Assembly (NCBI GenBank): GCA_947501265.1
Contig: CANMVY010000008.1
Location: 1 to 64,000 of the forward strand
Length of the DNA stretch: 64,000 bases
Direction: 5' to 3'
From: Bacteroidota bacterium
Lineage (GTDB): Bacteria > Bacteroidota > Bacteroidia > UBA7662 > CANHCV01
The position numbers were made by a program, and so were the translations under genes. The notes beneath the pieces were generated by a model that was not told the DNA's origin, searched no databases, and was given only the letters and a program-made list of their open reading frames with translations. Each line of letters begins with the position of its first letter. Within the stretch, counting starts at the first letter, position 1. Below are positions 1 to 64,000 of the stretch, in pieces.

Positions 1-1
1 A

Positions 2-760
2 CAGGAGTTGAAAAAGTCAGAGAAGGATCTGAACGATTCCAAAACCGAACTCCAATTCAAAGAAACAGAAATGTCCAAACGGACGGTTCAACAGAAAGCT
101 CTTGAAGATCGAATTTCAGAACTCACCAATAAAAATGGCCAAATAAACACTCAATTAGCCGATGCAAATCGAGAAATCGAAGGATTAAAAGGCAAGTTGA
201 AGGGTTTGGAAGATAGTATAGGAAAACTATCTAGCAAAGTCCAAACATTACAATCTGAATTGCAAAAAACAGTTTTATATCCTGAAAACAATTATGACCT
301 TTTGGTATCAAAATTTTCAAATAAGGATAAAAATGTTCAAGAAACGGAAAAGTGGCTAAAACAGTTAATAGAGAATAATAAAGAAGGAACGGGTATTCCA
401 ATTGACGGTGATACCAGTTACATGACACTTAAAGCATACAAATATGTTCAAGATGCAATGGATTTTACTTGGGGTTATCCTGGAAGTATTGATGAAAAGA
501 CATTCAAGAAGAAATGGGGTTCTCAATTTGATTTAAAATATTCAGTTATTATGCATCTTTTTGAATTTGGAGATTGTGGTTGGGTATCAAAAAAAGCAGA
601 TAAAATTGAGTATTTGGGAGAAGTAAACTCAGGTGAGTGGTTTCGTGTTAAGATAATAGGTGGGTGTTCCGAAAATGATTATTCCGAAACAGTAGTTAGA
701 GTCGTTAAAATAATAAAAAAAGGAAATTCTTTTGCGATAGATAATGTTCTCGGCTTTTAA
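2..760 (+). CDS. Coiled-coil protein, 5' end cut by window edge
   Basis: The reading frame is open to the window edge, so the true start lies upstream; a TTG at position 8 is only the first possible start inside the window. The first 85 or so residues are rich in Lys, Glu, Gln and Leu with heptad spacing, which indicates a long coiled coil. A globular part of about 160 residues follows, with several Trp and Gly residues and a basic stretch near the end. No catalytic motif is recognised. It precedes a lipoprotein gene on the same strand by 18 bp, so the two may be co-transcribed. Function is unknown. Confidence 0.75.
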   Translation, partial: QELKKSEKDLNDSKTELQFKETEMSKRTVQQKALEDRISELTNKNGQINTQLADANREIEGLKGKLKGLEDSIGKLSSKVQTLQSELQKTVLYPENNYDLLVSKFSNKDKNVQETEKWLKQLIENNKEGTGIPIDGDTSYMTLKAYKYVQDAMDFTWGYPGSIDEKTFKKKWGSQFDLKYSVIMHLFEFGDCGWVSKKADKIEYLGEVNSGEWFRVKIIGGCSENDYSETVVRVVKIIKKGNSFAIDNVLGF

Positions 761-778
761 TAAATAAAAAACAACATT

Positions 779-1456
779 ATGAACAGAACCACAACAGAAC
801 CACATCATAGTAAAAAAGAAACCGCTTTTTTTCGACTTTTTGTCGTAGGTTTTTTGATCTTTTTGGGGTGTGGAGAGCGCGCATCAAATCAAGAAACCAA
901 GGTAGAATCATCGGTAGATATTTGCCGTTGTTTAACCGAACCGGGGAATTCAGATTGGGCCATCGCCAATAAAGATGCTTGCCGTGATGCCATTAGTAAA
1001 GAACTCGGAGTTGATAATTACGAGAAAGTAAATTTCTCGCAAAACCCGGAACTGAGTAAAAAATTTGATTATCTTGCTAAGAAATGTACCGGCACCACGG
1101 AAGTGGAAACGGGTATCGAGGCTGTTGATCGAAACAGCGAATTGGTAAAACACATTGGTAGGGCCAGCGGGTATGTATGGGAGTCCATAAATATTCCAGC
1201 CCAATTGTACACCACCTTAACTTTTGATGGATTGGAATTTGGCAGCATCGGATATTCCATGAATGGAAAGACCAATTCCGAAGACTTTTCGAAAATCATC
1301 GAATTGTCGGGAACATGGAGTGCCCTTAACCCACATCAAGCGGAAGGGGAATTGAGTGGAACCCCAGTTGGGTGGACCTTTAGTGATGATTATTCCACCT
1401 TAACCAACAACAAAGGGGTGGTATTTAAACGGATCAAGGTGAGTGCTATTCGTTGA
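779..1456 (+). CDS. Hypothetical lipoprotein
   Basis: The protein has 225 residues. A basic N-terminus is followed by a hydrophobic stretch ending in the lipobox FLGC, with the lipidation Cys at residue 31, so it is probably anchored in the envelope. Three further pairs or singles of Cys (DICRC, DAC, KKC) lie in the first half after the anchor. The C-terminal half ends in a beta-rich segment with WTFSDD and LTNNKG that resembles the lipocalin-like 'how far from expected value' domains seen in many Bacteroidota lipoproteins, but the match is too weak to name. It lies 18 bp after the coiled-coil gene and converges on the TonB-like gene that follows. Function is unknown. Confidence 0.75.
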   Translation: MNRTTTEPHHSKKETAFFRLFVVGFLIFLGCGERASNQETKVESSVDICRCLTEPGNSDWAIANKDACRDAISKELGVDNYEKVNFSQNPELSKKFDYLAKKCTGTTEVETGIEAVDRNSELVKHIGRASGYVWESINIPAQLYTTLTFDGLEFGSIGYSMNGKTNSEDFSKIIELSGTWSALNPHQAEGELSGTPVGWTFSDDYSTLTNNKGVVFKRIKVSAIR

Positions 1457-1471
1457 TGGAATTCACTTGTT

Positions 1472-2431
1472 TTATTCTTTCATTCCAAAGCGAAACGGTA
1501 AATTAATCAAAACTGGAACAGCTTTACCGTTTTGTTGACCAGCTGCCCAGTTGGGCATTTTCTTGAGTGCAGACATGGCAGCATCATCCAACAATGGGTG
1601 AACTTTACGAACCACGTGTGCATCTTTAATGTCGCCATTGCGATCAACGGTGAATTGCACGATTACGGTACCGTCGATTCCATTTTCACGGGCAGCAGCT
1701 GGGTAAGTAGTATTTTTCAACAACCATTCGTTTAATGCTTCTCCTCCACCGGGGAATTGAGGCATTTGTTCTACCGACATGAACGGCATATCGCCTTCAC
1801 TGTCATCGATGTCGATGATGTCTTTATCGCCGTTTCCAGTTTCATCCAATAGAGATAAGTCAACGCTGCGATCAGGATCTCCTTGTCGGTTTTTGGTAGA
1901 AACATCTACGACTTCGTCGATTTCCTTGATGATGTTTTCATCATCAATATTCGCGTTCTTAAGATTTTTTTTACCTCGGTTTTGTACTACAGTGGCTTGA
2001 TTATTTTTTCTTTGTGGAGTTCTATATTCAAAATTGGTCGATTCTAGGCGTGTTCCATTTGAATACTTTTGAACTTCGGGCGAATAAACGGTTTTTATCT
2101 TTTTTATCGAATCATTAGCATGGAGGAGAGAATCATTCATTTTTAGCAAATTCTCATATTTTTGCCGAAAATAATCGACTTCAGAGCTCAAAATGAGATT
2201 TTTATTTTCCAGAGTTAATGTGGTCTTTTGAATGGAAAGATTGTTTGCTTTTTCAGTTTCCAAAGATTGTTCTAGAGCGGCAATTTTGCTCGCCGAGACC
2301 TCTCGTTCAGTATTGATTTGCATGGATAAACTGTCATTTGTTGAGATTAACAATGCAATTTGCTTTTTCTTCGTTTGAGAGTATGCCGAAGATATTTGAA
2401 GAAGAAGCAAAAGAAAAAAAAGGGGTTTCAT
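1472..2431 (-). CDS. Secreted TonB C-terminal domain protein with coiled-coil N-terminus
   Basis: The chosen start is the ATG at 2431; a TTG two codons earlier is also possible. The product has about 319 residues: a signal peptide ending near SSAYSQ, a Lys/Glu-rich coiled coil to about residue 110, an acidic low-complexity linker, and a C-terminal TonB domain (about residues 225-319). The TonB domain carries the family hallmarks YPAAARENGIDGTVIVQF and VRKVHPLLDDAA. Classical TonB proteins are inner-membrane anchored, but this one appears to be exported with no membrane anchor, so it is unlikely to work as an ordinary energy transducer. The same domain recurs in the 3581-3979 gene. The gene is preceded by a run of nine C residues on its own strand. 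Confidence 0.82.
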   Translation of the reverse strand: MKPLFFLLLLLQISSAYSQTKKKQIALLISTNDSLSMQINTEREVSASKIAALEQSLETEKANNLSIQKTTLTLENKNLILSSEVDYFRQKYENLLKMNDSLLHANDSIKKIKTVYSPEVQKYSNGTRLESTNFEYRTPQRKNNQATVVQNRGKKNLKNANIDDENIIKEIDEVVDVSTKNRQGDPDRSVDLSLLDETGNGDKDIIDIDDSEGDMPFMSVEQMPQFPGGGEALNEWLLKNTTYPAAARENGIDGTVIVQFTVDRNGDIKDAHVVRKVHPLLDDAAMSALKKMPNWAAGQQNGKAVPVLINLPFRFGMKE

Positions 2432-2439
2432 GTTCAATA

Positions 2440-2448
2440 GGGGGGGGG
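2440..2448 (-). repeat. Homopolymer of nine C just upstream of a start codon
   Basis: Nine consecutive G on the plus strand (C on the coding strand) lie 8 bp upstream of the ATG at 2431. Tracts of this length are prone to slippage, so the leader length or promoter spacing of the TonB-domain gene could vary between cells. It may also be a sequencing uncertainty. Confidence 0.6.
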
Positions 2449-2513
2449 ATTTTTTCGGTTAATAATACGAATTAAATTGAAATAGCGGGTTTTAATGTTA
2501 AAATGATTCTTTA

Positions 2514-3536
2514 TTAACGCTCAATAAGGTTTAATTGGGAATCAAATAATTGGTCTTTTTCATACGCTGAAAAAAGGTAGTAATTTTTAGTACCGTTGTT
2601 TAAGCAGGTAATTTTTGAAATATTTTCCAATGTAAGTTTCTTGCTTGAGTTTTTCGTTGTAATCTGGAGTTTATTTGTTTCCCCCGAATGATCCACAATA
2701 ATTAGATCGGAGTCGTTGATGTTTAAGTAAAAAACATTTGGTATTGTTGTGGTATGTAGGCTTTCTGACACAACCCCTTTGAATTCGTTTAAATAGGCTA
2801 ACAATTCCTGAATTGGGATTTTATCCTTCTCAATTCGACGAAAAAGAAAAGCATTATGACCCATTACTTCCAAAAAATTGGAATCATTCTTTGCTTGCTG
2901 TAAATATTTTGTTCTGTTTTTGGAATAGTTATTTAAAAAATTCGTGGCCAAATTGATTTGATGAATAACTTCTTTTTTAAAGGATAGTGGGTATAAGTGT
3001 TGAATATTTCTATAAGCAGTGGTAAAGTAAATGAAAAGCTCTTTTCTTGCATTTTTTGATGACATTATTTTATGGAAAAAGGGCAAAAGGTATTTTTTAC
3101 CATATTCCCAACCAGACAAGAAAAATTCGTCATTTAAAGATTTTATTGTAGATGGGTGCAATGTTTGAATATTTAAATTTTCAGGGTCGTTTGTAGTATA
3201 AAAACAATTGGGCAACTGTGGAAACCAAGATATTTCATCAAAAACATAATCCCTTAAAATGGAGAAGGGCATTTTCTCGGTTTCCCAAGAGCTAATGATG
3301 ATGGGTGTGGGTGGAAGCATTTCGGTTGTTGCTCCAAATAAATTTTTACTTTTACTTGGTCGTCCAGGTCCTAATTCAAAATCCCAATTGCTAAACTCGA
3401 AAACCTCTTTGTTTGACAAGTAAATGTTTTTACAAAAAACGGCCTCCTTTTTTAATGTACCTTGGTTTCCGCTATCACTTAAAAATGGCATGATAAGGAG
3501 AAAAAACATTGAATAAATTTTTGCTGTACGGAACAT
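2514..3536 (-). CDS. Hypothetical exported protein
   Basis: A product of about 340 residues starts at the ATG at 3536; a GTG three codons upstream is an alternative. A hydrophobic N-terminal stretch (YSMFFLLIMPFL) is consistent with export. The middle is helical and rich in Lys, Asn and aromatic residues, and the C-terminus looks beta-rich. No family is recognised. The gene lies between two TonB C-terminal-domain genes on the same strand, about 45 bp after the upstream one (3581-3979) and about 80 bp before the downstream one, so the three may form a unit. The composition is AT-rich relative to the housekeeping genes further right. Confidence 0.65.
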   Translation of the reverse strand: MFRTAKIYSMFFLLIMPFLSDSGNQGTLKKEAVFCKNIYLSNKEVFEFSNWDFELGPGRPSKSKNLFGATTEMLPPTPIIISSWETEKMPFSILRDYVFDEISWFPQLPNCFYTTNDPENLNIQTLHPSTIKSLNDEFFLSGWEYGKKYLLPFFHKIMSSKNARKELFIYFTTAYRNIQHLYPLSFKKEVIHQINLATNFLNNYSKNRTKYLQQAKNDSNFLEVMGHNAFLFRRIEKDKIPIQELLAYLNEFKGVVSESLHTTTIPNVFYLNINDSDLIIVDHSGETNKLQITTKNSSKKLTLENISKITCLNNGTKNYYLFSAYEKDQLFDSQLNLIER

Positions 3537-3580
3537 CGGCTTCACTTTTTTATCTGTAGGTGCTTTGATATTTTTTTCAA

Positions 3581-3979
3581 TTAATTCCTTTTTTTCTTAC
3601 TTGAATTTTTTCCTATCCCAAAATTAAAAGGCAAGTTAATAAGCACGGCAACCGGAATTCCATCTTTTGTTCCTGGCTCCCAATTTGGCATTTTTAATAT
3701 GGTATTCATGGCAGCATCATCCAACAAGGGGTGAACTTTACGAACCACCTTTGCATTTTTTACAACGCCAGTTTTATCAACGATAAATTGAATAATCACG
3801 GTACCATCGATTCCGTTTTTTCGTGCAGATTCTGGATAAATAGTGTTCATTATTAGCCAGTCATTTAGTGCAGTTTCTCCACCTGGAAAACGTGGAATTA
3901 CCTCTACGGAAGTTGTATCTTGAGCGAAGCTAAAAGTACCCCAAAATAGAATCACAATTAAACAGTAAATCTTTTTCAT
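3581..3979 (-). CDS. Small secreted TonB C-terminal domain protein
   Basis: The start is taken at the ATG at 3979, since the codon four triplets earlier is TTG. The product of about 132 residues is a signal peptide (KKIYCLIVILFWGTFSFAQ) followed almost directly by a TonB C-terminal domain. That domain is strikingly similar to the one in the 1472-2431 gene, sharing NGIDGTVI, VVRKVHPLLDDAAM and VLINLPF. It has no membrane anchor and no proline-rich spacer, so it is exported rather than a standard TonB. Known relatives of this short form are common in Bacteroidota, but their partner is unclear. It appears to be the first gene of a three-gene run on this strand. Confidence 0.82.
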   Translation of the reverse strand: MKKIYCLIVILFWGTFSFAQDTTSVEVIPRFPGGETALNDWLIMNTIYPESARKNGIDGTVIIQFIVDKTGVVKNAKVVRKVHPLLDDAAMNTILKMPNWEPGTKDGIPVAVLINLPFNFGIGKNSSKKKRN

Positions 3980-4122
3980 TTGAATAAACAATTTAAATGT
4001 AAAGAAAAGAATTTGTCTGTTTAATTTGACTATAATTCAATTTTTTATTTTTCGATAGGAGAATCGTCTAATCTTCCCCGCGCTTGGTAAATTCAAATTA
4101 CTCAAAGTGCTTTAAAGCAAAA

Positions 4123-4175
4123 ATGGAAACGATTGAAACGGCTATGTACATTAACTTTACTTCTGGGGAGGGGTA
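4123..4175 (+). repeat. Dispersed repeat A, divergent copy
   Basis: This is one of four copies in the window of a roughly 55-bp sequence beginning GGAAACGATTGAAACGGCT and ending in GGGGAGGGG. This copy is the most diverged: its middle reads atgtaca instead of the usual ctacccc. It lies in the gap between two minus-strand genes, and the paired CCCCT/AGGGG arms of the other copies are partly lost here. Confidence 0.75.
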
Positions 4176-4237
4176 GACGTAGTCCCTGTTTCCTTTAAAG
4201 TTGATTTCTCGTCCTAATTGATCTGTTTTTCGTTTTT

Positions 4238-4576
4238 TTAGTTGTATTCCTTTCCCTTTTCCTGAAGCATTTGAAAAGCTTCTTCCCAATTCGGAATCGC
4301 CTCGCATTCTTGGCCATAGGTTAGTCCGGTTGCGATGCGGTTGAACGCACGCATCGCCTTTAAATGCAACTCAGAATGAACGAAACGAAGCATGTCTTCT
4401 TTACTTTCCCACGCCGTTAACGTGCATTGAAATCCGCGTATTTTTTTGGTCTCGCAGAACACATTTCCCTTCGATTTCTGCGCGAGTCGGAAGCAAGGAA
4501 TGGCTAAACTCCAAAATCGAAAAGTTGAAATAAAATTTTTGGGTTTTAGACCGGTAATGGAGATGTAATGATTCAT
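4238..4576 (-). CDS. Small protein of the dimeric alpha/beta barrel (ABM-like) type
   Basis: The protein has 112 residues. The N-terminal YISITGLKPK strand, the CTLTAWESKEDMLRFVHSELH segment and the helix with LKAMRAF resemble the ferredoxin-like fold of antibiotic-biosynthesis-monooxygenase and DUF3291 families. In those families the Trp-Glu-Ser step precedes a helix carrying His residues. The substrate cannot be told. Its ATG overlaps the stop of the small open frame upstream by an ATGA-type junction. The assignment is by general pattern only. Confidence 0.6.
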   Translation of the reverse strand: MNHYISITGLKPKNFISTFRFWSLAIPCFRLAQKSKGNVFCETKKIRGFQCTLTAWESKEDMLRFVHSELHLKAMRAFNRIATGLTYGQECEAIPNWEEAFQMLQEKGKEYN

Positions 4577-4821
4577 GAAAACAGAATTGATTTTAATAGC
4601 GGGAAGATAAAACAGATTAACCCAACGATGAATTCCTTCCTGTATTTGGTAAAGTAGAATTTGAATTTAGTCGGCATGTTAATGAATAAGTTTAAAGCAA
4701 AGGTAGTTGGTTTAGCTTTGCTTACATAATCGTGCCAAATTGCTTTTTTCAGGATGTTGGACCATGTGATAAAGGAGGTGATTTGCTTGGATTGCCATCT
4801 TCCAAAACAATTTAAATTCAT
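4573..4821 (-). CDS. Possible small protein, doubtful
   Basis: An 82-codon frame runs on the same strand as the ABM-like gene and overlaps its ATG by 4 bp, which is typical of coupled genes. The product is basic and aromatic with a hydrophobic C-terminal segment (GLICFIFPLLKSILF) that could be one membrane helix. No family is recognised and the frame could be accidental in AT-rich DNA. Confidence 0.25.
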   Translation of the reverse strand: MNLNCFGRWQSKQITSFITWSNILKKAIWHDYVSKAKPTTFALNLFINMPTKFKFYFTKYRKEFIVGLICFIFPLLKSILFS

Positions 4822-4876
4822 GATGAATGTTGGAGATGGGGGTAAAGAATGAAGATTAAAAAATGCTATAACGTAT

Positions 4877-4884
4877 TACCTTTG
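4877..4884 (+). promoter_or_regulatory. -7 promoter box TACCTTTG of the zeta-toxin gene
   Basis: TACCTTTG matches the Bacteroidota -7 consensus TAnnTTTG and ends 4 bp before the ATG at 4889, so the transcript would have little or no leader. No clear -33 TTG is seen at the usual distance. Confidence 0.55.
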
Positions 4885-4888
4885 AAAG

Positions 4889-5467
4889 ATGAGTATTAAA
4901 CGGCTTTATATTATTGCTGGATGTAATGGCGCTGGTAAAACAACGGCTTCATTTAATATTTTGCCCGAATTACTGCAATGCAAAGAGTTTGTTAACGCAG
5001 ATGAAATAGCAAGAGGTTTATCTCCTTTTCAACCTGAAAGGGTTGCCATCGAGGCCGGGAGAATTATGCTGAACCGAATAGAAGAGCTATTGAATTCCAA
5101 TGTTAATTTTTCCTTTGAAACAACCTTGGCTACAAAATCATTCGTTAACACCATTAGAAAAGCAAAATTGAAAGATTATCACGTTACTTTAATTTTCTTT
5201 TGGCTTGAATCTGTTCATCTAGCAAAAGACCGCGTTCATAAAAGAGTTTTAGAAGGTGGACATTCAATTGAAGAAGATGTGATTGAACGTAGATATTTTG
5301 CCGGTATCAAAAATCTTTTTAATCTCTATGGAGATAAAGTAGATGAATTGTACATTTACGATAATTCCTATTTCAATCCTATTTTAATTGCTGAAAAGGA
5401 GCTTGAGACCGATTTTAAGATTTTTAAACCTTCCATTTTTAATCAAATAAAAACGGTTGCCAAATGA
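4889..5467 (+). CDS. Zeta-toxin-like P-loop kinase
   Basis: The protein has 192 residues. The Walker A motif GCNGAGKTT sits at residues 11-19, followed by the NADEIARGLSPF segment (Asp38) and SFETTLAT (Glu77-Thr78). Both segments are typical of zeta/PezT-type toxins and their relatives. Known zeta toxins phosphorylate UDP-N-acetylglucosamine and block peptidoglycan synthesis; whether this chromosomal form is toxic is not known. It overlaps a 48-codon gene by an ATGA junction, which suggests coupled translation. Classical systems place the antitoxin first, and here the small partner follows. No PezA-like DNA-binding antitoxin lies upstream. Confidence 0.85.
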   Translation: MSIKRLYIIAGCNGAGKTTASFNILPELLQCKEFVNADEIARGLSPFQPERVAIEAGRIMLNRIEELLNSNVNFSFETTLATKSFVNTIRKAKLKDYHVTLIFFWLESVHLAKDRVHKRVLEGGHSIEEDVIERRYFAGIKNLFNLYGDKVDELYIYDNSYFNPILIAEKELETDFKIFKPSIFNQIKTVAK

Positions 5468-5610
5468 CGGACAAAGAAAAAAAAGAGCACAAAGAGAAAA
5501 TAAAACGAGCCATTCAAATTTCTGCACAAAAGTTACGTGAAAAAAAGCGGGAATTAGGGCAGAAAATGGTTGTGAGCATCAATGGGGTAGTTCAAGAAAT
5601 TGACCCTTGA
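5464..5610 (+). CDS. 48-residue partner of the zeta-like kinase
   Basis: The ATG overlaps the TGA of the kinase gene, so translation is probably coupled. The product is highly charged: the first 35 residues are Lys/Glu-rich and helical, and the end reads MVVSINGVVQEIDP, a short beta-strand-like tail. No DNA-binding motif is visible. Position and size suggest an antitoxin or accessory subunit, but this is inferred from context only. The gene is below the usual length cut-off and easily missed. Confidence 0.6.
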   Translation: MTDKEKKEHKEKIKRAIQISAQKLREKKRELGQKMVVSINGVVQEIDP

Positions 5611-5724
5611 TTTTGTTGTTTTACCTTTTAACAGGGATAACTCAGGAGAAACTTTATAATGCTCCGGATAATGTTAAATCCATTGTAAGAAGTCTTTGGA
5701 GAAACAAGACCTCTTTCTAATTTA

Positions 5725-5824
5725 GCTCCCCCTGTCCCGCGATACCGCGGGACGACCCTCTGAAGAACATTTTTCGGGTAACAAAAAAGCCAACCATTTA
5801 TGTAAGGCTTTTTAGGGCTCCCCT
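5725..5824 (-). repeat. Distal copy of the tRNA-Asn 3' end with swapped T-arm, plus terminator copy
   Basis: Bases 5725-5763 repeat the plus-strand image of the tRNA-Asn 3' part (CTCCCCCTG ... CGACCCTCTGA). The T-arm between these ends is replaced by the perfect palindrome TCCCGCGATACCGCGGGA (5735-5752). Bases 5780-5824 repeat the tRNA terminator hairpin and the CTCCCC that follows it. No intact tRNA is present. The 5611-5937 gap holds nothing else that I can identify. Confidence 0.8.
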
Positions 5825-5937
5825 TTCTTCCAAAATAACCAACCAAAACGCCCGAAATGAACTGAAATGGATGATGAAAGTTTGGGATGGGGAGTGAAAA
5901 TGGTATTTGAAAAAACGATAAGAAGATAGCTATGGGT

Positions 5938-6543
5938 TCAATCTCGTAAGGTTAGTTCTTCAAAGATGAGTGCCGTTAATAATGGCACATCACTTTCAAT
6001 CGTGCCTTTCATATAACGGTCGTAGATAAATTTATTGTTGGGAGGATTGAGGTTCAGAAAATATCCTTTTTGAAAAGCGAGTGTTCTAATAAATTCCCTT
6101 TGGGCCCGACCATTTCCTTCTCTGAAAGGATGCATAAAGTTAATGTTATCCAGAATTTCAGCTAATTTCTCAGCGATGGCTTTTTTATGATTAGGTTGAA
6201 TAGCTACAAATTCCGTCAATAATAAATCGATGTATTGAAACCCTGTTGAAAAGCGCTCACCATTAAAAAAGGGCTTTCCATTTTTACTAATGTTAACGGT
6301 TCGAACCTTTCCCGCCCATTCGTAAACATCCTGAAACAAATGACGGTGTATTTCTAAGAGAGAACTTGAATCAACGATTTTAATGGGTTGTGAATGTAAT
6401 TCTTCGAGTCGTTTAGATACGGCACTACTTTCAAAAAACAGCAAATCTGATTCTTCGACCAGGTTGGGTATGTTTTTTAAAACGCCCGAAACAGGGTTAA
6501 TATATGCGTTTTTCGCATCAATATATTGGTAGCCATCAGACAT
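5938..6543 (-). CDS. Fic-domain protein (putative AMP-transferase toxin)
   Basis: The start is placed at the ATG at 6543, which overlaps the end of the antitoxin gene by 8 bp and gives 201 residues. The Fic core motif HPFREGNGRAQR is intact, with catalytic His138. The target-docking flap GKPFFNGERF lies before it, and the C-terminus is helical. Fic enzymes usually transfer AMP from ATP to a Tyr, Ser or Thr of a target protein. The target here is unknown. The enzyme has no inhibitory helix of its own, in line with the separate upstream antitoxin. The module lies between two copies of the tRNA-Asn 3' end. Confidence 0.9.
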   Translation of the reverse strand: MSDGYQYIDAKNAYINPVSGVLKNIPNLVEESDLLFFESSAVSKRLEELHSQPIKIVDSSSLLEIHRHLFQDVYEWAGKVRTVNISKNGKPFFNGERFSTGFQYIDLLLTEFVAIQPNHKKAIAEKLAEILDNINFMHPFREGNGRAQREFIRTLAFQKGYFLNLNPPNNKFIYDRYMKGTIESDVPLLTALIFEELTLRD

Positions 6544-6757
6544 AATCCTTGGCTTTTGCAATTGCAATTAAATCAGACAGTGTAATTTTTCCTAGGATGT
6601 AATCTCGGATTATTTCGATTGATTTTTGGTTGGGTTCAAAACCTTCAAACATGTTACTTCCTATGGCATTTGCCGTACTTTCCAAAGCAGCAATATCTGG
6701 AAATTTTACACCCATCAAGGTAAGATTTTCTCTGTCTATGCGTATTTCCCGATACAT
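6536..6757 (-). CDS. VbhA-type Fic antitoxin
   Basis: The start at the ATG at 6757 gives 73 residues; an upstream extension is possible but unlikely. The sequence SNMFEG (residues 34-39) fits the inhibitory motif [S/T]xxxE[G/N] of class I Fic antitoxins. In those proteins the Glu blocks ATP positioning in the Fic partner. The tail SIEIIRDYILGKITLSDLIA matches the helical end of the VbhA family. The stop overlaps the start of the fic gene by 8 bp, so toxin and antitoxin are translated together. Confidence 0.85.
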   Translation of the reverse strand: MYREIRIDRENLTLMGVKFPDIAALESTANAIGSNMFEGFEPNQKSIEIIRDYILGKITLSDLIAIAKAKDYV

Positions 6758-6826
6758 AATTTGAATTTTTGATGAAGAAAAACAATGATTGAAAACGAAG
6801 TTACAAAATACCCAATTCTGTTTCAT

Positions 6827-6896
6827 GAAAAGCCCTATATTTCTGTAAGGCTTTTTAGGGCTCCCCCTGTCCCGCGATACCGCGGGACGACCCTCA
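6827..6896 (-). repeat. Proximal copy of the tRNA-Asn 3' end with swapped T-arm, plus terminator copy
   Basis: Bases 6827-6867 copy the terminator and acceptor end of tRNA-Asn. The palindrome TCCCGCGATACCGCGGGA (6870-6887) replaces the T-arm, and CGACCCTC follows. The 38-bp core is nearly identical to the copy at 5725-5763 and in the same orientation. The unit is directly downstream of the real tRNA and its terminator. Confidence 0.82.
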
Positions 6897-6918
6897 GATG
6901 GAGAGGTTTTCGGGTAAT

Positions 6919-6950
6919 AAAAAAGCCCTACATTTCTGTAAGGCTTTTTT
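6919..6950 (-). terminator. Terminator of tRNA-Asn
   Basis: On the minus strand this is a perfect AAAAAAGCC/GGCTTTTTT stem with an inner TACA/TGTA stem and a TTTC-type loop, directly after the tRNA. The same hairpin is copied twice further downstream. Confidence 0.8.
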
Positions 6951-6954
6951 GGGG

Positions 6955-7028
6955 CTCCCCCTGCTGGACTTGAACCAGCGACCCTCTGATTAACAGTCAG
7001 ATGCTCTAACCAACTGAGCTAAGGAGGA
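6955..7028 (-). tRNA. tRNA-Asn (anticodon GTT)
   Basis: The reverse strand folds into a standard 74-base tRNA. The acceptor stem pairs TCCTCCT with AGGGGGA, the D-arm reads AGCTCAGTTGGTTAGAGC, the anticodon loop is CTGTTAA with anticodon GTT, and the T-arm is CTGG with loop ACTTGAA and CCAG. CCA is not encoded. Its 3' half is the source of the two derived repeats downstream. Confidence 0.95.
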
Positions 7029-7082
7029 ATTTGCTTCCGTGAAAGCGAGTGCAATATTACGGCTGAATCCACATTTATACAA

Positions 7083-7090
7083 TATCTTTG
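7083..7090 (+). promoter_or_regulatory. -7 promoter box TATCTTTG of the PfkB kinase gene
   Basis: TATCTTTG matches TAnnTTTG and lies 14 bp before the chosen ATG at 7105. This supports that start over the in-frame ATG at 7039, which would lie upstream of the promoter. Confidence 0.55.
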
Positions 7091-7104
7091 CAAAAAATTT
7101 TTTC

Positions 7105-8025
7105 ATGAGCTTACTTGTTGTTGGTAGCGTCGCCTTCGATGCCATTGAAACTCCTTTCGGAAAAACCGATAAAATTATCGGAGGTGCAGGAACCTATATC
7201 GCCTATGCATCTTCCTTCTTTGTTCAACCCGTTAACCTGGTGTCTGTGGTGGGAGGAGATTTCCCCAAAGAAACCATCGCAGAAATGAATCGCCGAGGTA
7301 TCAATACCGAAGGACTACAAATCAAAGAAAACGAAAAGTCGTTCTTCTGGAGCGGCAAATACCACATGGATTTGAATACCCGCGATACCTTGGTAACCGA
7401 GTTGAATGTATTGGAGAATTTCGACCCCATCATCCCCGACTCCTACCAAGGTTCAGATTTTCTCATGTTGGGTAACCTTGCTCCGGCCGTACAACACACC
7501 GTTCTTAAACGCATGAAACAACGCCCAAAGTTTGTTGCCCTCGATACCATGAACTTCTGGATGGACATCGCTTGGAACGATTTGATGGAAGTGCTAAAAG
7601 AAGTTGATTTGTTGGTGCTAAACGATGAAGAAGCCCGCCAGCTTTCCAAAGAACACAGCTTGGTAAAGGCCTACAAGAAAATCTCTGCAATGGGACCCAA
7701 ATACGTCATCATTAAAAAAGGAGAACACGGAGCCCTGCTGTTTCACCAAGACCAAGTTTTTTCAGCACCCGCCCTTCCCCTTGAGGAAGTATTCGATCCC
7801 ACCGGTGCCGGCGATACCTTCGCTGCCGGCCTCATGGGCTACCTCGCATCCACCAACGATATTTCTTTCGACAACCTCAAGAGAGCCGTTTACTTCGGCT
7901 CGGCCATGGCTTCCTTCTGCGTTGAAAAGTTTGGAACAGAGCGTTTACGCGAATTAACCCAAACCGATATTCAAGAACGAATTGCTCAATTCTTGGAGCT
8001 TTCTACCGTGAAAATCCCTAGCTAA
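7105..8025 (+). CDS. PfkB-family sugar or nucleoside kinase
   Basis: A start at 7105 gives 306 residues. The N-terminus has LLVVGSVAFDAIETP and the GGAGTYIAYA substrate loop, and the C-terminal ATP/anion-hole motif DPTGAGDTFAAG contains the catalytic Asp. This is a complete PfkB/ribokinase fold. The substrate cannot be read from the sequence; adenosine-kinase-like and ribokinase-like members share these motifs. The gene stands alone between the tRNA-Asn and a strong terminator. Confidence 0.88.
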   Translation: MSLLVVGSVAFDAIETPFGKTDKIIGGAGTYIAYASSFFVQPVNLVSVVGGDFPKETIAEMNRRGINTEGLQIKENEKSFFWSGKYHMDLNTRDTLVTELNVLENFDPIIPDSYQGSDFLMLGNLAPAVQHTVLKRMKQRPKFVALDTMNFWMDIAWNDLMEVLKEVDLLVLNDEEARQLSKEHSLVKAYKKISAMGPKYVIIKKGEHGALLFHQDQVFSAPALPLEEVFDPTGAGDTFAAGLMGYLASTNDISFDNLKRAVYFGSAMASFCVEKFGTERLRELTQTDIQERIAQFLELSTVKIPS

Positions 8026-8145
8026 AATTAGGTGAGTCACCCATTGTGACCTAATAGTTGTTTAGCATATAGTGACAAATTAGAAGCAGTCCTCCATATT
8101 TGTTGACAGCTTTATTTAAACACCAAAGCTTATTTGCATCGATTG

Positions 8146-8179
8146 ATCCAAGTGAATGAAAATTCACTTGGATTTTTTA
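8146..8179 (+). terminator. Terminator of the PfkB kinase gene
   Basis: A perfect 12-bp stem, ATCCAAGTGAAT with ATTCACTTGGAT, has a GAAA loop and is followed by six T. The T-run merges into the promoter box of the next gene. An imperfect inverted repeat (GTCAC/GTGAC) at 8027-8056 lies just after the stop codon. Confidence 0.85.
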
Positions 8180-8185
8180 TTTTTG
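8178..8185 (+). promoter_or_regulatory. -7 promoter box TATTTTTG fused to the preceding terminator
   Basis: TATTTTTG matches TAnnTTTG and ends 3 bp before the ATG at 8189. It shares bases with the T-run of the terminator at 8146-8179. Confidence 0.45.
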
Positions 8186-8188
8186 TTG

Positions 8189-9487
8189 ATGCTATTTCGC
8201 CAGATTGGGTTACTCACCTTTTTCATCTTTGCCTTAACAATGTCCTTGGTTTCTCAGGTAAAAGAGTTTCAACCCATCCCCAACAAGGATTTATTGGAAG
8301 GCGATGGTGCATTTATTTCCACCTACGATTCAACCATCAATAAGTATTGGGGATATCAAATTGTTCTACTCAAAGGCCGAAGAACCGCTGTTCGTTTAGC
8401 CGGGGGTGCCGTATTTGATCTCGATTCTTTTCCCGACCGTTGGGCTCGCTTGGACTCTTCATCGTTTTTTGGCTATAACAATGGCGCATTAACGTTTGAA
8501 AGAAATGGAACCCTCTACAAATACGGTGGTTATGGGTTTTGGATGAATCACGGCTTATTACTCAAACTAAAGAATTTTCAGTGGGAGTTCGAACATCAAA
8601 ATCAGGAGGTGAAATCGTACGGACTTCATTCGTCATTCTACCACCCCAAATCCCATCAAATTTTTAGCTTCGCGCGGCCAACCAAGGATCAATCCTATTC
8701 AGATGAGAAAACAAACAACAACTATTCTGTTTTCTCTATGGATATTGATGCTAAAGAATGGAAGTATTTAGGAGAGCTGCAAAGAGAATATCAATTGAAT
8801 GGCCTCCAAATTTTTCTAAAATCACCTAAAGGATTCTTGGCTAAGCTCGGTTATGGATCATTTGTTTTTCTAAATGTAGAAGACGGAAGAGCCTATTTTT
8901 TGAATCAAAGTATTCAATCGAAAATCATTGATCTGTTTCGCTGGAAGGAAAAATACCAGATTCTTCAGTCCAAAACAGGGTGGGTGTTATTCCCCACCAA
9001 TTATCAAATGAATCAACAACCCATTCCCTACCTCTCGTTCAAAGATTTTGAAAGCAATTTGATTCCTGGACCTGTTTTTTATAGCAAAACACTCGCTATT
9101 TGGCCTTTTTTATTGGGTTTGATCCTTGCGTTGATCACCTCTTTAGTTGCCGTTTATCGGGAATTTATCTTGATGAAACATCAGAAGACGGTTTACAACG
9201 AAGGGCTTCCATCTCCTTTGGATGAAATTCCGTTCGATGAAAAAGAGACTCAATTGATCGATTGGATGGTTCAACAAATGAAGGAGATACCACAAGTTTC
9301 CGTGCTCGAAATGAACGCTATTTTAGGAATAGAAGGCAAGTCGTTGGACCACCAAAAGAAAATTCGGTCGGAGGTTATTAAATCCATCAACAACAAATAC
9401 CTAGCTGCAACCGGAAAAACGGAACTTATTCAACGAAAACCCAATCCGTTGGACAAACGATTGGTGGATTATGGATTGGTGAAATGA
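8189..9487 (+). CDS. Membrane protein with kelch-like extracytoplasmic part
   Basis: The ATG at 8156 lies inside the terminator hairpin, so the ATG at 8189 is preferred, giving about 432 residues. A hydrophobic signal sequence is followed by about 270 residues rich in aromatic and beta-propensity segments, with NKYWGYQIVLL and YKYGGYGFWMNHGLLLKL recalling kelch or propeller blades. One membrane helix (WPFLLGLILALITSLVAVY) comes next, then a helical cytoplasmic tail of about 110 residues. The tail has no recognisable kinase or DNA-binding motif. It may be a sensor or adaptor, but this is a guess from topology. It converges on menD with a 3-bp gap. Confidence 0.7.
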   Translation: MLFRQIGLLTFFIFALTMSLVSQVKEFQPIPNKDLLEGDGAFISTYDSTINKYWGYQIVLLKGRRTAVRLAGGAVFDLDSFPDRWARLDSSSFFGYNNGALTFERNGTLYKYGGYGFWMNHGLLLKLKNFQWEFEHQNQEVKSYGLHSSFYHPKSHQIFSFARPTKDQSYSDEKTNNNYSVFSMDIDAKEWKYLGELQREYQLNGLQIFLKSPKGFLAKLGYGSFVFLNVEDGRAYFLNQSIQSKIIDLFRWKEKYQILQSKTGWVLFPTNYQMNQQPIPYLSFKDFESNLIPGPVFYSKTLAIWPFLLGLILALITSLVAVYREFILMKHQKTVYNEGLPSPLDEIPFDEKETQLIDWMVQQMKEIPQVSVLEMNAILGIEGKSLDHQKKIRSEVIKSINNKYLAATGKTELIQRKPNPLDKRLVDYGLVK

Positions 9488-9490
9488 TTG

Positions 9491-11065
9491 TTATCCAACG
9501 AGTTCAATCACCTGAAACCGTTCTCTTTTTGAAAAATTAAACGAGGAAGAAAACATCGCCCATTCTTCCGAAGAAGCAACGCGGTGATATTCCGCCCCAA
9601 ACGCCTCTGCCACCTTTTGAATCGAAAACGGATGGGGCGTTTCTTGGTAAGGCAACGCCTCCTCAAATCGTTTCGGACCCTCCAACGAACTAAAAATCTT
9701 CCCACCGCCATTGTTGATCACCCAAATGCGAAGAGGAAGATTTCCCTTTTCCTGCCATAAACCATTGGCGTTGTACCCAAAACTGATGTCGCCAATCACC
9801 AAATCCACCGACTCTCCAAGGCTAGCAGTTCCAACGGCGGTGCTTAAGCTCCCATCGATGCCACTCGCCCCTCGGTTTCCCCACTCTTTTTTACCCGTGA
9901 AAGGTAAATCAAGGGCATATCGAATGACTCCCGAATTCCCCCAGTGAATCCAATCGGCTGTTAAAAACGGGAAAATCTTTCGATAAATCCCCTTTTCTTC
10001 CCAAGTTTCTACCTCATTTGCAACGATGTTCTCCTCCATCCAAACTGAATTGAAGGAGGAATTTTCCTTTTCCGGAAGCATGGCTGCCATCCATTCGTTC
10101 ACATCAGCCACAAAATAACGATCGATTTTTTCGTAGGTTTTCGGAAAAAAGCCAGATCCAATCGTCCAAAACGGCACATCAAGGCGTTTCAAAAAAAGCT
10201 TCATCCGTTTGGAAACAACGGGTCCACCAAAATAAATCACCAAGTCGGGCGCCTTCGCCGCGTTCAACTCCAAATCCATGCAGGCGCCTTCCGAATTCCA
10301 GCCTTCCATAGAAGGAAGATTGGCCAATCGCTCGGAAAAAACAAAGGCCTGGGGCAGGGATTGCCAAGCAGAAAAAATTTCAGAATGGTAATCCAAACTT
10401 TGTCCGGCAACCACCAAAATCTTTTTGCCCAATAATTCCCGTTTGGCTTCCGTTACATTGTGCGAAGAAGCGATGGGAAGTTCAATTTTTGAAGCTTTGG
10501 GAAGAAGAAGAGCCTGTTCAAGCGGCGAATAAAAGGGTTCGGCAATGGGAATATTCAAGTGCACCGGACCCCGCCGAGGAGTTTGGGATGCGATCCAGGC
10601 TTCCGCTAATTTTTGGGCGTTGAACCAGGAAAAATCTTGATTTTTACTTTGAAGAAATTCTGCGGAATAGCGAACATAGGGTTGGAAAATGTTCGATTGA
10701 ACAATGGCCTGATTGTCTTGCTGACCAATCCACTCTTTGGGCCGGTCGGCTGTAATAGCGAAAAGGGGAAGGTTCATCAAATCGGCTTCGGCCATGGCTG
10801 ATGCCAAATTGAGGGCTGCAGTTCCGCTGGTGGTGACCACCATGGCGGGTTTTATTCCCAAGCCGAGGCTAATTCCTAATGCTTGAAAGCCGGCATTTCG
10901 CTCGTCAATAACGCTGCTTAACTCCCATCCTCCGTGAGCAACCAAAGCATGAATGATGGGAGCATTTCTCGATCCCGGACATACCACTGCGTGCCGCATT
11001 CCGTAATCGTACAAATGCTGAACCAACAAGGCGGCTTGAACAACCGAGGTATGTTTCCCACTCAT
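9491..11065 (-). CDS. menD: 2-succinyl-5-enolpyruvyl-6-hydroxy-3-cyclohexene-1-carboxylate synthase
   Basis: The protein has 524 residues and the full MenD architecture: an N-terminal thiamine-diphosphate PYR domain with VVCPGSRNAPI and VTTSGTAALNLA, a middle domain, and a C-terminal PP domain with GNRGASGIDGSLSTA and GDISFGYNANGLW. MenD condenses isochorismate with 2-oxoglutarate, the committed step to menaquinone. The other menaquinone genes in the window, menC and menA, lie 40 kb away. The ATG is only 5 bp from a TAnnTTTG box. Confidence 0.95.
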   Translation of the reverse strand: MSGKHTSVVQAALLVQHLYDYGMRHAVVCPGSRNAPIIHALVAHGGWELSSVIDERNAGFQALGISLGLGIKPAMVVTTSGTAALNLASAMAEADLMNLPLFAITADRPKEWIGQQDNQAIVQSNIFQPYVRYSAEFLQSKNQDFSWFNAQKLAEAWIASQTPRRGPVHLNIPIAEPFYSPLEQALLLPKASKIELPIASSHNVTEAKRELLGKKILVVAGQSLDYHSEIFSAWQSLPQAFVFSERLANLPSMEGWNSEGACMDLELNAAKAPDLVIYFGGPVVSKRMKLFLKRLDVPFWTIGSGFFPKTYEKIDRYFVADVNEWMAAMLPEKENSSFNSVWMEENIVANEVETWEEKGIYRKIFPFLTADWIHWGNSGVIRYALDLPFTGKKEWGNRGASGIDGSLSTAVGTASLGESVDLVIGDISFGYNANGLWQEKGNLPLRIWVINNGGGKIFSSLEGPKRFEEALPYQETPHPFSIQKVAEAFGAEYHRVASSEEWAMFSSSFNFSKRERFQVIELVG

Positions 11066-11070
11066 AATTG

Positions 11071-11078
11071 CAAAGGTA
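11071..11078 (-). promoter_or_regulatory. -7 promoter box TACCTTTG of menD
   Basis: TACCTTTG on the minus strand ends 5 bp before the menD ATG, which predicts a leaderless or nearly leaderless transcript. Confidence 0.5.
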
Positions 11079-11137
11079 GGTGAAAATTTTTGGCATCATT
11101 CTTGAAAAAAGCCAAGAAACTCGTTAATTTTAGCACG

Positions 11138-11641
11138 ATGAAAAAGCTCCTAAAAACCCTCTCCATTTCTCTTTTTGCCCTAACGGCCTTGTTTTTTGTT
11201 TCCGCGGATGCCCCTGGGCTTCCAAGCGTAAAATTGAAAAACTTAAAAGGTCAATCGGTTGATATACAAGATTTTGCAAAGTCAGGCAAACCGGTTGTGA
11301 TTTCTTTTTGGGCAACCTGGTGTTCTCCATGCAAAAAAGAATTGAACAACATTGCCGACATTTATGACCAATGGAAAGAGGATTACGGAGTAGAAATCAT
11401 TGCCATTAGCGTGGACGATGCTCGAAACACCGATAAGGTGAAAAGCTACGTGAACGCAACGCAATGGCCATTTACGGTGCTATTGGATCCCAATGAAGAC
11501 ATGAAAAGAGCATTGAATTTCCAAACGGTACCTTACACCTTGTTGTTGGATAAAAAAGGAAATATCGTTTATCGCCACAACTCGTATGTGGATGGTGATG
11601 AATACATTTTAGCCGATGAAATCAAAAAAGTTGCGAAGTAA
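11138..11641 (+). CDS. TlpA-family thiol-disulfide oxidoreductase
   Basis: A start at the ATG at 11138 gives 167 residues and a proper signal peptide (KKLLKTLSISLFALTALFFVSADA). The thioredoxin fold has the active site WCSPC (Cys62 and Cys65) and the cis-Pro loop TVPYTLLLD. Such proteins reduce disulfides outside the cytoplasm, for example for cytochrome c or cofactor maturation. It overlaps the next gene by 26 bp, a Rieske-like lipoprotein that is Cys-rich near its C-terminus. That protein could be a redox partner, but this is inference from context. Confidence 0.9.
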   Translation: MKKLLKTLSISLFALTALFFVSADAPGLPSVKLKNLKGQSVDIQDFAKSGKPVVISFWATWCSPCKKELNNIADIYDQWKEDYGVEIIAISVDDARNTDKVKSYVNATQWPFTVLLDPNEDMKRALNFQTVPYTLLLDKKGNIVYRHNSYVDGDEYILADEIKKVAK

Positions 11642-12080
11642 GTTCTTGCCAACTTCCCTTAAAATTTGGGTTATTTCCCTACTTTCAGTTGGGTTTTCGG
11701 CTTGTCAACGCAACAATCCCGACTGGGTGCCGGCCTATCCCGTAGACGTTTTCATTTCATTGGATGATCCTTCCTTTTTAAAATTGAAAAATTTTGGAGG
11801 AGCGGCCACCGTTCAGCCCAGTTACGGCGGAAGAGGAATTGTCATTTACCGGAACGGACCCGAGTCGTTTTCTGCCGTAGAACGAACCTGTTCTTACCGA
11901 TATACCGACTCTTGCGCAAGGGTAAACATCAGTTCCGACGAAATTTGGTTGGAATGTCCTTGTTGCGGAAGTCGTTTTACGTTCGATGGTCAGGTTTTGA
12001 ATGCCCCCGCAAATTTGCCCTTGCGAACTTATCAAACCAGTTACAGCCCCACAAACAATACCTTACGCATTTATCAATAA
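11616..12080 (+). CDS. Rieske-like lipoprotein lacking the cluster histidines
   Basis: The protein has 154 residues. The lipobox SVGFSAC puts the lipid Cys at residue 30. The C-terminal half follows the Rieske pattern, but CxH is replaced by Cys92-Ser-Tyr94 and CPCH by Cys114-Pro-Cys116-Cys117, followed by GSRF and a PANLPL loop as in true Rieske proteins. A standard [2Fe-2S] cluster needs two His and two Cys, so this protein either binds a different metal site with its extra Cys (92, 100, 114, 116, 117) or none. It overlaps tlpA by 26 bp and precedes dut by 4 bp. Confidence 0.8.
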
Positions 12081-12084
12081 ATCC

Positions 12085-12519
12085 ATGACCGTTTCCATCA
12101 TTAATCAATCGCCCTATCCGTTGCCAGAATACGCTACCGAAAGTTCGGCAGGAATGGATTTGAGGGCACATCTCTCTGCTCCTGTTGTTTTGGAACCCGG
12201 TTCGCGCACCATTGTTCCAACCGGCCTGTTCGTTGCATTGCCTTCCGGCACCGAAATGCAAATTCGACCTCGTTCTGGATTGGCTGCAAAATTCGGTGTA
12301 ACGGTTCTCAATGCTCCCGGCACCATCGATGCCGATTATCGGGGAGAAATTGGGGTGATCTTGGTCAACCTTGGGAAGGAAGATTTCGTTATTCAACCCG
12401 GAGAGCGAGTTGCTCAAGCCGTTTTGGCCAAATACGAACGAATTTCATGGAAAGAAACACAACAATTGAGCGAAACTACAAGGGGAGACGGCGGTTTTGG
12501 AAGCACGGGGGTTCGATGA
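12085..12519 (+). CDS. dut: dUTP diphosphatase
   Basis: The ATG at 12085 gives 144 residues, the usual trimeric dUTPase length. All five motifs are present: [38 protein letters not shown], and the C-terminal GDGGFGSTG that closes over the active site. The enzyme hydrolyses dUTP to dUMP and diphosphate, keeping uracil out of DNA and supplying dTMP synthesis. Its stop overlaps the next start by 4 bp (ATGA). The order dut, TPR lipoprotein, DUF4292, M23 protein is a familiar Bacteroidota arrangement. Confidence 0.96.
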
Positions 12520-14225
12520 AAAATCTCGGACTTCTTTTATTCCTTTTTTGTCTCGGGTGCATCTCCCATCCCAAAGAAAGCACCAAACCTGCTTCACTAT
12601 CGTCGGAACAACGCGATTTGTTCGATGAGTATTTTTATCAAGCAGAAGCCGCCCGTCAGCGCAACCAAGTGGCCGATGCGTACAAATGGTACGAAAAAGC
12701 AAGCGCGCTCCAACCGAGTTCAGGAAATGCTTGGTACCAAATGGCGCGCATCTCCTTGGAAAATAACCAACTCCAACGCGCTTGGGAACAGTCGCAAAAG
12801 GCCGTCCAGGCCGAGCCCAGCAATTATTGGTTTTTGCATTTGTATGCACAGCTTTCAACCCAAGGCCAAAAAGTGGCTGTGGTGAAAGAGGCGTATGAAA
12901 AACTGATTCAGCTCAAACCCCAAGAGGCCACCAATTATTTGGAAATGGCCAATTATTTCGCCCAAAACGGTCAGCCGAAATCATCGGTGGAATACTTGGA
13001 TCGATTGGAAAAAATCATCGGTCCAGATTTGGACATCACCGAATTGAAAATGGAGCTTTACCAGTCCATGAGGAAACCCGAAATGGCTTTGAAAGAAGCG
13101 CTGAAATACCAACAAACGGCTCCCGAAGATTTGATGGCTTCGATGATGTTGGTGAAAGCGTACCTCCAGAACAATCAGCGGGAAAATGCCGAAAAAATTC
13201 TCGTGGCCCAAGATCAAACCTGCTATCAAGTACAGTTGTTCTGGGCCGATTTGTACCGAAAAGATCAACGCATCGAAGATCAATGGATCGCCGTTGAGAA
13301 AGCGTTTCGCGATGATCGGATGGAGGTAACGGAAAAAGTTAGTATTCTCGCTCAGGAAATGATGTTCCGAACCAGCGAGTCAGACCGGGCAAGGTTGTTG
13401 AAATTGGCCGCCGAGGTGGTCGTGAAAAATCCGGAATCGGGAGCGGCCCATGCGTTGTTGGCCGATTTGTATTCTCAAAAAGAGGATTGGAAAAACGCCG
13501 CGATTCATCTGCAAAAAGCCCTTGAAAACCTCAAAGAGGGACAGAAAATGTTGCTTTGGCAACAATACCTGAATTGCGATATACAGTTGCAGTCGTACGA
13601 TAGTTTGGTGAAACATGCCCAACAAGCCATTTCCCTATATCCCAATCAAGCGTTGTTTTATTTCTATCAAGGGGTGGGTCACCTCCAACTCAAGCAACAT
13701 GCCGAAGCGGTTTCGGCCCTGAAGAATGCACTAGGTTTAACCACCGACGAAAAAGAATTGAGGGCCGAAATCTACCAAAACCTGGGAGAGGCCTACCAAG
13801 GATTAAAGAAGTTTTCCGCATCGGAAGAGGCGTTTGAAACCGCACTTTCCATCGTTCCCGACAATATTGGCTTGATGAATAACTACGCCTATTACCTCAC
13901 TCTTCGGAAAGAAAAACTCGATCGGGCTGAGGAAATGGCGAAGAAAGTGGTGGAAAAAGAGCCCAATCAACCATCTTACCTCGACACGTATGCTTGGGTG
14001 TTGTTTTGCAAAGGAAAATTCGCCGAAGCGCTTCCTCTGCAATTAAAAGCAGTGCAATTGGGAGGAGAGGGAAATGCTACTTTGGTGGAGCACCTGGGCG
14101 ATATTTATAGCCAGTTGGGTCAAAAAGAAAAAGCCCTGGAACAATGGAGAAAAGCAAAGTCTTTGGGAGCAGATCGTCCTGAAGTTTTGGATAGAAAATT
14201 GAGTGCACAAACGTACATGGAATGA
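12516..14225 (+). CDS. TPR-repeat lipoprotein
   Basis: The start is the ATG at 12516, which overlaps dut by 4 bp. The lipobox FCLGC has the lipid Cys at about residue 15. The rest of the 569-residue protein is a series of tetratricopeptide helices (for example [20 protein letters not shown] and [20 protein letters not shown]), ending with a typical capping pair. TPR arrays bind other proteins, and this one would sit on the inner face of the outer membrane or at the inner membrane. The neighbours, a LolB-like protein and an EnvC-like protein, suggest a part in envelope assembly. Confidence 0.88.
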
Positions 14226-15007
14226 GAAAGGCCTTAGGATATGTATTGCTATTGTTTTTACTTCTCGGAATAAAAGGGAAAAGCCATGCTCAACCCATCT
14301 CCAGTGAACAATTGTTGTGGATGAAAATGGTCAGTGAAACTGCGGAAGATACCGTTTCGTTTCAAAATGTTCAACTATCGGGGGAAGTAAATATTCAGCT
14401 GGGCGGAGGGATGCAAGCGGCCCAAGTGGTCATCCGCATGAAAAACGACTCTTGCATTTGGGCCACCGTGCGGGTGATGGGAATTGAAGGAATTCGGGCG
14501 ATGATTACCCGCGATAGCGTTTGGATCTTGGATCGTTTGAAAAGAACGTACACCGTTCAACCCCTGGCATCGTTCACGAAAATGCTGGGCGTTCAGGTAA
14601 GTTTAAAAACCCTTCAACAACAGTTTTTGGGAAAATTAAGTGAAATTCCGTCTTTCTTATCGTACCAAATGACCACCGTGAAAGACGGGGGAATGACCAC
14701 CTATCAAGGAATTTTTCAACCAACATCGGGCGACTCCCTGTTTGCCAATCGAAAAGTTGAACTAACGCGAAACGAAAAAAAGATGTGGCAATCGTTGGTA
14801 GTTGAACAAGATTCATCCAATTTCTCGTTGAATTACTCTACTTATATCATTCAAGCAGAGGGAGCTTTTCCCGGTTTGATAGAAGCCAGAAAATCATCAC
14901 TAACCGACCCCTTGTTTCAGCTTTCGTATTCAAAAATTGAATTCAAAAACGTCGAAACATTTCCCTTCAAAATTCCTGAGTCGTACCTTCGTGTTGATGA
15001 ACGGTAA
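14222..15007 (+). CDS. DUF4292 (LolB-like) exported protein
   Basis: The protein has 261 residues with a signal peptide ending at KSHAQ. The core MKNDSCIWATVRVMGIEGIRA followed by MITRDSVWILDRLKRTY is the signature of the DUF4292 family, which has an outer-membrane lipoprotein-receptor (LolA/LolB) fold. Members are proposed to handle lipids or lipoproteins in the periplasm. It overlaps the TPR gene by 4 bp and the EnvC-like gene by 11 bp, so the three are tightly coupled. No lipobox Cys is present, unlike many relatives. Confidence 0.82.
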   Translation: MRKALGYVLLLFLLLGIKGKSHAQPISSEQLLWMKMVSETAEDTVSFQNVQLSGEVNIQLGGGMQAAQVVIRMKNDSCIWATVRVMGIEGIRAMITRDSVWILDRLKRTYTVQPLASFTKMLGVQVSLKTLQQQFLGKLSEIPSFLSYQMTTVKDGGMTTYQGIFQPTSGDSLFANRKVELTRNEKKMWQSLVVEQDSSNFSLNYSTYIIQAEGAFPGLIEARKSSLTDPLFQLSYSKIEFKNVETFPFKIPESYLRVDER

Positions 15008-16235
15008 GCGATTCTTGTGGATTTTTTTAGGATGCCTTTGGGGCGCTACGGCATTGTGGTCTCAATCTCGGCCCGACCGCACCCAATTGGAGCGCGAGCG
15101 CGCTAGGCTAACCAAAGAAATTCGAGAGACCGAAAAACGCATCAAAGAAATATCTTCCCAGAAAAAGAAATCGGTGGCCGAATTGGAAGAATTGAAAAAG
15201 AAAATTTCCATTCGTGAGCAACTGATTCAGAATATTTCCCAGGATGTTTACTTGTTGAATGGCCAAATTGGAGATTTGCAAAAGGCCATTATGGACTTAG
15301 AACGCGACCTTTCGGCTTTGAAAAAGCAATATTCTGACATGCTTCGGTGGGCGTATAAAAACCGAAATAGCGTACAAAATGGTCTGTTTGTTGTTTCCGC
15401 ATCCGATTTTAATCAGGCTTACAAACGGTACAAGTATTTAGGGCAATACCAAAATTATCGGGAACAACAGTACCACGAAATTGTGGCCACTAAGCGATTG
15501 TTGGAGCAAAAAGTGTTGGAATTGAACGGTCGCCTAAACGAGAAAAGCAACTTATTGGTGGAAGAAAGTAGCCAAAAAGCGCAGCTTCAGTCAGAATCGG
15601 TAGAGAAAAAGGAAATGTTGGTGAATTTGCAAGAGGGGGAGAAGGATTTGCGGGAAAAATTGCAAAAGCAAGTGGCCTCACGCGAAAAATTGAATCGGGC
15701 CATCGAGAGTTTAATTCGTGCTGAAATTGAGGAGGCCCGAAGAAAAGCTGCCGCAGCGAACAAACCAGCTCCTGCTAGCGATCGGGAAGCCCTTGCGGCA
15801 ACCCCCGAAGCGTTGAAGTTATCCAGCGATTTTGCATCCAATCGCGGCGGATTGCCGTGGCCGGTTGGGCAAGGAAACATAGTTTTGCGCTATGGAACGC
15901 ACCCTCACCCCGTTTTGGATAATGTTCAAATTTCGAACAATGGAATCGATATCAAAACCAATCCCGGTGCTTCGGTGAAAGCTGTGTTCTCCGGTACCGT
16001 TACTGCGGTTTTCAATATTCGGGGTCTTCAAAACATGGTTATTGTACGCCACGGGCAATATTGTACCGTTTATGCCCACATCGATCAAGTATCGGTAAAC
16101 AAAGGAGATAAAGTCAAAGGCGGTCAATCGTTGGGAACCGTATTTACCGACCCTGAAGATCAAAAAACCGAGGTGCATTTTGAATTGTGGAATGGATTTA
16201 ACAAAATGGATCCTGAACCTTGGTTGAAACGATAA
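14997..16235 (+). CDS. EnvC-like LytM (M23) protein, probably non-catalytic
   Basis: The start is the ATG at 14997, inside the end of the upstream gene. The 412-residue product has a signal peptide (to about ALWSQ), a long coiled coil to about residue 250, an Ala-rich hinge and a C-terminal LytM domain. The zinc ligands are degenerate: the first motif reads NNGIDI instead of HxGxD, and the last reads EVHFEL with Glu in place of the first His of HxH. This is the pattern of EnvC-type activators of cell-wall amidases, which act in daughter-cell separation without being enzymes themselves. It is 4 bp before the glycosyltransferase gene. Confidence 0.85.
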   Translation: MNGKRFLWIFLGCLWGATALWSQSRPDRTQLERERARLTKEIRETEKRIKEISSQKKKSVAELEELKKKISIREQLIQNISQDVYLLNGQIGDLQKAIMDLERDLSALKKQYSDMLRWAYKNRNSVQNGLFVVSASDFNQAYKRYKYLGQYQNYREQQYHEIVATKRLLEQKVLELNGRLNEKSNLLVEESSQKAQLQSESVEKKEMLVNLQEGEKDLREKLQKQVASREKLNRAIESLIRAEIEEARRKAAAANKPAPASDREALAATPEALKLSSDFASNRGGLPWPVGQGNIVLRYGTHPHPVLDNVQISNNGIDIKTNPGASVKAVFSGTVTAVFNIRGLQNMVIVRHGQYCTVYAHIDQVSVNKGDKVKGGQSLGTVFTDPEDQKTEVHFELWNGFNKMDPEPWLKR

Positions 16236-16239
16236 TGGT

Positions 16240-17583
16240 ATGGAAGAAGCTTCTGTTCGAGGATTGAAAAAAGTACTCATTATTACCTATTACTGGCCTC
16301 CGGCCGGAGGAGGAGGAGTGCAACGTTGGCTCAAGTTCACCAAATACCTTCGGGAGCACGGAATTGAGCCCATCATTTTCACAGCGAGGGGAGGAGAAGT
16401 ACCCGTGATTGATGCCAGTTTGGAAAAAGAAATTCCTGCCGGCGTACGCATTATTCATCATCCCATTTGGGAGCCTTATACCTTTTACAAGAAGTTGTTG
16501 GGAAAAAAGAAGAACGAACGGGTTTATTCTGGATTTATTCAAGATCAAAAAGCAAGCGGATGGAAACAAAAAGCCAGCGTATTCATTCGTGGGAATTTCT
16601 TTATTCCCGATGCGCGCATGTTTTGGATTCGCCCATCGGTGAAGTTTTTAAAAAGGTGGCTGAAAGATTATTCGGTGGATGCCATCATTTCAACGGGACC
16701 ACCGCATTCCACCCACCGCATTGCCTTGCAGCTCAAAAGAGCAACGGGCCTTCCGTGGGTGGCCGACTTTCGTGATCCGTGGACCCAAATTGATTTTTAC
16801 GATCAGTTGCATTTGACCAAATGGGCCGATGCCCGACACAAAAAAATGGAGAAAGAGGTATTAACCGAGGCCGATGCTGTGGTGACCGTTTCTCCAAGTT
16901 GGGCAAAAGGTTTGGAATTGTTGGTCGATCGGAAAGTGGAGGTGGTGAACAACGGTTTTGATCCGGAGGATTTTGATCGGGTTGCCGAGGTGGGATTGTC
17001 GCACTTCTCCATTTGCCACGTAGGGAGCATGAATGCCGATCGCAATCCTCTTGCTTTGTGGGACGCCTTGAAGCAGTTGGTACGGGAAGATGAGCGGTTC
17101 CATCGTTTACTAAAAGTTCGGTTGATTGGTCAAGTGGATTTGGCCATTGAACAATCTATTCAGGAACGCGAATTGAATCAATATGTAGAAAAGGTAGCTT
17201 TCATGGCGCATGCTGAAATTCCAGCACAATTAAAGCAATCTGCTATTTTGTTGTTGCCGGTAAATAAAACACCCAACATGGATGGGGTTGTACCCGGGAA
17301 ATTGTACGAATATTTAGCCGCGAAACGTCCGGTGTTGGTGATTGGTCCGCCCCAAGGAGACACAGCAAATATTGTTGAAGCGTCGGGGGCGGGTAAAATT
17401 TTCGATTATTCGGAAGTTTTGAAGCTGAAGCAACAGCTGTTGGAGTGGATGAACGCCTACGAATCGGGGACGTTAACGGTGAATCCGGAAGAAATTAACC
17501 GGTATTCCCGAAATTATTTGGCAGGAAAATTTGCCGAGGTGGTTTTTAGATCCATTGATAATCAGCAAGTTGAAACCAGGTAA
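16240..17583 (+). CDS. Glycosyltransferase, GT4 type
   Basis: The protein has 447 residues. The N-terminal VLIITYYWPPAGGGGVQRW, with a Gly-rich donor loop, and the C-terminal Rossmann domain with CHVGSMNADRNPLALWDAL and MDGVVPGKLYEYLAAKRPV fit GT-B fold enzymes of family 4. The KLYEYLA motif carries the sugar-nucleotide-binding Glu. The acceptor and sugar are unknown; cell-surface polysaccharide is likely. It is the last gene of the dut run. The start at 16240 could also be a few codons downstream. Confidence 0.88.
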   Translation: MEEASVRGLKKVLIITYYWPPAGGGGVQRWLKFTKYLREHGIEPIIFTARGGEVPVIDASLEKEIPAGVRIIHHPIWEPYTFYKKLLGKKKNERVYSGFIQDQKASGWKQKASVFIRGNFFIPDARMFWIRPSVKFLKRWLKDYSVDAIISTGPPHSTHRIALQLKRATGLPWVADFRDPWTQIDFYDQLHLTKWADARHKKMEKEVLTEADAVVTVSPSWAKGLELLVDRKVEVVNNGFDPEDFDRVAEVGLSHFSICHVGSMNADRNPLALWDALKQLVREDERFHRLLKVRLIGQVDLAIEQSIQERELNQYVEKVAFMAHAEIPAQLKQSAILLLPVNKTPNMDGVVPGKLYEYLAAKRPVLVIGPPQGDTANIVEASGAGKIFDYSEVLKLKQQLLEWMNAYESGTLTVNPEEINRYSRNYLAGKFAEVVFRSIDNQQVETR

Positions 17584-17627
17584 AAAAAAATTAAACTTTT
17601 TTTTCACTTTTTTTTGAGATGTTGGGT

Positions 17628-17635
17628 TACCTTTG
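17628..17635 (+). promoter_or_regulatory. -7 promoter box TACCTTTG of the small lipoprotein gene
   Basis: TACCTTTG lies 44 bp before the ATG at 17680 and just after the T/A-rich end of the glycosyltransferase gene. A TTG is present closer than the usual -33 spacing. Confidence 0.5.
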
Positions 17636-17679
17636 AGGCCGTTAAGAATAAACAACGTAAACTTTAAAACACATTTACA

Positions 17680-17910
17680 ATGAAAGCAATTCGCAATTTC
17701 GCAATCATCGCTACTATGGCTTCTTTCGTAGTTGCTTGCGGTGGAAAAAAAGAAGGTGGTGAAGGTACTGAGCCTGCAACAGATTCAACTGAAATGACAG
17801 TTGATCCTGCTCCAGCTGACACTATGCCAGCTGACACAGCTGCTAAAACTGATGCTGCTGCTACTCCTGCTGAAGCTGCTCCTGCTGCTGAAGCTCCTGC
17901 TGCTCACTAA
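17680..17910 (+). CDS. Small Ala/Pro-rich lipoprotein
   Basis: The protein has 76 residues. The signal peptide ends in the lipobox SFVVAC with the lipid Cys at residue 20. The mature part is a disordered, acidic, Ala/Pro/Thr-rich tail (PADTMPADTAAKTDAA) ending in AAH. Tails of this kind in Bacteroidota are often abundant surface lipoproteins of unknown role. The gene has its own promoter box and a strong terminator, and its codons are simple and repetitive (gct, cct, gaa), which suggests high expression. Confidence 0.8.
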   Translation: MKAIRNFAIIATMASFVVACGGKKEGGEGTEPATDSTEMTVDPAPADTMPADTAAKTDAAATPAEAAPAAEAPAAH

Positions 17911-17923
17911 TCAGTTATCACTG

Positions 17924-17959
17924 AAAAAAAAGAAGGTCTCCAATGGAGGCCTTTTTTTT
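17924..17959 (+). terminator. Terminator of the small lipoprotein gene
   Basis: AAGGTCTCC pairs with GGAGGCCTT around an AAT loop, followed by eight T. Between this and tRNA-Arg at 18234 (about 275 bases) I see only the promoter box at 18168. Confidence 0.85.
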
Positions 17960-18167
17960 GTGCCTTGGTTTTTGTTGAAACAGACCGTGAAACTGGGATT
18001 AAATACAGGATATCCAATCGTCTTTAATCTGGGATACGTGCGCCCGCTGTTTTTTGTTTTTGGCTGGCTTGGGAAGTTTTATAGGGAAGCAGCACCAAGA
18101 AATAAAGTTCGACCTGAGTAAATAATTTTCATTTCGACTTCTATTCCGTCTACGCCCTTAACCAATG

Positions 18168-18175
18168 TATCTTTG
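18168..18175 (+). promoter_or_regulatory. -7 promoter box TATCTTTG before tRNA-Arg
   Basis: TATCTTTG lies 58 bp upstream of tRNA-Arg and could drive the tRNA and the following gene. Confidence 0.4.
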
Positions 18176-18233
18176 TAAGGTGGATTTGCCTCTTTTTAAT
18201 AGGCTTTGATAAATCCTTAAGAAAAAAAAATTT

Positions 18234-18305
18234 GGCCCTGTAGTTCAACGGATAGAACAAGCGTTTCCTAAACGTTAGATATGGGTTCGATTCCCGTCGG
18301 GGCTA
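18234..18305 (+). tRNA. tRNA-Arg (anticodon CCT)
   Basis: This is a 72-base cloverleaf. The acceptor stem GGCCCTG pairs with CGGGGCT (two G-U pairs), the D-arm is GTTC/GAAC, and the anticodon arm AGCGT/ACGTT has loop TTCCTAA, giving anticodon CCT. The T-arm is ATGGG/CCCGT. CCA is not encoded. It reads AGG codons. Confidence 0.93.
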
Positions 18306-18334
18306 CTTTTTACTTTTTCTTTTATCTTTCCGCC

Positions 18335-19063
18335 ATGAAACTTCTCTTTTTTTTACTTTTCATTCCATGCTTAGGTTGGAGCCAATCCATTATCCTAATT
18401 TCAAAAGACAAGAATCAAGAGATCAAAAATTGGGTTCATCGAATCGATACGAACTGGATAACCGTAGAGTGCTATGCCTTGTCTTATGATTCTTTGCAGT
18501 TTTATTTATCTCGTGCAAAAGGAATCATCATGGGCGGGGGAGAAGACATTCATCCTCAATATTATGGAAAAACCCATGAATTGAATAAATGTGGTCGAAT
18601 TGACTCCTATCGGGATTCACTCGAGGTTCAACTGTTGATCCATGCTCATCGAAACCGAATTCCTACCTTAGGGATCTGTCGTGGAATGCAATGGTTAAAT
18701 GTGGCTCACGGTGGTAGTTTGTTCACGGATTTACCTTCAGATGTCCCATCAAAGATCAATCATTCCCAGTTAGGAAAGCGTGATGTGCACCTTGTAAATC
18801 GAAAAACAAAGAAAAGCTCATTGTTTGAAGCTATGGGAGTTCCTCAAATCATGGTGAATAGTTCTCACCATCAAGCGATCGAAAGGTTAAGTCCGAAATT
18901 TAACGCAGTAGGAGAATCCCCTGATGGGGTGATTGAAGCCATTGAGTGGAAAAACCTGGAAGATTGGTTTGCATTGGGTATTCAATGGCACCCAGAGCGT
19001 CTTTTTAACAATCAATCCAATCAACTATTATTGCTTTTTTTGAAGGAACTCCAAAAGAAATAG
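18335..19063 (+). CDS. Exported class I glutamine amidotransferase-like hydrolase (peptidase C26 type)
   Basis: The ATG at 18335 is chosen because the upstream frame runs into the tRNA. The product has 242 residues with a signal peptide (KLLFFLLFIPCLGWSQ). The class I amidotransferase nucleophile elbow LGICRGMQWLN and the His-Glu pair in WHPERLF are present, as is MGGGEDIHPQYY, typical of gamma-glutamyl-GABA hydrolase (PuuD-like) proteins. Those relatives are usually cytoplasmic, so export is unusual and suggests a peptide or wall-derived gamma-glutamyl substrate. It converges on the FkbM gene with a 7-bp gap. Confidence 0.85.
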   Translation: MKLLFFLLFIPCLGWSQSIILISKDKNQEIKNWVHRIDTNWITVECYALSYDSLQFYLSRAKGIIMGGGEDIHPQYYGKTHELNKCGRIDSYRDSLEVQLLIHAHRNRIPTLGICRGMQWLNVAHGGSLFTDLPSDVPSKINHSQLGKRDVHLVNRKTKKSSLFEAMGVPQIMVNSSHHQAIERLSPKFNAVGESPDGVIEAIEWKNLEDWFALGIQWHPERLFNNQSNQLLLLFLKELQKK

Positions 19064-19070
19064 CGTCGAA

Positions 19071-19919
19071 TTACTTTTTGTCGAACACCTGAATTTGGGC
19101 GTTTTCCGGAATGGATTTTAAATACTCGGGATAAGAACCTCCTTCAGGAATTAGAAGCAAATGGTAACGACCTCTGTTTTTGATGTGATCTACGCTTTTT
19201 AGAGGTGCGTGTTCTTTCATGTAATAAGGAGAATAATGGTTTTGAGAACACCAATCAACAACGCGTTGGGTGTTTTCTGTAATGCTTAGTTCGGGACCGC
19301 TGTGCATCTCAACAAAAAGCAAAGGTTTGTGTTGAAGAATTTCACCTTTGATTCCTTTAAGTACAAATCCTTCGGCACCTTCCACATCGATCTTGATGAA
19401 ATTTGGTACGAAATCGCACTCTTTGCAGATCAAATCAACTGTTTTTTGAATAACGTAGTGCGATTTGCCGATGGAGTTCGAGGTTTTTGCAAATGAAGCG
19501 AACATGGATCCTGCAGCATCGTACAAGCTAGAAAAAAATTGAATTTCTTTATTGTCTTCTTCACCAACAAATGCATTAACAAACGTTGCTTGACCGCTCA
19601 ATCGATTGAAAATCAAATTTTCAGCGCAACGGGAAAGGGCATTGGCATTTGGATCAACGCAAATAATGCGATTATTGGTATTCAGGGTCATTAAAATAGA
19701 TGATTGCCCCATGTTACAGCCAATGTCAAGAATGGCGTTATGATTACGAGAAATGGCATACAACCAAGCATCGTCTTTTTCGTGTTTCCTTGAAAATGCG
19801 CCTTTGGTTGCAAAAATTTGTTTCCCTAGAAATGGAGTGGTTTCTTTTTTGTGAACAATGATGCCTTTCGAGTGCAACGTGTTGTAAATTCGATGGCGGA
19901 AAGATTTGCTGAAGATCAT
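19071..19919 (-). CDS. FkbM-family methyltransferase
   Basis: The start at the ATG at 19919 gives 282 residues; a longer frame would overlap the upstream gene. The SAM-binding motif ILDIGCNMGQSSIL is followed by the acidic loop ICVDPNANA, and the FkbM signature FIKIDVEGAEGFVLKGI is intact with FVEMHS after it. Family members O-methylate sugars or other small molecules, often in surface polysaccharide pathways, and the nearby polysaccharide genes fit this. It follows the outer-membrane protein gene on the same strand. Confidence 0.88.
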   Translation of the reverse strand: MIFSKSFRHRIYNTLHSKGIIVHKKETTPFLGKQIFATKGAFSRKHEKDDAWLYAISRNHNAILDIGCNMGQSSILMTLNTNNRIICVDPNANALSRCAENLIFNRLSGQATFVNAFVGEEDNKEIQFFSSLYDAAGSMFASFAKTSNSIGKSHYVIQKTVDLICKECDFVPNFIKIDVEGAEGFVLKGIKGEILQHKPLLFVEMHSGPELSITENTQRVVDWCSQNHYSPYYMKEHAPLKSVDHIKNRGRYHLLLIPEGGSYPEYLKSIPENAQIQVFDKK

Positions 19920-19968
19920 AACGAGGGTTTTTTCAAAGATAGTAAATCTCAAATGTTTCCCCAAAAAA

Positions 19969-21303
19969 TTAATCGTATTTGCTTGGTACAAACCAAGGAA
20001 AACGATCGGTTAGGTTAAAACTAAGGCTCAATTGAACAAATCTATCGCGAATCAAATTGGATTGTATCGTTCCTCTTTGTCCCATTTCTAAAGCCCAAGT
20101 AACTCCGCTCAACGGGTTGTTTTTTTGGCGATTTGCAAAGGTCATCCCCATCGTTACAGCCCATTCGTTGATGTTCACCCCGCGGAATTGCATTCCTGTT
20201 TGAAACATTCTAAATCCGCCTCGGTAGGTTGAGCGCTCCCAAAAACTTTCACCCTTGAAGGCATTCGGGATGTAATACCCGCCTAGGTGTACTCCGTAAC
20301 TCTGACTTTGGTAAATGGAGTTTCCGCCAAAAAAAGAAGCGTTGCTCCAATCGTATTTCACGAAATCTGCTCCAACCATCCAATGTCGGAAATCTTCAAA
20401 AACCAATCCAAATCCCAAAGAAGTAGGCGTTCCGATAGTTCCGCTGCTATCTTTTTGGGTGTAACGAAACTGCAGCGTATCCTTTACGTTTGTTCCACCT
20501 AAAGTTGTGGTGGTATAGCGAACGGCCAAATACTCTCGGGTTGTTTGCAACGATCGGCCTTGGTCGTACTTCACACCAATGGTGGTAGAATGCAAGGAGT
20601 TGGCCTCTTTCGACCATTTTCCCCAGGAAGTGTCTCCCCAGAAAATACGGTATTGAGCACCGGCCGAAAAACTATAATCGCTAACGCGGTACTGATCACT
20701 TAATCGCAAATTAAACGCCCCAGAAGTATCGGGAAAAATAACAAACTGCTCCCGGAAAATGGGGCCAAACAAATAAGAACCGGCAAGTCCAATGCTCAAT
20801 CTATTTTTAAAAACGTGGGCGTATTGAGCTTGAACCTTGTTTATTCCACCATCTCCGGCGTACAATTCTCGGTAAGAAAAGTTGCCTGAAGAGTCGAAAA
20901 TTTCGTTTCGGATGTTATAGGTATTTTGGGTATATGGAAGAATTACAGCCGAAAACGTTCCTTTTTTTGCCACGGGCAAGGTGATTCCCAAATGAGCTAA
21001 ATTAAATTGATTTTGAGTAATGGCCGTAGAAGAATTTGCATACTGGCTCCAGTTTCCAGACATGCCCATGTGAAACACCGTTCTTCTTACCCATCCGGAA
21101 GAGGCCGGATTGGCCCAACTCGTTTCTAAACGATCCGAGAAGCCAACGCCTATATTTCCTATGGCTCGTTGCATCCCATTGGTTTGGGATTGAATATCAC
21201 CGAGTCCAAAAGCAGAATAAGGTGATCCAAAACTAAGTTTTTGAGCCAATGAAGGAAGGATATTCAGGCATACTGCGCTGAAAAGAAGGATGATTTTTTT
21301 CAT
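19969..21303 (-). CDS. Outer-membrane beta-barrel protein
   Basis: The protein has 444 residues with a signal peptide ending at SLAQ. The mature start LSFGSPYSAFGLGD, the alternating beta strands and the C-terminal aromatic residues (LSFNLTDRFPWFVPSKYD) point to an outer-membrane barrel distantly like the FadL/OmpP1 type. Its start overlaps the coaX stop by 4 bp. A barrel of this type next to coaX and a SurA-like chaperone is a recurring Bacteroidota arrangement. The transported substrate is unknown. Confidence 0.8.
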   Translation of the reverse strand: MKKIILLFSAVCLNILPSLAQKLSFGSPYSAFGLGDIQSQTNGMQRAIGNIGVGFSDRLETSWANPASSGWVRRTVFHMGMSGNWSQYANSSTAITQNQFNLAHLGITLPVAKKGTFSAVILPYTQNTYNIRNEIFDSSGNFSYRELYAGDGGINKVQAQYAHVFKNRLSIGLAGSYLFGPIFREQFVIFPDTSGAFNLRLSDQYRVSDYSFSAGAQYRIFWGDTSWGKWSKEANSLHSTTIGVKYDQGRSLQTTREYLAVRYTTTTLGGTNVKDTLQFRYTQKDSSGTIGTPTSLGFGLVFEDFRHWMVGADFVKYDWSNASFFGGNSIYQSQSYGVHLGGYYIPNAFKGESFWERSTYRGGFRMFQTGMQFRGVNINEWAVTMGMTFANRQKNNPLSGVTWALEMGQRGTIQSNLIRDRFVQLSLSFNLTDRFPWFVPSKYD

Positions 21304-22001
21304 GAATGATAATGAGCCAAACCGTGCAATACCAAATGAGGATGGTGTTCTACGGGGAGTTGAATGGTAGGTACAAAGATATCAGCATCTCCGCCTGTGC
21401 ACCAAAGACGCAGGGACGGATCGTTTTGTTGTATTTGCCGAAAGACATCGGCGATTTCGGAAAGCATTCCATGGAAGGCACCGCTTTGCATGGCCTCTTG
21501 GGTATTCGTACCCACAAGCGGGGCTGTTTCGCCCTCCAACATGGGTAGTCGTTTTGTATGTCGGTGCATTCCTTCCAACCGCATATTCCAGCCTGGCGAA
21601 ATTCTTCCGCCCTGATGAACCCCGTTTTGGTCGATCCAATCCATGGTCATGCACGTCCCCATGCTAACGATTAGAATGGATTTGAAATCGGACAGGGATT
21701 GAGCAGCGTGAATCATCATTTTACGATCCATTCCCATTTCTGTTAAGCGATAACTCGACGGAAAATGAAAGGGATCGCTCGCTTGGATGATGCGCCATGC
21801 ATTGCACAGTCGGGCGATTTCTTCCATCAATTCCTCTTCTTTCCAAGAAACAGAAACGATGTGCCCCACCGTTCCATGAAAATCTGGCAAGGGTTCTCCC
21901 GGCTTCCAAAACGTTACTTCCTGGAGTGTTTTATGGCGGAAACCGCCAATTTTAACTCGGGTGTTTCCAACATCAACAGCAATGAGGTCGAATTTCGTCA
22001 A
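21300..22001 (-). CDS. coaX: Type III pantothenate kinase
   Basis: The protein has 233 residues. The ASKHA-fold motifs DVGNTRVKIGGF, MGTCMTMDW and GGRISPGWNMR are those of CoaX, which phosphorylates pantothenate in the first step of coenzyme A synthesis. No ATG precedes the first motif in frame; the start is a TTG at 22001, one base after the stop of the upstream gene, so translation is likely coupled. The downstream gene overlaps by 4 bp. Confidence 0.92.
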   Translation of the reverse strand: MTKFDLIAVDVGNTRVKIGGFRHKTLQEVTFWKPGEPLPDFHGTVGHIVSVSWKEEELMEEIARLCNAWRIIQASDPFHFPSSYRLTEMGMDRKMMIHAAQSLSDFKSILIVSMGTCMTMDWIDQNGVHQGGRISPGWNMRLEGMHRHTKRLPMLEGETAPLVGTNTQEAMQSGAFHGMLSEIADVFRQIQQNDPSLRLWCTGGDADIFVPTIQLPVEHHPHLVLHGLAHYHS

Positions 22002-22002
22002 A

Positions 22003-24087
22003 TCAATACAGCGTTTTAATCACGTCGTCGTTAACTTTCAAGCCGAATTTTTTCTTCAAGCTATCCAGCCATTCCAATTCCAATTCATTTTGGAATTCGC
22101 TGGTCATGATTCCTCGAACTTCATCCAATTCTTTGGGACCGGCAGGAATGACATCGTTGATTCGAACCACGTACCAAACTCCTTCGAGGTTGATTAAGGG
22201 CTTCAAGCCTTTTTCCCAGGTTACGGCATTTAAGGCGGGATTGCTTCCTTTTTCCAACTTGCCGGATGTTTGTTTCACCGCTAAAGCATTTTCGGCATTG
22301 GCTTCCATCATTAAAATTTCAACCGCTTTTTTGCCTTTTTTCAATCCTTTTGCCAAGGTTTTTGCAATAGCTTCAGATTGGCAAGCGAAAATTTGAACAT
22401 CAGCACGATCTTTCCACTGTTGCTCCATTTTGTGTTTTTCGTAATACGCCTTCAACCCATTGGTATCGGTTACCGCTTTTCCCCAAACCATTTGATCGGA
22501 AAGGTCGAACAACAAAATTCCTTCGCGGTATTCGCGCATTAAATTTTTAAAATCGATGTATTTGGTCTCTAATTGGCTGTTTTCGTATTCCAATGCAAGG
22601 GTGGAGACGAAGTTTTTGTACAATTGTTCCCGCGCTTCAAGGGCATTTCCTTCTGAAGATACCAACTGGTTTTCATCGATGAAACGACCCCAATCTTCCA
22701 TCGTATAAACCGAATCGCCGAGGCGAATAAGGGTTAACTTATTTCCTTTCAAAGCGTCTTTTTTCCAAGTTTCTTTGAAGAAATTGGAATCGATCATAGC
22801 GAGAGCTTTTTTCTTTTCGGAAGGACTTTCGAAGAAGCCGTATTCGGATTTGATTTTCGAAATTTTCACGTCACGATTTCGATAGCTGCGGGCATCTCGA
22901 TTGATTTTCGCCTGCAAGTCGGCCTTCATTTTATCGAATTCGGGAACAGGCGAAAGGGAAATGCGTTTGATGATGTGGAACCCGTATTCGGTTTGTACGA
23001 TTTCAGAAACATCCCCGTCTTTGGCCAAAGCGTAGGCGGCATCTTCAAACTCAGGCACCATTTTTCCGGTAGAGAAAGGAGCAAGTTCGCCTCCTCGATC
23101 CATGGTAGAAGCGTCGTCGGAGTATTTTTTGGCCATTTCTGCGAAATTTGCTCCATTTTTTAGCTGAGCCGAAATTTCTTCAATGCGCCGCTTGGCGTCT
23201 TGGATTAAACTATCGGGATTACCGCGGCGAGCCATCGTCATGATGTGCGCCACTCGAATTTCTCCGCGAGCGGGGCGTGAGCCCTTTACCAAAATGATGT
23301 GGTAGCCCACTTCGGAGCGGAATGGCATGGAAACCATGCCTTCTTTGGTCTTGAAACACTGGTCCTCGAATGAATAGATCATTTTAAAGGCTGAGAAATA
23401 TCCCAGGTCGCCTTTGTTTTCTTTGGCGGATGGGTCTTCAGAACTTTCTCCTGCAACTTGCTCAAATGCCTCTCCTTTTAAAACCCGATCGCGCAAAGCC
23501 ATGATTTTTTTGTAGGCTTCTAGGGTGTCTTTAGGACTTGCATTTTCCTTGCATAGGACCAAAATGTGGGAGGCGCGCACTTCCTTTTTGGAGCGATCGT
23601 AGGCTTCCTTCAACAAGGCCTCGGTGGTTTCTTTATCGTTCAAATAAGGCTGCGCCAATTGAGAGCGGTAACCGGCTAACTCGTTGATGAACTTTTCCGA
23701 CGTATCTAAACCGCGGTTGTAAGCATCGGCAACTTTGTATTTGAATTTGATGTACAAGTCTAAATATTGGCGCACCTCTTGCTCGGTTGGAGGAGTTTTT
23801 TGGGTGTTGTTTTTGTTGAAAACCGCTAAAAATTCAGAAACGGTAACGTCTTTTCCTCCAAGTTGGAAAACCACTCGGGTGTCTTCTTTGGGAAGAGCTG
23901 GGGTGGTAGGTTTGAAGGTCGAAGCATTCTCAACTGATTTTTGGTTGGAGGAATTCTTTTTAGATTCCTGGTTTTTTGCAGTTGAAAACGTTTGGGCGGC
24001 AACTTCCTTTTTTAGATTTTTGCCAGGTTGGGCAGAGGTTTGAAGTGCCACGAAAAGGCCAAGAGCAACAATTCCAAGGTTTTTCAT
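22003..24087 (-). CDS. SurA-like periplasmic peptidyl-prolyl isomerase
   Basis: The protein has 694 residues with a signal peptide ending at TSAQ and a low-complexity Lys/Asn linker. Two parvulin (PpiC) domains lie at about residues 170-265 (RASHILVLCK to GYHIILVKG) and 275-380 (IRVAHIMTMA to GYGFHIIKR, the second read as YGFHIIK). A helical C-terminal part of about 300 residues is much longer than in E. coli SurA. It probably folds or chaperones outer-membrane proteins in the periplasm. It is the first gene of the run that includes coaX and the outer-membrane barrel. Confidence 0.9.
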   Translation of the reverse strand: MKNLGIVALGLFVALQTSAQPGKNLKKEVAAQTFSTAKNQESKKNSSNQKSVENASTFKPTTPALPKEDTRVVFQLGGKDVTVSEFLAVFNKNNTQKTPPTEQEVRQYLDLYIKFKYKVADAYNRGLDTSEKFINELAGYRSQLAQPYLNDKETTEALLKEAYDRSKKEVRASHILVLCKENASPKDTLEAYKKIMALRDRVLKGEAFEQVAGESSEDPSAKENKGDLGYFSAFKMIYSFEDQCFKTKEGMVSMPFRSEVGYHIILVKGSRPARGEIRVAHIMTMARRGNPDSLIQDAKRRIEEISAQLKNGANFAEMAKKYSDDASTMDRGGELAPFSTGKMVPEFEDAAYALAKDGDVSEIVQTEYGFHIIKRISLSPVPEFDKMKADLQAKINRDARSYRNRDVKISKIKSEYGFFESPSEKKKALAMIDSNFFKETWKKDALKGNKLTLIRLGDSVYTMEDWGRFIDENQLVSSEGNALEAREQLYKNFVSTLALEYENSQLETKYIDFKNLMREYREGILLFDLSDQMVWGKAVTDTNGLKAYYEKHKMEQQWKDRADVQIFACQSEAIAKTLAKGLKKGKKAVEILMMEANAENALAVKQTSGKLEKGSNPALNAVTWEKGLKPLINLEGVWYVVRINDVIPAGPKELDEVRGIMTSEFQNELELEWLDSLKKKFGLKVNDDVIKTLY

Positions 24088-24106
24088 AGGTGGTTTGATT
24101 GATGTA

Positions 24107-24114
24107 CAAAGATA
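24107..24114 (-). promoter_or_regulatory. -7 promoter box TATCTTTG of the SurA-like gene
   Basis: TATCTTTG on the minus strand ends 19 bp before the ATG at 24087. Confidence 0.5.
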
Positions 24115-24164
24115 AAAGGTTCCATGAAACGGCGGTGCGAATTTATCGGTTGGCTGAAATTAAT

Positions 24165-24172
24165 TACCTTTG
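24165..24172 (+). promoter_or_regulatory. -7 promoter box TACCTTTG of the wzz-like gene
   Basis: TACCTTTG lies 60 bp before the ATG at 24233. The divergent SurA-like gene has its own box 50 bp away on the other strand. Confidence 0.45.
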
Positions 24173-24232
24173 TTTTGAGCATGCGCACACCCCAAAAAGT
24201 TGGGCCGCTGCGTTTCTTCAAAAACCCTCTTC

Positions 24233-25345
24233 ATGGAACAGCCCTCTTTTGCACAAAACGGATTTTCAATCATTACCTTTCTGTTGAAATATCGGAAAAC
24301 GCTTATCATCGTTTCGGGATTAGCGATCCTTTCTTCAGCGATTTTTTCATCCCCATTTTTCATCAAGCCGAAGTTCAAATCCACTGTGGTTTTTTTTCCA
24401 GCTCGTTCGGCATCCATTTCAAATGAATTGTTGAATACGGATGGCAGCAATTCGAGTTTCTTGGAGTTCGGGGAAGAAGATGCTGCCGATCAATTGGTTC
24501 AAATTCTCCAATCGGAAGAAATCCGCGAATCCATCATCAAGAAATTTAACTTGATGAACCATTACGATATCGATACCCAATCGGCACTCAAGAATTATTA
24601 CCTCAATCTGGAGTACGAAAAAAACATTTCATTTCGAAGAACCGAATACATGTCGGTAGAAATTAAGGTGTTGGACATCGATCCTCAAATGGCGGCCAAC
24701 ATTGCCAATGAAATAGCGCAATTATTGGATGAAACCAAAACCAACATCATTCATAAAAACGCTCGAGAAGCGCTTAAAATTGTGGAAGCACAATACCAAA
24801 GCAAGCGTGTTTTGGTAGATTCTTTGAAAGCGGAGCTGACCAAATTGAGGAAATTGGGCATTTACGACTACGAAACCCAAGCCGATCACCTAACCGAAGA
24901 AGAAGTTCGGAATTCTACAGAATTAAGTTCCAATCAGTCCAGACTAAAGGTACTCTTGGAAAACGGTGTTGTTACTTCCGACACCTCGGTCATCAATACC
25001 AAGGCGAGAATCAAAGGAGCAGAATCGGCTTTGAAAACCTTGGATGAAACCTTGGAGAAATTGCAGACCTACGGCAGCGATTTCAACTTGTTATCGTCTC
25101 GATTAAAATTTGAAAGCGAGGAATTGAGTCGTCTTTCTACCCGTTACTCTAAAGCGGTGGTGGATGCCAATGAAGCGTTGAACGTGAAATTTGTGGTGAA
25201 CAACGCCAAGGCGGCCGAGAAAAAAACCTATCCGGTGCGTTGGTTAATCGTACTCATTTCAACCGTTGGCAGCTTGCTTTTCGCCTTGATGTTGCTGGTG
25301 ATTTGGGAAAACATTCTTCGGTTCCGCGACCAAAAAGAGGGCTAA
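24233..25345 (+). CDS. Wzz-type polysaccharide chain-length protein
   Basis: The start at the ATG at 24233 gives 370 residues. A membrane helix (about residues 25-42) comes first, then an extended periplasmic coiled-coil region with the Wzz entry KPKFKSTVVFFP, and a second membrane helix near the C-terminus (WLIVLISTVGSLLFALMLLV). The short cytoplasmic tail has no Tyr-kinase domain. Such proteins set polymer length together with a Wzy polymerase, and the next gene, 3 bp away, looks like one. Confidence 0.85.
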   Translation: MEQPSFAQNGFSIITFLLKYRKTLIIVSGLAILSSAIFSSPFFIKPKFKSTVVFFPARSASISNELLNTDGSNSSFLEFGEEDAADQLVQILQSEEIRESIIKKFNLMNHYDIDTQSALKNYYLNLEYEKNISFRRTEYMSVEIKVLDIDPQMAANIANEIAQLLDETKTNIIHKNAREALKIVEAQYQSKRVLVDSLKAELTKLRKLGIYDYETQADHLTEEEVRNSTELSSNQSRLKVLLENGVVTSDTSVINTKARIKGAESALKTLDETLEKLQTYGSDFNLLSSRLKFESEELSRLSTRYSKAVVDANEALNVKFVVNNAKAAEKKTYPVRWLIVLISTVGSLLFALMLLVIWENILRFRDQKEG

Positions 25346-25348
25346 CCT

Positions 25349-26806
25349 TTGATTTCTTCAAAAACACCTTGGTGGATTTCTCTATTGTTGGCGCTTTTTT
25401 TGGTGACCAACGTGGTGTGTTTGTTGAATGATCTATTGTATTTCCCTCTCGTTTCGGGTGGAGTTTTGGTTGCTTACTTGGCTATCACTAATTTGCCTTG
25501 GTTTTTTGCCGCTATGGCTTTTGTTACCCCACTGTCTGTGTGGTTTGAATTCAAAGATTTCGGATTTTCATTTTCGCTTCCAACTGAGCCGGTATTTTTC
25601 GGAATGATGGTTTTCTTTTGGGCCAAGGTTTTAATTGAAGGCAGTTTCGACCGGAAATTATTTCGAGAGCCTGCCATTTGGGCCTTGCTAACGCTGTTGT
25701 TGTGGCAAGTTTTATCTGTTGTAACGAGTACCATGCCCATGGTTTCGGTGAAGTATTTTCTTTCCAATTTTTGGTACGTGAGCTGCTTCTTTTTTATGGG
25801 TTATCACTTGTTCAAAAATCCATTGAACATCAAACGTTTTTTATGGGGATACATCATTGCTTTTTCGGGAGTGATTCTCTACACCTTGGTTCGTCATGCG
25901 GGAGTTGGATTTACGCACAAAGCGACCGGTTGGGTAACGTATCCTTTTGTTGAGAATCACGGAATTTACGGCGCTATGCTCACCATGTGCATTCCCTTTC
26001 TTTTGATGTACGTTGTTCGCAGCTTTGTATTAACCAAGCGCTCGTTCATCAGCTTTATTGCTGTGGTTTTGGTGGTGCTTTTTGCTGCCGGATTGGTTTT
26101 TTCTTTTACCCGTGCTGCTTGGTTGGGAATGGGTATTGCGTTAGCATTTCCCATCCTATTAAATTTGCGCATTTCTTTTCAGACCATTTTTTGGTTGTTG
26201 CTCGTTCTTGGAGGAAGTGGCCTTTACTACCAATTTGAATTGAACAAAGAATTAAGTCGAAACAAAACGCATTCGGCGAATAATTTAGGAGAGCATCTTC
26301 AATCCATTTCCAACGTGAACAACGATGTTTCCAATTTGGAGCGCATCAATCGTTGGAATTGTGGCTTTAGGATGTTTCGCGAGCGACCAATTACGGGATG
26401 GGGACCTGGAACGTACATGTTTCAATATGCACCGTTCCAAAAGCGCTCCGAAATGACCATCATTTCAACCAATAATGCTGATGTGGGTGGAATTCATTCC
26501 GAGTTTTTGAATCCCATGGTAGAATCTGGTGTGGTGGCTGGATTAGCGTTCCTTGCGTTTGTGCTTTTGGTTATTCGTGTAGGAATGAATGCTTATTATG
26601 CTTCCAACAATGCCGAGGTAAAAACCTTGCTGATGGCTTGCATGATGGGGTTGATCAGTTACGATGTGCACGGGGTGCTGAATAATTATTTGGATATTGA
26701 TAAAACGGCAACCCTCTTTTGGGCTTTGAGTGGCATGGTAGTGGCGTTGAGTTTGTACCAAAAGAATGAGGCCCCAACAGGAGGGGCCTCATACAACCAA
26801 CCATGA
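25349..26806 (+). CDS. O-antigen ligase/polymerase-like membrane protein (Wzy/WaaL type)
   Basis: The protein has 485 residues with about ten to twelve membrane helices. A large loop near residues 290-390 contains NLERINRWNCGFRMFRERP followed by ITGWGPGTY, and then GGIHSEFLNPMVESG, the typical Wzy_C pattern with an essential His. It would polymerise or ligate a surface polysaccharide. It follows the Wzz-like gene by 3 bp. A G/C-rich hairpin overlaps its last codons. Confidence 0.85.
   Translation: MISSKTPWWISLLLALFLVTNVVCLLNDLLYFPLVSGGVLVAYLAITNLPWFFAAMAFVTPLSVWFEFKDFGFSFSLPTEPVFFGMMVFFWAKVLIEGSFDRKLFREPAIWALLTLLLWQVLSVVTSTMPMVSVKYFLSNFWYVSCFFFMGYHLFKNPLNIKRFLWGYIIAFSGVILYTLVRHAGVGFTHKATGWVTYPFVENHGIYGAMLTMCIPFLLMYVVRSFVLTKRSFISFIAVVLVVLFAAGLVFSFTRAAWLGMGIALAFPILLNLRISFQTIFWLLLVLGGSGLYYQFELNKELSRNKTHSANNLGEHLQSISNVNNDVSNLERINRWNCGFRMFRERPITGWGPGTYMFQYAPFQKRSEMTIISTNNADVGGIHSEFLNPMVESGVVAGLAFLAFVLLVIRVGMNAYYASNNAEVKTLLMACMMGLISYDVHGVLNNYLDIDKTATLFWALSGMVVALSLYQKNEAPTGGASYNQP
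26768..26790 (+). terminator. Hairpin overlapping the end of the wzy-like gene
   Basis: GAGGCCCC pairs perfectly with GGGGCCTC around a 7-base loop, inside the last codons. There is no T-run after it, so it may be an incomplete terminator or an RNA-stabilising hairpin. Confidence 0.5.
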
Positions 26807-26866
26807 AAAACTATTTATGCGTCGTTTCCTGTTCCGACACTACAAAGAAACGGCAGGTATCTTAAT

Positions 26867-27058
26867 TTAATTTTGCCTCTTTAAGGTTTTTAGCACTTCC
26901 GTGCGCTTTTGAAAAGACTTCAACTGTTTTTTGGGAAAAAATTCAAAATTGATGATTTTTTGGGTTACCTCTCGGCGAGCAGTAATGTACTCAAACGGAG
27001 ATTTTTTCACATTTTCAATCCGATGTTTCCGGAGTTCTGCAGAAAAGACATCGTTCAA
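26867..27058 (-). CDS. Possible small basic protein, doubtful
   Basis: A 63-codon frame starts at TTG. The product is basic and helical (SPFEYITARREVTQKIINFEFF, KRTEVLKTLKRQ) with a composition that looks coding. No ATG is available and no family is recognised. The frame fills most of the 349-base gap between the wzy-like gene and the atpG terminator; I see nothing else in that gap. Confidence 0.35.
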   Translation of the reverse strand: MNDVFSAELRKHRIENVKKSPFEYITARREVTQKIINFEFFPKKQLKSFQKRTEVLKTLKRQN

Positions 27059-27101
27059 ATTTTGATGTTATAAAAGGCTGCAGAAAAAAGACCTTGAACA
27101 T

Positions 27102-27132
27102 AAAAAAAGCCTCCGGATTTCGGAGGCTTTTT
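27102..27132 (-). terminator. Terminator of the ATP synthase operon
   Basis: AAAAAGCCTCCG and CGGAGGCTTTTT form a 12-bp stem with a GATTT loop, and the structure is symmetric, so it could stop transcription from either side. Confidence 0.88.
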
Positions 27133-27155
27133 GGGGTTATTTGTTTTGAGAACGA

Positions 27156-28040
27156 TTATCCTTCTAACGCTGCAACTCCACCAACGATTTCTGAGATTTC
27201 GGTGGTGATGGCGGCCTGACGTGCGCGGTTGTACTCCAATCGCAAAGATTTGAGCAATTCACCGGCGTTGTCGGTTGCTTTGTCCATGGCAGTCATGCGT
27301 GCTCCGTGTTCGGAGGCAACCGTATCCAAAGCACAACGGAAAAGTTGAATCTTCACGAAGGTGGGAATCAAGTTTTCGATGATTTCTGCAGGATTGGGTT
27401 CGAAGATGTAATCGATGTTGCTGCCACCGGAATTTCCATTCAATCCTTCGGTGCTCAAGGGCAGCAAAGATTTGGCTTGGAAAAACTGAACGGCAGGATT
27501 TTTAAATTCAGAGAAAACCACGTGTACGGAATCGAATTCTTGGGATAGGAAACCTTTCATCAATTCTTCTGCGATGGTGCTAACGGAAGGGAAATTGAGT
27601 TTTTGAAACACGGAAACGTAGCGATCATCGATGTTTACGCCCCACTTTTTAGCGGCGTCGTATCCTTTTTTGCCCAAGGGCATTACGGTTATGTTGCCGC
27701 TTTGTTTCAAATCTGCCAACTCGTCTTGAATCAACGTGCGAGCTGCTTTCAACAAATTGGAGTTGAATCCACCGCAAAGGCCTTTATCGGAGGTCATTAA
27801 GACCACGAGGGCATTTTTTACGGTGCGTTTTTCCGACAATTTGATTTCCAATTCTCCGGTGTTGTTGGCCAACACGTTATTCTTAATTTCATCCAATTTT
27901 TGGGTGTAAGGACGAATTTGAAGAATAGCGGAGGTTGCTTTCCGTAGTTTGGATGCCGAAACCATTTTCATGGCCTTGGTAATCTGCTGAGTTGAGATCA
28001 CCGAGGAGATGCGGGTTCGTACTTCCTTTAAATTTGGCAT
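27156..28040 (-). CDS. atpG: F1Fo ATP synthase gamma subunit
   Basis: The protein has 294 residues. The N-terminal NLKEVRTRISSVISTQQITKAMKMVS and the C-terminal LEYNRARQAAITTEISEIVGGVAAL are the two long helices that form the central rotor stalk, and LMTSDKGLCGGFN is the conserved middle motif. It is the last gene of the operon and is followed by a terminator. In most other phyla atpD and atpC would follow; they are absent here. Confidence 0.97.
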   Translation of the reverse strand: MPNLKEVRTRISSVISTQQITKAMKMVSASKLRKATSAILQIRPYTQKLDEIKNNVLANNTGELEIKLSEKRTVKNALVVLMTSDKGLCGGFNSNLLKAARTLIQDELADLKQSGNITVMPLGKKGYDAAKKWGVNIDDRYVSVFQKLNFPSVSTIAEELMKGFLSQEFDSVHVVFSEFKNPAVQFFQAKSLLPLSTEGLNGNSGGSNIDYIFEPNPAEIIENLIPTFVKIQLFRCALDTVASEHGARMTAMDKATDNAGELLKSLRLEYNRARQAAITTEISEIVGGVAALEG

Positions 28041-28053
28041 AGCAGTTGGTTTA

Positions 28054-29634
28054 TTAAGCTACGTATTTTGCTTTAACTTCTTTGGCAATTTGCTCCAAAA
28101 CATCGGTTTGAGCATCGTCGTACTTTCCAGCACGCAATTCATCCAATGTTTTTCCAGCGCGGGTTTCCATGGCCATCAAGAAATCTGCTTCGAATTCACG
28201 AATTTTATTCAAAGGCACTTCCAACAACAAACCTTTCATACCCAAGTAGATGATAGCAATTTGCTTTTCTACAGAAACGGGAGAGAAATTGGGTTGTTTT
28301 AGGATTTCCACGTTGCGAGCACCTTTGTCCAAAACGGCTTTGGTAGCAGCGTCCAAATCGGAACCGAATTTAGAGAATGCCTCCAATTCGCGGTATTGAG
28401 CCTGATCCAATTTCAAGGTACCAGCCACTTTTTTCATGGGTTTGATCTGAGCATTACCTCCAACACGAGATACAGAAATACCTACGTTGATCGCTGGACG
28501 GATACCGCTATTGAACAAATTTGATTCCAAGAAAATCTGACCGTCGGTAATGGAAATTACGTTGGTTGGAATGTAAGCAGATACGTCGCCACCTTGTGTT
28601 TCAATGATGGGAAGAGCTGTTAAAGAACCACCGCCTTTTACTTTTCCTTTCAAAGACTCGGGAAGGTCGTTCATGTTGGCAACGATTTCGTCGTTGTAGT
28701 TCAATTTACAAGCGCGTTCCAAAAGGCGGCTGTGCAAATAGAATACGTCTCCTGGATAGGCTTCACGACCTGGAGGACGACGTAGCAACAAGGATACTTC
28801 GCGGTAGGCTACAGCTTGTTTTGACAAATCATCGTACGCGATCAAAGCTGGACGACCGGTATCGCGGAAGTACTCTCCGATGGAAGCTCCGGCCATGGGC
28901 GCGAAGAACTGCATGGGAGCAGGTTCGGAAGCGGGAGCAGCAACCACTACGGTGTACTGCATGGCGCCATATTTCTCAAGGGTAGAAACGATTCCTGCTA
29001 CGGTTGATGCTTTTTGTCCGCAAGCAACGTAAATACAGAAAACGGGTTCTCCACGATCGAAGAATTCTTTTTGGTTGATGATGGTATCCAACGCGATGGT
29101 TGTTTTACCGGTTTGACGGTCACCGATGATTAACTCACGCTGACCACGTCCGATGGGGATCATGGCATCGATGGCCTTGATACCGGTTTGCAACGGCTCG
29201 TGAACGGGTTGACGGAAGATAACTCCTGGCGCTTTGCGCTCGATGGGCATTTCGAACAACTCTCCGGTGATGGGACCTTTTCCGTCGATAGGGCGACCAA
29301 GGGTATCTACAACACGGCCCAACATGCCTTCACCCACTTGGATAGAAGCGATGCGACGGGTACGTTTTACAGAATCACCTTCTTTGATTCCTTCGGAATC
29401 TCCGAACAATACCGCACCTACGTTATCTTCTTCAAGGTTCAATACAACGGCTTGAACACCATTGTTGAATTCAACCAATTCCCCAGCTTGAACTTGGGTA
29501 AGACCATAAATACGGGCGATACCGTCGCCGATTTGAAGAACGGTACCTACTTCTTCTAATTCCGCTGCAGAAGTAACACCCGCCAATTGCTGGCGGAGGA
29601 TTGCGGAGATTTCATCAGGCTTAACTTGTGCCAT
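28054..29634 (-). CDS. atpA: F1Fo ATP synthase alpha subunit
   Basis: The protein has 526 residues. The nucleotide-binding P-loop GDRQTGKT, the [20 protein letters not shown] segment and the end helix are all standard. Alpha subunits alternate with the catalytic beta subunits in the F1 head. The neighbouring delta and gamma genes are spaced by 11 and 13 bp. Confidence 0.98.
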
Positions 29635-29645
29635 GGTTTTATTTT

Positions 29646-30179
29646 TTATGCGAGAAGTTGTTTACGAATATCATTTAATTGGCGAGAAACCGACGCATCG
29701 ATGCGGCGATCACCCATTTGAAGAACGTAGCCAGAAATTAAGCTTGGATCAACCGTAACATCCACGTGAATGGATTTGCCGGTTTGTTGTTCCAAAGTTC
29801 CTTTCAGTTTGTTTACTACATCTTGGGATACATCGGAAGAAACGGTGAGGGATGCCACACCGGTATTCTTTAGATTGTGATAGAGTTCGATGAATTGAGC
29901 ACAAAATTCATCCAAATGCGCTTCGCGGCGTTTATGAATGGCCAGGTTTACGAATTTGGCGATGATGGGTGAAAAGTGCGGGAAAACCGCTGCAACCACA
30001 TCCATTTTTTTGTCGCCAGAAACAATGGGGCTGTGGAACAAGTTGTTCAAATCTTCAGAGGTAGTAAGGGCCACGTGAAGTTCTTGAACATCGTTGAACA
30101 CGGCATCCAACTGATTCATTTCAGTGGCGATGTCGATGAGGGACTGTGCGTAACGTACGGCGAAACGGTGGGCTGACAT
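29646..30179 (-). CDS. atpH: F1Fo ATP synthase delta subunit
   Basis: The protein has 177 residues. It has the N-terminal helical bundle [16 protein letters not shown] and the C-terminal [19 protein letters not shown], the conserved strand that links F1 to the peripheral stalk. It lies 6 bp after the b-subunit gene. Confidence 0.94.
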
Positions 30180-30185
30180 GGGCGA

Positions 30186-30674
30186 TTAATTCAACTTTAC
30201 GTTATCCAATTCGCGATTCACGAACGATTCTTGAGCGGAACGATCGGCGAATTTTTCGCGCAATACTTTTTCAGCGATGTCAACCGAAAGGTTGGCCACC
30301 ATGTTTTTAACTTCGCGTAACGCTGCGTTTTTCTCTGCTTGGATGGCTACGCGAGCGTCTTCAGCAAGTTTTTTACCGGCTGCTTCGGCATCGGCTTTTG
30401 CGTCGGAAATCATTTTTTCACGAATGGTTTTCGCTTCAGCAATGATACGATCTTGTTCGATGCGAGCCTGTTCAATGATCTTGGCATTTTCGTTGTTCAA
30501 ACGAGCCATTTCCTCCCGAGCTTGGTCGGCTTGGCGCAATGCATTTTCGATGGAGGTTTCGCGCTCCTTCAATCCGGAAAGGATGGGACCCCATGCCAAC
30601 TTTTTGAGGAGGAGTAATACCACCAAAAAAGCTACGGAAGTCCAAATAATAGTACCTATACCTGCTGATAACAT
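30186..30674 (-). CDS. atpF: F1Fo ATP synthase b subunit
   Basis: The protein has 162 residues. An N-terminal membrane helix (GTIIWTSVAFLVVLLLLKKLAW) is followed by a long charged helix with heptad spacing (ARLNNENAKIIEQARIEQDR), the peripheral stalk. It is 79 bp downstream of the c-subunit gene. Confidence 0.95.
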   Translation of the reverse strand: MLSAGIGTIIWTSVAFLVVLLLLKKLAWGPILSGLKERETSIENALRQADQAREEMARLNNENAKIIEQARIEQDRIIAEAKTIREKMISDAKADAEAAGKKLAEDARVAIQAEKNAALREVKNMVANLSVDIAEKVLREKFADRSAQESFVNRELDNVKLN

Positions 30675-30753
30675 ATTTTTTCTGTTCTAAGGTTAATCTG
30701 CAAAAAAGATTCGGGCGGAAACCAACCGTTTCAACGCCCGAACCTAAGTTTCA

Positions 30754-31008
30754 TTAAAGAACTACGAGCAAACAAACGATCACAGCGAACAAAGCAACAC
30801 CTTCTACAAGGGCCGCAGCTACGATCATGTTAGCACGAAGATCTCCACTAGCTTCTGGTTGACGAGCCATTGCTTCCAAAGCGGCAGCACCGATTCGACC
30901 TACACCCATGCCGGCAGCGATTGCAGCTACACCAGCACCGATACCAGCAAGACCTTTGTGCATCAAAGATTCTTGGGCTAGCATGAAAAGAGACATTAAA
31001 AATTCCAT
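30754..31008 (-). CDS. atpE: F1Fo ATP synthase c subunit
   Basis: The protein has 84 residues in two membrane helices with the polar loop ARQPEA (residues 48-53). The ion-binding carboxylate is Glu69 in ALVEGVALFA. The next residue is Gly rather than Ser or Thr, and no sodium-type Gln is seen in the first helix, so it is proton-type. The N-terminal ten residues extend beyond the helix and may be trimmed. Confidence 0.96.
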   Translation of the reverse strand: MEFLMSLFMLAQESLMHKGLAGIGAGVAAIAAGMGVGRIGAAALEAMARQPEASGDLRANMIVAAALVEGVALFAVIVCLLVVL

Positions 31009-31032
31009 ATGATTTGATTTAATGGTTTAAAA

Positions 31033-32178
31033 TTAGTGATGAACTTCTTCTGTGGCAGAGCCAAAGTACAAAGCTGCCAACAAGGTAAATACATACGCTT
31101 GAAGAAACGCCACAAGAAGTTCAATGAAGTTCATGAAAATCATGAAGGCCAACGATCCAACTCCGATGCCGTATCCGGCTCCTGCGCTGTTTTGACCAAA
31201 AATGAAAATCAAAGAAACGAACGATAAAATGATGATGTGTCCCGCGGTGATGTTGGCCGTTAAACGAACCATCAATACGAATGGCTTGATGAATAAACCC
31301 AAAATTTCAATGGGAATGAGAATGACTTTCACGAATCCTGGAACCCCAGGAGGCCAAAAAATGTGACCCCAATAGTGTCCGTTTCCGTTGATGGAAGTAA
31401 CCACAAAAACCACGGTTGCCAATACGGCTGTTACGCCCAAAGTACCAGTGATGTTGAATCCGCCTAGAAATGGAATCAATCCCAATAGGTTCATCAAAAA
31501 GATGAAAAAGAAGGTACTTAATAAGAAAGGTGTAAATTTCTCGTAATGATGACCGATGGAAGGTTTTGCAATCTCGTCGCGGATGAAAAGAATGAGCGGC
31601 TCCAAGAATGACTGAAGTCCTTTTGGAGCTTTACCAGCGTTTTTCTTGTACGATTTTGCAACGGAAGCGAAAATGAAGACGGTGATCGCGCCCACCATTA
31701 AAAATCCAAATACCGACTTGGTGATCGAAAAATCGAACAATTCGTGGTGTTTTGCGTGGTCGGGATGTCCTGCAGCATCAACCGCCAACGTTCCATCTGC
31801 AGAAGAATAAATCTTTTCGTGGAACATCACCATGTGATGCTCTGGATTGGCGTAATAATGTTCGTGACCTTTTGGAGTAACGATGGATTGTTCGTTGTGG
31901 TAAAAATGGGAAGAAGAGAAAAATTCCCAGCCAGCATCGGTTTTAACGATGATAGGAAGGTAGATGGAGAAATGCTTTTCTTCCGGCGTACCTTCGTTGA
32001 GGGTAAAAAAGTGGATTTCGTGAGCATCGGCAATGTGGTGCATGATGAATTCGCCGGGCTTGAAGGCCGACTCTTCTTGGTGATTGCCTGCTTTAGAAGT
32101 TTCTGCTTGAACAGATTTTGCGCCAAATAGCGAACAGATGAGCGCAAATAAAAACGTGTATTTCAAACCTTTAACCAT
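31033..32178 (-). CDS. atpB: F1Fo ATP synthase a subunit
   Basis: The start at the ATG at 32178 gives 381 residues. A signal-peptide-like N-terminus (GLKYTFLFALICSLFGAKSVQA) and about 110 exported residues rich in His precede the membrane part, an extension common in Bacteroidota. The essential helix carries MVRLTANITAGHIIILS, with the Arg that faces the c ring. It lies 24 bp upstream of atpE. No atpI-like gene precedes it. Confidence 0.95.
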   Translation of the reverse strand: MVKGLKYTFLFALICSLFGAKSVQAETSKAGNHQEESAFKPGEFIMHHIADAHEIHFFTLNEGTPEEKHFSIYLPIIVKTDAGWEFFSSSHFYHNEQSIVTPKGHEHYYANPEHHMVMFHEKIYSSADGTLAVDAAGHPDHAKHHELFDFSITKSVFGFLMVGAITVFIFASVAKSYKKNAGKAPKGLQSFLEPLILFIRDEIAKPSIGHHYEKFTPFLLSTFFFIFLMNLLGLIPFLGGFNITGTLGVTAVLATVVFVVTSINGNGHYWGHIFWPPGVPGFVKVILIPIEILGLFIKPFVLMVRLTANITAGHIIILSFVSLIFIFGQNSAGAGYGIGVGSLAFMIFMNFIELLVAFLQAYVFTLLAALYFGSATEEVHH

Positions 32179-32206
32179 GAATTTCCGAGATCGGTCAATT
32201 TTGGTG

Positions 32207-32214
32207 CAAAGATA
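32207..32214 (-). promoter_or_regulatory. -7 promoter box TATCTTTG of the atp operon
   Basis: TATCTTTG on the minus strand ends 28 bp before the atpB ATG, in the 97-bp gap after the polyprenyl synthase gene. Confidence 0.5.
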
Positions 32215-32275
32215 GGCTTTTAATTTGTATTTTTTCAACAACACTCCCAACTATTTTTCAAAAAGAGTAAGTGGC

Positions 32276-33241
32276 TTATTTGGTGCGAGTTAGGATATAA
32301 TTGGCCAACTCTTCCAAACCATTTCGGCCCTCGTTATGGGGGAAGGTGTGCAAAAGTTTCAGGGCCTCCAAACGGAACTCTTCCATTTTACGTTGCGCAT
32401 ATTCAATTCCACCGAATTTTTCAATTTCAGATACCAACCAAGCGAGTTCTTCGGTGGTTCCTCCCTTTCGTTTTACAATGGAAACCATCTTACTGCGGTG
32501 AGGGCTTTTGGTGAGCGCATAAATCAAAGGCAACGTCATTTTTCGTTCTTTGATGTCGCCATTTTTGGGTTTTCCGGTTTCGTTGTGGTCCAAATCCAAC
32601 AAATCGTCTTTGATTTGAAACGCCATGCCCAACTTTTCACCGAAGAGCCGCATGTGCTCAACTTCTGTTTCGCTTCGGCCAACGGATGCGGCACCCATCG
32701 AGGTACAGGCTGCCAACAAAGAAGCCGTTTTTCCTCGAATGATGGTGTAATACACCTCTTCTGTGATGTCCATCCGCCTCGCTTTTTCCATTTGAATCAA
32801 TTCGCCTTCTGCCATGATTTCAACGGCATGGGAGGCGATTTCTAACAAATGATATTGTTTGTGTTTTACGCTGAGCAATAAACCCTTCGATAGAAGGAAA
32901 TCGCCCACCAAAACGGCAATTTTGTTTTTCCAAAGGGCATTGAGGGAGAAAAATCCCCTTCGTTCATAGGCATCATCCACCACATCGTCGTGCACCAAAC
33001 TGGCCGTGTGCAATAATTCGATGAGGGACGCGCCCACGTGCGTCGCTTCCTGAACTTCGCCCAACATTTTGGCCGAAAGAAGGACCAACATCGGGCGCAT
33101 TTGTTTGCCTTTTCTCTTGAGGATGTACTTGGTTACGCGATCCAATAAAGGGGCATTCGATTTCACCGATAGCGCGAAATGAGCCTCAAAAGCTTTCATT
33201 TCGGGTTCGATGGTTTTCAGAATGAGGTCAAGTGGCGACAT
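32276..33241 (-). CDS. Trans-polyprenyl diphosphate synthase
   Basis: The ATG at 33241 is chosen over a TTG three codons upstream, giving 321 residues. Both Asp-rich motifs are present: DDVVDDAYERRG (first) and DDLLDLD (second), along with KRKGKQMRPMLVLLSAK. The residues before the first motif are Leu-Leu-His-Thr-Ala-Ser-Leu-Val-His, the pattern of long-chain synthases. It probably makes the octa- or heptaprenyl tail for menaquinone, which MenA would attach. The chain length is not determined by sequence alone. Confidence 0.9.
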   Translation of the reverse strand: MSPLDLILKTIEPEMKAFEAHFALSVKSNAPLLDRVTKYILKRKGKQMRPMLVLLSAKMLGEVQEATHVGASLIELLHTASLVHDDVVDDAYERRGFFSLNALWKNKIAVLVGDFLLSKGLLLSVKHKQYHLLEIASHAVEIMAEGELIQMEKARRMDITEEVYYTIIRGKTASLLAACTSMGAASVGRSETEVEHMRLFGEKLGMAFQIKDDLLDLDHNETGKPKNGDIKERKMTLPLIYALTKSPHRSKMVSIVKRKGGTTEELAWLVSEIEKFGGIEYAQRKMEEFRLEALKLLHTFPHNEGRNGLEELANYILTRTK

Positions 33242-33247
33242 GGAGGG

Positions 33248-33255
33248 CAAAGGTA
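33248..33255 (-). promoter_or_regulatory. -7 promoter box TACCTTTG of the polyprenyl synthase gene
   Basis: TACCTTTG on the minus strand ends 6 bp before the ATG at 33241, again implying a very short leader. Confidence 0.5.
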
Positions 33256-33268
33256 AGGAAATGCGAGG

Positions 33269-34714
33269 TCAGTATTTGATGCAAACGTTTTTAGGTTCGG
33301 TAAAGAAACGGATGGCTTCCCAACCGCCTTCTCGACCAACGCCGCTGGCTTTCATGCCTCCAAAAGGTGTACGCAAATCGCGCAGCAACCAACAGTTGAC
33401 CCAAACGATTCCGCTTTTGAGTTCTTCAGCTACTCGGTGAGCTCGATTCACGTCGCGGGTCCAAATGCTGGCCGCCAACCCATAAACGGTACTGTTGGCC
33501 ATTGTAATGACTTCTTCTTCGGTATCAAAAGGCATGATGGTGATCACTGGACCAAAAATTTCTTCTTGATTGGTTCTGCATTGGAATGGTAGTCCTTCAA
33601 TGATGGTGGGTTGAATGAAGAATCCTTCTTTGTTTTCCCCGTCCAATAGAACCCGGTGTCCTCCGCAAAGGATGCGACCGCCTTCTTCTTTGGCCAATTC
33701 GATGTAGCTCAAAACTTTGTTCATGTGGGCTTCGCTCACTACTGCTCCGGTTTGTGTAGTTTCATCGAAAGGGTTGCCAACGCGCATGGAGGCCACTTTT
33801 TTTACCAACTGCTCGCGGAAGGTTTCGTAAATGTTTCGGTGAACGAAGACGCGGCTTCCGCACAAACAAATTTGTCCTTGGTTGGCGAAACTGCTTCCAA
33901 TGGTGGTTTTGATGGCCAATTCGAGGTCGGCATCATCAAAAATGATGTTGGGGTTTTTTCCACCCAATTCCAAGCTCAGTTTTTTGAACATGGGAGCGGC
34001 TACACTGGCGATGTGTTTGCCGGTTGCGGTGCCTCCGGTGAACGAAATCACGGGAATGTTGGGGTGGGCCACCAGCGGATTTCCGGTAGAGGGACCGTTG
34101 CCGTGAACGATGTTGAGAACACCGGGAGGAAGACCGGCTTCTTGGCAAATTTTTCCGAACAAATAAGCCGTATAGGGCGTAATTTCTGAAGGTTTTGCAA
34201 CCACGCAATTGCCGGTTGCCAAGGCCGGAGCAATTTTCCACGTGAAAAGGTACAGGGGTAAATTCCACGGTGAGATGCATCCCACTACTCCGTAGGGTCG
34301 GCGCAAGGTGTAGTTGATGGCCGGTTCGTGTTCCATGAAATGGCTTTCGGAACTGGCTTGGGTGATGGCATGAGCAAAAAACCGCATGTTGGAAGAGGCA
34401 CGTGGGATATCCACATGTTTGGCCAATTTCAAGGGTTTTCCGTTATCTAGTGCCTCTGCATGGGCCAATTCGTCCAATTGTTGATCGATGAGATCGGCGA
34501 TTTTGGATAGAATGGCTGATCGAGCGTCGATCGACATTTTGCTCCACAAGGGAAATGCTGCTGATGCAGCTTGGTAAGCGGCTTCAATATCGGCTTCATC
34601 TCCCAAAGGAAGTTGGGCATAAACCTTTCCCGTGGCGGGATTCACCACGTCCATGTACTTTCCGTGGGTGGGTGCCACTTGGGTCCCGTTGATGTAATGG
34701 GTAAGGATGATCAT
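33269..34714 (-). CDS. Aldehyde dehydrogenase, muconic-semialdehyde type
   Basis: The start at the ATG at 34714 gives 481 residues and overlaps the thiL stop by 4 bp. The catalytic Cys lies in NQGQICLCGSR and the general base Glu in LELGGKN; the NAD fold has ISFTGGTATGK. The C-terminal NCWLLRDLRTPFGGMKASG is close to the signature of 2-aminomuconate and 2-hydroxymuconate semialdehyde dehydrogenases, so a role in tryptophan (kynurenine) or aromatic catabolism is likely. No other kynurenine gene is nearby. Confidence 0.88.
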   Translation of the reverse strand: MIILTHYINGTQVAPTHGKYMDVVNPATGKVYAQLPLGDEADIEAAYQAASAAFPLWSKMSIDARSAILSKIADLIDQQLDELAHAEALDNGKPLKLAKHVDIPRASSNMRFFAHAITQASSESHFMEHEPAINYTLRRPYGVVGCISPWNLPLYLFTWKIAPALATGNCVVAKPSEITPYTAYLFGKICQEAGLPPGVLNIVHGNGPSTGNPLVAHPNIPVISFTGGTATGKHIASVAAPMFKKLSLELGGKNPNIIFDDADLELAIKTTIGSSFANQGQICLCGSRVFVHRNIYETFREQLVKKVASMRVGNPFDETTQTGAVVSEAHMNKVLSYIELAKEEGGRILCGGHRVLLDGENKEGFFIQPTIIEGLPFQCRTNQEEIFGPVITIMPFDTEEEVITMANSTVYGLAASIWTRDVNRAHRVAEELKSGIVWVNCWLLRDLRTPFGGMKASGVGREGGWEAIRFFTEPKNVCIKY

Positions 34715-35748
34715 GGATTTTCGTTGGTTTCCCATCCCAAAGCTTGAATGGGATGTTCGTTTCCATTTTTGGTTTCTAAAATGATCCCGTCTTCGGCATC
34801 GGTTAAGTGGCCGATGATGGTGAGGTGCGGGTTGTTTTTGATGTGATCGTACTGATCCAAGGGGACCGAGAACAACAATTCGTAATCTTCTCCTCCATTC
34901 AAAGCGATGGTGGTAGGTTCCAAATTCAAATCGATAATGGTATCGATCACCTCTTGCTCCATGGGCAATCGTTCCTCATAAATTCGAGCTCCTAAGTTAT
35001 TGCTTTTGCAAATTTGATGAATTTCTGAAGCCAAAGAGTCAGAAATATCGATCATGGAAGAAGGGCGGATGCCCCATTCTTTCAGTACGGTATGAAAATC
35101 GGTTCGGGCTTTGGGTCGAAGCTGTTTTTGGAGGATGTATTCGAATCCATCGAGTTGAGGTTGAACGGAGGGAGCTTCTTTGAAGATTCGTTTTTCTCTT
35201 TCGAGAATGGTCAGTCCGGCATAGGCTCCACCGAGATCTCCGGTGATGCAAAGGATATCGGTTTTTTGTGCACCTTTTCGGGTGATGATTTCTTCTTGGT
35301 GAGCAAAACCGATGGCGGTGATGTTCAGGATAAGGCCGGAGTGAGATGGGGCGATATCGCCTCCTACCCAATCAACACTGTAATCGTCGCAGGCGTACAA
35401 AATTCCGGCTACCAATTCGTCGAGGGCTTCGAGGGTAAATTTGCTTGAAAGGGCAAAATTAACCGTTATTTGGCTAGGGCTGGCATTCATTGCTGCCAAA
35501 TCGGAAAGTCCGTGCGTTACCAATTTGTACCCGAGGTGTTTCAATGGAAAATAGGTAAGGTCGAAGTGAACTCCTTCTACCATTTGATCGGTGGTGATGA
35601 GGAGTTGTTGACCAACGGGGGGTTGAATGAGGGCAGCATCGTCGCCTGCGGGAAGGAGGGTGGAGGCGCGGTGTGTTTCGATGGCCCGGAGGAGTCGTGC
35701 TTTTAGCTCGAACTCGCCAACGGAATGTATGGGTGTTAGATTTTCCAA
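34711..35748 (-). CDS. thiL: Thiamine-monophosphate kinase
   Basis: The product of about 345 residues has the ThiL core: SVGEFELK, GDDAALIQ, TTDQMVEGVHFDL, HGLSDLAAMNASP, DWVGGDIAPS and GGEDYELLFSVP. It phosphorylates thiamine monophosphate to the diphosphate cofactor used, among others, by MenD. No ATG precedes the first motif in frame; the TTG at 35748 fits the usual N-terminus best, with another TTG ten codons upstream. It overlaps the dehydrogenase gene by 4 bp. Confidence 0.93.
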   Translation of the reverse strand: MENLTPIHSVGEFELKARLLRAIETHRASTLLPAGDDAALIQPPVGQQLLITTDQMVEGVHFDLTYFPLKHLGYKLVTHGLSDLAAMNASPSQITVNFALSSKFTLEALDELVAGILYACDDYSVDWVGGDIAPSHSGLILNITAIGFAHQEEIITRKGAQKTDILCITGDLGGAYAGLTILEREKRIFKEAPSVQPQLDGFEYILQKQLRPKARTDFHTVLKEWGIRPSSMIDISDSLASEIHQICKSNNLGARIYEERLPMEQEVIDTIIDLNLEPTTIALNGGEDYELLFSVPLDQYDHIKNNPHLTIIGHLTDAEDGIILETKNGNEHPIQALGWETNENP

Positions 35749-35868
35749 AGGGTATGAATTGAGAAACAAAAATAACAAGGGGTTGCTGCATTTGGTTTGC
35801 TTTTCTGGAAGATGGTTGAAAAGGAATGGGGAACGGAGTTGGATTTTTTTTGGGTATTTCAGGGACCA

Positions 35869-36027
35869 TCCTTAGAAATCGGACTTAAAGAAAAAGGGGA
35901 CCCCCTCGATAAAATCCCGACATTCGTCGGAATCACTCGGGGACCATGTCCTTCGAAATCGGACTTAAAGAAAAAGGGACCCCCTCGATAAAATCCCGAC
36001 ATTCGTCGGAATCACTCGGGGACCATG
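35869..36027 (+). repeat. Tandem duplication, 80 + 79 bp
   Basis: Two near-identical units begin at 35869 and 35949, differing by one G and one base near the start, and a third partial unit begins at 36028. Each unit contains the small palindrome CCGACATTCGTCGG. They lie directly upstream of thiL and could affect its promoter. No gene is present in 35749-36623. Confidence 0.9.
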
Positions 36028-36052
36028 TCTTTCGATGGAACTCAGGGAACAC

Positions 36053-36106
36053 CCACCCCTCCCCGGTAGAAAAGTTAAGGGGTAGAGCCGTTTCAATCGT
36101 TTCCAA
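36053..36106 (-). repeat. Dispersed repeat A, copy near 36 kb
   Basis: This copy of the 55-bp repeat A is in minus orientation. Its ends GGAAACGATTGAAACGGCT and GGGGAGGGG are intact, and the CCCCT/AGGGG arms can form a hairpin. Confidence 0.85.
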
Positions 36107-36171
36107 TTTTACCATAAAGATCTTTGAGTATTTTGAAGCAAACAGGAATCGCCCTTCGACACTTGACTTTA

Positions 36172-36385
36172 CAAAAAAAATTGAATGGATGTTTTTGGGG
36201 ATAAATCCCCTTCGATAAACTCAGGGACCACTCGCCTCTACCGAAAGCAATTTACGGCTTTTTTCGGGGTTAGTCGTAACGTAAACGTTTATAAACGTAA
36301 GTAAACGATTATAAACGTTTCAATACGGCTATGATCACGAAATTCCGTAAATTTGACTTGGGTAGGGGGGCGGTAGCCCCCGTTT
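36172..36385 (+). repeat. Dispersed element R with phased AAACG array, copy 1
   Basis: This element of about 214 bp begins AAAAAAATTGAATGGA and ends GGTAGCCCCCGTTT. Inside it GAAAGCAATTTACGGCT is followed by four AAACG words at 36283, 36293, 36303 and 36313, spaced exactly 10 bp. A hairpin with GGGGGC/GCCCCC arms closes the right end. It shares order and sequence with the copies near 48 and 54 kb. No reading frame or terminal transposase is present. Confidence 0.88.
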
Positions 36386-36573
36386 GCTGAGAGGGTAGCC
36401 CCCGTTTGCGGCAAGTGACTCGTCCTTAACTGATTCCTCCTTTTCTATGGTTTTTGGTCATTCCTAGATCAAATTAGCATTGGTTTTCAATCCTAATATG
36501 GGTTTACAATTTGCCTAATGATTGCGTCCGCGTTAGATCCAAGTAAACCTCTAATTTTGAGTTAGCTACCAAC

Positions 36574-36606
36574 AAAAAAAAGCCCCGAATTTCTTCGGGA
36601 CTTTTT
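36574..36606 (-). terminator. Terminator after the choice-of-anchor-V T9SS gene
   Basis: AAAAAGCCCCGAA pairs with TTCGGGACTTTTT, with one mismatch, about 18 bp after the stop codon of the minus-strand gene. Confidence 0.8.
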
Positions 36607-36623
36607 CTATTTTTTGAACCATT

Positions 36624-38471
36624 TTATCGTTGAATCAAGACTTTTTCCATGCGGCGATGGACGTTGTTTTCGGCATCGGTGGCCAAAACCTCCACGTGGT
36701 AAAGGCCTTCCGCCAAACCGCGGTAATTCAAGTTTTGGCTGGCAACCCCTCCAAAAACTTCCCGCTTCATCAATCGGCCGTCTGACCCGAAAACACTCAC
36801 TTGAACATGCTTCATCGCAACTCCAAACTGAAGTTGGAGCTCCCCTGAAGTTGGATTCGGATACAAACTCAACGAGAATCCATCCAAAGAAGAACGACAA
36901 GCAGCCGTATTCAACGAAAATGTTCCAGGTTGAGACCAACCGCATAACGTGGTTTGCACTTGAGCACTAACCTTACCCGAAATAAAGGAGCCATTATTGG
37001 TGATCACTGCGCTGTTTCCACTTTGACTTACTAAGGTTAAACCAGAAGGCAAACTAAACCGGTATCGAATCGCGCCAGGAACAGTAGGAATGGAATAGGT
37101 TACTAAATCGCCGGGACAAATAACATTGGAACCGGAAATGATAGGTTTTGATAAAAGAGAAACCCCAATCGATTTGGTTGGAGAGTTTCCGCAGGAAGAA
37201 ATACCTGTAACGGATATGTTACCGCTGGTAAAACTCGAACCAACTCGAACCTGAATACTGGTTGTTCCTTGTCCGGAAACTAACGTAGTATTGGAAGGAA
37301 GAGTCCACAGATACGAGGAACAGCCTGCAATCGGTAGAATTGAGTACGTAGCAAGATTGGAAGTGCCTCTAATGTTACAAACGGAATTAACCGATTGTGT
37401 AAACACGGGTAGGGTTGATATAGGGGATAACTTTGGGTATATAGCCCGCGACAACCCTGGTCCACATCCATTTGAAGGAGTTACACGAATTTGACCCATG
37501 GTAAATCCAGATGGGTAAGTTACTGTTATAACATTACTGTCGGTTCGTCCAACAGCGGTTATACCATTGGTTAACACCCAGGTGTAAGAATCAGCATTGG
37601 GTATGGGTGGAGTTGAGTAAGTTAAGAGTAAACCATTTCCAAGGTACCCACATGGATTTAATTCGCCCGTTATGGAAGATGGCCTACTAAGAACGGTAGT
37701 TCTAGAGTTAAAAAACAAAGATAGTTGATTGGAAGTATCGCCATTTGAATTAATTGCGTAATAAACCCCCGTTTGAGTAGCTTCAAAAGTTGAATTACTT
37801 TGGAAAGTATTTATCCCATTATAATACCATTGAACATTTTGAGTGCTGCTTTGCTGAAGTAGAATGGTATCTCCTTGGCAACCCGTTAACTTCGTCGCAA
37901 AGATGGCGGGTGATCCCGAATTGGAAAATTCTGTGAGGGAAAGGCTGCCAGTGTAAATTTCATCACCACTACTTGATCCATTATTGTTTGATGCATTTCC
38001 CGCAGCGTAAAAAGTAATTGAACCTGTACCAGCTGCTGGTGCGATCCAATTGAAAGTCCAACTCCTTCCCAATTGAATGGTTCCGGTGGAACCATCATGG
38101 TTAGCATAATACTTTCCGCCACTGGTTGAAATAGAAACTTGATTGAATGTGCCTACCGATAAAATGCCAGCACCCTGACTGGTCATATCTTCAACAACCG
38201 TAGCCTGAAATCCCAATTCAGTAGAAAATGAGTCATTGACACTAACGGTAACTTGATAGGTTTGCCCTGGAACATAATCTGTTGGATTTCCTGAAATACT
38301 GATATTGATGCTTCCAAGGCCACTATTAGCATTGCCACTGTGGCAACTGCTGCAATCCACTTCGCCAGGAGCTCCCGTGTGTCCAGTTGGTGCACCTCCC
38401 GAATAGGTAAACACTGACTCAGAAAAACTAAAAATGATGAGAATGGTACCTAGTATTTTAATTATTTTCAT
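36624..38471 (-). CDS. T9SS-secreted protein with CxxCH N-terminal domain and Ig/PKD-like repeats
   Basis: The protein has 615 residues with a signal peptide of about 22. The N-terminal domain starts SGGAPTGHTGAPGE and has CSSCH at residues 40-44, a haem-c-like motif, inside a region that resembles the Reelin-like choice-of-anchor V domain. Beta-sandwich segments follow, then a C-terminal type A T9SS sorting domain from about residue 535 (SLYPNPTSGELQLQF to MEKVLIQR). It should be exported and attached to the cell surface. The last third is almost the same as in the next gene. Confidence 0.88.
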   Translation of the reverse strand: MKIIKILGTILIIFSFSESVFTYSGGAPTGHTGAPGEVDCSSCHSGNANSGLGSINISISGNPTDYVPGQTYQVTVSVNDSFSTELGFQATVVEDMTSQGAGILSVGTFNQVSISTSGGKYYANHDGSTGTIQLGRSWTFNWIAPAAGTGSITFYAAGNASNNNGSSSGDEIYTGSLSLTEFSNSGSPAIFATKLTGCQGDTILLQQSSTQNVQWYYNGINTFQSNSTFEATQTGVYYAINSNGDTSNQLSLFFNSRTTVLSRPSSITGELNPCGYLGNGLLLTYSTPPIPNADSYTWVLTNGITAVGRTDSNVITVTYPSGFTMGQIRVTPSNGCGPGLSRAIYPKLSPISTLPVFTQSVNSVCNIRGTSNLATYSILPIAGCSSYLWTLPSNTTLVSGQGTTSIQVRVGSSFTSGNISVTGISSCGNSPTKSIGVSLLSKPIISGSNVICPGDLVTYSIPTVPGAIRYRFSLPSGLTLVSQSGNSAVITNNGSFISGKVSAQVQTTLCGWSQPGTFSLNTAACRSSLDGFSLSLYPNPTSGELQLQFGVAMKHVQVSVFGSDGRLMKREVFGGVASQNLNYRGLAEGLYHVEVLATDAENNVHRRMEKVLIQR

Positions 38472-38744
38472 TTTGTTATGTTTGAGTAAATAAAATAAGA
38501 TAACAAATACGGAGAAAAATGGTTTTTGTTTTAAAAAAGTTGTTCCTATGAGTCAATAAGTTAGAAGAAAAAACGCACCTAAAAATGCCAAAATAAGTGT
38601 CAAAACAGTGGTTTTTTTTAAGAGCAATTGCAGTATAATTTTAAATGTAATTTGTTTTTTATCGTTTGTAAGTTGATCCAGCGGACCCAACCAATTTTAT
38701 TTTCATGTCATTTTTCAATTTCAAGGATAAAATGGTAGTTCAAC

Positions 38745-38777
38745 AAAAAAGCCCCGAATTTTTTTCGGGGCTTTTTT
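38745..38777 (-). terminator. Terminator after the S8 protease gene
   Basis: AAAAAAGCCCCGAA and TTCGGGGCTTTTTT form a long stem with a T-rich loop, 20 bp past the stop at 38797. The rest of the 38472-38796 gap shows no further feature. Confidence 0.88.
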
Positions 38778-38796
38778 GCTACATCGTTCATCAAAC

Positions 38797-41700
38797 TTAT
38801 CGTTGAATCAAGACTTTTTCCATGCGGCGATGAACGTTGTTTTCGGCATCGGTGGCCAAAACCTCCACGTGGTAAAGGCCTTCGGCCAAACCACTGTAAT
38901 TCAAGTTTTGGCTGGCAATCCCTCCAAAAACATCCCTCTTCATCAATCGGCCGTCGGACCCGTAAACACTCACTTGAACATGCTTCATCGCAACTCCAAA
39001 CTGAAGTTGGAGTTCACCGGAAGTTGGATTCGGATACATCATTAACGAAAACCCATCCAAAGAAGAACGACAAGCAGCCGTGTTCAATGAAAGAGTGCCA
39101 GGTTGTGACCAACCGCATAACGTGGTTTGCACTTGAGCACTTATGTTGCCCGAAATGAATGATCCTGTATTTCTAATTACGGCACTGTTCGCATTCTGAC
39201 TCACCAAAATTAACCCTGCAGGCAAATTGAAGCGGTAACGAATTGCCCCAGGAACCACGGGCGTGGTGTATGTTGACTGACTTCCAGAGCAAAGAGTGCT
39301 TGAACCACCAATGATGGGTTTGGCCAATAAAACGATACTTACCGCTGAAGATGGGGAATTTCCACACGAAGAAATACCCGTAACCGAAATGGAGCCATTG
39401 GTGAAGGAAGATCCAAAAGTGACCTGTATGGACGTTGTTCCTTGTCCGGAAACCAAGGTGGTATTCGAAGGAAGCGTCCATTGGTACGATGAACAGCCCG
39501 AAATCGGTAGAATGGAATACGTTGCCGTTGTAGCTGTTCCACGAAGATTACAAACGGATGTTACCGATTGGGTGAACACAGGAACGGTGGCTATGGCCTC
39601 AAGTTTCGGATAAATGGCGCGAGCCAATCCATTTCCACAGGCATTCACTGGGGTTATTCGAATTTGTCCGGTAGAAAATCCTAAAGGATAAGTAACTGTA
39701 ATCACGTTGCTATCTGCACGTCCAACCGCGGCAATTCCATCGGTGAGTAACCATGAATAGGAAAGAGCATTAGGAATTGCATCGGTAGAATAAGTTAATG
39801 TTTGACTGTTTCCAACAAAGCCGCAAGGGTTAAGCTCGCCTACGATGGCAATCGGACGTGCTGGAACAGCATTTTGAACGGTAATGGGTAAGGTATTGGA
39901 TTGTGCCACGCAGCCATTTGCATCCGTTACGGAAACCGAATAAACTCCCGCAGTTCCAACTGAAATGAAGGAAGATGTGGCTCCGTTACTCCAAGCATAA
40001 CTTAAGAACCCAGACGGTGCAACAACATCCACGGAACTTCCCGAACAAATGGTGGAATTTCCGTTGGTAGAAATGCTGATGGATGCGGGTTGATTCACGA
40101 TCAAATCCAACGTTACAACGCTATCGCAACCGGTGGAAGTTTGGAGCGAATCCACGTACGTTCCGGTTGCGCCGAGGTTTCGACCGCCGAAAGCGTAAGT
40201 GCTACCCGCGCAAATGGAAGCATTGATGTTGGAAGAAATGACGGGATTAACGGTCAAATCCAAGGTCACCACGCTATCGCAACCGTTGGAAGTTTGGAGC
40301 GAATCCACGTACGTTCCGGTTGCGCTCAAAGCACGTCCGCCGAAAGCGTAAGTGCTACCCGCGCAAATGGAAGCATTGATGTTGGAAGAAATGACCGGAT
40401 TCACGGTCAAATCCAACGTTACAACGCTATCGCAACCGGTGGAAGTTTGGAGCGAATCCACGTAGGTTCCGGTTGCGCTCAAAGCACGTCCGCCGAAAGC
40501 GTAGGTACTCCCCGCGCAAATGGAAGCAGAGATGTTGGAAGAAATGACGGGATTCACGGTCAAATCCAAGGTCACGACGCTATCGCAACCGGTGGAAGTT
40601 TGAAGTGAATCCACGTACGTTCCGGTTGCGGCAATGTTACGTCCGCCGAAAGCGTAGGTGCTTCCCGCACAAATGGAAGCGGAGATGTTGGAAGAAATGA
40701 CGGGATTCACGGTCAAATCCAAGGTCACCACGCTATCGCAACCGGTGGAAGTTTGGAGCGAATCTACGTACGTTCCGGTTGCGCCGAGGTTTCGTCCGCC
40801 GAAAGCGTAGGTGCTTCCCGCGCAAATGGAAGCGGAGATGTTGGAAGAAATGACGGGATTCACGGTAAGATCCAATGTTACGACGCTATCGCAACCGTTT
40901 TGGGCCACGAACGTGGTCGAATAAGTTCCCGAGGTGTTGTAGGAACCTCCTTGAAAAACGTAGGAAGAACCCGAACAAATGCTCGCTTGAATCAACGTGT
41001 TCGATGCTGGAAGAACATTCAAGGTGAAATAAATCACGCTATCGCAGCCTTCGATCGAACGGTAAAACAATTCATATTCACCGCCTTCTCTGTAGGTGTT
41101 TCCATCTAAAGTGTATTCGGTTCCTTCGCAGATGCTCGCCGAGAAATAGGTCGTATCTCCCAAACGCGGCGAAAGAATCAAAGTTACCGTACTATCACAG
41201 CCCAAAGTACTTTTCAAATTCGCAACGTAAGTTCCTGGAGTGTTGAGGGTTGACCCGTCGAAATCATAGGATCCTTGCGGACAAATGTAAGCAAAAATGG
41301 TATCAAATTGCGGTTGAATTTCGTTGAGAATTAACGTTGCCGTACTGTCGCATCCGGCCGAATTGGGGAAAGAAGCGGTGTAAGTTCCGGCTGCAAAATA
41401 GGTGCTTCCATTCCAATCGTACGTTCCTCCGCTGCAGAAGTTTGCAACCGTGGTGGAACTCGATTTTGGAAGAACAGTTAATTGCAGGGTCACCACGCTA
41501 TCGCATCCGTTCGAACCTAAAAAGGTTTTGGAATACGAACCAGAAACAGCAAAATATTCATCTTTCAAAAAGCTACTATCGCCCTCACAAATGGTTCTTA
41601 AAACGGTGTTTTCCGTTGATTTTGCGACATTAACAGTGAGTTGAACCGTAGAATCGCATCCTAAAGAAGAAGGGAAAACTTGGGTGTAAATGCCGGAAGT

Positions 41701-44700
41701 CATAATGCTTATGGCGCCAAAAGAAAGGGAATCTCCTTCACATAATACGGCCGTTTGTAGGGTTGAAGACACGGGATTTACCACCAATTGAAGCGTCACC
41801 ACGCTATCGCAGCCGTTTGCTCCAACAAGAGTATTGGTGTAAGTTCCGGCGGTGGAACGGTTGACTCCTCCGAAGGAATAGGTGTTACCGGCACAAATCG
41901 TTGTCGAAAGGCTGGAAGATGTAGGTTGATTGACGTTTAAAGTTAGGGTCACCACGCTATCGCAACCGTTTGCTCCAACAAGAGTATTGGTGTAAGTTCC
42001 GGCGGAGGAACGGTTGACTCCTCCAAAGGAATAGGTGCTACCGGCACAAATCGTTGCCGAAAGGCTGGAAGAAGTGGGTTGATTGACGTTTAAAGTTAGG
42101 GTCACCACGCTATCGCAACCGTTTGCGCCAACAAGAGTATTGGTGTACGTTCCGGCGGTGGAACGGTTGACTCCTCCGAAGGAATAGGAGCTACCGGCAC
42201 AAATCGTTGCCGAAAGGCTGGAAGAAGTGGGTTGATTGACGTTTAAAGTTAGGGTCACCACGCTATCGCAACCCAATGAAGAGACCAACGTATCGATATA
42301 GGTTCCCGCGGAGTTTCGAGGGCTGCCGTTAAAGAAGTAACTTGATCCTGCACAAATGGTGGCCGAAATGGTGGCCGTTACCGCGGTGCAGGCATCAATT
42401 TGAATGCGAACGGTATCCTCCGTATTTCCACAATCTCCTTGGTGTTGCCAAATTAAGTCATAAATTCCACCCAAAACTCCGGTAAACGTGGTGTTTCGAA
42501 CGGTATCATCAACAAAATTACCAGGTGAGGTGGACGTAGCCGATTTTCTCCATTTCCCCTTTTCTCCAATTGCTGGTGTACTACCGTTTAGAATGGCCGA
42601 GGTTGACTTTAAACCAATTTGATTAGCTCCAGCGTTGGCGATGGAAGTAGTTGCTTTAGCAGTTACGATCAAATTGGAGGAGGTAAGCTGTTGGAAAGCA
42701 TCTGATATTCTAATGGAGTAATTCCCTGGGCCGGTTACTGCCAATGTTGGGATGTTGCCGATATTGGAAGTTCCCCTTAGCCAAACAATTGATGCTGCGC
42801 TTTGAGGTGTGGTAACCAACGTTAGCGTATCTTGGGCACACGCCGATGATTTGGATGCCCAAATGGTTGGTGTTTGTAAATAACTGATGTTCACCGTAGC
42901 ATTGTTTGAGAATGCAACAGGAAGAGAACTCTTCAATCGAATTTGATACGATATCCCTTGAATAAATCCAGCTGGCATGGAAAAGCGAACAGAATCATTG
43001 GGCAGTAACGTGGTGGTTGCCGATAGGGTATTTCCACCAGAAGTTGGAAAAAATTCAATGGCATAAGCATTGGATGTTCCGAAAGTACCCGTTTTTGAAA
43101 AAGATAACGTGTAGGTTGTTCCAAGTTTAAAGAAGCTCGGTATGTTGTTTAAAACCAATGTATTGGTATTTCCTCCCGTAACAATCATGGAGTAATTCTG
43201 AGGAGCATTGCTAAGTAAATTCCGTTTGTGAGAAACTCGAATGATGTAATAGCCAGCGGATGGAGCGTTTAACAAAACTTGTTCAACGTTGTCAACCACG
43301 TTATCTCCGGTGGTGGCGGCATTGGCTGGATTAGCAGGATCCAAACGGTATGGGAAAATGGAATCGGATGTTCCTTCCCGATAAATCCGCACATCCAAAT
43401 CGTTGATCAAACGAGGTGCTCGGCTATTGAGAGTTAGGGTGCTGGGTGTGGCTGCGGGATCGGCCCAACAAATCGTGGCTTTCAATGGAGACGTTCCATC
43501 GGAATAAACCCTTAATGTTTGTACACTTCCATTGGATAAAGTATTTTCTCGAATGATGTTTTGGAAATTGGTGTTAGAAATCACTTCCGCAGCTTTCGAA
43601 GTGTTGATCAACCCCCATCCAAAACGATAATCGGGCCCGGTTGTGGTTCCGGCCTCATCGGCCGTATGGATCGTAAGACCCTTTAACGTAGCTGCACGGA
43701 GGTAACTTCCGCGAACGTTGTTGGCGTGTTGTTGAACCAACAACAAGGAGCCAGTTGCCGCGGGAGAAGCCATCGATGTTCCACTTTTTGTGGTGTAAGA
43801 CGTGTTGCTTGCGCTTCCTGCAGAATATAAACTTACTCCTGGGGAAACAACATCTGGTTTAATTCGGCCATCATCGGTGGGTCCCCAACCGCTGAATGAA
43901 CTCATTACCACCGATGATGGGTTGGTGTAACCACCGGAATTGATGTTCACCGCTCCAATGGTTAAAATGTTTTTCGCAACACCGTTGTATGAAACGCAAT
44001 CGTAACCCAATGCTCCGCCATCTTTTTCACGTGCTACGGTAGATAAAACCCAACTTCCGCCTCGATTTACTTTGTGGGTAGCGCCCGTTGCCGGACCTTC
44101 GCCTCGGTCGTTACCAGCAGACTTTACGATGAGGTAATTGGGTGCATTGAACGCAATCTGGTCCCAGCTTTGAGCCGTTGCATCGTAATAACCGAAACGA
44201 GAATCAATGGAAGAACTTTTTGATGTATCACCATACCAGTACCAATAGGAATCGGAAAAATTGTAGTACCATCCGGTTAAATATCCATAGCTGTGGTTGG
44301 AAAGCAATAATCCATTCGCCGCTGCGGTGGCCATTTCCGTACCATCACTATTCCAATCGTATGCCCTTAAATTAGCTTCGTATGCCATTCCTTTTGAGGC
44401 CGACTGAACCCCAGTGGCCATGATGGTACCTGCTACGTGGGTGGCGTGGTCGCTTAAGGTTGTTGCTCCATCCACCTGGGTAACCCTTGATCCAAATTCT
44501 TGGTGGGTTCTACGTACGGCTCCTCCGTCCCATTCCCCCACATTTATTCCAGCACCGGTTAAACTCAATCCCAATGTGCCGCCTGGCCATAGTTTTTGCG
44601 TGCCCATCGTATTGGCAGCATTCAAATTGCTTTCCGAAATGAAGTACATGGGAATGCCCGTTTCCGGATCAATCCGATCCAATTCGATGGTATGATTTCC

Positions 44701-44889
44701 TTGATTTGAGCGTACAATCCAACCCTCTCTTCGCGCTTTCTCCAACGCTTGGGTACGGGCTTGAGCATTTTTCATTTCCAACTCATCGGCCAAGTCAAGA
44801 AGCAATCTACGTTGTACGTTGGATACTTGAACTTGACCTAACGAAAAAATTGAAATGAACAGAAAAACGAATGTTATTCCTTTTCTCAT
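38797..44889 (-). CDS. Giant T9SS-secreted subtilisin-like (S8) protease with 51-residue repeats
   Basis: The protein has 2030 residues. After an 18-residue signal peptide and short pro-region comes an S8 domain with catalytic Asp121 (GEWDGG), His148 (DHATHVAGT), oxyanion Asn260 (SAGND) and Ser372 (GTSMASPAA). A prepeptidase-like beta domain and Ig-like parts follow, then fifteen 51-residue repeats, an Ig-like domain (SPSGFLSY-type AWSNGATSS) and a shared C-terminal module ending in a type A T9SS sorting domain. It should be a surface-bound or secreted protease. The repeats each hold two Cys (CAGS and GCDSVV), possibly a disulfide. Confidence 0.92.
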   Translation of the reverse strand: MRKGITFVFLFISIFSLGQVQVSNVQRRLLLDLADELEMKNAQARTQALEKARREGWIVRSNQGNHTIELDRIDPETGIPMYFISESNLNAANTMGTQKLWPGGTLGLSLTGAGINVGEWDGGAVRRTHQEFGSRVTQVDGATTLSDHATHVAGTIMATGVQSASKGMAYEANLRAYDWNSDGTEMATAAANGLLLSNHSYGYLTGWYYNFSDSYWYWYGDTSKSSSIDSRFGYYDATAQSWDQIAFNAPNYLIVKSAGNDRGEGPATGATHKVNRGGSWVLSTVAREKDGGALGYDCVSYNGVAKNILTIGAVNINSGGYTNPSSVVMSSFSGWGPTDDGRIKPDVVSPGVSLYSAGSASNTSYTTKSGTSMASPAATGSLLLVQQHANNVRGSYLRAATLKGLTIHTADEAGTTTGPDYRFGWGLINTSKAAEVISNTNFQNIIRENTLSNGSVQTLRVYSDGTSPLKATICWADPAATPSTLTLNSRAPRLINDLDVRIYREGTSDSIFPYRLDPANPANAATTGDNVVDNVEQVLLNAPSAGYYIIRVSHKRNLLSNAPQNYSMIVTGGNTNTLVLNNIPSFFKLGTTYTLSFSKTGTFGTSNAYAIEFFPTSGGNTLSATTTLLPNDSVRFSMPAGFIQGISYQIRLKSSLPVAFSNNATVNISYLQTPTIWASKSSACAQDTLTLVTTPQSAASIVWLRGTSNIGNIPTLAVTGPGNYSIRISDAFQQLTSSNLIVTAKATTSIANAGANQIGLKSTSAILNGSTPAIGEKGKWRKSATSTSPGNFVDDTVRNTTFTGVLGGIYDLIWQHQGDCGNTEDTVRIQIDACTAVTATISATICAGSSYFFNGSPRNSAGTYIDTLVSSLGCDSVVTLTLNVNQPTSSSLSATICAGSSYSFGGVNRSTAGTYTNTLVGANGCDSVVTLTLNVNQPTSSSLSATICAGSTYSFGGVNRSSAGTYTNTLVGANGCDSVVTLTLNVNQPTSSSLSTTICAGNTYSFGGVNRSTAGTYTNTLVGANGCDSVVTLQLVVNPVSSTLQTAVLCEGDSLSFGAISIMTSGIYTQVFPSSLGCDSTVQLTVNVAKSTENTVLRTICEGDSSFLKDEYFAVSGSYSKTFLGSNGCDSVVTLQLTVLPKSSSTTVANFCSGGTYDWNGSTYFAAGTYTASFPNSAGCDSTATLILNEIQPQFDTIFAYICPQGSYDFDGSTLNTPGTYVANLKSTLGCDSTVTLILSPRLGDTTYFSASICEGTEYTLDGNTYREGGEYELFYRSIEGCDSVIYFTLNVLPASNTLIQASICSGSSYVFQGGSYNTSGTYSTTFVAQNGCDSVVTLDLTVNPVISSNISASICAGSTYAFGGRNLGATGTYVDSLQTSTGCDSVVTLDLTVNPVISSNISASICAGSTYAFGGRNIAATGTYVDSLQTSTGCDSVVTLDLTVNPVISSNISASICAGSTYAFGGRALSATGTYVDSLQTSTGCDSVVTLDLTVNPVISSNINASICAGSTYAFGGRALSATGTYVDSLQTSNGCDSVVTLDLTVNPVISSNINASICAGSTYAFGGRNLGATGTYVDSLQTSTGCDSVVTLDLIVNQPASISISTNGNSTICSGSSVDVVAPSGFLSYAWSNGATSSFISVGTAGVYSVSVTDANGCVAQSNTLPITVQNAVPARPIAIVGELNPCGFVGNSQTLTYSTDAIPNALSYSWLLTDGIAAVGRADSNVITVTYPLGFSTGQIRITPVNACGNGLARAIYPKLEAIATVPVFTQSVTSVCNLRGTATTATYSILPISGCSSYQWTLPSNTTLVSGQGTTSIQVTFGSSFTNGSISVTGISSCGNSPSSAVSIVLLAKPIIGGSSTLCSGSQSTYTTPVVPGAIRYRFNLPAGLILVSQNANSAVIRNTGSFISGNISAQVQTTLCGWSQPGTLSLNTAACRSSLDGFSLMMYPNPTSGELQLQFGVAMKHVQVSVYGSDGRLMKRDVFGGIASQNLNYSGLAEGLYHVEVLATDAENNVHRRMEKVLIQR
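40090..42385 (-). repeat. Fifteen tandem 153-bp (51-codon) repeats within the S8 protease gene
   Basis: The repeat unit is exactly 153 bp, shown by the word ATCGCAACC recurring at 40122, 40275, 40428, 40581 and 40734, and ATCGC at 41806, 41959, 42112 and 42265. Each unit encodes a Cys, a Gly-rich turn and GCDSVVTL. The five units nearest the C-terminus and a second group of three further in are nearly identical at DNA level, and the units between them have diverged. Confidence 0.92.
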
Positions 44890-45056
44890 ATTAAAAAATT
44901 TTGTGCAAGATATTGAAAGAAATGGATTTGCAAAAAAAATTACTGATTTAAGTTGAAATTACCCCTAAAGGAGGAAAGATACGTTAACATTAACTTAACC
45001 TTGGGTTTTCAATAAGGAAAACTGCCAAAAGTACCTTCGAGCTGTAAATTTTTTTT

Positions 45057-48017
45057 ATGAAAAATCTATTCTCGTTGTTCTTTTCCCTATTCTTGTCGTT
45101 AACTCTTTTTTCTCAAACAGGAAAAATTGCTGGGAAAGTAGTTGATGCCACTTCCGGAGAGCCTCTCATTGGAGCTAGCGTAGCCATCAAAGATTCCAAA
45201 TTTGGAGGGATTACCGATGTGAATGGTGCCTATGCCATGAACAAAATTCCTGCTGGGACGTACACTTTGGTTATCAATTATCTTTCTTACTCTACCAAAG
45301 AAATTCCTGGAATTGTTGTTATTGGTGACAAAATTACCTTTCAGAACATCACTCTTGAGAAAAAATCGGCCAGCATGGGCGGCGTTTCCATCGAAGTCAA
45401 AGTTCAGCGCGATAACATCAATACCTTAATTTTAGAGCAAAAAAATGCGCCGACCGTTCGCGATGGTATTTCTGCCGATGCCATTCGGCGCACTCCAGAT
45501 CGAAATACAGGCGATGTGTTGAAGCGGGTATCTGGAGCCGCCATCCAAGATAATCGCTTTGCGATTATTCGTGGATTGAACGATCGTTACAACGCGGCTT
45601 TTCTTAATGGAGCTCCACTTCCATCTACCGAATCCGATCGTAAAGCGTTTTCTTTCGATCTTTTCCCTGCCAACGTTTTGGATAATTTGACCATCTCCAA
45701 AACGGCATCACCCGATCAAACGGGGGAATTCGGCGGGGGGATCATCAACCTTACCACCAAGGGCGTTCCCGCCGAGAATTTTCAATCCATCTCTTATTCT
45801 TCTGGATTTAACTCCATTGCTACCTTTCAAAAACAAGTTACCTACCAAGGAGGAAAGCTCGACTGGTTGGGTTTGGACGATGGAGCACGTTCTCTTCCTT
45901 CCAATTTTCCTGCATACCAAACTTTTCCTTCCGATAAAGATGGTCAGTTTGCTGCCGCTCAGTTATTGCCCAACAATTGGGAATTAATCAATAGCCGTTT
46001 TTCGCCCAACTCCTCTTTTCAAGGTGTTGTAGGTGGAAACATCAAGCGCAACGACAAAGACTTCTTTGGATACGTCATCTCTGCTTCGCATCAGCAAAAT
46101 TTCAATCGTGCATCTTCCCTTCGTTACAGTTGGTCCTTGGATCCCGACTCCAATCGAATTGTGGGTAAAGCGATGGATACTGCCTATACCTCCAATGTAT
46201 TGGCGGGTGGATTGGCGAACTTCGCTTTGAATATCAATCCAACCAATACCATTTCTTGGAAAAATGTATTTTCCATCACTTCTGAAGATCAGGTGATTAC
46301 CCGAAATGGCATTGGAGCGTACAACGAAGAGGAAAAAATTTATTCCCAGAATGCGGCCCGTTGGTTTACATCAAACAAAATTTTTAGCTCTCAATTGATG
46401 GGAGATCATTATTGGAAATCGGCCAAAATCAAAATCAATTGGGTGACGTCATTCTCAAACATCAATCGAAATATTCCATCGCTTCGTCGTTCTAGTTATG
46501 CATATACCTACGATCCTTCCGATCCAACAAATGGTTCATGGATCGCTAACGTTACCGGTGTTGCCGGCTTCAATTCGAATGATATGGGTACTTACTTCTT
46601 TTCAGAAACCAATGAAGAAGTCAACAGTTCTCAATTGAATTTACAACGTGCTTTGAACATCACCAAAGAAATTAAGAATACCGTGAAGGTTGGGGTGTTC
46701 AACCAAAACCGTATGAGGGACTTCAATAGCCGAAATCTTCAGTACATCATTTCGAATCGCAATAAATTCAACAATTCACTTCAATATCTTGCCGAGGATT
46801 CCATCTTTTTAACTTCGCACATGAGTGATAGCGGATTCCGTTTGGCTCAAGCTTCTCGTCCTTTCGACCAATACCGTGCTCAATCGAATCTTACCGCAGC
46901 GTATTGGATGAATGACACCCGTATTTCTGATGCTTTTCGCGTGGTTTGGGGATTCCGTGGAGAATCGTATCGCCAAGAACTTTCTTCTACCAAAGACAAT
47001 CTTAACCCTGTAAATATCGATACTACCGTGGTGGACTTGCTTCCATCGGTAAACGCGGTTTTCGCCATCAATAAAAAGCAAAACTTGCGTTTGAGTTATT
47101 CCAAAACACTAAATCGCCCTGAGTTTCGTGAGTTGATGCCTTTCGTTTTCGTGGATTTCAACACCCGTTTTGTGATCAGCGGAAACGAAGAATTGGAGCG
47201 TGCAACCATTAAAAACTACGATTTTCGTTACGAAATTTTCCCTGGAAACGGACAGTTGTTTTCGGTTTCTGCTTTCTACAAAGACTTCACCAACCCCATT
47301 GAACAGTACGTTCTTCCTGGGGTGAGCAGTTCTGACGGACTTCAGGTGAGTTACCGCAACCAACAAACAGCCAAAAATCTTGGTTTTGAAACCGAATTTC
47401 GATTGGTGTTAGGTAAAATCAACGGAAATGAAATCGAAAACGTTTGGGACAAATTCACGGTATTTTCAAATCTAGCTTTGATCCGTTCCCAGGTGAACGT
47501 GAAATTTAACGATACAGCTACGGCCACGGTGACCCGCCAATTGCAAGGGCAATCTCCCTATGTGTTTAACGGCGGGGTAACGTATTGGGACGAAGCCAAG
47601 AAGTTCAACGTAAGTTTAATGGCCAATCGCGTTGGTCAGCGCATTTCAGTTGTAGGTTCGGTGAATCAAGCTGGTTTAGAAGATGAGCCAACATTATGGG
47701 AAAATGGAAGAACGGTGATTGATCTTTCTCTTACAAAATCTTTCTTGAAAGAAAAGTTAGAAGTTCGTGTTACAGGACGTGATTTGTTGGCACAGCGCCA
47801 ATACTTCTATTGGGATTTGAACGGAAACGGCAAATTGGATTCCGATGCTGGTGGTTACGGAGATATCGTTGAAACCAAATCCACGTTAACAAATCGTGTG
47901 GTTGATCCTATTACCGGCTATGAAATTGTTCCTACAGGGTCAGCTCCCCGCGACGTTGTACGTTGGAGCACCGTTTTTGGACGCACCATCAACTTGCAGT
48001 TGACGTACAAGTTTTAA
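45057..48017 (+). CDS. TonB-dependent receptor with carboxypeptidase-like N-terminal domain
   Basis: The protein has 986 residues. After a signal peptide (to SQTG), an 80-residue carboxypeptidase-regulatory-like domain (IAGKVVDATSGEPLIGASVAIKD) precedes the plug (RDGISADAIRRTPDRNTGDVLKRVSG and NDRYNAAFLNGAPLPST) and a 22-strand barrel ending in TINLQLTYKF. Receptors of this class import complexed iron, vitamins or glycans through energy from TonB. There is no SusD partner beside it, so glycan uptake is less likely. It is divergent from the S8 protease gene. Confidence 0.93.
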   Translation: MKNLFSLFFSLFLSLTLFSQTGKIAGKVVDATSGEPLIGASVAIKDSKFGGITDVNGAYAMNKIPAGTYTLVINYLSYSTKEIPGIVVIGDKITFQNITLEKKSASMGGVSIEVKVQRDNINTLILEQKNAPTVRDGISADAIRRTPDRNTGDVLKRVSGAAIQDNRFAIIRGLNDRYNAAFLNGAPLPSTESDRKAFSFDLFPANVLDNLTISKTASPDQTGEFGGGIINLTTKGVPAENFQSISYSSGFNSIATFQKQVTYQGGKLDWLGLDDGARSLPSNFPAYQTFPSDKDGQFAAAQLLPNNWELINSRFSPNSSFQGVVGGNIKRNDKDFFGYVISASHQQNFNRASSLRYSWSLDPDSNRIVGKAMDTAYTSNVLAGGLANFALNINPTNTISWKNVFSITSEDQVITRNGIGAYNEEEKIYSQNAARWFTSNKIFSSQLMGDHYWKSAKIKINWVTSFSNINRNIPSLRRSSYAYTYDPSDPTNGSWIANVTGVAGFNSNDMGTYFFSETNEEVNSSQLNLQRALNITKEIKNTVKVGVFNQNRMRDFNSRNLQYIISNRNKFNNSLQYLAEDSIFLTSHMSDSGFRLAQASRPFDQYRAQSNLTAAYWMNDTRISDAFRVVWGFRGESYRQELSSTKDNLNPVNIDTTVVDLLPSVNAVFAINKKQNLRLSYSKTLNRPEFRELMPFVFVDFNTRFVISGNEELERATIKNYDFRYEIFPGNGQLFSVSAFYKDFTNPIEQYVLPGVSSSDGLQVSYRNQQTAKNLGFETEFRLVLGKINGNEIENVWDKFTVFSNLALIRSQVNVKFNDTATATVTRQLQGQSPYVFNGGVTYWDEAKKFNVSLMANRVGQRISVVGSVNQAGLEDEPTLWENGRTVIDLSLTKSFLKEKLEVRVTGRDLLAQRQYFYWDLNGNGKLDSDAGGYGDIVETKSTLTNRVVDPITGYEIVPTGSAPRDVVRWSTVFGRTINLQLTYKF

Positions 48018-48043
48018 GATAACATTTATCCATCTTTTGATCA

Positions 48044-48075
48044 GCTCAGGTGCATCACGCACCTGAGCTTTTTTA
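48044..48075 (+). terminator. Terminator of the TonB receptor gene
   Basis: An 11-bp stem AGCTCAGGTGC/GCACCTGAGCT has an ATCAC loop and a T-run. Confidence 0.9.
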
Positions 48076-48258
48076 TGTCTGAAAAAAATAAATTCGTACG
48101 AATTTATTTCGCTTATTGGATTGGTCGCGTTATGAGGTGGAGACCAATACTCCGCTCCCGAACTTTATCACGACAAATGGCGGGACGCTTTTTAATGAAG
48201 AATAGAAGGAGGTCGTTGGGGCAGAAAAGTTCAAACTTCAAATAAACGGGGACAAAGT

Positions 48259-48313
48259 CCAACCCCTCCCCGGAAGTAAAGTTAAGGGGTAGAGCCGTTT
48301 CAATCGTTTCCAA
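48259..48313 (-). repeat. Dispersed repeat A, copy near 48 kb
   Basis: Full-length copy in minus orientation with the usual ends. It lies between the receptor terminator and element R copy 2. Confidence 0.85.
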
Positions 48314-48394
48314 TTTTTCTTTAAGATGGCCGGATGGTTGTTAACTAAATGAAATAATAACCAAGTTTTGAAGCAATCAACAAAAAGCAATTCA

Positions 48395-48608
48395 AAAACG
48401 GGGGCTACCGCCCCCTACCCAAGTCAAATTTACGGTAATTCATGATCTCAGCCGTATCGTAAACGTTTATAATCGTTTACTTACGTTTATAAACGTTTCA
48501 CTTACGACTAACTCCGAAAAAAGCCGTAAATTGCTTTCGGTGGGGGAGGGTGGTCCCTGAGTTTATCGAAGGGGATTTATCCCCCAGGGTCAGCCATTCA
48601 ATTTTTTT
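48395..48608 (-). repeat. Dispersed element R with phased AAACG array, copy 2
   Basis: This copy is in reverse orientation. On the plus strand the CGTTT words stand at 48464, 48474, 48484 and 48494, again exactly 10 bp apart, and the GGGGGC hairpin is now on the left. It matches copy 1 closely over its whole length of about 214 bp. No gene lies in 48018-48902. Confidence 0.88.
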
Positions 48609-48705
48609 GGGTAAATCAATTTCAGTACAAGAAAATGGTTCTTTTTTTCCAAAGCGAGAATACGATCCAGTGATCGTCATTCACTCTTCAATAAACTTCG
48701 GGACC

Positions 48706-48763
48706 AGTTCAGGGACCGCCCTTCGACCAGCTCAGGGACCACCCATCGACCAGCTCAGGGAAC
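48706..48763 (+). repeat. Tandem 23-bp units, GGGACC/TCGACC type
   Basis: Two and a half units with 23-bp period contain AGCTCAGGGACC and TCGACC. Related words occur inside or beside all R copies and near 54.4 and 54.9 kb. Confidence 0.8.
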
Positions 48764-48874
48764 AAGATTCTCCAGTTGTTGAGAACACCCACGGTAGAAA
48801 ACGCAAGATTTAAATTAAGCAGTAAAAGAAGGATTTTTTGACGAAATTCAAACATCTCCGAAGGTTTCAGGTTG

Positions 48875-48882
48875 TACTTTTG
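48875..48882 (+). promoter_or_regulatory. -7 promoter box TACTTTTG of the DUF3050 gene
   Basis: TACTTTTG fits TAnnTTTG and lies 20 bp before the ATG at 48903. Confidence 0.5.
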
Positions 48883-48902
48883 TACCCGTAAATTTATCTC
48901 GC

Positions 48903-49664
48903 ATGAGCCGCATAACATTGTTGCAGGAAAACATTCAAGACCTTCGCGAAAAACTTATTCATCATCCCATTTACCAACAGGTAAAAACGCCTCTTCAGTT
49001 CCAAACCTTTATGGAGCATCACATCTTCGCGGTATGGGATTTCATGTCGCTTCTCAAAGGACTTCAGCAACAGTTAACTTGCGTTTCAACGCCTTGGATT
49101 CCCGTGGGTTCGCCCAATACGCGTTACCTCATCAACGAAATCGTTGTGGGCGAAGAAAGCGATGTGGATGAAGAAGGAAACCGCCTCAGCCACTTTGAAC
49201 TTTACCTCAAATCCATGGAAAAAGCGGGTGCAGATGTTGGAAAAATAGCTTTTTTCCTCGATGTCCTGAAACAAACTTCCTCCGTTGAACAAGCCTTGCA
49301 GGCCGCCAATGTTCCCGAGGGCGTAAAACAGTTTGTATTGAATACCTTTTCAGCCATCGAATCGGGTAAAGCACACGTCATGGCGGCTGTTTTTACTTTC
49401 GGCCGGGAAGACCTCATTCCTGAAATGTTCCTTTCCATCGTGAATTCCTTCCACCCCGATCAACTCGCTTCGTTTTCTACGTTCAAATACTATCTCGAGC
49501 GCCACATCGAAGTGGATGGAGGTCACCATAGCCACTTGGCCTTGTCCATGACCGAAGAGTTGTGCGGAGACAATGAAGAACGTTGGTCTGAAGCCGAGGA
49601 AGCTACCCGTTTAGCTTTGCAAGCCCGCATTCAATTGTGGGATACGACGTTGGCGGCGCTTTAA
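48903..49664 (+). CDS. DUF3050 family protein (haem-oxygenase-like fold)
   Basis: The protein has 253 residues. The N-terminal HPIYQQVKTPLQFQTFMEHH and AVWDFMSLLKGLQ and the C-terminal RHIEVDGGHHSHLALSM match the DUF3050 family. The family is related in fold to TenA, PqqC and haem oxygenase and has several conserved His and Glu (HH, EVDGGHH) that could bind di-iron. The reaction is unknown. It overlaps the end of menC on the other strand by 4 bp. Confidence 0.85.
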   Translation: MSRITLLQENIQDLREKLIHHPIYQQVKTPLQFQTFMEHHIFAVWDFMSLLKGLQQQLTCVSTPWIPVGSPNTRYLINEIVVGEESDVDEEGNRLSHFELYLKSMEKAGADVGKIAFFLDVLKQTSSVEQALQAANVPEGVKQFVLNTFSAIESGKAHVMAAVFTFGREDLIPEMFLSIVNSFHPDQLASFSTFKYYLERHIEVDGGHHSHLALSMTEELCGDNEERWSEAEEATRLALQARIQLWDTTLAAL

Positions 49665-50713
49665 TTTTCGTTTTTACGCCACATTTCTGACTTCCGTATT
49701 TCCAACGAACCTGCGAAATTGTTTTCGTATAAGGCCCCTGTTCCTAATCCTTGGGGCAGTTCGTTGTTTTTCGTGGCAACCCACTGTGCAATGAATTCCA
49801 AACCGATGTTCGACTCCAACATGGAGGTGCTCCACCAGAGAATGTTGCGTTCCATAGCGGCATCGATCCATTCCTCGCAAGCCGCCAATCCGCCCAGCAA
49901 CATGGGCTTCAAAATCAAATAGGGCGGCATCAATGCATCCAAAAGTTCCCGTCGATTTACTACCCCGATCAGTTCTTCGTCCAAAGCGATGGGAATGGGG
50001 CTTTGTTGAATAATTTGCCGCAATTCCTGGTGTTGGCCAACCTCCAGGGGCTGCTCCACACTATGAATTTGGCATTCAGCTAACTTCTCCAGGTTATTCA
50101 ACGCATCCATGGCCGAGAAAGCTCCATTGGCATCCAATCGTATCTCCAATTCAGGTCCTTCGGGCAAATTTCTTACCCATCGAAGCAAATCCAAATCGTC
50201 TTCCAATTGGTGTTGCCCAACTTTGAATTTCAAAATCCGGAATCCTTCTTTTATTTTTTGCAGAACTTGCTCTTCTTGGAATGCTCGACTTCCCATCCAA
50301 ATGAGGCCATTCATCGGAATTCCTTGCGCTCCTCTTGCAAAGGCCGAATCAAAATAAAGACCTTTTTCGGGAGCTAATGCACCAAGGCTTCCCATTTCCC
50401 AAGCGAAAACCAATCCCGGTTTTCCTTTCAAGCTGTTCCAAAATTCCACTTCGTTTCCCGCATTGAAAGCATCGATGGAGGGAAGAACCGATTTCAATGG
50501 ATCTTCCGACCAATCGGGACTTAGCCCTTTCAGGGGACCAAATTCTCCAAATTGTTCTCGAGGGCCATTGTTTAGGCTGATGAAAACGCCCGGTCGATCG
50601 TGCAGGATACCCCGAGAAGTGCCACTTGGGCGTTTGAAATGCAAGGTGTGGGGATAGGCTTCGGCTCGAAAGCCGAGGTCTTTCAGTTGCTGAAAAGAAA
50701 TGTACTTGCTCAT
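49661..50713 (-). CDS. menC: o-Succinylbenzoate synthase
   Basis: The protein has 350 residues of the enolase superfamily. The catalytic Lys is in LKFKVGQ, the metal ligands are in LDANGAF, VEQPLE and ALDEEL, and the second Lys is in LKPMLLGGL. MenC dehydrates SHCHC to o-succinylbenzoate, the step after MenD and MenH. Its ATG overlaps the menA stop by 4 bp. Confidence 0.93.
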   Translation of the reverse strand: MSKYISFQQLKDLGFRAEAYPHTLHFKRPSGTSRGILHDRPGVFISLNNGPREQFGEFGPLKGLSPDWSEDPLKSVLPSIDAFNAGNEVEFWNSLKGKPGLVFAWEMGSLGALAPEKGLYFDSAFARGAQGIPMNGLIWMGSRAFQEEQVLQKIKEGFRILKFKVGQHQLEDDLDLLRWVRNLPEGPELEIRLDANGAFSAMDALNNLEKLAECQIHSVEQPLEVGQHQELRQIIQQSPIPIALDEELIGVVNRRELLDALMPPYLILKPMLLGGLAACEEWIDAAMERNILWWSTSMLESNIGLEFIAQWVATKNNELPQGLGTGALYENNFAGSLEIRKSEMWRKNEN

Positions 50714-51627
50714 CGAGTTATCATCAATCCTATCGAGAACAACACCACGATGAAAAAGGTTTTCAGGGCAGTTTTCTTCAAAAATGGATCAAAATCGACG
50801 GGGTCTTTGACCGAAAGGACCGGTTTTAAATCCTTCATCAACAAATAAATGGGAAGGAGAACCAGCAGCAACCAAGGCCGAAGGGCTGCCAAAGGAAACA
50901 ACATGGCAATGAAAAGCCCAACGGCATTTCCAACTAAGATGGTGTGGTAACGAAAGGCAAACCGCTGTCCCATGCGAACGGGAATCGTTCTTTTTCCGGC
51001 CAATCCGTCGTTTTCGCGATCCCTCATGTTGTTCAAATTGAGCACCGCAACCGCACAAAATCCAATGGCAAAGGCGGCAAACCAAACCGAAATATGGCCG
51101 ATGGGCAATCCATGCAAAGCGTAGCTGCCCAAAACAGCAATCGGTCCGAAAAATAGGAAAACGGAAAGGTCGCCCAAACCGGCATAACCGTACGGACGTT
51201 TTCCCCAGGTGTAAAGCAAAGCGGCGAAAATAGCGGCAATTCCCAACAGCAAAAAGCTGAAAAAGCTGGCATTAAATGCACCAAAGGCGTGAAAAAGCAG
51301 GAACAAGCCAAGAATAAGCGAAATGGCCGACATAACCATCACTCCGCGCCGCATCTGTTCACGGGTTAATAAACCGGCTTGAACGGCGCGTTGCGGACCA
51401 ATGCGGCCGAGGTTGTCGGCCCCGTTTTCGGTGTCGCCCAAATCATTGGCAAAATTGCTCAACACTTGTAACGCAACAGCCGTTAGAATAGAAAGGCCTG
51501 CAATGTCCCATCGAGCGATACGTCCGGCTTGAATGCAGGCCGACAGCGCCATGGCATTGCCCGCCAATAAACCACTCAGCGCGAGCGGTAGGGTACGAGG
51601 GCGGGCAGCTGATATCCAAGGATTCAT
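50710..51627 (-). CDS. menA: 1,4-Dihydroxy-2-naphthoate polyprenyltransferase
   Basis: The ATG at 51627 gives 305 residues with about eight membrane helices. Both Asp-rich prenyltransferase motifs are present: NDLGDTENGAD and NMRDRENDGLAGKRT. MenA attaches the polyprenyl tail to DHNA to make demethylmenaquinone. It lies one base after the purF stop and overlaps menC by 4 bp, so the three genes form a unit. Confidence 0.95.
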   Translation of the reverse strand: MNPWISAARPRTLPLALSGLLAGNAMALSACIQAGRIARWDIAGLSILTAVALQVLSNFANDLGDTENGADNLGRIGPQRAVQAGLLTREQMRRGVMVMSAISLILGLFLLFHAFGAFNASFFSFLLLGIAAIFAALLYTWGKRPYGYAGLGDLSVFLFFGPIAVLGSYALHGLPIGHISVWFAAFAIGFCAVAVLNLNNMRDRENDGLAGKRTIPVRMGQRFAFRYHTILVGNAVGLFIAMLFPLAALRPWLLLVLLPIYLLMKDLKPVLSVKDPVDFDPFLKKTALKTFFIVVLFSIGLMITR

Positions 51628-51628
51628 C

Positions 51629-53524
51629 TCAGTAACTTCGTTCGTTATTGCCCTCAAACCAGTTGACATAAGCCCGATTGACCACTTTCATTCCACCCGG
51701 GGTGGGGTAGTCGCCACTGAAATACCAATCGCCCGTGTGTTCCGGGGAAGATAAATGCAAATTTTCCAGCGATTGGAAAATGATTTTGATGGGGATTTGG
51801 AAGTTTTCAGGACGAACCAATTCGGCAATTTTTTGAGAAATTTGTTCAACAGAAAACGGACGATATACCCGCTTAACGTGGTTAACAATGTTTTCTTCCT
51901 TCAGCAACTCCGTTTTGGCGTCCTGGTAAACGTCTTCTAAAACAGATTCTTGGCCGCTTTCTTTGAGTAATTCTACTGCAGCTTTGAAGGCAATGAATTC
52001 CGACATTCGGCTCATGTTGATTCCGTAACAATCGGGATATCGGATTTGGGGCGCGGCCGATACGAGCACAATTTGCTTGGGTTGCAGGCGCGCCAAAACG
52101 GTGAAAATGGATTGTTTGAGCGTGGTTCCACGCACAATGCTGTCGTCCAAGATCACCAAACGGTCTTGGTTGGGTTGGAGAATGCCGTAAGTTACATCAT
52201 ATCCAGCGGAAACGATAGCATTTCGATCGGCATCTTGGGTGATGAACGTTCGAATTTTGGCATCTTTATGAATCACCTTTTCAACCCTTGCTCTTAAATT
52301 CAACAGTTCTTGAACTTCTTCTTCTGGCAAATGGGGATTATTCTTGATGGTAGAAACCCGGTGTTTGATCAGGTGAGCGTCGATTCCTTTCACCATGCCC
52401 AAGAAAGACGATTCTGCCGTTTGGGGGATAAATCCGAAAACGGTGTTTTTAAAGTCGTTGTTGATGGCGGAAACGATGGCAGGAACCAACAATTCTCCCA
52501 TTTTTAATCGCTCTTGGTAAATTTCTCGGTCGGTTCCTCGGGAAAAATAGATGCGTTCGAACGAACAAGATTTCCGCTCTTGAGCCTCCAAAATCATGGG
52601 ATTGGTTAGTGTTCCATCTTTTTTAATGATGAGGGCGCTACCTGGTTGGATTTCTTGGATGGATTCGAAGGAAGCGCCAATAGCGGCTTGAATGGCTGGG
52701 CGCTCACTTGCTACCACAATTATTTCGTCATCGGCGTAATAGTAACCAGGACGAATTCCCGATGGGTCGCGGAGGACAAAAGCGTCGCCGTGGCCCAACA
52801 ATCCCGACATGAGGTAACCGCCGTCCCAACGCTTAGCGCTAGGTTTTAGAATGCTTTCCAAATCGAGGTTGGATTGGATTTTTTGCGATATTTCTTGATG
52901 GGAAAATCCTTCTTTTTTGAAACGTTGGAAGAGTTCTTCGTTCTGTTCATCCAGGAAATGCCCAATTTTCTCCATCACCGTAACCGTATCGGTTTTTTCT
53001 TTGGGGTGTTGCCCCAATTCGATGAGGGTTTGAACCAGCTCCTCCACGTTGGTCATGTTGAAGTTCCCCGCAACCAACAAGTTTCTCGACATCCAGTTGT
53101 TTTGTCGATGGAAAGGGTGGCATTTTTCGATGGTGTAATCGCCGTGGGTTCCGTAACGAACGTGGCCCAAAAGAACTTCCCCTAAAAAAGGTGTGATGTC
53201 CTTCATGGCCTCTGCGTTTTCTGCAGTAATGGGTGTATTCTGGGTTGCAATACCCACTTGTTTAGCGACCTGGGCGAAGATATCTTTTACGGGAGCTTCC
53301 TGAATGGAGCGCTGCCGATCGATGTAGCGGGTGCCGGGAGCAACGTTGAGTTTGATGGTGCCAATTCCGGCTCCATCCTGCCCGCGGTTGATTTGTTTCT
53401 GCATGAGAACGTGCAGAACGTTGAGGCCGTGCCAAGCCGTCCCGTATTTATGAAGGTAATATTCGAAAGGTTTTAGCAAGCGGACCAAGGCTAATCCGCA
53501 CTCGTGCTCGATGAAATCGGACAT
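51629..53524 (-). CDS. purF: Amidophosphoribosyltransferase, long Bacteroidota form
   Basis: The protein has 631 residues against about 470-510 in most bacteria. The N-terminal HECGLALV gives the glutaminase nucleophile Cys9, reached by removal of an 8-residue propeptide. RGQDGAGIG and LLGHVRYGTHG belong to the class II amidotransferase domain. The phosphoribosyl-pyrophosphate-binding loop is VILDDSIVRGTT. Extra segments lie between the two domains. It catalyses the first step of purine synthesis. Many Bacteroidota also carry a shorter PurF elsewhere, so this may be a paralogue with a different role. Confidence 0.9.
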   Translation of the reverse strand: MSDFIEHECGLALVRLLKPFEYYLHKYGTAWHGLNVLHVLMQKQINRGQDGAGIGTIKLNVAPGTRYIDRQRSIQEAPVKDIFAQVAKQVGIATQNTPITAENAEAMKDITPFLGEVLLGHVRYGTHGDYTIEKCHPFHRQNNWMSRNLLVAGNFNMTNVEELVQTLIELGQHPKEKTDTVTVMEKIGHFLDEQNEELFQRFKKEGFSHQEISQKIQSNLDLESILKPSAKRWDGGYLMSGLLGHGDAFVLRDPSGIRPGYYYADDEIIVVASERPAIQAAIGASFESIQEIQPGSALIIKKDGTLTNPMILEAQERKSCSFERIYFSRGTDREIYQERLKMGELLVPAIVSAINNDFKNTVFGFIPQTAESSFLGMVKGIDAHLIKHRVSTIKNNPHLPEEEVQELLNLRARVEKVIHKDAKIRTFITQDADRNAIVSAGYDVTYGILQPNQDRLVILDDSIVRGTTLKQSIFTVLARLQPKQIVLVSAAPQIRYPDCYGINMSRMSEFIAFKAAVELLKESGQESVLEDVYQDAKTELLKEENIVNHVKRVYRPFSVEQISQKIAELVRPENFQIPIKIIFQSLENLHLSSPEHTGDWYFSGDYPTPGGMKVVNRAYVNWFEGNNERSY

Positions 53525-53529
53525 GAAAA

Positions 53530-53537
53530 CAAAGGTA
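53530..53537 (-). promoter_or_regulatory. -7 promoter box TACCTTTG of purF
   Basis: TACCTTTG on the minus strand ends 5 bp before the ATG at 53524. Confidence 0.5.
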
Positions 53538-53721
53538 CAACACGAGCGGGAAAGAATGGCAGTAAAATGCCTTTGAAAACGCTTGAGGGATTCAATAGAA
53601 AAAGGTGGATTTGTGAATACGTTATCTTCGAATTTCTAACGATTCAACCACAAACATCAAAAGATAAGAGACATTTTAAAGTGTCTTTTCGCCGATGTGT
53701 GTAAATCCAAAAGAAGGCTGG

Positions 53722-54111
53722 TTAAATGAAGAAATATAAAAAAAGAATGATTTGGTGCCTCCTTAGCCCATCAGCTCTTCCGATTTGTCTTCCCGATCCA
53801 TCGTAAAGGGTATTCCCGTTTAGTTTGCCAATTTGCCTACCCGATCCGTCATAAAAGTAATCTCCACTCATCCTGCCGATTTGCCTACCCGAACCATCGT
53901 AAACGTAATCCCCACTCATTCTACCGATTTGCCTGCCCGACCCATCGTAAACGTAATCCCCATTTATTTTTCCGATTTGTCTTCCCGATCCATCGTAAAA
54001 ATAATCTCCGCTCACCTTTCCGATTTGTCGACCTGAGCCATTGTACATGTATTGAGCCTGAGCAAAACCAAATGACAGCAACACGGACGTAATGAGTAAT
54101 AAATATTTCAT
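53722..54111 (-). CDS. Exported beta-flower repeat protein
   Basis: The protein has 129 residues. A signal peptide (to GFAQAQ) is followed by six repeats of about 16 residues with the core YDGSGRQIGK.SGDY. The pattern resembles the 4-fold beta-flower family, in which short hairpins form a symmetric ring; this match is from memory and unverified. The DNA of the repeats is very similar between units, indicating recent expansion. After the last repeat the C-terminus has an odd hydrophobic tail (ILFLYFFI). It lies between purF and a repeat-filled gap. Confidence 0.75.
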   Translation of the reverse strand: MKYLLLITSVLLSFGFAQAQYMYNGSGRQIGKVSGDYFYDGSGRQIGKINGDYVYDGSGRQIGRMSGDYVYDGSGRQIGRMSGDYFYDGSGRQIGKLNGNTLYDGSGRQIGRADGLRRHQIILFLYFFI

Positions 54112-54387
54112 TTTTTCTTTTTTAGTTTTTTATCCTTCAATTTTGTTTTTCGGATCCCTCTTTTTGATAAGATTTTGGCCTCCACTTTTTTATTTCCTTG
54201 GTTTAACCCCTTTGGGTTCCAGAGACAATCTTGATTTTTAACGCTCTTCCCATCATTTCTTCATTCTCAAGACATTGATTCGATCGATGTTTCAATAACT
54301 TGAGATAAAAAATGCGTCTCAGAACGAGTTCAAATCTATCAATAGAAAACAAAAAAACAAAGGTTTTAAAATACATTGTTTTGAAAA

Positions 54388-54442
54388 TTGGAAACGATTG
54401 AAACGGCTCTACACCTTAACTTTACTTCCGGGGAGGGGTTGG
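54388..54442 (+). repeat. Dispersed repeat A, copy near 54 kb
   Basis: Full-length copy in plus orientation with one change in the CCCCT arm (ACACC). It is followed by a TCGAAGGG word. Confidence 0.85.
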
Positions 54443-54666
54443 TGTTCCCTGAGTTCAATCGAAGGGCGTTGTCCCCCGATTTCGATCATTTTTGTTATAC
54501 CCACTGCATTCTATGTATTAGAAACCTAAAAGAGACGATGCAAGGGCGGTCGATCGGGTCCTCGAGTGTCCCGACATCTGAAGTGACACCGTATCGGTGG
54601 AGTCCCCGAAATACCATTCTCCTTTCTGGAAAATCATTGTTCCTTAGTTTATCCTGAAATTGATTT

Positions 54667-54858
54667 AAAAAAAAATTGAATGGATAAAACTGGGGGATAA
54701 ATCCCCTCCCCCACCGAAAGCAATTTACGGCTTTTTCCGATGTTATTCGTTACATAAACGTTTATAAACGTAAGTAAACGATTATAAACGTTTCAATACG
54801 GCTAGGAACTTGAAATGCAATAAATTTGTGTTGGGTAGGGGGCGGTAGCCCCCGTTTT
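54667..54858 (+). repeat. Dispersed element R with phased AAACG array, copy 3
   Basis: This copy is about 192 bp and lacks about 20 bp of the left part seen in copies 1 and 2 (the TTCGATAAACTCAGGGACC segment). The four AAACG words are at 54756, 54766, 54776 and 54786, exactly 10 bp apart. The right end GGTAGCCCCCGTTT is intact. The 54112-55153 gap has no gene. Confidence 0.88.
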
Positions 54859-54946
54859 CCGGTAGCCACTCACGCTGGTCGAGGCCTTCGGCAGGCTTAT
54901 CCCTAAATCAGTCGGGATGTATCGAGGCCATCGAAAGGCCAAGGGT

Positions 54947-54994
54947 GGTCCCTGAGTCCAATCGAAGGGCGGTCCCTGAGTCCAATCGAAGGGC
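54947..54994 (+). repeat. Two perfect tandem 24-bp units
   Basis: Two identical units beginning GGTCCCTGAGTCC and ending TCGAAGGGC lie at 54947-54970 and 54971-54994. Single similar words appear beside the other R and A copies. Confidence 0.88.
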
Positions 54995-55153
54995 AGTCCT
55001 AGAATGCTATTCCATAATCCAAGCGCTGTTTTCTTCCTTTTCCACAACGATTCTCTCCCATCTACACCGATTCGTTTTTTTCCACAAATGGGGTTGTTGC
55101 TTGAAAGTGAAGCAATTTGATTTTAATTTTCCAAAACCAACCAACACCTAACT

Positions 55154-57577
55154 ATGAAAAGAATCGTTTGGGGCCTCATCGCAATCGTTATTTTTGGAAC
55201 AACCGCCCAGGCCCAACCCACCAACAGCATCCGAGGAACCATTCGCGATGCCGAAACCAAAAGCCCCCTCATCGGAGCATCCGTCCTCCTTCCAGAAGAA
55301 AACAAAGGAGCCGTTACCGATGGCGATGGTCGCTTCATCATCAAAGGCGTGCCCGTGGGAAGAAAACAAATCAAAATCACCTACGTGGGTTACCAATCCA
55401 AAACCCTTTCCAATATTCCGCTCAACTCAGGAAAGGAATTGGTGTTGGATGTGGAACTCGAATTGTCGGTGAGCCAAACCATCGTGATTGAAGGAAGCCG
55501 CGGAGCGGTACTCAACGAAATGGCCACCGTTTCTGCCCGCACGTTCGACATTACCGAAACCGATAAGTACGCCGGCAGCCGAGGCGACCCTGCTCGTATG
55601 GCGTCGAACTTTGCCGGCGTTCAAGGCGCCGACGATAGCCGCAACGACATTGTGGTGCGCGGGAATTCTCCATCATCGGTGTTGTGGCGTATGGAAGGCG
55701 TAGATCTTCCCAATCCCAACCACTTCGCCATCGCTGGAACCGGAGGCGGCCCCGTAAGCATCATCAACAACAAGTACCTTTCCAATTCCGATTTCTACAC
55801 GGGCGCCTTCCCCGCCGATTTTGGGAACACCGTTTCGGGCGTGTTCGATTTGCGCATGCGCAACGGAAACGATTCCAAGTTCGAAGGAACGGCCCAATTC
55901 GGATTTCTAGGAACCGAACTCATGCTGGAAGGGCCGCTCGCTAAAAAAGGAAAAACCTCCAACACCTCCTTCCTTATGGGATATCGCTATTCCACCTTAT
56001 CCATCTTCTCCAAACTGGGAATCGACATCGGTACCAATGCCGTTCCGGCCTATCAGGACGGATTTTTCCGCACCCACACCAAATTGAAAAAAGGAGGAAC
56101 GCTTTCGTTTTGGGGAATGGGAGGATCGTCGGGGGTAGCCATTCTCATTTCCAACCAAATCAAACCGGAACGAAACATCTATGGCGACAATAACCGCGAT
56201 CAGTATTTCAATACCAACATGGGCGTGGTTGGAACAACCTATCAAAAAAGCCTATCCAAAAAGACCTTCTTCAAAGCAACTCTGGCGCAATCGACCGAAT
56301 CCCAAATTGCTTATCATCAATTGGTGTTCCGACATACGGAAGTTAATTCCAATGGCGATACCGTTTTTGTTAATGATTCTTTGCCCGATATTTTGAGGTA
56401 CAAATTTCAAATTTCAAAAACATCGCTATCGGCAACCTTAAATCACCGCATCAATTCACATCACACCCTTCGTGTTGGAATGTTGGCCGATCGCATCCAG
56501 TACAACTTCCTCGATAGTGCTCGGGTAATTGACGAGAGTCAGCCCAACTATTTCCAGTGGCAGGTTCGTTGGAATGCGCGTGAAGCGGCCTATCAGTTTC
56601 AGCCTTATGTGGCGTGGAAATGGACCCCGAACGAGAAGTTAACCATCAATACCGGAATTCATAGCCAGGTGTTTACCTTGACTAAGAGTGTGGCCATGAT
56701 TCAGCCTCGTTTGGGCCTACGTTATCAGTTAAAGAACAACCAAACCATCACCTTTGGTAGCGGGTTGCATACGCAAACGCAACCGGGGTACATTCATTTC
56801 TATGGGAATAAGGAAGATGCGGCCGGCAATCCGATCTTGTACAACAAAGGGTTGGACTTTACGTATGCCGGCCATGGGGTTTTGGGGTATGAAAAGATGA
56901 TCGGGAAAGTTGCCCAGTTTAAAATGGAAGGTTACTACCAATACTTGTGGAATATCCCGGTAGAAGTGAAAAACAGTAGTTTCAGCTTGGTGAATACCGG
57001 AACCGGATTCAGTCGATTTTTCCCCGACTCCTTGAAAAATGGCGGAACGGCATTCAACTACGGCTTGGAGTTTACCTTGGAGCGATTCTTTGTGAAAGGG
57101 TATTATTTCTTAACCACCGTAAGTTTGTTCGAGTCGAAATACAAAGGCAGTGATGGGTTGTTGCGCAATACCGATTTCAATGGGCAATATGCGTGGAACG
57201 TTTTGTTCAGCAAGGAATTTAAAGTTGGAAATGCGAAGTTCATTGATTTTGGAAGCAAGGTTACTCAGTTAGGAGGCCGCTGGTACGGTCCGGCCGATAC
57301 GCTGTTGAGCAACCAACAAAAGGAGTTTGTGGTTCAAGATGCAGCGAGGAACACCCTTCGTTTCGACAATTACTTCCGTTTGGATTTCAAGGTGAATTAC
57401 AAGATCAACAAGGCGAAAGTAACCCATGAAATCGCTTTGGATTTGGTGAATGCGCTGAACACCAAAAATGTTTTGAAATTGACGTATGCGCCGGGTGATC
57501 CGACGGCGGTCAACAACGTTCGGCCTGAGTATCAGTTAGGTAGATTGCCCCTCTTTTACTACAAATTGGAGTTTTAA
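55154..57577 (+). CDS. TonB-dependent receptor with carboxypeptidase-like N-terminal domain
   Basis: The protein has 807 residues with a signal peptide ending at TTAQAQ. The carboxypeptidase-like domain (IRGTIRDAETKSPLIGASVLL) is followed by a plug (GSRGDPARMASNFAGVQGADD and NDIVVRGNSPSSVLWRMEGVDLPNPNHFA) and a barrel ending in YYKLEF. The plug wording RGNSP and PNPNHF is typical of the small-receptor group in Bacteroidota whose substrates are mostly unknown. No SusD or siderophore gene is nearby. Its promoter lies in the repeat-filled gap. Confidence 0.92.
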   Translation: MKRIVWGLIAIVIFGTTAQAQPTNSIRGTIRDAETKSPLIGASVLLPEENKGAVTDGDGRFIIKGVPVGRKQIKITYVGYQSKTLSNIPLNSGKELVLDVELELSVSQTIVIEGSRGAVLNEMATVSARTFDITETDKYAGSRGDPARMASNFAGVQGADDSRNDIVVRGNSPSSVLWRMEGVDLPNPNHFAIAGTGGGPVSIINNKYLSNSDFYTGAFPADFGNTVSGVFDLRMRNGNDSKFEGTAQFGFLGTELMLEGPLAKKGKTSNTSFLMGYRYSTLSIFSKLGIDIGTNAVPAYQDGFFRTHTKLKKGGTLSFWGMGGSSGVAILISNQIKPERNIYGDNNRDQYFNTNMGVVGTTYQKSLSKKTFFKATLAQSTESQIAYHQLVFRHTEVNSNGDTVFVNDSLPDILRYKFQISKTSLSATLNHRINSHHTLRVGMLADRIQYNFLDSARVIDESQPNYFQWQVRWNAREAAYQFQPYVAWKWTPNEKLTINTGIHSQVFTLTKSVAMIQPRLGLRYQLKNNQTITFGSGLHTQTQPGYIHFYGNKEDAAGNPILYNKGLDFTYAGHGVLGYEKMIGKVAQFKMEGYYQYLWNIPVEVKNSSFSLVNTGTGFSRFFPDSLKNGGTAFNYGLEFTLERFFVKGYYFLTTVSLFESKYKGSDGLLRNTDFNGQYAWNVLFSKEFKVGNAKFIDFGSKVTQLGGRWYGPADTLLSNQQKEFVVQDAARNTLRFDNYFRLDFKVNYKINKAKVTHEIALDLVNALNTKNVLKLTYAPGDPTAVNNVRPEYQLGRLPLFYYKLEF

Positions 57578-57593
57578 AGAATATTTTTAATAT

Positions 57594-57620
57594 GGGCGCC
57601 AGATCGGCGCCCTTTTTTTT
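57594..57620 (+). terminator. Terminator of the second TonB receptor gene
   Basis: GGGCGCC and GGCGCCC pair around AGATC, followed by nine T. Confidence 0.9.
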
Positions 57621-57693
57621 TGAAAAAGGCGAAAAAAAGTATTCCAAGAAAAAATTGTGGAAATGTCCACTAACTGAACAAATATCAATCTTT

Positions 57694-57702
57694 TGTGGAT
57701 AA
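57694..57702 (+). other. DnaA-box-like sequence TGTGGATAA
   Basis: This is a perfect reverse complement of the consensus TTATCCACA, with TTGTGGAAA nearby at 57655, in an AT-rich gap of 233 bases. A single box is not evidence of an origin and no replication genes are near. Confidence 0.3.
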
Positions 57703-57810
57703 CTGGGTGAAAACCACCCATAAATATTAAAAAATTTTTATGCGAAAAGTTTGGAAAGTATTTTCTTTTTACCTAATATTGCTTTTACGTAAAACTAAAA
57801 AAGTTCTATT

Positions 57811-60800
57811 ATGAAACAAAACAACGCATTAAAAATGCGGTTTTTGCTAGCGCTAATGGCGATTTTAGCAACTATCGCAGGGTATGCTACCCAATTGAGT
57901 GGATCGGTAACGATTAACGCAACGGGTACAGCATCCCCCACGGTGTTCAGGAACTACAATTCTTTGATCACGTATCTTACAGGATCGGGTGCTCGTTCCG
58001 ACGGTGGACCAGCGAATGCTGCTCCGTTTGGTTTGAGCGGTAACCTAACCGTAAACGTAGCCAACGGAACCATTACCGAAAAGGTAACGATCCCCAGCAC
58101 GATTACGAATTTGGGGGGAGCCAACAGGATTACCTTTTTAGGAAACAGCCGAACATTATCTGTTATTGAATACGCCACAACGGCCACTGCAGGTGACAAC
58201 TACGTTGTTCGCGTTGATTTAGCCGATAACGTTACGTTTCAAAACATGACGATTCGTGTTGCTTCGTCGGTATCTACCACAACGGCTTCGATTGCGTTAC
58301 ACATTTTGGGAACAACCACGAATGCTGCGAACGACATCAACGTCATCAACTGTAACATTACGGGTGTTAACAACTCTACCTCTACGTTGTCCGGTGGTTT
58401 GATTGCCAACGGATCAACAACAACTTCTATTCTTTCTTCAACTGGTGTGGGTGCTCGTTTGGCCGTTACCGGTTGTACCATTGCGGGCGGTTACTACAAC
58501 ATGATTGTTGGTGGTGGCTCTGCAGTTACACCAACGTCAACCTTCCGTGACTTGCGCGTGAGCAACACGACGTTCAGTAATGCTAACTACTACGGTTTAA
58601 CGCTTCGCAGCTGTATCAACATAAATGTTTCTGGCAACACGTTTACCGGAACAGCTTCTGCGAATACTTTTTCTTTCGGTATCGATATGTCGGCTTGTAA
58701 CGGGGTTGCGGATGCAACGTCCATCAACAACCAAATTACGGTGGTGAACAACAACATCTTCTCCAGCATGGGAGGACGTGGTATTTATGTGTTATCAACC
58801 AATGGTCGTTCAACGGCGAATCCTAACGAATACGTGGGTAACGTTGTTTTAGGAAACTTCCGCGGTACTTCTACCTACCAACCACTTTATTTCTCAAGTG
58901 TAACCAACTCTACCATTGCGCACAATACTGCGGCCATTAACTTCTCTACATCCTCTACCACATCTGGGGTATTTTGGATGAGCTCTGGAACCAACAACAA
59001 GGTGTACAACAATACCTTCATTGGTAACGGTTCTTCCAACGCCATGTATTTGGGAACGAATACTACTTGTACCGTTTCGAACAATAACTTGTTCAATTGG
59101 ACGGATAATTCAGCTACCGCTCAATTGGTTTCCGTGAGTGGAACTACCTACAACAAAACCCAATTGGAAGCCAATAGCATTCCTCAGGTTTCCAATGCTA
59201 ACTTCTCTACTTCTCAAGGTTGGGCGAATTTGACCAACTTAGCCGGCAACAACGGTTGCGTTTTGGGTGCTTCCTTGGCTACAGCTGGGGTTACAGCTCC
59301 TTCGGTTGACATTGCTGGAACGACCCGTAATGCTACGTCTCCTACGGTGGGTGCTTACCAAATTGCTGGAGTAACGGATGATGCTGCGGTTTCTGCGGTA
59401 TCCGTTCAAGGTACTGCTGGTAACCAAACCTTGGTGGGTGGCCAACAAGTGGTGAAGGTATTGGTTCGCAATACCGGTTCTAACGCCATTACTTCGGTTT
59501 CTCTTCAATATACCGTAAGTGGAAACACCGTTTCTCAAACCTTCACAGGTCTTTCTTTGGCCTCTTGTGCTGCTGATACGGTTACGTTTACCACTCCGTT
59601 TACGTTGAACTCCGGTTGCGTTTCGGTTTCTGTTCAAGTTAATGATGTAAACGGAACGTTTGATAACAACGTGAACAACGATTTGGGATCGACTCAAGCC
59701 GCTATTCCTATTTCTGCTGGAACGTACACCATTAACAGTTCATTACCTGCATCTTCTTCCAACTTTACTTCTTTTGCTGGATTTTTGACCGCCGCATCTT
59801 GTGGTGGGTTCGTAGGTTCTGGTAACGTGGTTGTGAACGTGAATGGAATTTACAACGAGCAAGTAACTTTCGGATCAATTCCAGGTTTGAACGCTTCTCG
59901 TCGTTTGATTTTCCAAGGAACGGATACTGTAAATTCTGGACTTTGGTTCTCTGGATCAGCTGCTGCTCCTCACACCATCCGTTTCAACACGGGTGCTCAA
60001 TACATTACCTTCCAAGACATGCACATTCGCGGCATGAATGCTACGAATGCGTATGCTGTTCACGTGTTTGGTAACGCCATTGGTTTGGAGTTTAAGCGCT
60101 GTAACATCACGACTGCTTCAGCAACTTCCTACACCAACGTACCGGTGATGTTCGCGGCTTCTACTTCTGGTTATACTCCTGGGGTTGCTGCTTCCGACAT
60201 TTTGATCGAAGACAACTACATTTACGGAGGTACGGATGGATTAGTTATCACCTCTACTTCCACTTCCACTACATTTGCTGCCTCAACTCACTCCGATAAC
60301 ATTCGCATTTTGCGCAACCGCATTGTAAATCAAAACGGTGGTGCTGGTTGGGGTGCTATCCACATGCGTTATGTTCGTAACGTAACGGTGGATGGTAACT
60401 TCATGGGTGTTGAAGGATCTGGGACCCAAATTGGTGGATATTATGGAGCTTATTTTGCTAACCTTTTATCTGCACCTGGAATGCCTAACCGCATCAACAA
60501 CAACGTGATCAATGCAGCTTCGACTTCCTATGGTTATTACTTCTCCGCTTCTAACGGACCTGCTGGTGTTGGTGTAAGCGGCTGGAACGAGTTCATTGGT
60601 AACCGTTACGCTCCTAAAGCTGGCGAAACCCAATCGTATGGTGCTTATTTCGCTTCTTCTACGCGTTGGAAGATGTACCACAACTCGATTTATCAAAACA
60701 ATCCCGTTACAACTGCTTATGGTTTGTATGTTACGGGTTCTGCTACGGATTCTCACCAAATCATCAACAACTCTTTGGTTTCTGTTGCTGGTGCTCCATT

Positions 60801-63800
60801 GTACTTGGGAATTACTCCAAGCTCGTCTTGGACCATCACCAACAATAACTTCTACAATTTTGGAGGAACAACTTTAGCAACGGCTGGAATTTCTTACACT
60901 CCTTCTACGCTTGGTACGTTCCAAACCGGAAACATCAACGTAAACCAAGGATGGGTTTCTTCGGAAGATCTTTCCATCAACAATGCTTGTGCAAACGGTA
61001 TCGCTTTGGGCATTACCACAGATGCTGCTGGAAATGCTCGCAACGCAACCAACCCCGACATGGGTGCTTTGGAAGCACAAAATGTTGCAGCCAATGACGT
61101 AGGTGTTGTTGAAATTATCAACCCTACCAATCCAACATCGGCTACATCTCAGTATCCTAAAGTGGTAGTTCGCAACGGTGGTACAGCAACTTTGACTAGC
61201 TTTAACGTGTATTATGCGGTTAATGGAGTTTTGTCGGGTTCTGAAGCCATCACGGGTGTTTCTATCGCACCTTGCGATACCAAGCACATTACGTTTACAA
61301 CTCCTTTCACTCCTACTTCTGGATGTAATAGTTTCTCTGCCTTCACCATTCTTCCGAACGGTGCTGCTGACGGAAATTCCAACAACGACTCTTTGACCAT
61401 TCAGTTCGGGGTTGCTGTAACAGGCACTTTGACCTTGAATAGTGGTGCTCCTGCCTCTTCCACCAACTACACGTCATTTGCTGATTTATTTGCAGCTTTG
61501 AATTGTTCTGGTATTGGAACGGGTGGTGTAACCATCAACGTTACCGGGGTGTACAATGAAATTTTGACCTTGAATCCGATTCCAGGCGCTTCTGCTTCGA
61601 ACCGTGTTCGTTTCGTTGGGGTTGATACCGCGACTTCGAAAATTTCGGTTGCCAATGCAACCTCTCCTTATGCAACGATTCAGTTCAATGCAGGTGCAAA
61701 TTATTACACTTTCGAGAACATGACCATTGAAGGAACCAGTACCACCGGTGCTCGTCCGATTTATTTAAGTGCAGTTGCAGTTGAGGGTTTAACCATCAAG
61801 AATTGCGCTATCAATGTTCTATCGAATCAAACTTCTTCTTTGTTTGATCCGGTTTATATTACCAACACGGCTTCAACGACTTCCAATTTCTTGTTTGAAG
61901 GAAATACGTTGCGCGGTGGTTACTACGGTATTTATCTAAATGGTTCGGCATCCTTGGCTGGAAGCAATCCGGTTAACCGTCCTACCAACTTTGTTTTCTT
62001 AAACAACCGTATTTCGGATGTTTATTACTATGGTGCTTACATTTATGGTACCAACGGAACTCAGTTCATTGGTAACCAGGTTGATATGCGTACGGTAGGT
62101 ACGACTACAACTTTTTCTTATGGTGCTTATGTGTATTACAACGGTAACTCTGCTACCCAACCCTTCAAGTTCAACAACAACCAAATTCGTGGTTGGCAGA
62201 ACTATGGAGCCTATTTCTACTATTTCAATAGCTTCCCAGCACAATCTCTTACTTCAACTTGGTATGGTCATTCGTATGGTATGATGGCTGAAATCAATGG
62301 TAATATGATTCCTGGTTCTGGATTAACAGTTCCTGCTCAAGCTTTTTACGGAAACGGAATGCGTGCTGTGAACATGTATCACAATACCTTCTTAACCATT
62401 GCTTCCTCGTTTGCCATGCAGGTGAACTCCATTTCAACCACGTACCGTACCGATTCTTGTAACATCCGCAACAATACGTTGATGACCAAGACTGCTGCGG
62501 TAATGACGAATACAGCTACACTACCTGCAGGAAACTATCCGTTGTGGGTGAATGTGGATTCATTCTGTACTGTTGGACCCAACAATTACTATGTGATTGA
62601 TTTTAATGAGGACACTTCACGTGCCTTGGCGAATATTGAAGGTCGTATGTACGGTGCAAATCCTTCTAGTGGATTGTATTACAAAGTAGATTCAACTTTA
62701 GGTTTAACAGGAACTTCGATTAACAATAGTGGTTCTTTCAACCAATCTCAAGGGATTACTTCGTTAACTAATCCAACTCCTGCTGATGGATGTTTGAACG
62801 GTGTGAACTTGGGTGTTGGTGTTGATATCAACGGTGTAACGCGTAACGTTCTTGGACCAGATATGGGAGCTTATGAAGTTCCTACTTCTACCAATGATGT
62901 TCAAGTGTTTTCCATTCCGTCACCCGTAAATGGTGCTCCTGGATCACAAAATGTGATTGCGAAAATCAAAAACAACGGATCTGTTAATGTTACTTCCGTC
63001 ACATTGAAGTTCTCCGTTAATGGAGGAACAGCTACCTCTGAAACGTTTACCGGTTTGAATATTGCTCCTTGCGATACGGCCTCTGTTTATTTCACAGCAA
63101 CAACCACAATTCCTGGTGGATGTAATAATTTCCGTGTATTGGTTGATGGCGTGAACGGTGGTGCTGATGGCAATGCTTTGAACGATACATTGACTCGTAC
63201 CGTTTCTTCTCCTATGAGCGGAACCTACACCATCGGAGCTTCAGGTGCTGATTATTCCAGCATTACAGCTGCCATCGATGCCTTGACTTGTTCGGGTGTT
63301 AATGGTCCTGTGACCTTCAACATTGCTTCAGGCACCTACAATGAAACCGACAATATTCCTTCGATTTCTGGTGCATCTGCTACCAACACCATTACCTTCC
63401 AATCTGCTGTTGGAAATCGCGATAGCGTAACCATTGCGTATGCAACTACAGCAAGCAATTTGGCGGTATTGAAATTTACAAGTGCTCAATACGTTACGTT
63501 GAAGAACTTGACGGTTCAAAATACCGTTGCTACTTCTTCTTCTCGTGCAATTGAAATTGCTGGTGGTAATGTGATTACCTTGGAAAACGTTGAGATGTTG
63601 AATCCTACGACTACAACAACGACCTACGGTTTGTACAACTATACTACCGGTTCTGACTCAGTAACGTTGAACAACTGTTTGGTATTGGGTGGTTACTACG
63701 GTATTTACAATTATGGTGCTTCTGCAACTCGTCACTCTAACTCTACCATTACAAATACCACCGTCTCCGGTGCTTATTATTATGGTGTTTACACCTATTA

Positions 63801-64000
63801 CAATGATGGTTTGGTGTTTACTTCAAATGTGATTAGAAACTTCGGTAATACAACCAATTATGGTTTCTACTCTTACTATTTGTACAACACCACTCGTCAA
63901 TCGGTTGTTTCTAATAACCGTATTCGTGCCAATGGTGGATATGGTTTGTACATGTATTACACGGATTATGGAGTAAATGGAGTTCGTACTCCGATTACCA
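57811..64000 (+). CDS. Giant secreted beta-helix/CARDB modular protein, 3' end cut by window
   Basis: The frame stays open from the ATG at 57811 to the window end, over 2060 codons. A signal-like N-terminus (MRFLLALMAILATIAGYA) is followed by four modules of roughly 450-480 residues. Each module begins with a segment like YTSFADLF and a VYNE-type motif, and runs through parallel-beta-helix turns (NNNIFSSMGGRGIY, NNQIRGWQNYGAYFYY) to a D-M-G-A-Y/L-E end. CARDB-like linkers (VRNTGSNAITSVSLQYTVSG) lie at about 59375-59690, 61085-61410 and 62885-63200. A T9SS domain is expected past the edge but not seen. Its role may be surface adhesion. Confidence 0.9.
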   Translation, partial: MKQNNALKMRFLLALMAILATIAGYATQLSGSVTINATGTASPTVFRNYNSLITYLTGSGARSDGGPANAAPFGLSGNLTVNVANGTITEKVTIPSTITNLGGANRITFLGNSRTLSVIEYATTATAGDNYVVRVDLADNVTFQNMTIRVASSVSTTTASIALHILGTTTNAANDINVINCNITGVNNSTSTLSGGLIANGSTTTSILSSTGVGARLAVTGCTIAGGYYNMIVGGGSAVTPTSTFRDLRVSNTTFSNANYYGLTLRSCININVSGNTFTGTASANTFSFGIDMSACNGVADATSINNQITVVNNNIFSSMGGRGIYVLSTNGRSTANPNEYVGNVVLGNFRGTSTYQPLYFSSVTNSTIAHNTAAINFSTSSTTSGVFWMSSGTNNKVYNNTFIGNGSSNAMYLGTNTTCTVSNNNLFNWTDNSATAQLVSVSGTTYNKTQLEANSIPQVSNANFSTSQGWANLTNLAGNNGCVLGASLATAGVTAPSVDIAGTTRNATSPTVGAYQIAGVTDDAAVSAVSVQGTAGNQTLVGGQQVVKVLVRNTGSNAITSVSLQYTVSGNTVSQTFTGLSLASCAADTVTFTTPFTLNSGCVSVSVQVNDVNGTFDNNVNNDLGSTQAAIPISAGTYTINSSLPASSSNFTSFAGFLTAASCGGFVGSGNVVVNVNGIYNEQVTFGSIPGLNASRRLIFQGTDTVNSGLWFSGSAAAPHTIRFNTGAQYITFQDMHIRGMNATNAYAVHVFGNAIGLEFKRCNITTASATSYTNVPVMFAASTSGYTPGVAASDILIEDNYIYGGTDGLVITSTSTSTTFAASTHSDNIRILRNRIVNQNGGAGWGAIHMRYVRNVTVDGNFMGVEGSGTQIGGYYGAYFANLLSAPGMPNRINNNVINAASTSYGYYFSASNGPAGVGVSGWNEFIGNRYAPKAGETQSYGAYFASSTRWKMYHNSIYQNNPVTTAYGLYVTGSATDSHQIINNSLVSVAGAPLYLGITPSSSWTITNNNFYNFGGTTLATAGISYTPSTLGTFQTGNINVNQGWVSSEDLSINNACANGIALGITTDAAGNARNATNPDMGALEAQNVAANDVGVVEIINPTNPTSATSQYPKVVVRNGGTATLTSFNVYYAVNGVLSGSEAITGVSIAPCDTKHITFTTPFTPTSGCNSFSAFTILPNGAADGNSNNDSLTIQFGVAVTGTLTLNSGAPASSTNYTSFADLFAALNCSGIGTGGVTINVTGVYNEILTLNPIPGASASNRVRFVGVDTATSKISVANATSPYATIQFNAGANYYTFENMTIEGTSTTGARPIYLSAVAVEGLTIKNCAINVLSNQTSSLFDPVYITNTASTTSNFLFEGNTLRGGYYGIYLNGSASLAGSNPVNRPTNFVFLNNRISDVYYYGAYIYGTNGTQFIGNQVDMRTVGTTTTFSYGAYVYYNGNSATQPFKFNNNQIRGWQNYGAYFYYFNSFPAQSLTSTWYGHSYGMMAEINGNMIPGSGLTVPAQAFYGNGMRAVNMYHNTFLTIASSFAMQVNSISTTYRTDSCNIRNNTLMTKTAAVMTNTATLPAGNYPLWVNVDSFCTVGPNNYYVIDFNEDTSRALANIEGRMYGANPSSGLYYKVDSTLGLTGTSINNSGSFNQSQGITSLTNPTPADGCLNGVNLGVGVDINGVTRNVLGPDMGAYEVPTSTNDVQVFSIPSPVNGAPGSQNVIAKIKNNGSVNVTSVTLKFSVNGGTATSETFTGLNIAPCDTASVYFTATTTIPGGCNNFRVLVDGVNGGADGNALNDTLTRTVSSPMSGTYTIGASGADYSSITAAIDALTCSGVNGPVTFNIASGTYNETDNIPSISGASATNTITFQSAVGNRDSVTIAYATTASNLAVLKFTSAQYVTLKNLTVQNTVATSSSRAIEIAGGNVITLENVEMLNPTTTTTTYGLYNYTTGSDSVTLNNCLVLGGYYGIYNYGASATRHSNSTITNTTVSGAYYYGVYTYYNDGLVFTSNVIRNFGNTTNYGFYSYYLYNTTRQSVVSNNRIRANGGYGLYMYYTDYGVNGVRTPIT

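Follow-up and report, generated by a model that had tools for sequence, protein, structure and literature searches.

The window, that is, the whole stretch of 64,000 nucleotides analysed here from a Bacteroidota bacterium, carries an open reading frame (ORF) for a lipoprotein that we read as a cluster-less member of the Rieske fold, preceded on the same strand by a gene for a TlpA/ResA-like protein (Table 1). Downstream, positions 12085-16235 hold dut, a gene for a TPR protein, a LolB1-type gene (NCBIfam NF053559) and a coiled-coil ORF which we take to be EnvC-like; among the distant loci there are a few where the ORF just upstream of the Rieske-like gene is again LolB-like (4) or EnvC-like (3). 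The translation agrees with the reading given in the initial annotation, C92-S-Y94 ... C100 ... C114-P-C116-C117-G-S, and the five Cys reported there near the site are real, being counted besides the lipobox Cys30. The start codon is uncertain, because the ATG is absent from the sister genome, which reads K-R-K-S-K-K at that place, and the two alternative TTG codons are kept in both genomes. Therefore, the overlap described between this ORF and the thiol-disulfide oxidoreductase gene is uncertain as well: the two genes do adjoin, but the 26-nt overlap may be 11 nt or none. The coding sequences of the window and of the sister genome are separated by 32.0 synonymous and 10.0 nonsynonymous differences (dN/dS 0.075), and the ORF is under strong purifying selection.

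Table 1. Positions of the Rieske-like ORF, its upstream neighbour and the residues discussed in the text.
Feature	Coordinates	Strand	Remarks
TlpA/ResA-like thioredoxin-fold gene (FWATWCSPC)	11138..11641	+	Directly upstream neighbour
Putative cluster-less Rieske-fold lipoprotein ORF	11616..12080	+	154 aa from ATG 11616; conserved alternative starts TTG 11631 and TTG 11646
Cys30, lipobox Cys (GFSA-C)	11703..11705	+	Sec-type lipoprotein signal without twin-arginine motif; invariant in alignment A1
Cys92, former box 1 cluster ligand	11889..11891	+	Covaries with Cys117
Tyr94, site of the lost box 1 His ligand	11895..11897	+	
Cys100, first half of the classical Rieske disulfide	11913..11915	+	Covaries with Cys116; mapped on T. 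tepidum PetA
Cys114, former box 2 cluster ligand	11955..11957	+	Asp in most relatives; no covarying partner
Cys116, second half of the classical Rieske disulfide	11961..11963	+	
Cys117, site of the lost box 2 His ligand	11964..11966	+	Covaries with Cys92

The Rieske descent of the protein, and the replacement of both cluster His by Tyr94 and Cys117, had been proposed from the sequence and are supported by profile and structure-database matches. In particular, the Pfam Rieske model PF00355 matches the ORF with an E-value of 1.7e-7 and 31.5 bits, against a curated cut-off of 20.3, and in a phmmer search of the PDB cytochrome b6f Rieske chains align over residues 77-147 (E 3e-5 to 5e-5), a match in which the two ligand Cys align with Cys92 and Cys114, in that order, Tyr94 stands where the first His would be and the His of CPCHG is matched by Cys117. 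An AlphaFold2 model built from two sequences, the window protein and its sister, reached a pLDDT of 36. The Rieske ligand set is Cys-x-His ... Cys-x(1,2)-His, and the window protein reads C92-S-Y94 and C114-P-C116-C117 in its place; both Cys of the respiratory-type pair that lies beside the cluster, C100 and C116, are present and covary in the family. These roles are assigned because, in the excerpted account of T. tepidum PetA (PMC10492824), the ligands are C124, H126, C152 and H155 and the disulfide is C129-C154, making C100 and C116 the equivalents of the classical disulfide pair. Thus, of the residues first described as ligand positions, C92, Y94, C114 and C117 do correspond to such positions, and C100 and C116 belong instead to the disulfide. 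Judged by its sequence, the window protein is a Rieske homologue without the defining ligands and is not to be filed as a [2Fe-2S] protein. The only other Rieske match in its own genome is a 109-residue protein on contig 5 with an intact CPH...CSLH. When 49 diverse members were compared singly with PF00355, just 3 reached E <= 0.01, and therefore most of the family would escape recognition as Rieske.

Homologues were found by protein search in 17 of the 21 genomes of the order, all 17 with Cys at positions 92, 100, 114, 116 and 117; one of them (L020) was left out of alignment A1, whose profile was built from the other 16, yet it has all five Cys. At a threshold of E <= 0.001 this profile finds a match in 326 of the 395 class genomes, an upper figure for the family, given that some of the matches are canonical Rieske or longer proteins. 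The comparisons that follow use 266 rows, which are part of these 326 matching genomes and include 4 canonical rows: from 290 loci, 289 ORF matches were obtained at E <= 1e-5 and 286 at 1e-8, and 20 duplicates over the last 90 residues were then removed. A Cys anywhere in columns 96-104 was counted as C100, and the counts for column 114 come from a local-pair alignment, since a quick MAFFT alignment misplaced that column owing to a loop insertion. The loss of the ligands and the divergence of the sequence could also be expected of a former Rieske gene decaying neutrally, without function, towards loss; the low dN/dS, the retention of all five Cys wherever the order has a homologue and the spread of profile matches through the class, canonical and longer proteins among them, speak against such a decay, which we count as refuted by the purifying selection and to which we give hardly any credence.

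Among the 266 rows, position 94 is Tyr in 179, Phe in 27, His in 13 and Trp in 11, and position 117 is Cys in 221, Ser in 30, Asp in 5, Asn in 4, His in 4 and Thr in 2. The four proteins with H117 (L113, L115, L116 and L117) are all distant canonical CxH...CxxH proteins, and nine of the 13 with H94 do not have H117. The loss of the cluster-ligand His therefore spans a wide family; a loss peculiar to one strain, with homologues keeping His in the same columns, had been foreseen as the outcome that would undo the proposal, and it does not agree with these counts. The possible invariance of Cys117 and Cys100, also raised in the initial annotation, holds within the order (17 of 17) but not family-wide, where C117 occurs in 221 and C100 in 216 of the 266 rows. 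Ser is the usual replacement both at position 92 (31 rows) and at position 117 (30 rows). Two further candidate ligands were dropped: H101, since most genomes coded f3 and the order's f2 genome have His there whereas the window and L006 have Ala, and Y94, since its position is not conserved. Scans of viral contigs found no relative, and a plasmid search gave only partial matches, below 60% identity, to other Rieske-type regions. Some members have unusual architectures. Three loci (L087, L088 and L053, family code f11) have open frames of 267-338 residues, possibly fusions or N-terminal extensions, and three others (L114, L110 and L112) have rare CC...CPKC, C...CPDC or C...CPNC layouts without C116, and L114 also without C100, which look like four-Cys metal sites on a Rieske-like scaffold.

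The site Cys evolve as two independent pairs, C92/C117 and C100/C116, and common ancestry alone is insufficient to account for this. Both members of the first pair are present in 220 of the 266 rows, only C92 in 8, only C117 in 1 and neither in 37 (phi 0.88); for the second pair, both are present in 211, only C100 in 5, only C116 in none and neither in 50 (phi 0.94). The cross-pair values are far lower (92-100, 0.08; 92-116, 0.08; 100-117, 0.14; 116-117, 0.14), and the 8 rows with C92 alone include 4 canonical ones and 3 of a variant with C92, C100, C114 and C116. On a tree built without the five Cys columns, C92 and C117 undergo 12 changes each, 10 of them on common branches, where 0.49 are expected from branch length and the maximum in 2000 random placements is 4; C100 and C116 undergo 18 changes each, sharing 15.3 on average, with 1.1 expected and a maximum of 5 in 2000 random placements. 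Cross-pairs share 2.0-3.0 branch changes (P 0.03-0.17), and the same contrast between pairs and cross-pairs is seen in 13 bootstrap trees. A stricter test of independent pairs, restricted to well-supported branches, is underpowered, with 2-3 pairs among those listed. In APC-corrected mutual information the two Cys pairs rank second and third outside the signal peptide. The strongest coupling in that region, above either Cys pair, joins window residues 72 and 91, and probably reflects contact close to where the cluster once sat.

The fifth Cys behaves differently. Position 114 is Asp in 174 rows, Cys in 90 and another residue in 2, and C114 has no covarying partner. The number of Cys in the mature protein is even in 149 of the 176 rows without C114 and odd in 75 of the 90 rows with it, so that all Cys can pair in most of the class and one is left over in the order of the window. 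It is rather unlikely, but the main rival reading for that order, that in the five-Cys lineages C92, C114 and C117 form a three-thiolate mononuclear site for Zn, Cu or Fe in the former seat of the cluster, beside a C100-C116 disulfide, and that a C92-C117 disulfide arose only where C114 became Asp. In accordance with such a site, C114 occurs without C92 in just 1 of 90 rows, all 9 reconstructed losses of C92 fall on a background without C114, which holds 60% of the branch length, and C92 and C117 are lost as a pair in 1 of 86 C114 rows versus 35 of 174 D114 rows. This last rarity, which weighs against a reading with two disulfides, would follow equally well if C114 had been the first to go or if a three-Cys site needed to be whole. 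Furthermore, the excerpted work on T. tepidum PetA describes two ligand Cys that bind Zn without the cluster (PMC10492824). However, no fourth ligand is conserved, position 94 varying among C114 rows (Tyr, Trp, Phe or others); the phi values of C114 with C92 (0.27) and C117 (0.15) are well below that of the C92-C117 pair; and a variant in genomes coded f55 (L294-L299, L302-L304, L306, L307 and L325-L328) combines C92, C100, C114 and C116 with Asn94 and with Asp or Glu at position 117. As C117 is missing from this variant, C92 can there pair only with C114.

Two other observations concern this position. It is Cys or Asp in 264 of the 266 rows, and the Asp persists in the 35 D114 rows in which C92 and C117 are both gone; our guess is that Asp114 may stand in for a thiolate as acceptor of backbone hydrogen bonds. 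In addition, extra residues, mostly 9, lie between C114 and C117 in 43 of 86 C114 rows (CG-x-...-CC versus CxCC; for example L076, L078, L079, L081 and L086).

The export signal changes along with the site. Tat exports folded cofactor proteins, and Sec exports unfolded proteins. Ahead of the presumed lipobox, 19 of 23 canonical rows have the motif R[RK]x[FLMVI], against 15 of 282 cluster-less ones, a count in which the canonical group includes three other Rieske-type proteins (L118, L119 and L120) that were left out of the later MAFFT-based comparison. In the canonical relatives, of which most lie outside the class (L309-L324), the signal reads, for example, SRRSF or DRKEF, with a hydrophobic stretch and then a Cys behind it; the window protein has no such motif before Cys30, though its own genome encodes TatC. 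The Tat motif has been lost in step with the ligands, which therefore points to an apo-protein. These data bear also on the suggestion, made at first, that the site holds an all-Cys cluster. An all-Cys or mixed-ligand [2Fe-2S] cluster in an electron carrier of altered potential would agree with Cys at three of the four ligand positions and with a Rieske domain that is still recognised; nevertheless, Y94 is not conserved as a ligand, 174 of 266 rows have Asp for C114, 37 lack both C92 and C117, the Cys vary as two pairs and not as four ligands, and the signal is not Tat-like while that of the canonical relatives mostly is, and we regard this cluster as highly improbable. Of the options first listed, what stands is that the site is built on Cys across a wide family and that another metal is possible in the five-Cys lineages; the disulfide served by TlpA is not supported.

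A reading with two disulfides must also face the oxidative machinery of the organism. Searches of its genome gave no match to VKOR and none to DsbB, and no excess of even Cys counts appears among the predicted exported proteins in 464 kb of that genome, window included: with a crude signal prediction, and for proteins with 1 to 6 Cys, 15 Sec-type proteins have an even and 27 an odd count, and 7 lipoproteins an even and 6 an odd one. The organism of the window may lack the usual route to disulfides, and it is for this reason that a metal held by C92, C114 and C117 stays the main rival for its order.

The genomic neighbourhood offers no partner common to the family: the survey found none, the fixed neighbours varying by lineage. 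At least 7 of 266 loci have a TlpA-like ORF no more than 1200 bases upstream in the same orientation, the flanks being short in some of them; two of these seven are from the genus of the window and five, at 325-443 bases, from one other group. The co-occurrence with tlpA that the initial annotation proposed to look for is thus not a conserved linkage, the adjacency on which a TlpA partnership was based is not kept outside the genus, and the neighbouring tlpA is probably not part of the system. It is highly improbable, too, that the site is a thiol switch or redox-active disulfide which the TlpA protein keeps reduced or exchanges. The two genes do abut in the window and in the sister genome, and C114 would be an unpaired Cys beside a Cys pair, but to the scarcity of the linkage is added that in many lineages either Cys pair gives way as a unit to Ser and other residues that are not redox-active, with which a structural role of the pairs fits better than a redox one. 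Other lineages have their own fixed neighbours, an adenosylhomocysteinase-like gene in 77 loci and a hydroxyacyl-CoA dehydrogenase-like gene in 36 (names read from sequence). In 85 loci a small, very Lys/Arg-rich basic exported protein is encoded on the opposite strand beside the Rieske-like gene (for example L036:1995-2270), upstream in 76 and downstream in 9, at a median distance of 45 bases.

Taken together, we consider it probable, if short of assured, that the product of the ORF is an envelope lipoprotein with a Rieske fold which has lost its [2Fe-2S] cluster, is exported by Sec and is held by two disulfides. The protein would cross the inner membrane unfolded via Sec and the apo-domain would fold outside it, where two disulfides, C100-C116 and, in replacement of the cluster, C92-C117, would tie the two cluster-binding loops together. 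In the order of the window, C114 would then be an unpaired thiol beside the C92-C117 bond; alternatively, C92 may pair with C114, which is the sole second pairing open to the f55 variant. The domain would serve as a stable surface or binding module of the cell envelope rather than as an electron carrier. A more extended scenario, possible but on the whole doubtful, is a class-wide conversion of a Rieske electron-transfer lipoprotein into a cofactor-free one, in which Tat gave way to Sec, the cluster was replaced by a second covarying Cys pair and the order of the window represents an intermediate, whose three thiols left at ligand positions make up a three-Cys metal site on a Rieske scaffold.

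The family would provide a natural experiment with many replicates, in which an iron-sulfur cluster is lost and the Rieske fold is kept, and in which the sequence of change can be followed: His gives way to ordinary residues, Cys replaces one His, the two Cys pairs are then gained or lost each as a whole, and the signal for export shifts in step. In practical terms, the ligands of Pfam Rieske matches in this bacterial class should be checked before they are annotated as [2Fe-2S] proteins. A narrow search of open-licence papers found none on the present cluster-less family. Among known systems, the TlpA/ResA thiol-disulfide oxidoreductases are direct genomic neighbours in the window but have a different fold and are not conserved neighbours. 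The cytochrome b6f/bc1 Rieske proteins (PDB 8hn2, 5cxm; T. tepidum PetA) have detectable sequence homology and the same disulfide pair columns; unlike the window protein, they hold their [2Fe-2S] cluster by two Cys and two His and act within a quinol-oxidising complex. The closest known parallel, set beside the present family by its published description, is PSB33/LIL8/TEF5 of green plants and algae, in which, according to excerpts of two papers, a membrane-tied Rieske-like domain is devoid of iron- or cluster-binding residues; it differs in its location in the chloroplast thylakoid and in keeping only one Cys of the second motif, and these excerpts report no paired Cys replacement (PMC12164590, PMC8003979). 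Within the same phylum, the family profile finds its best non-degenerate matches outside the class in the canonical Tat-type Rieske lipoproteins (L309-L324), which keep CxH...CxxH and mostly R[RK]x[FLMVI] before the lipobox, but share with the present family the fold core, the lipobox, the C92 and C114 columns and, in many of them, also C100 and C116.
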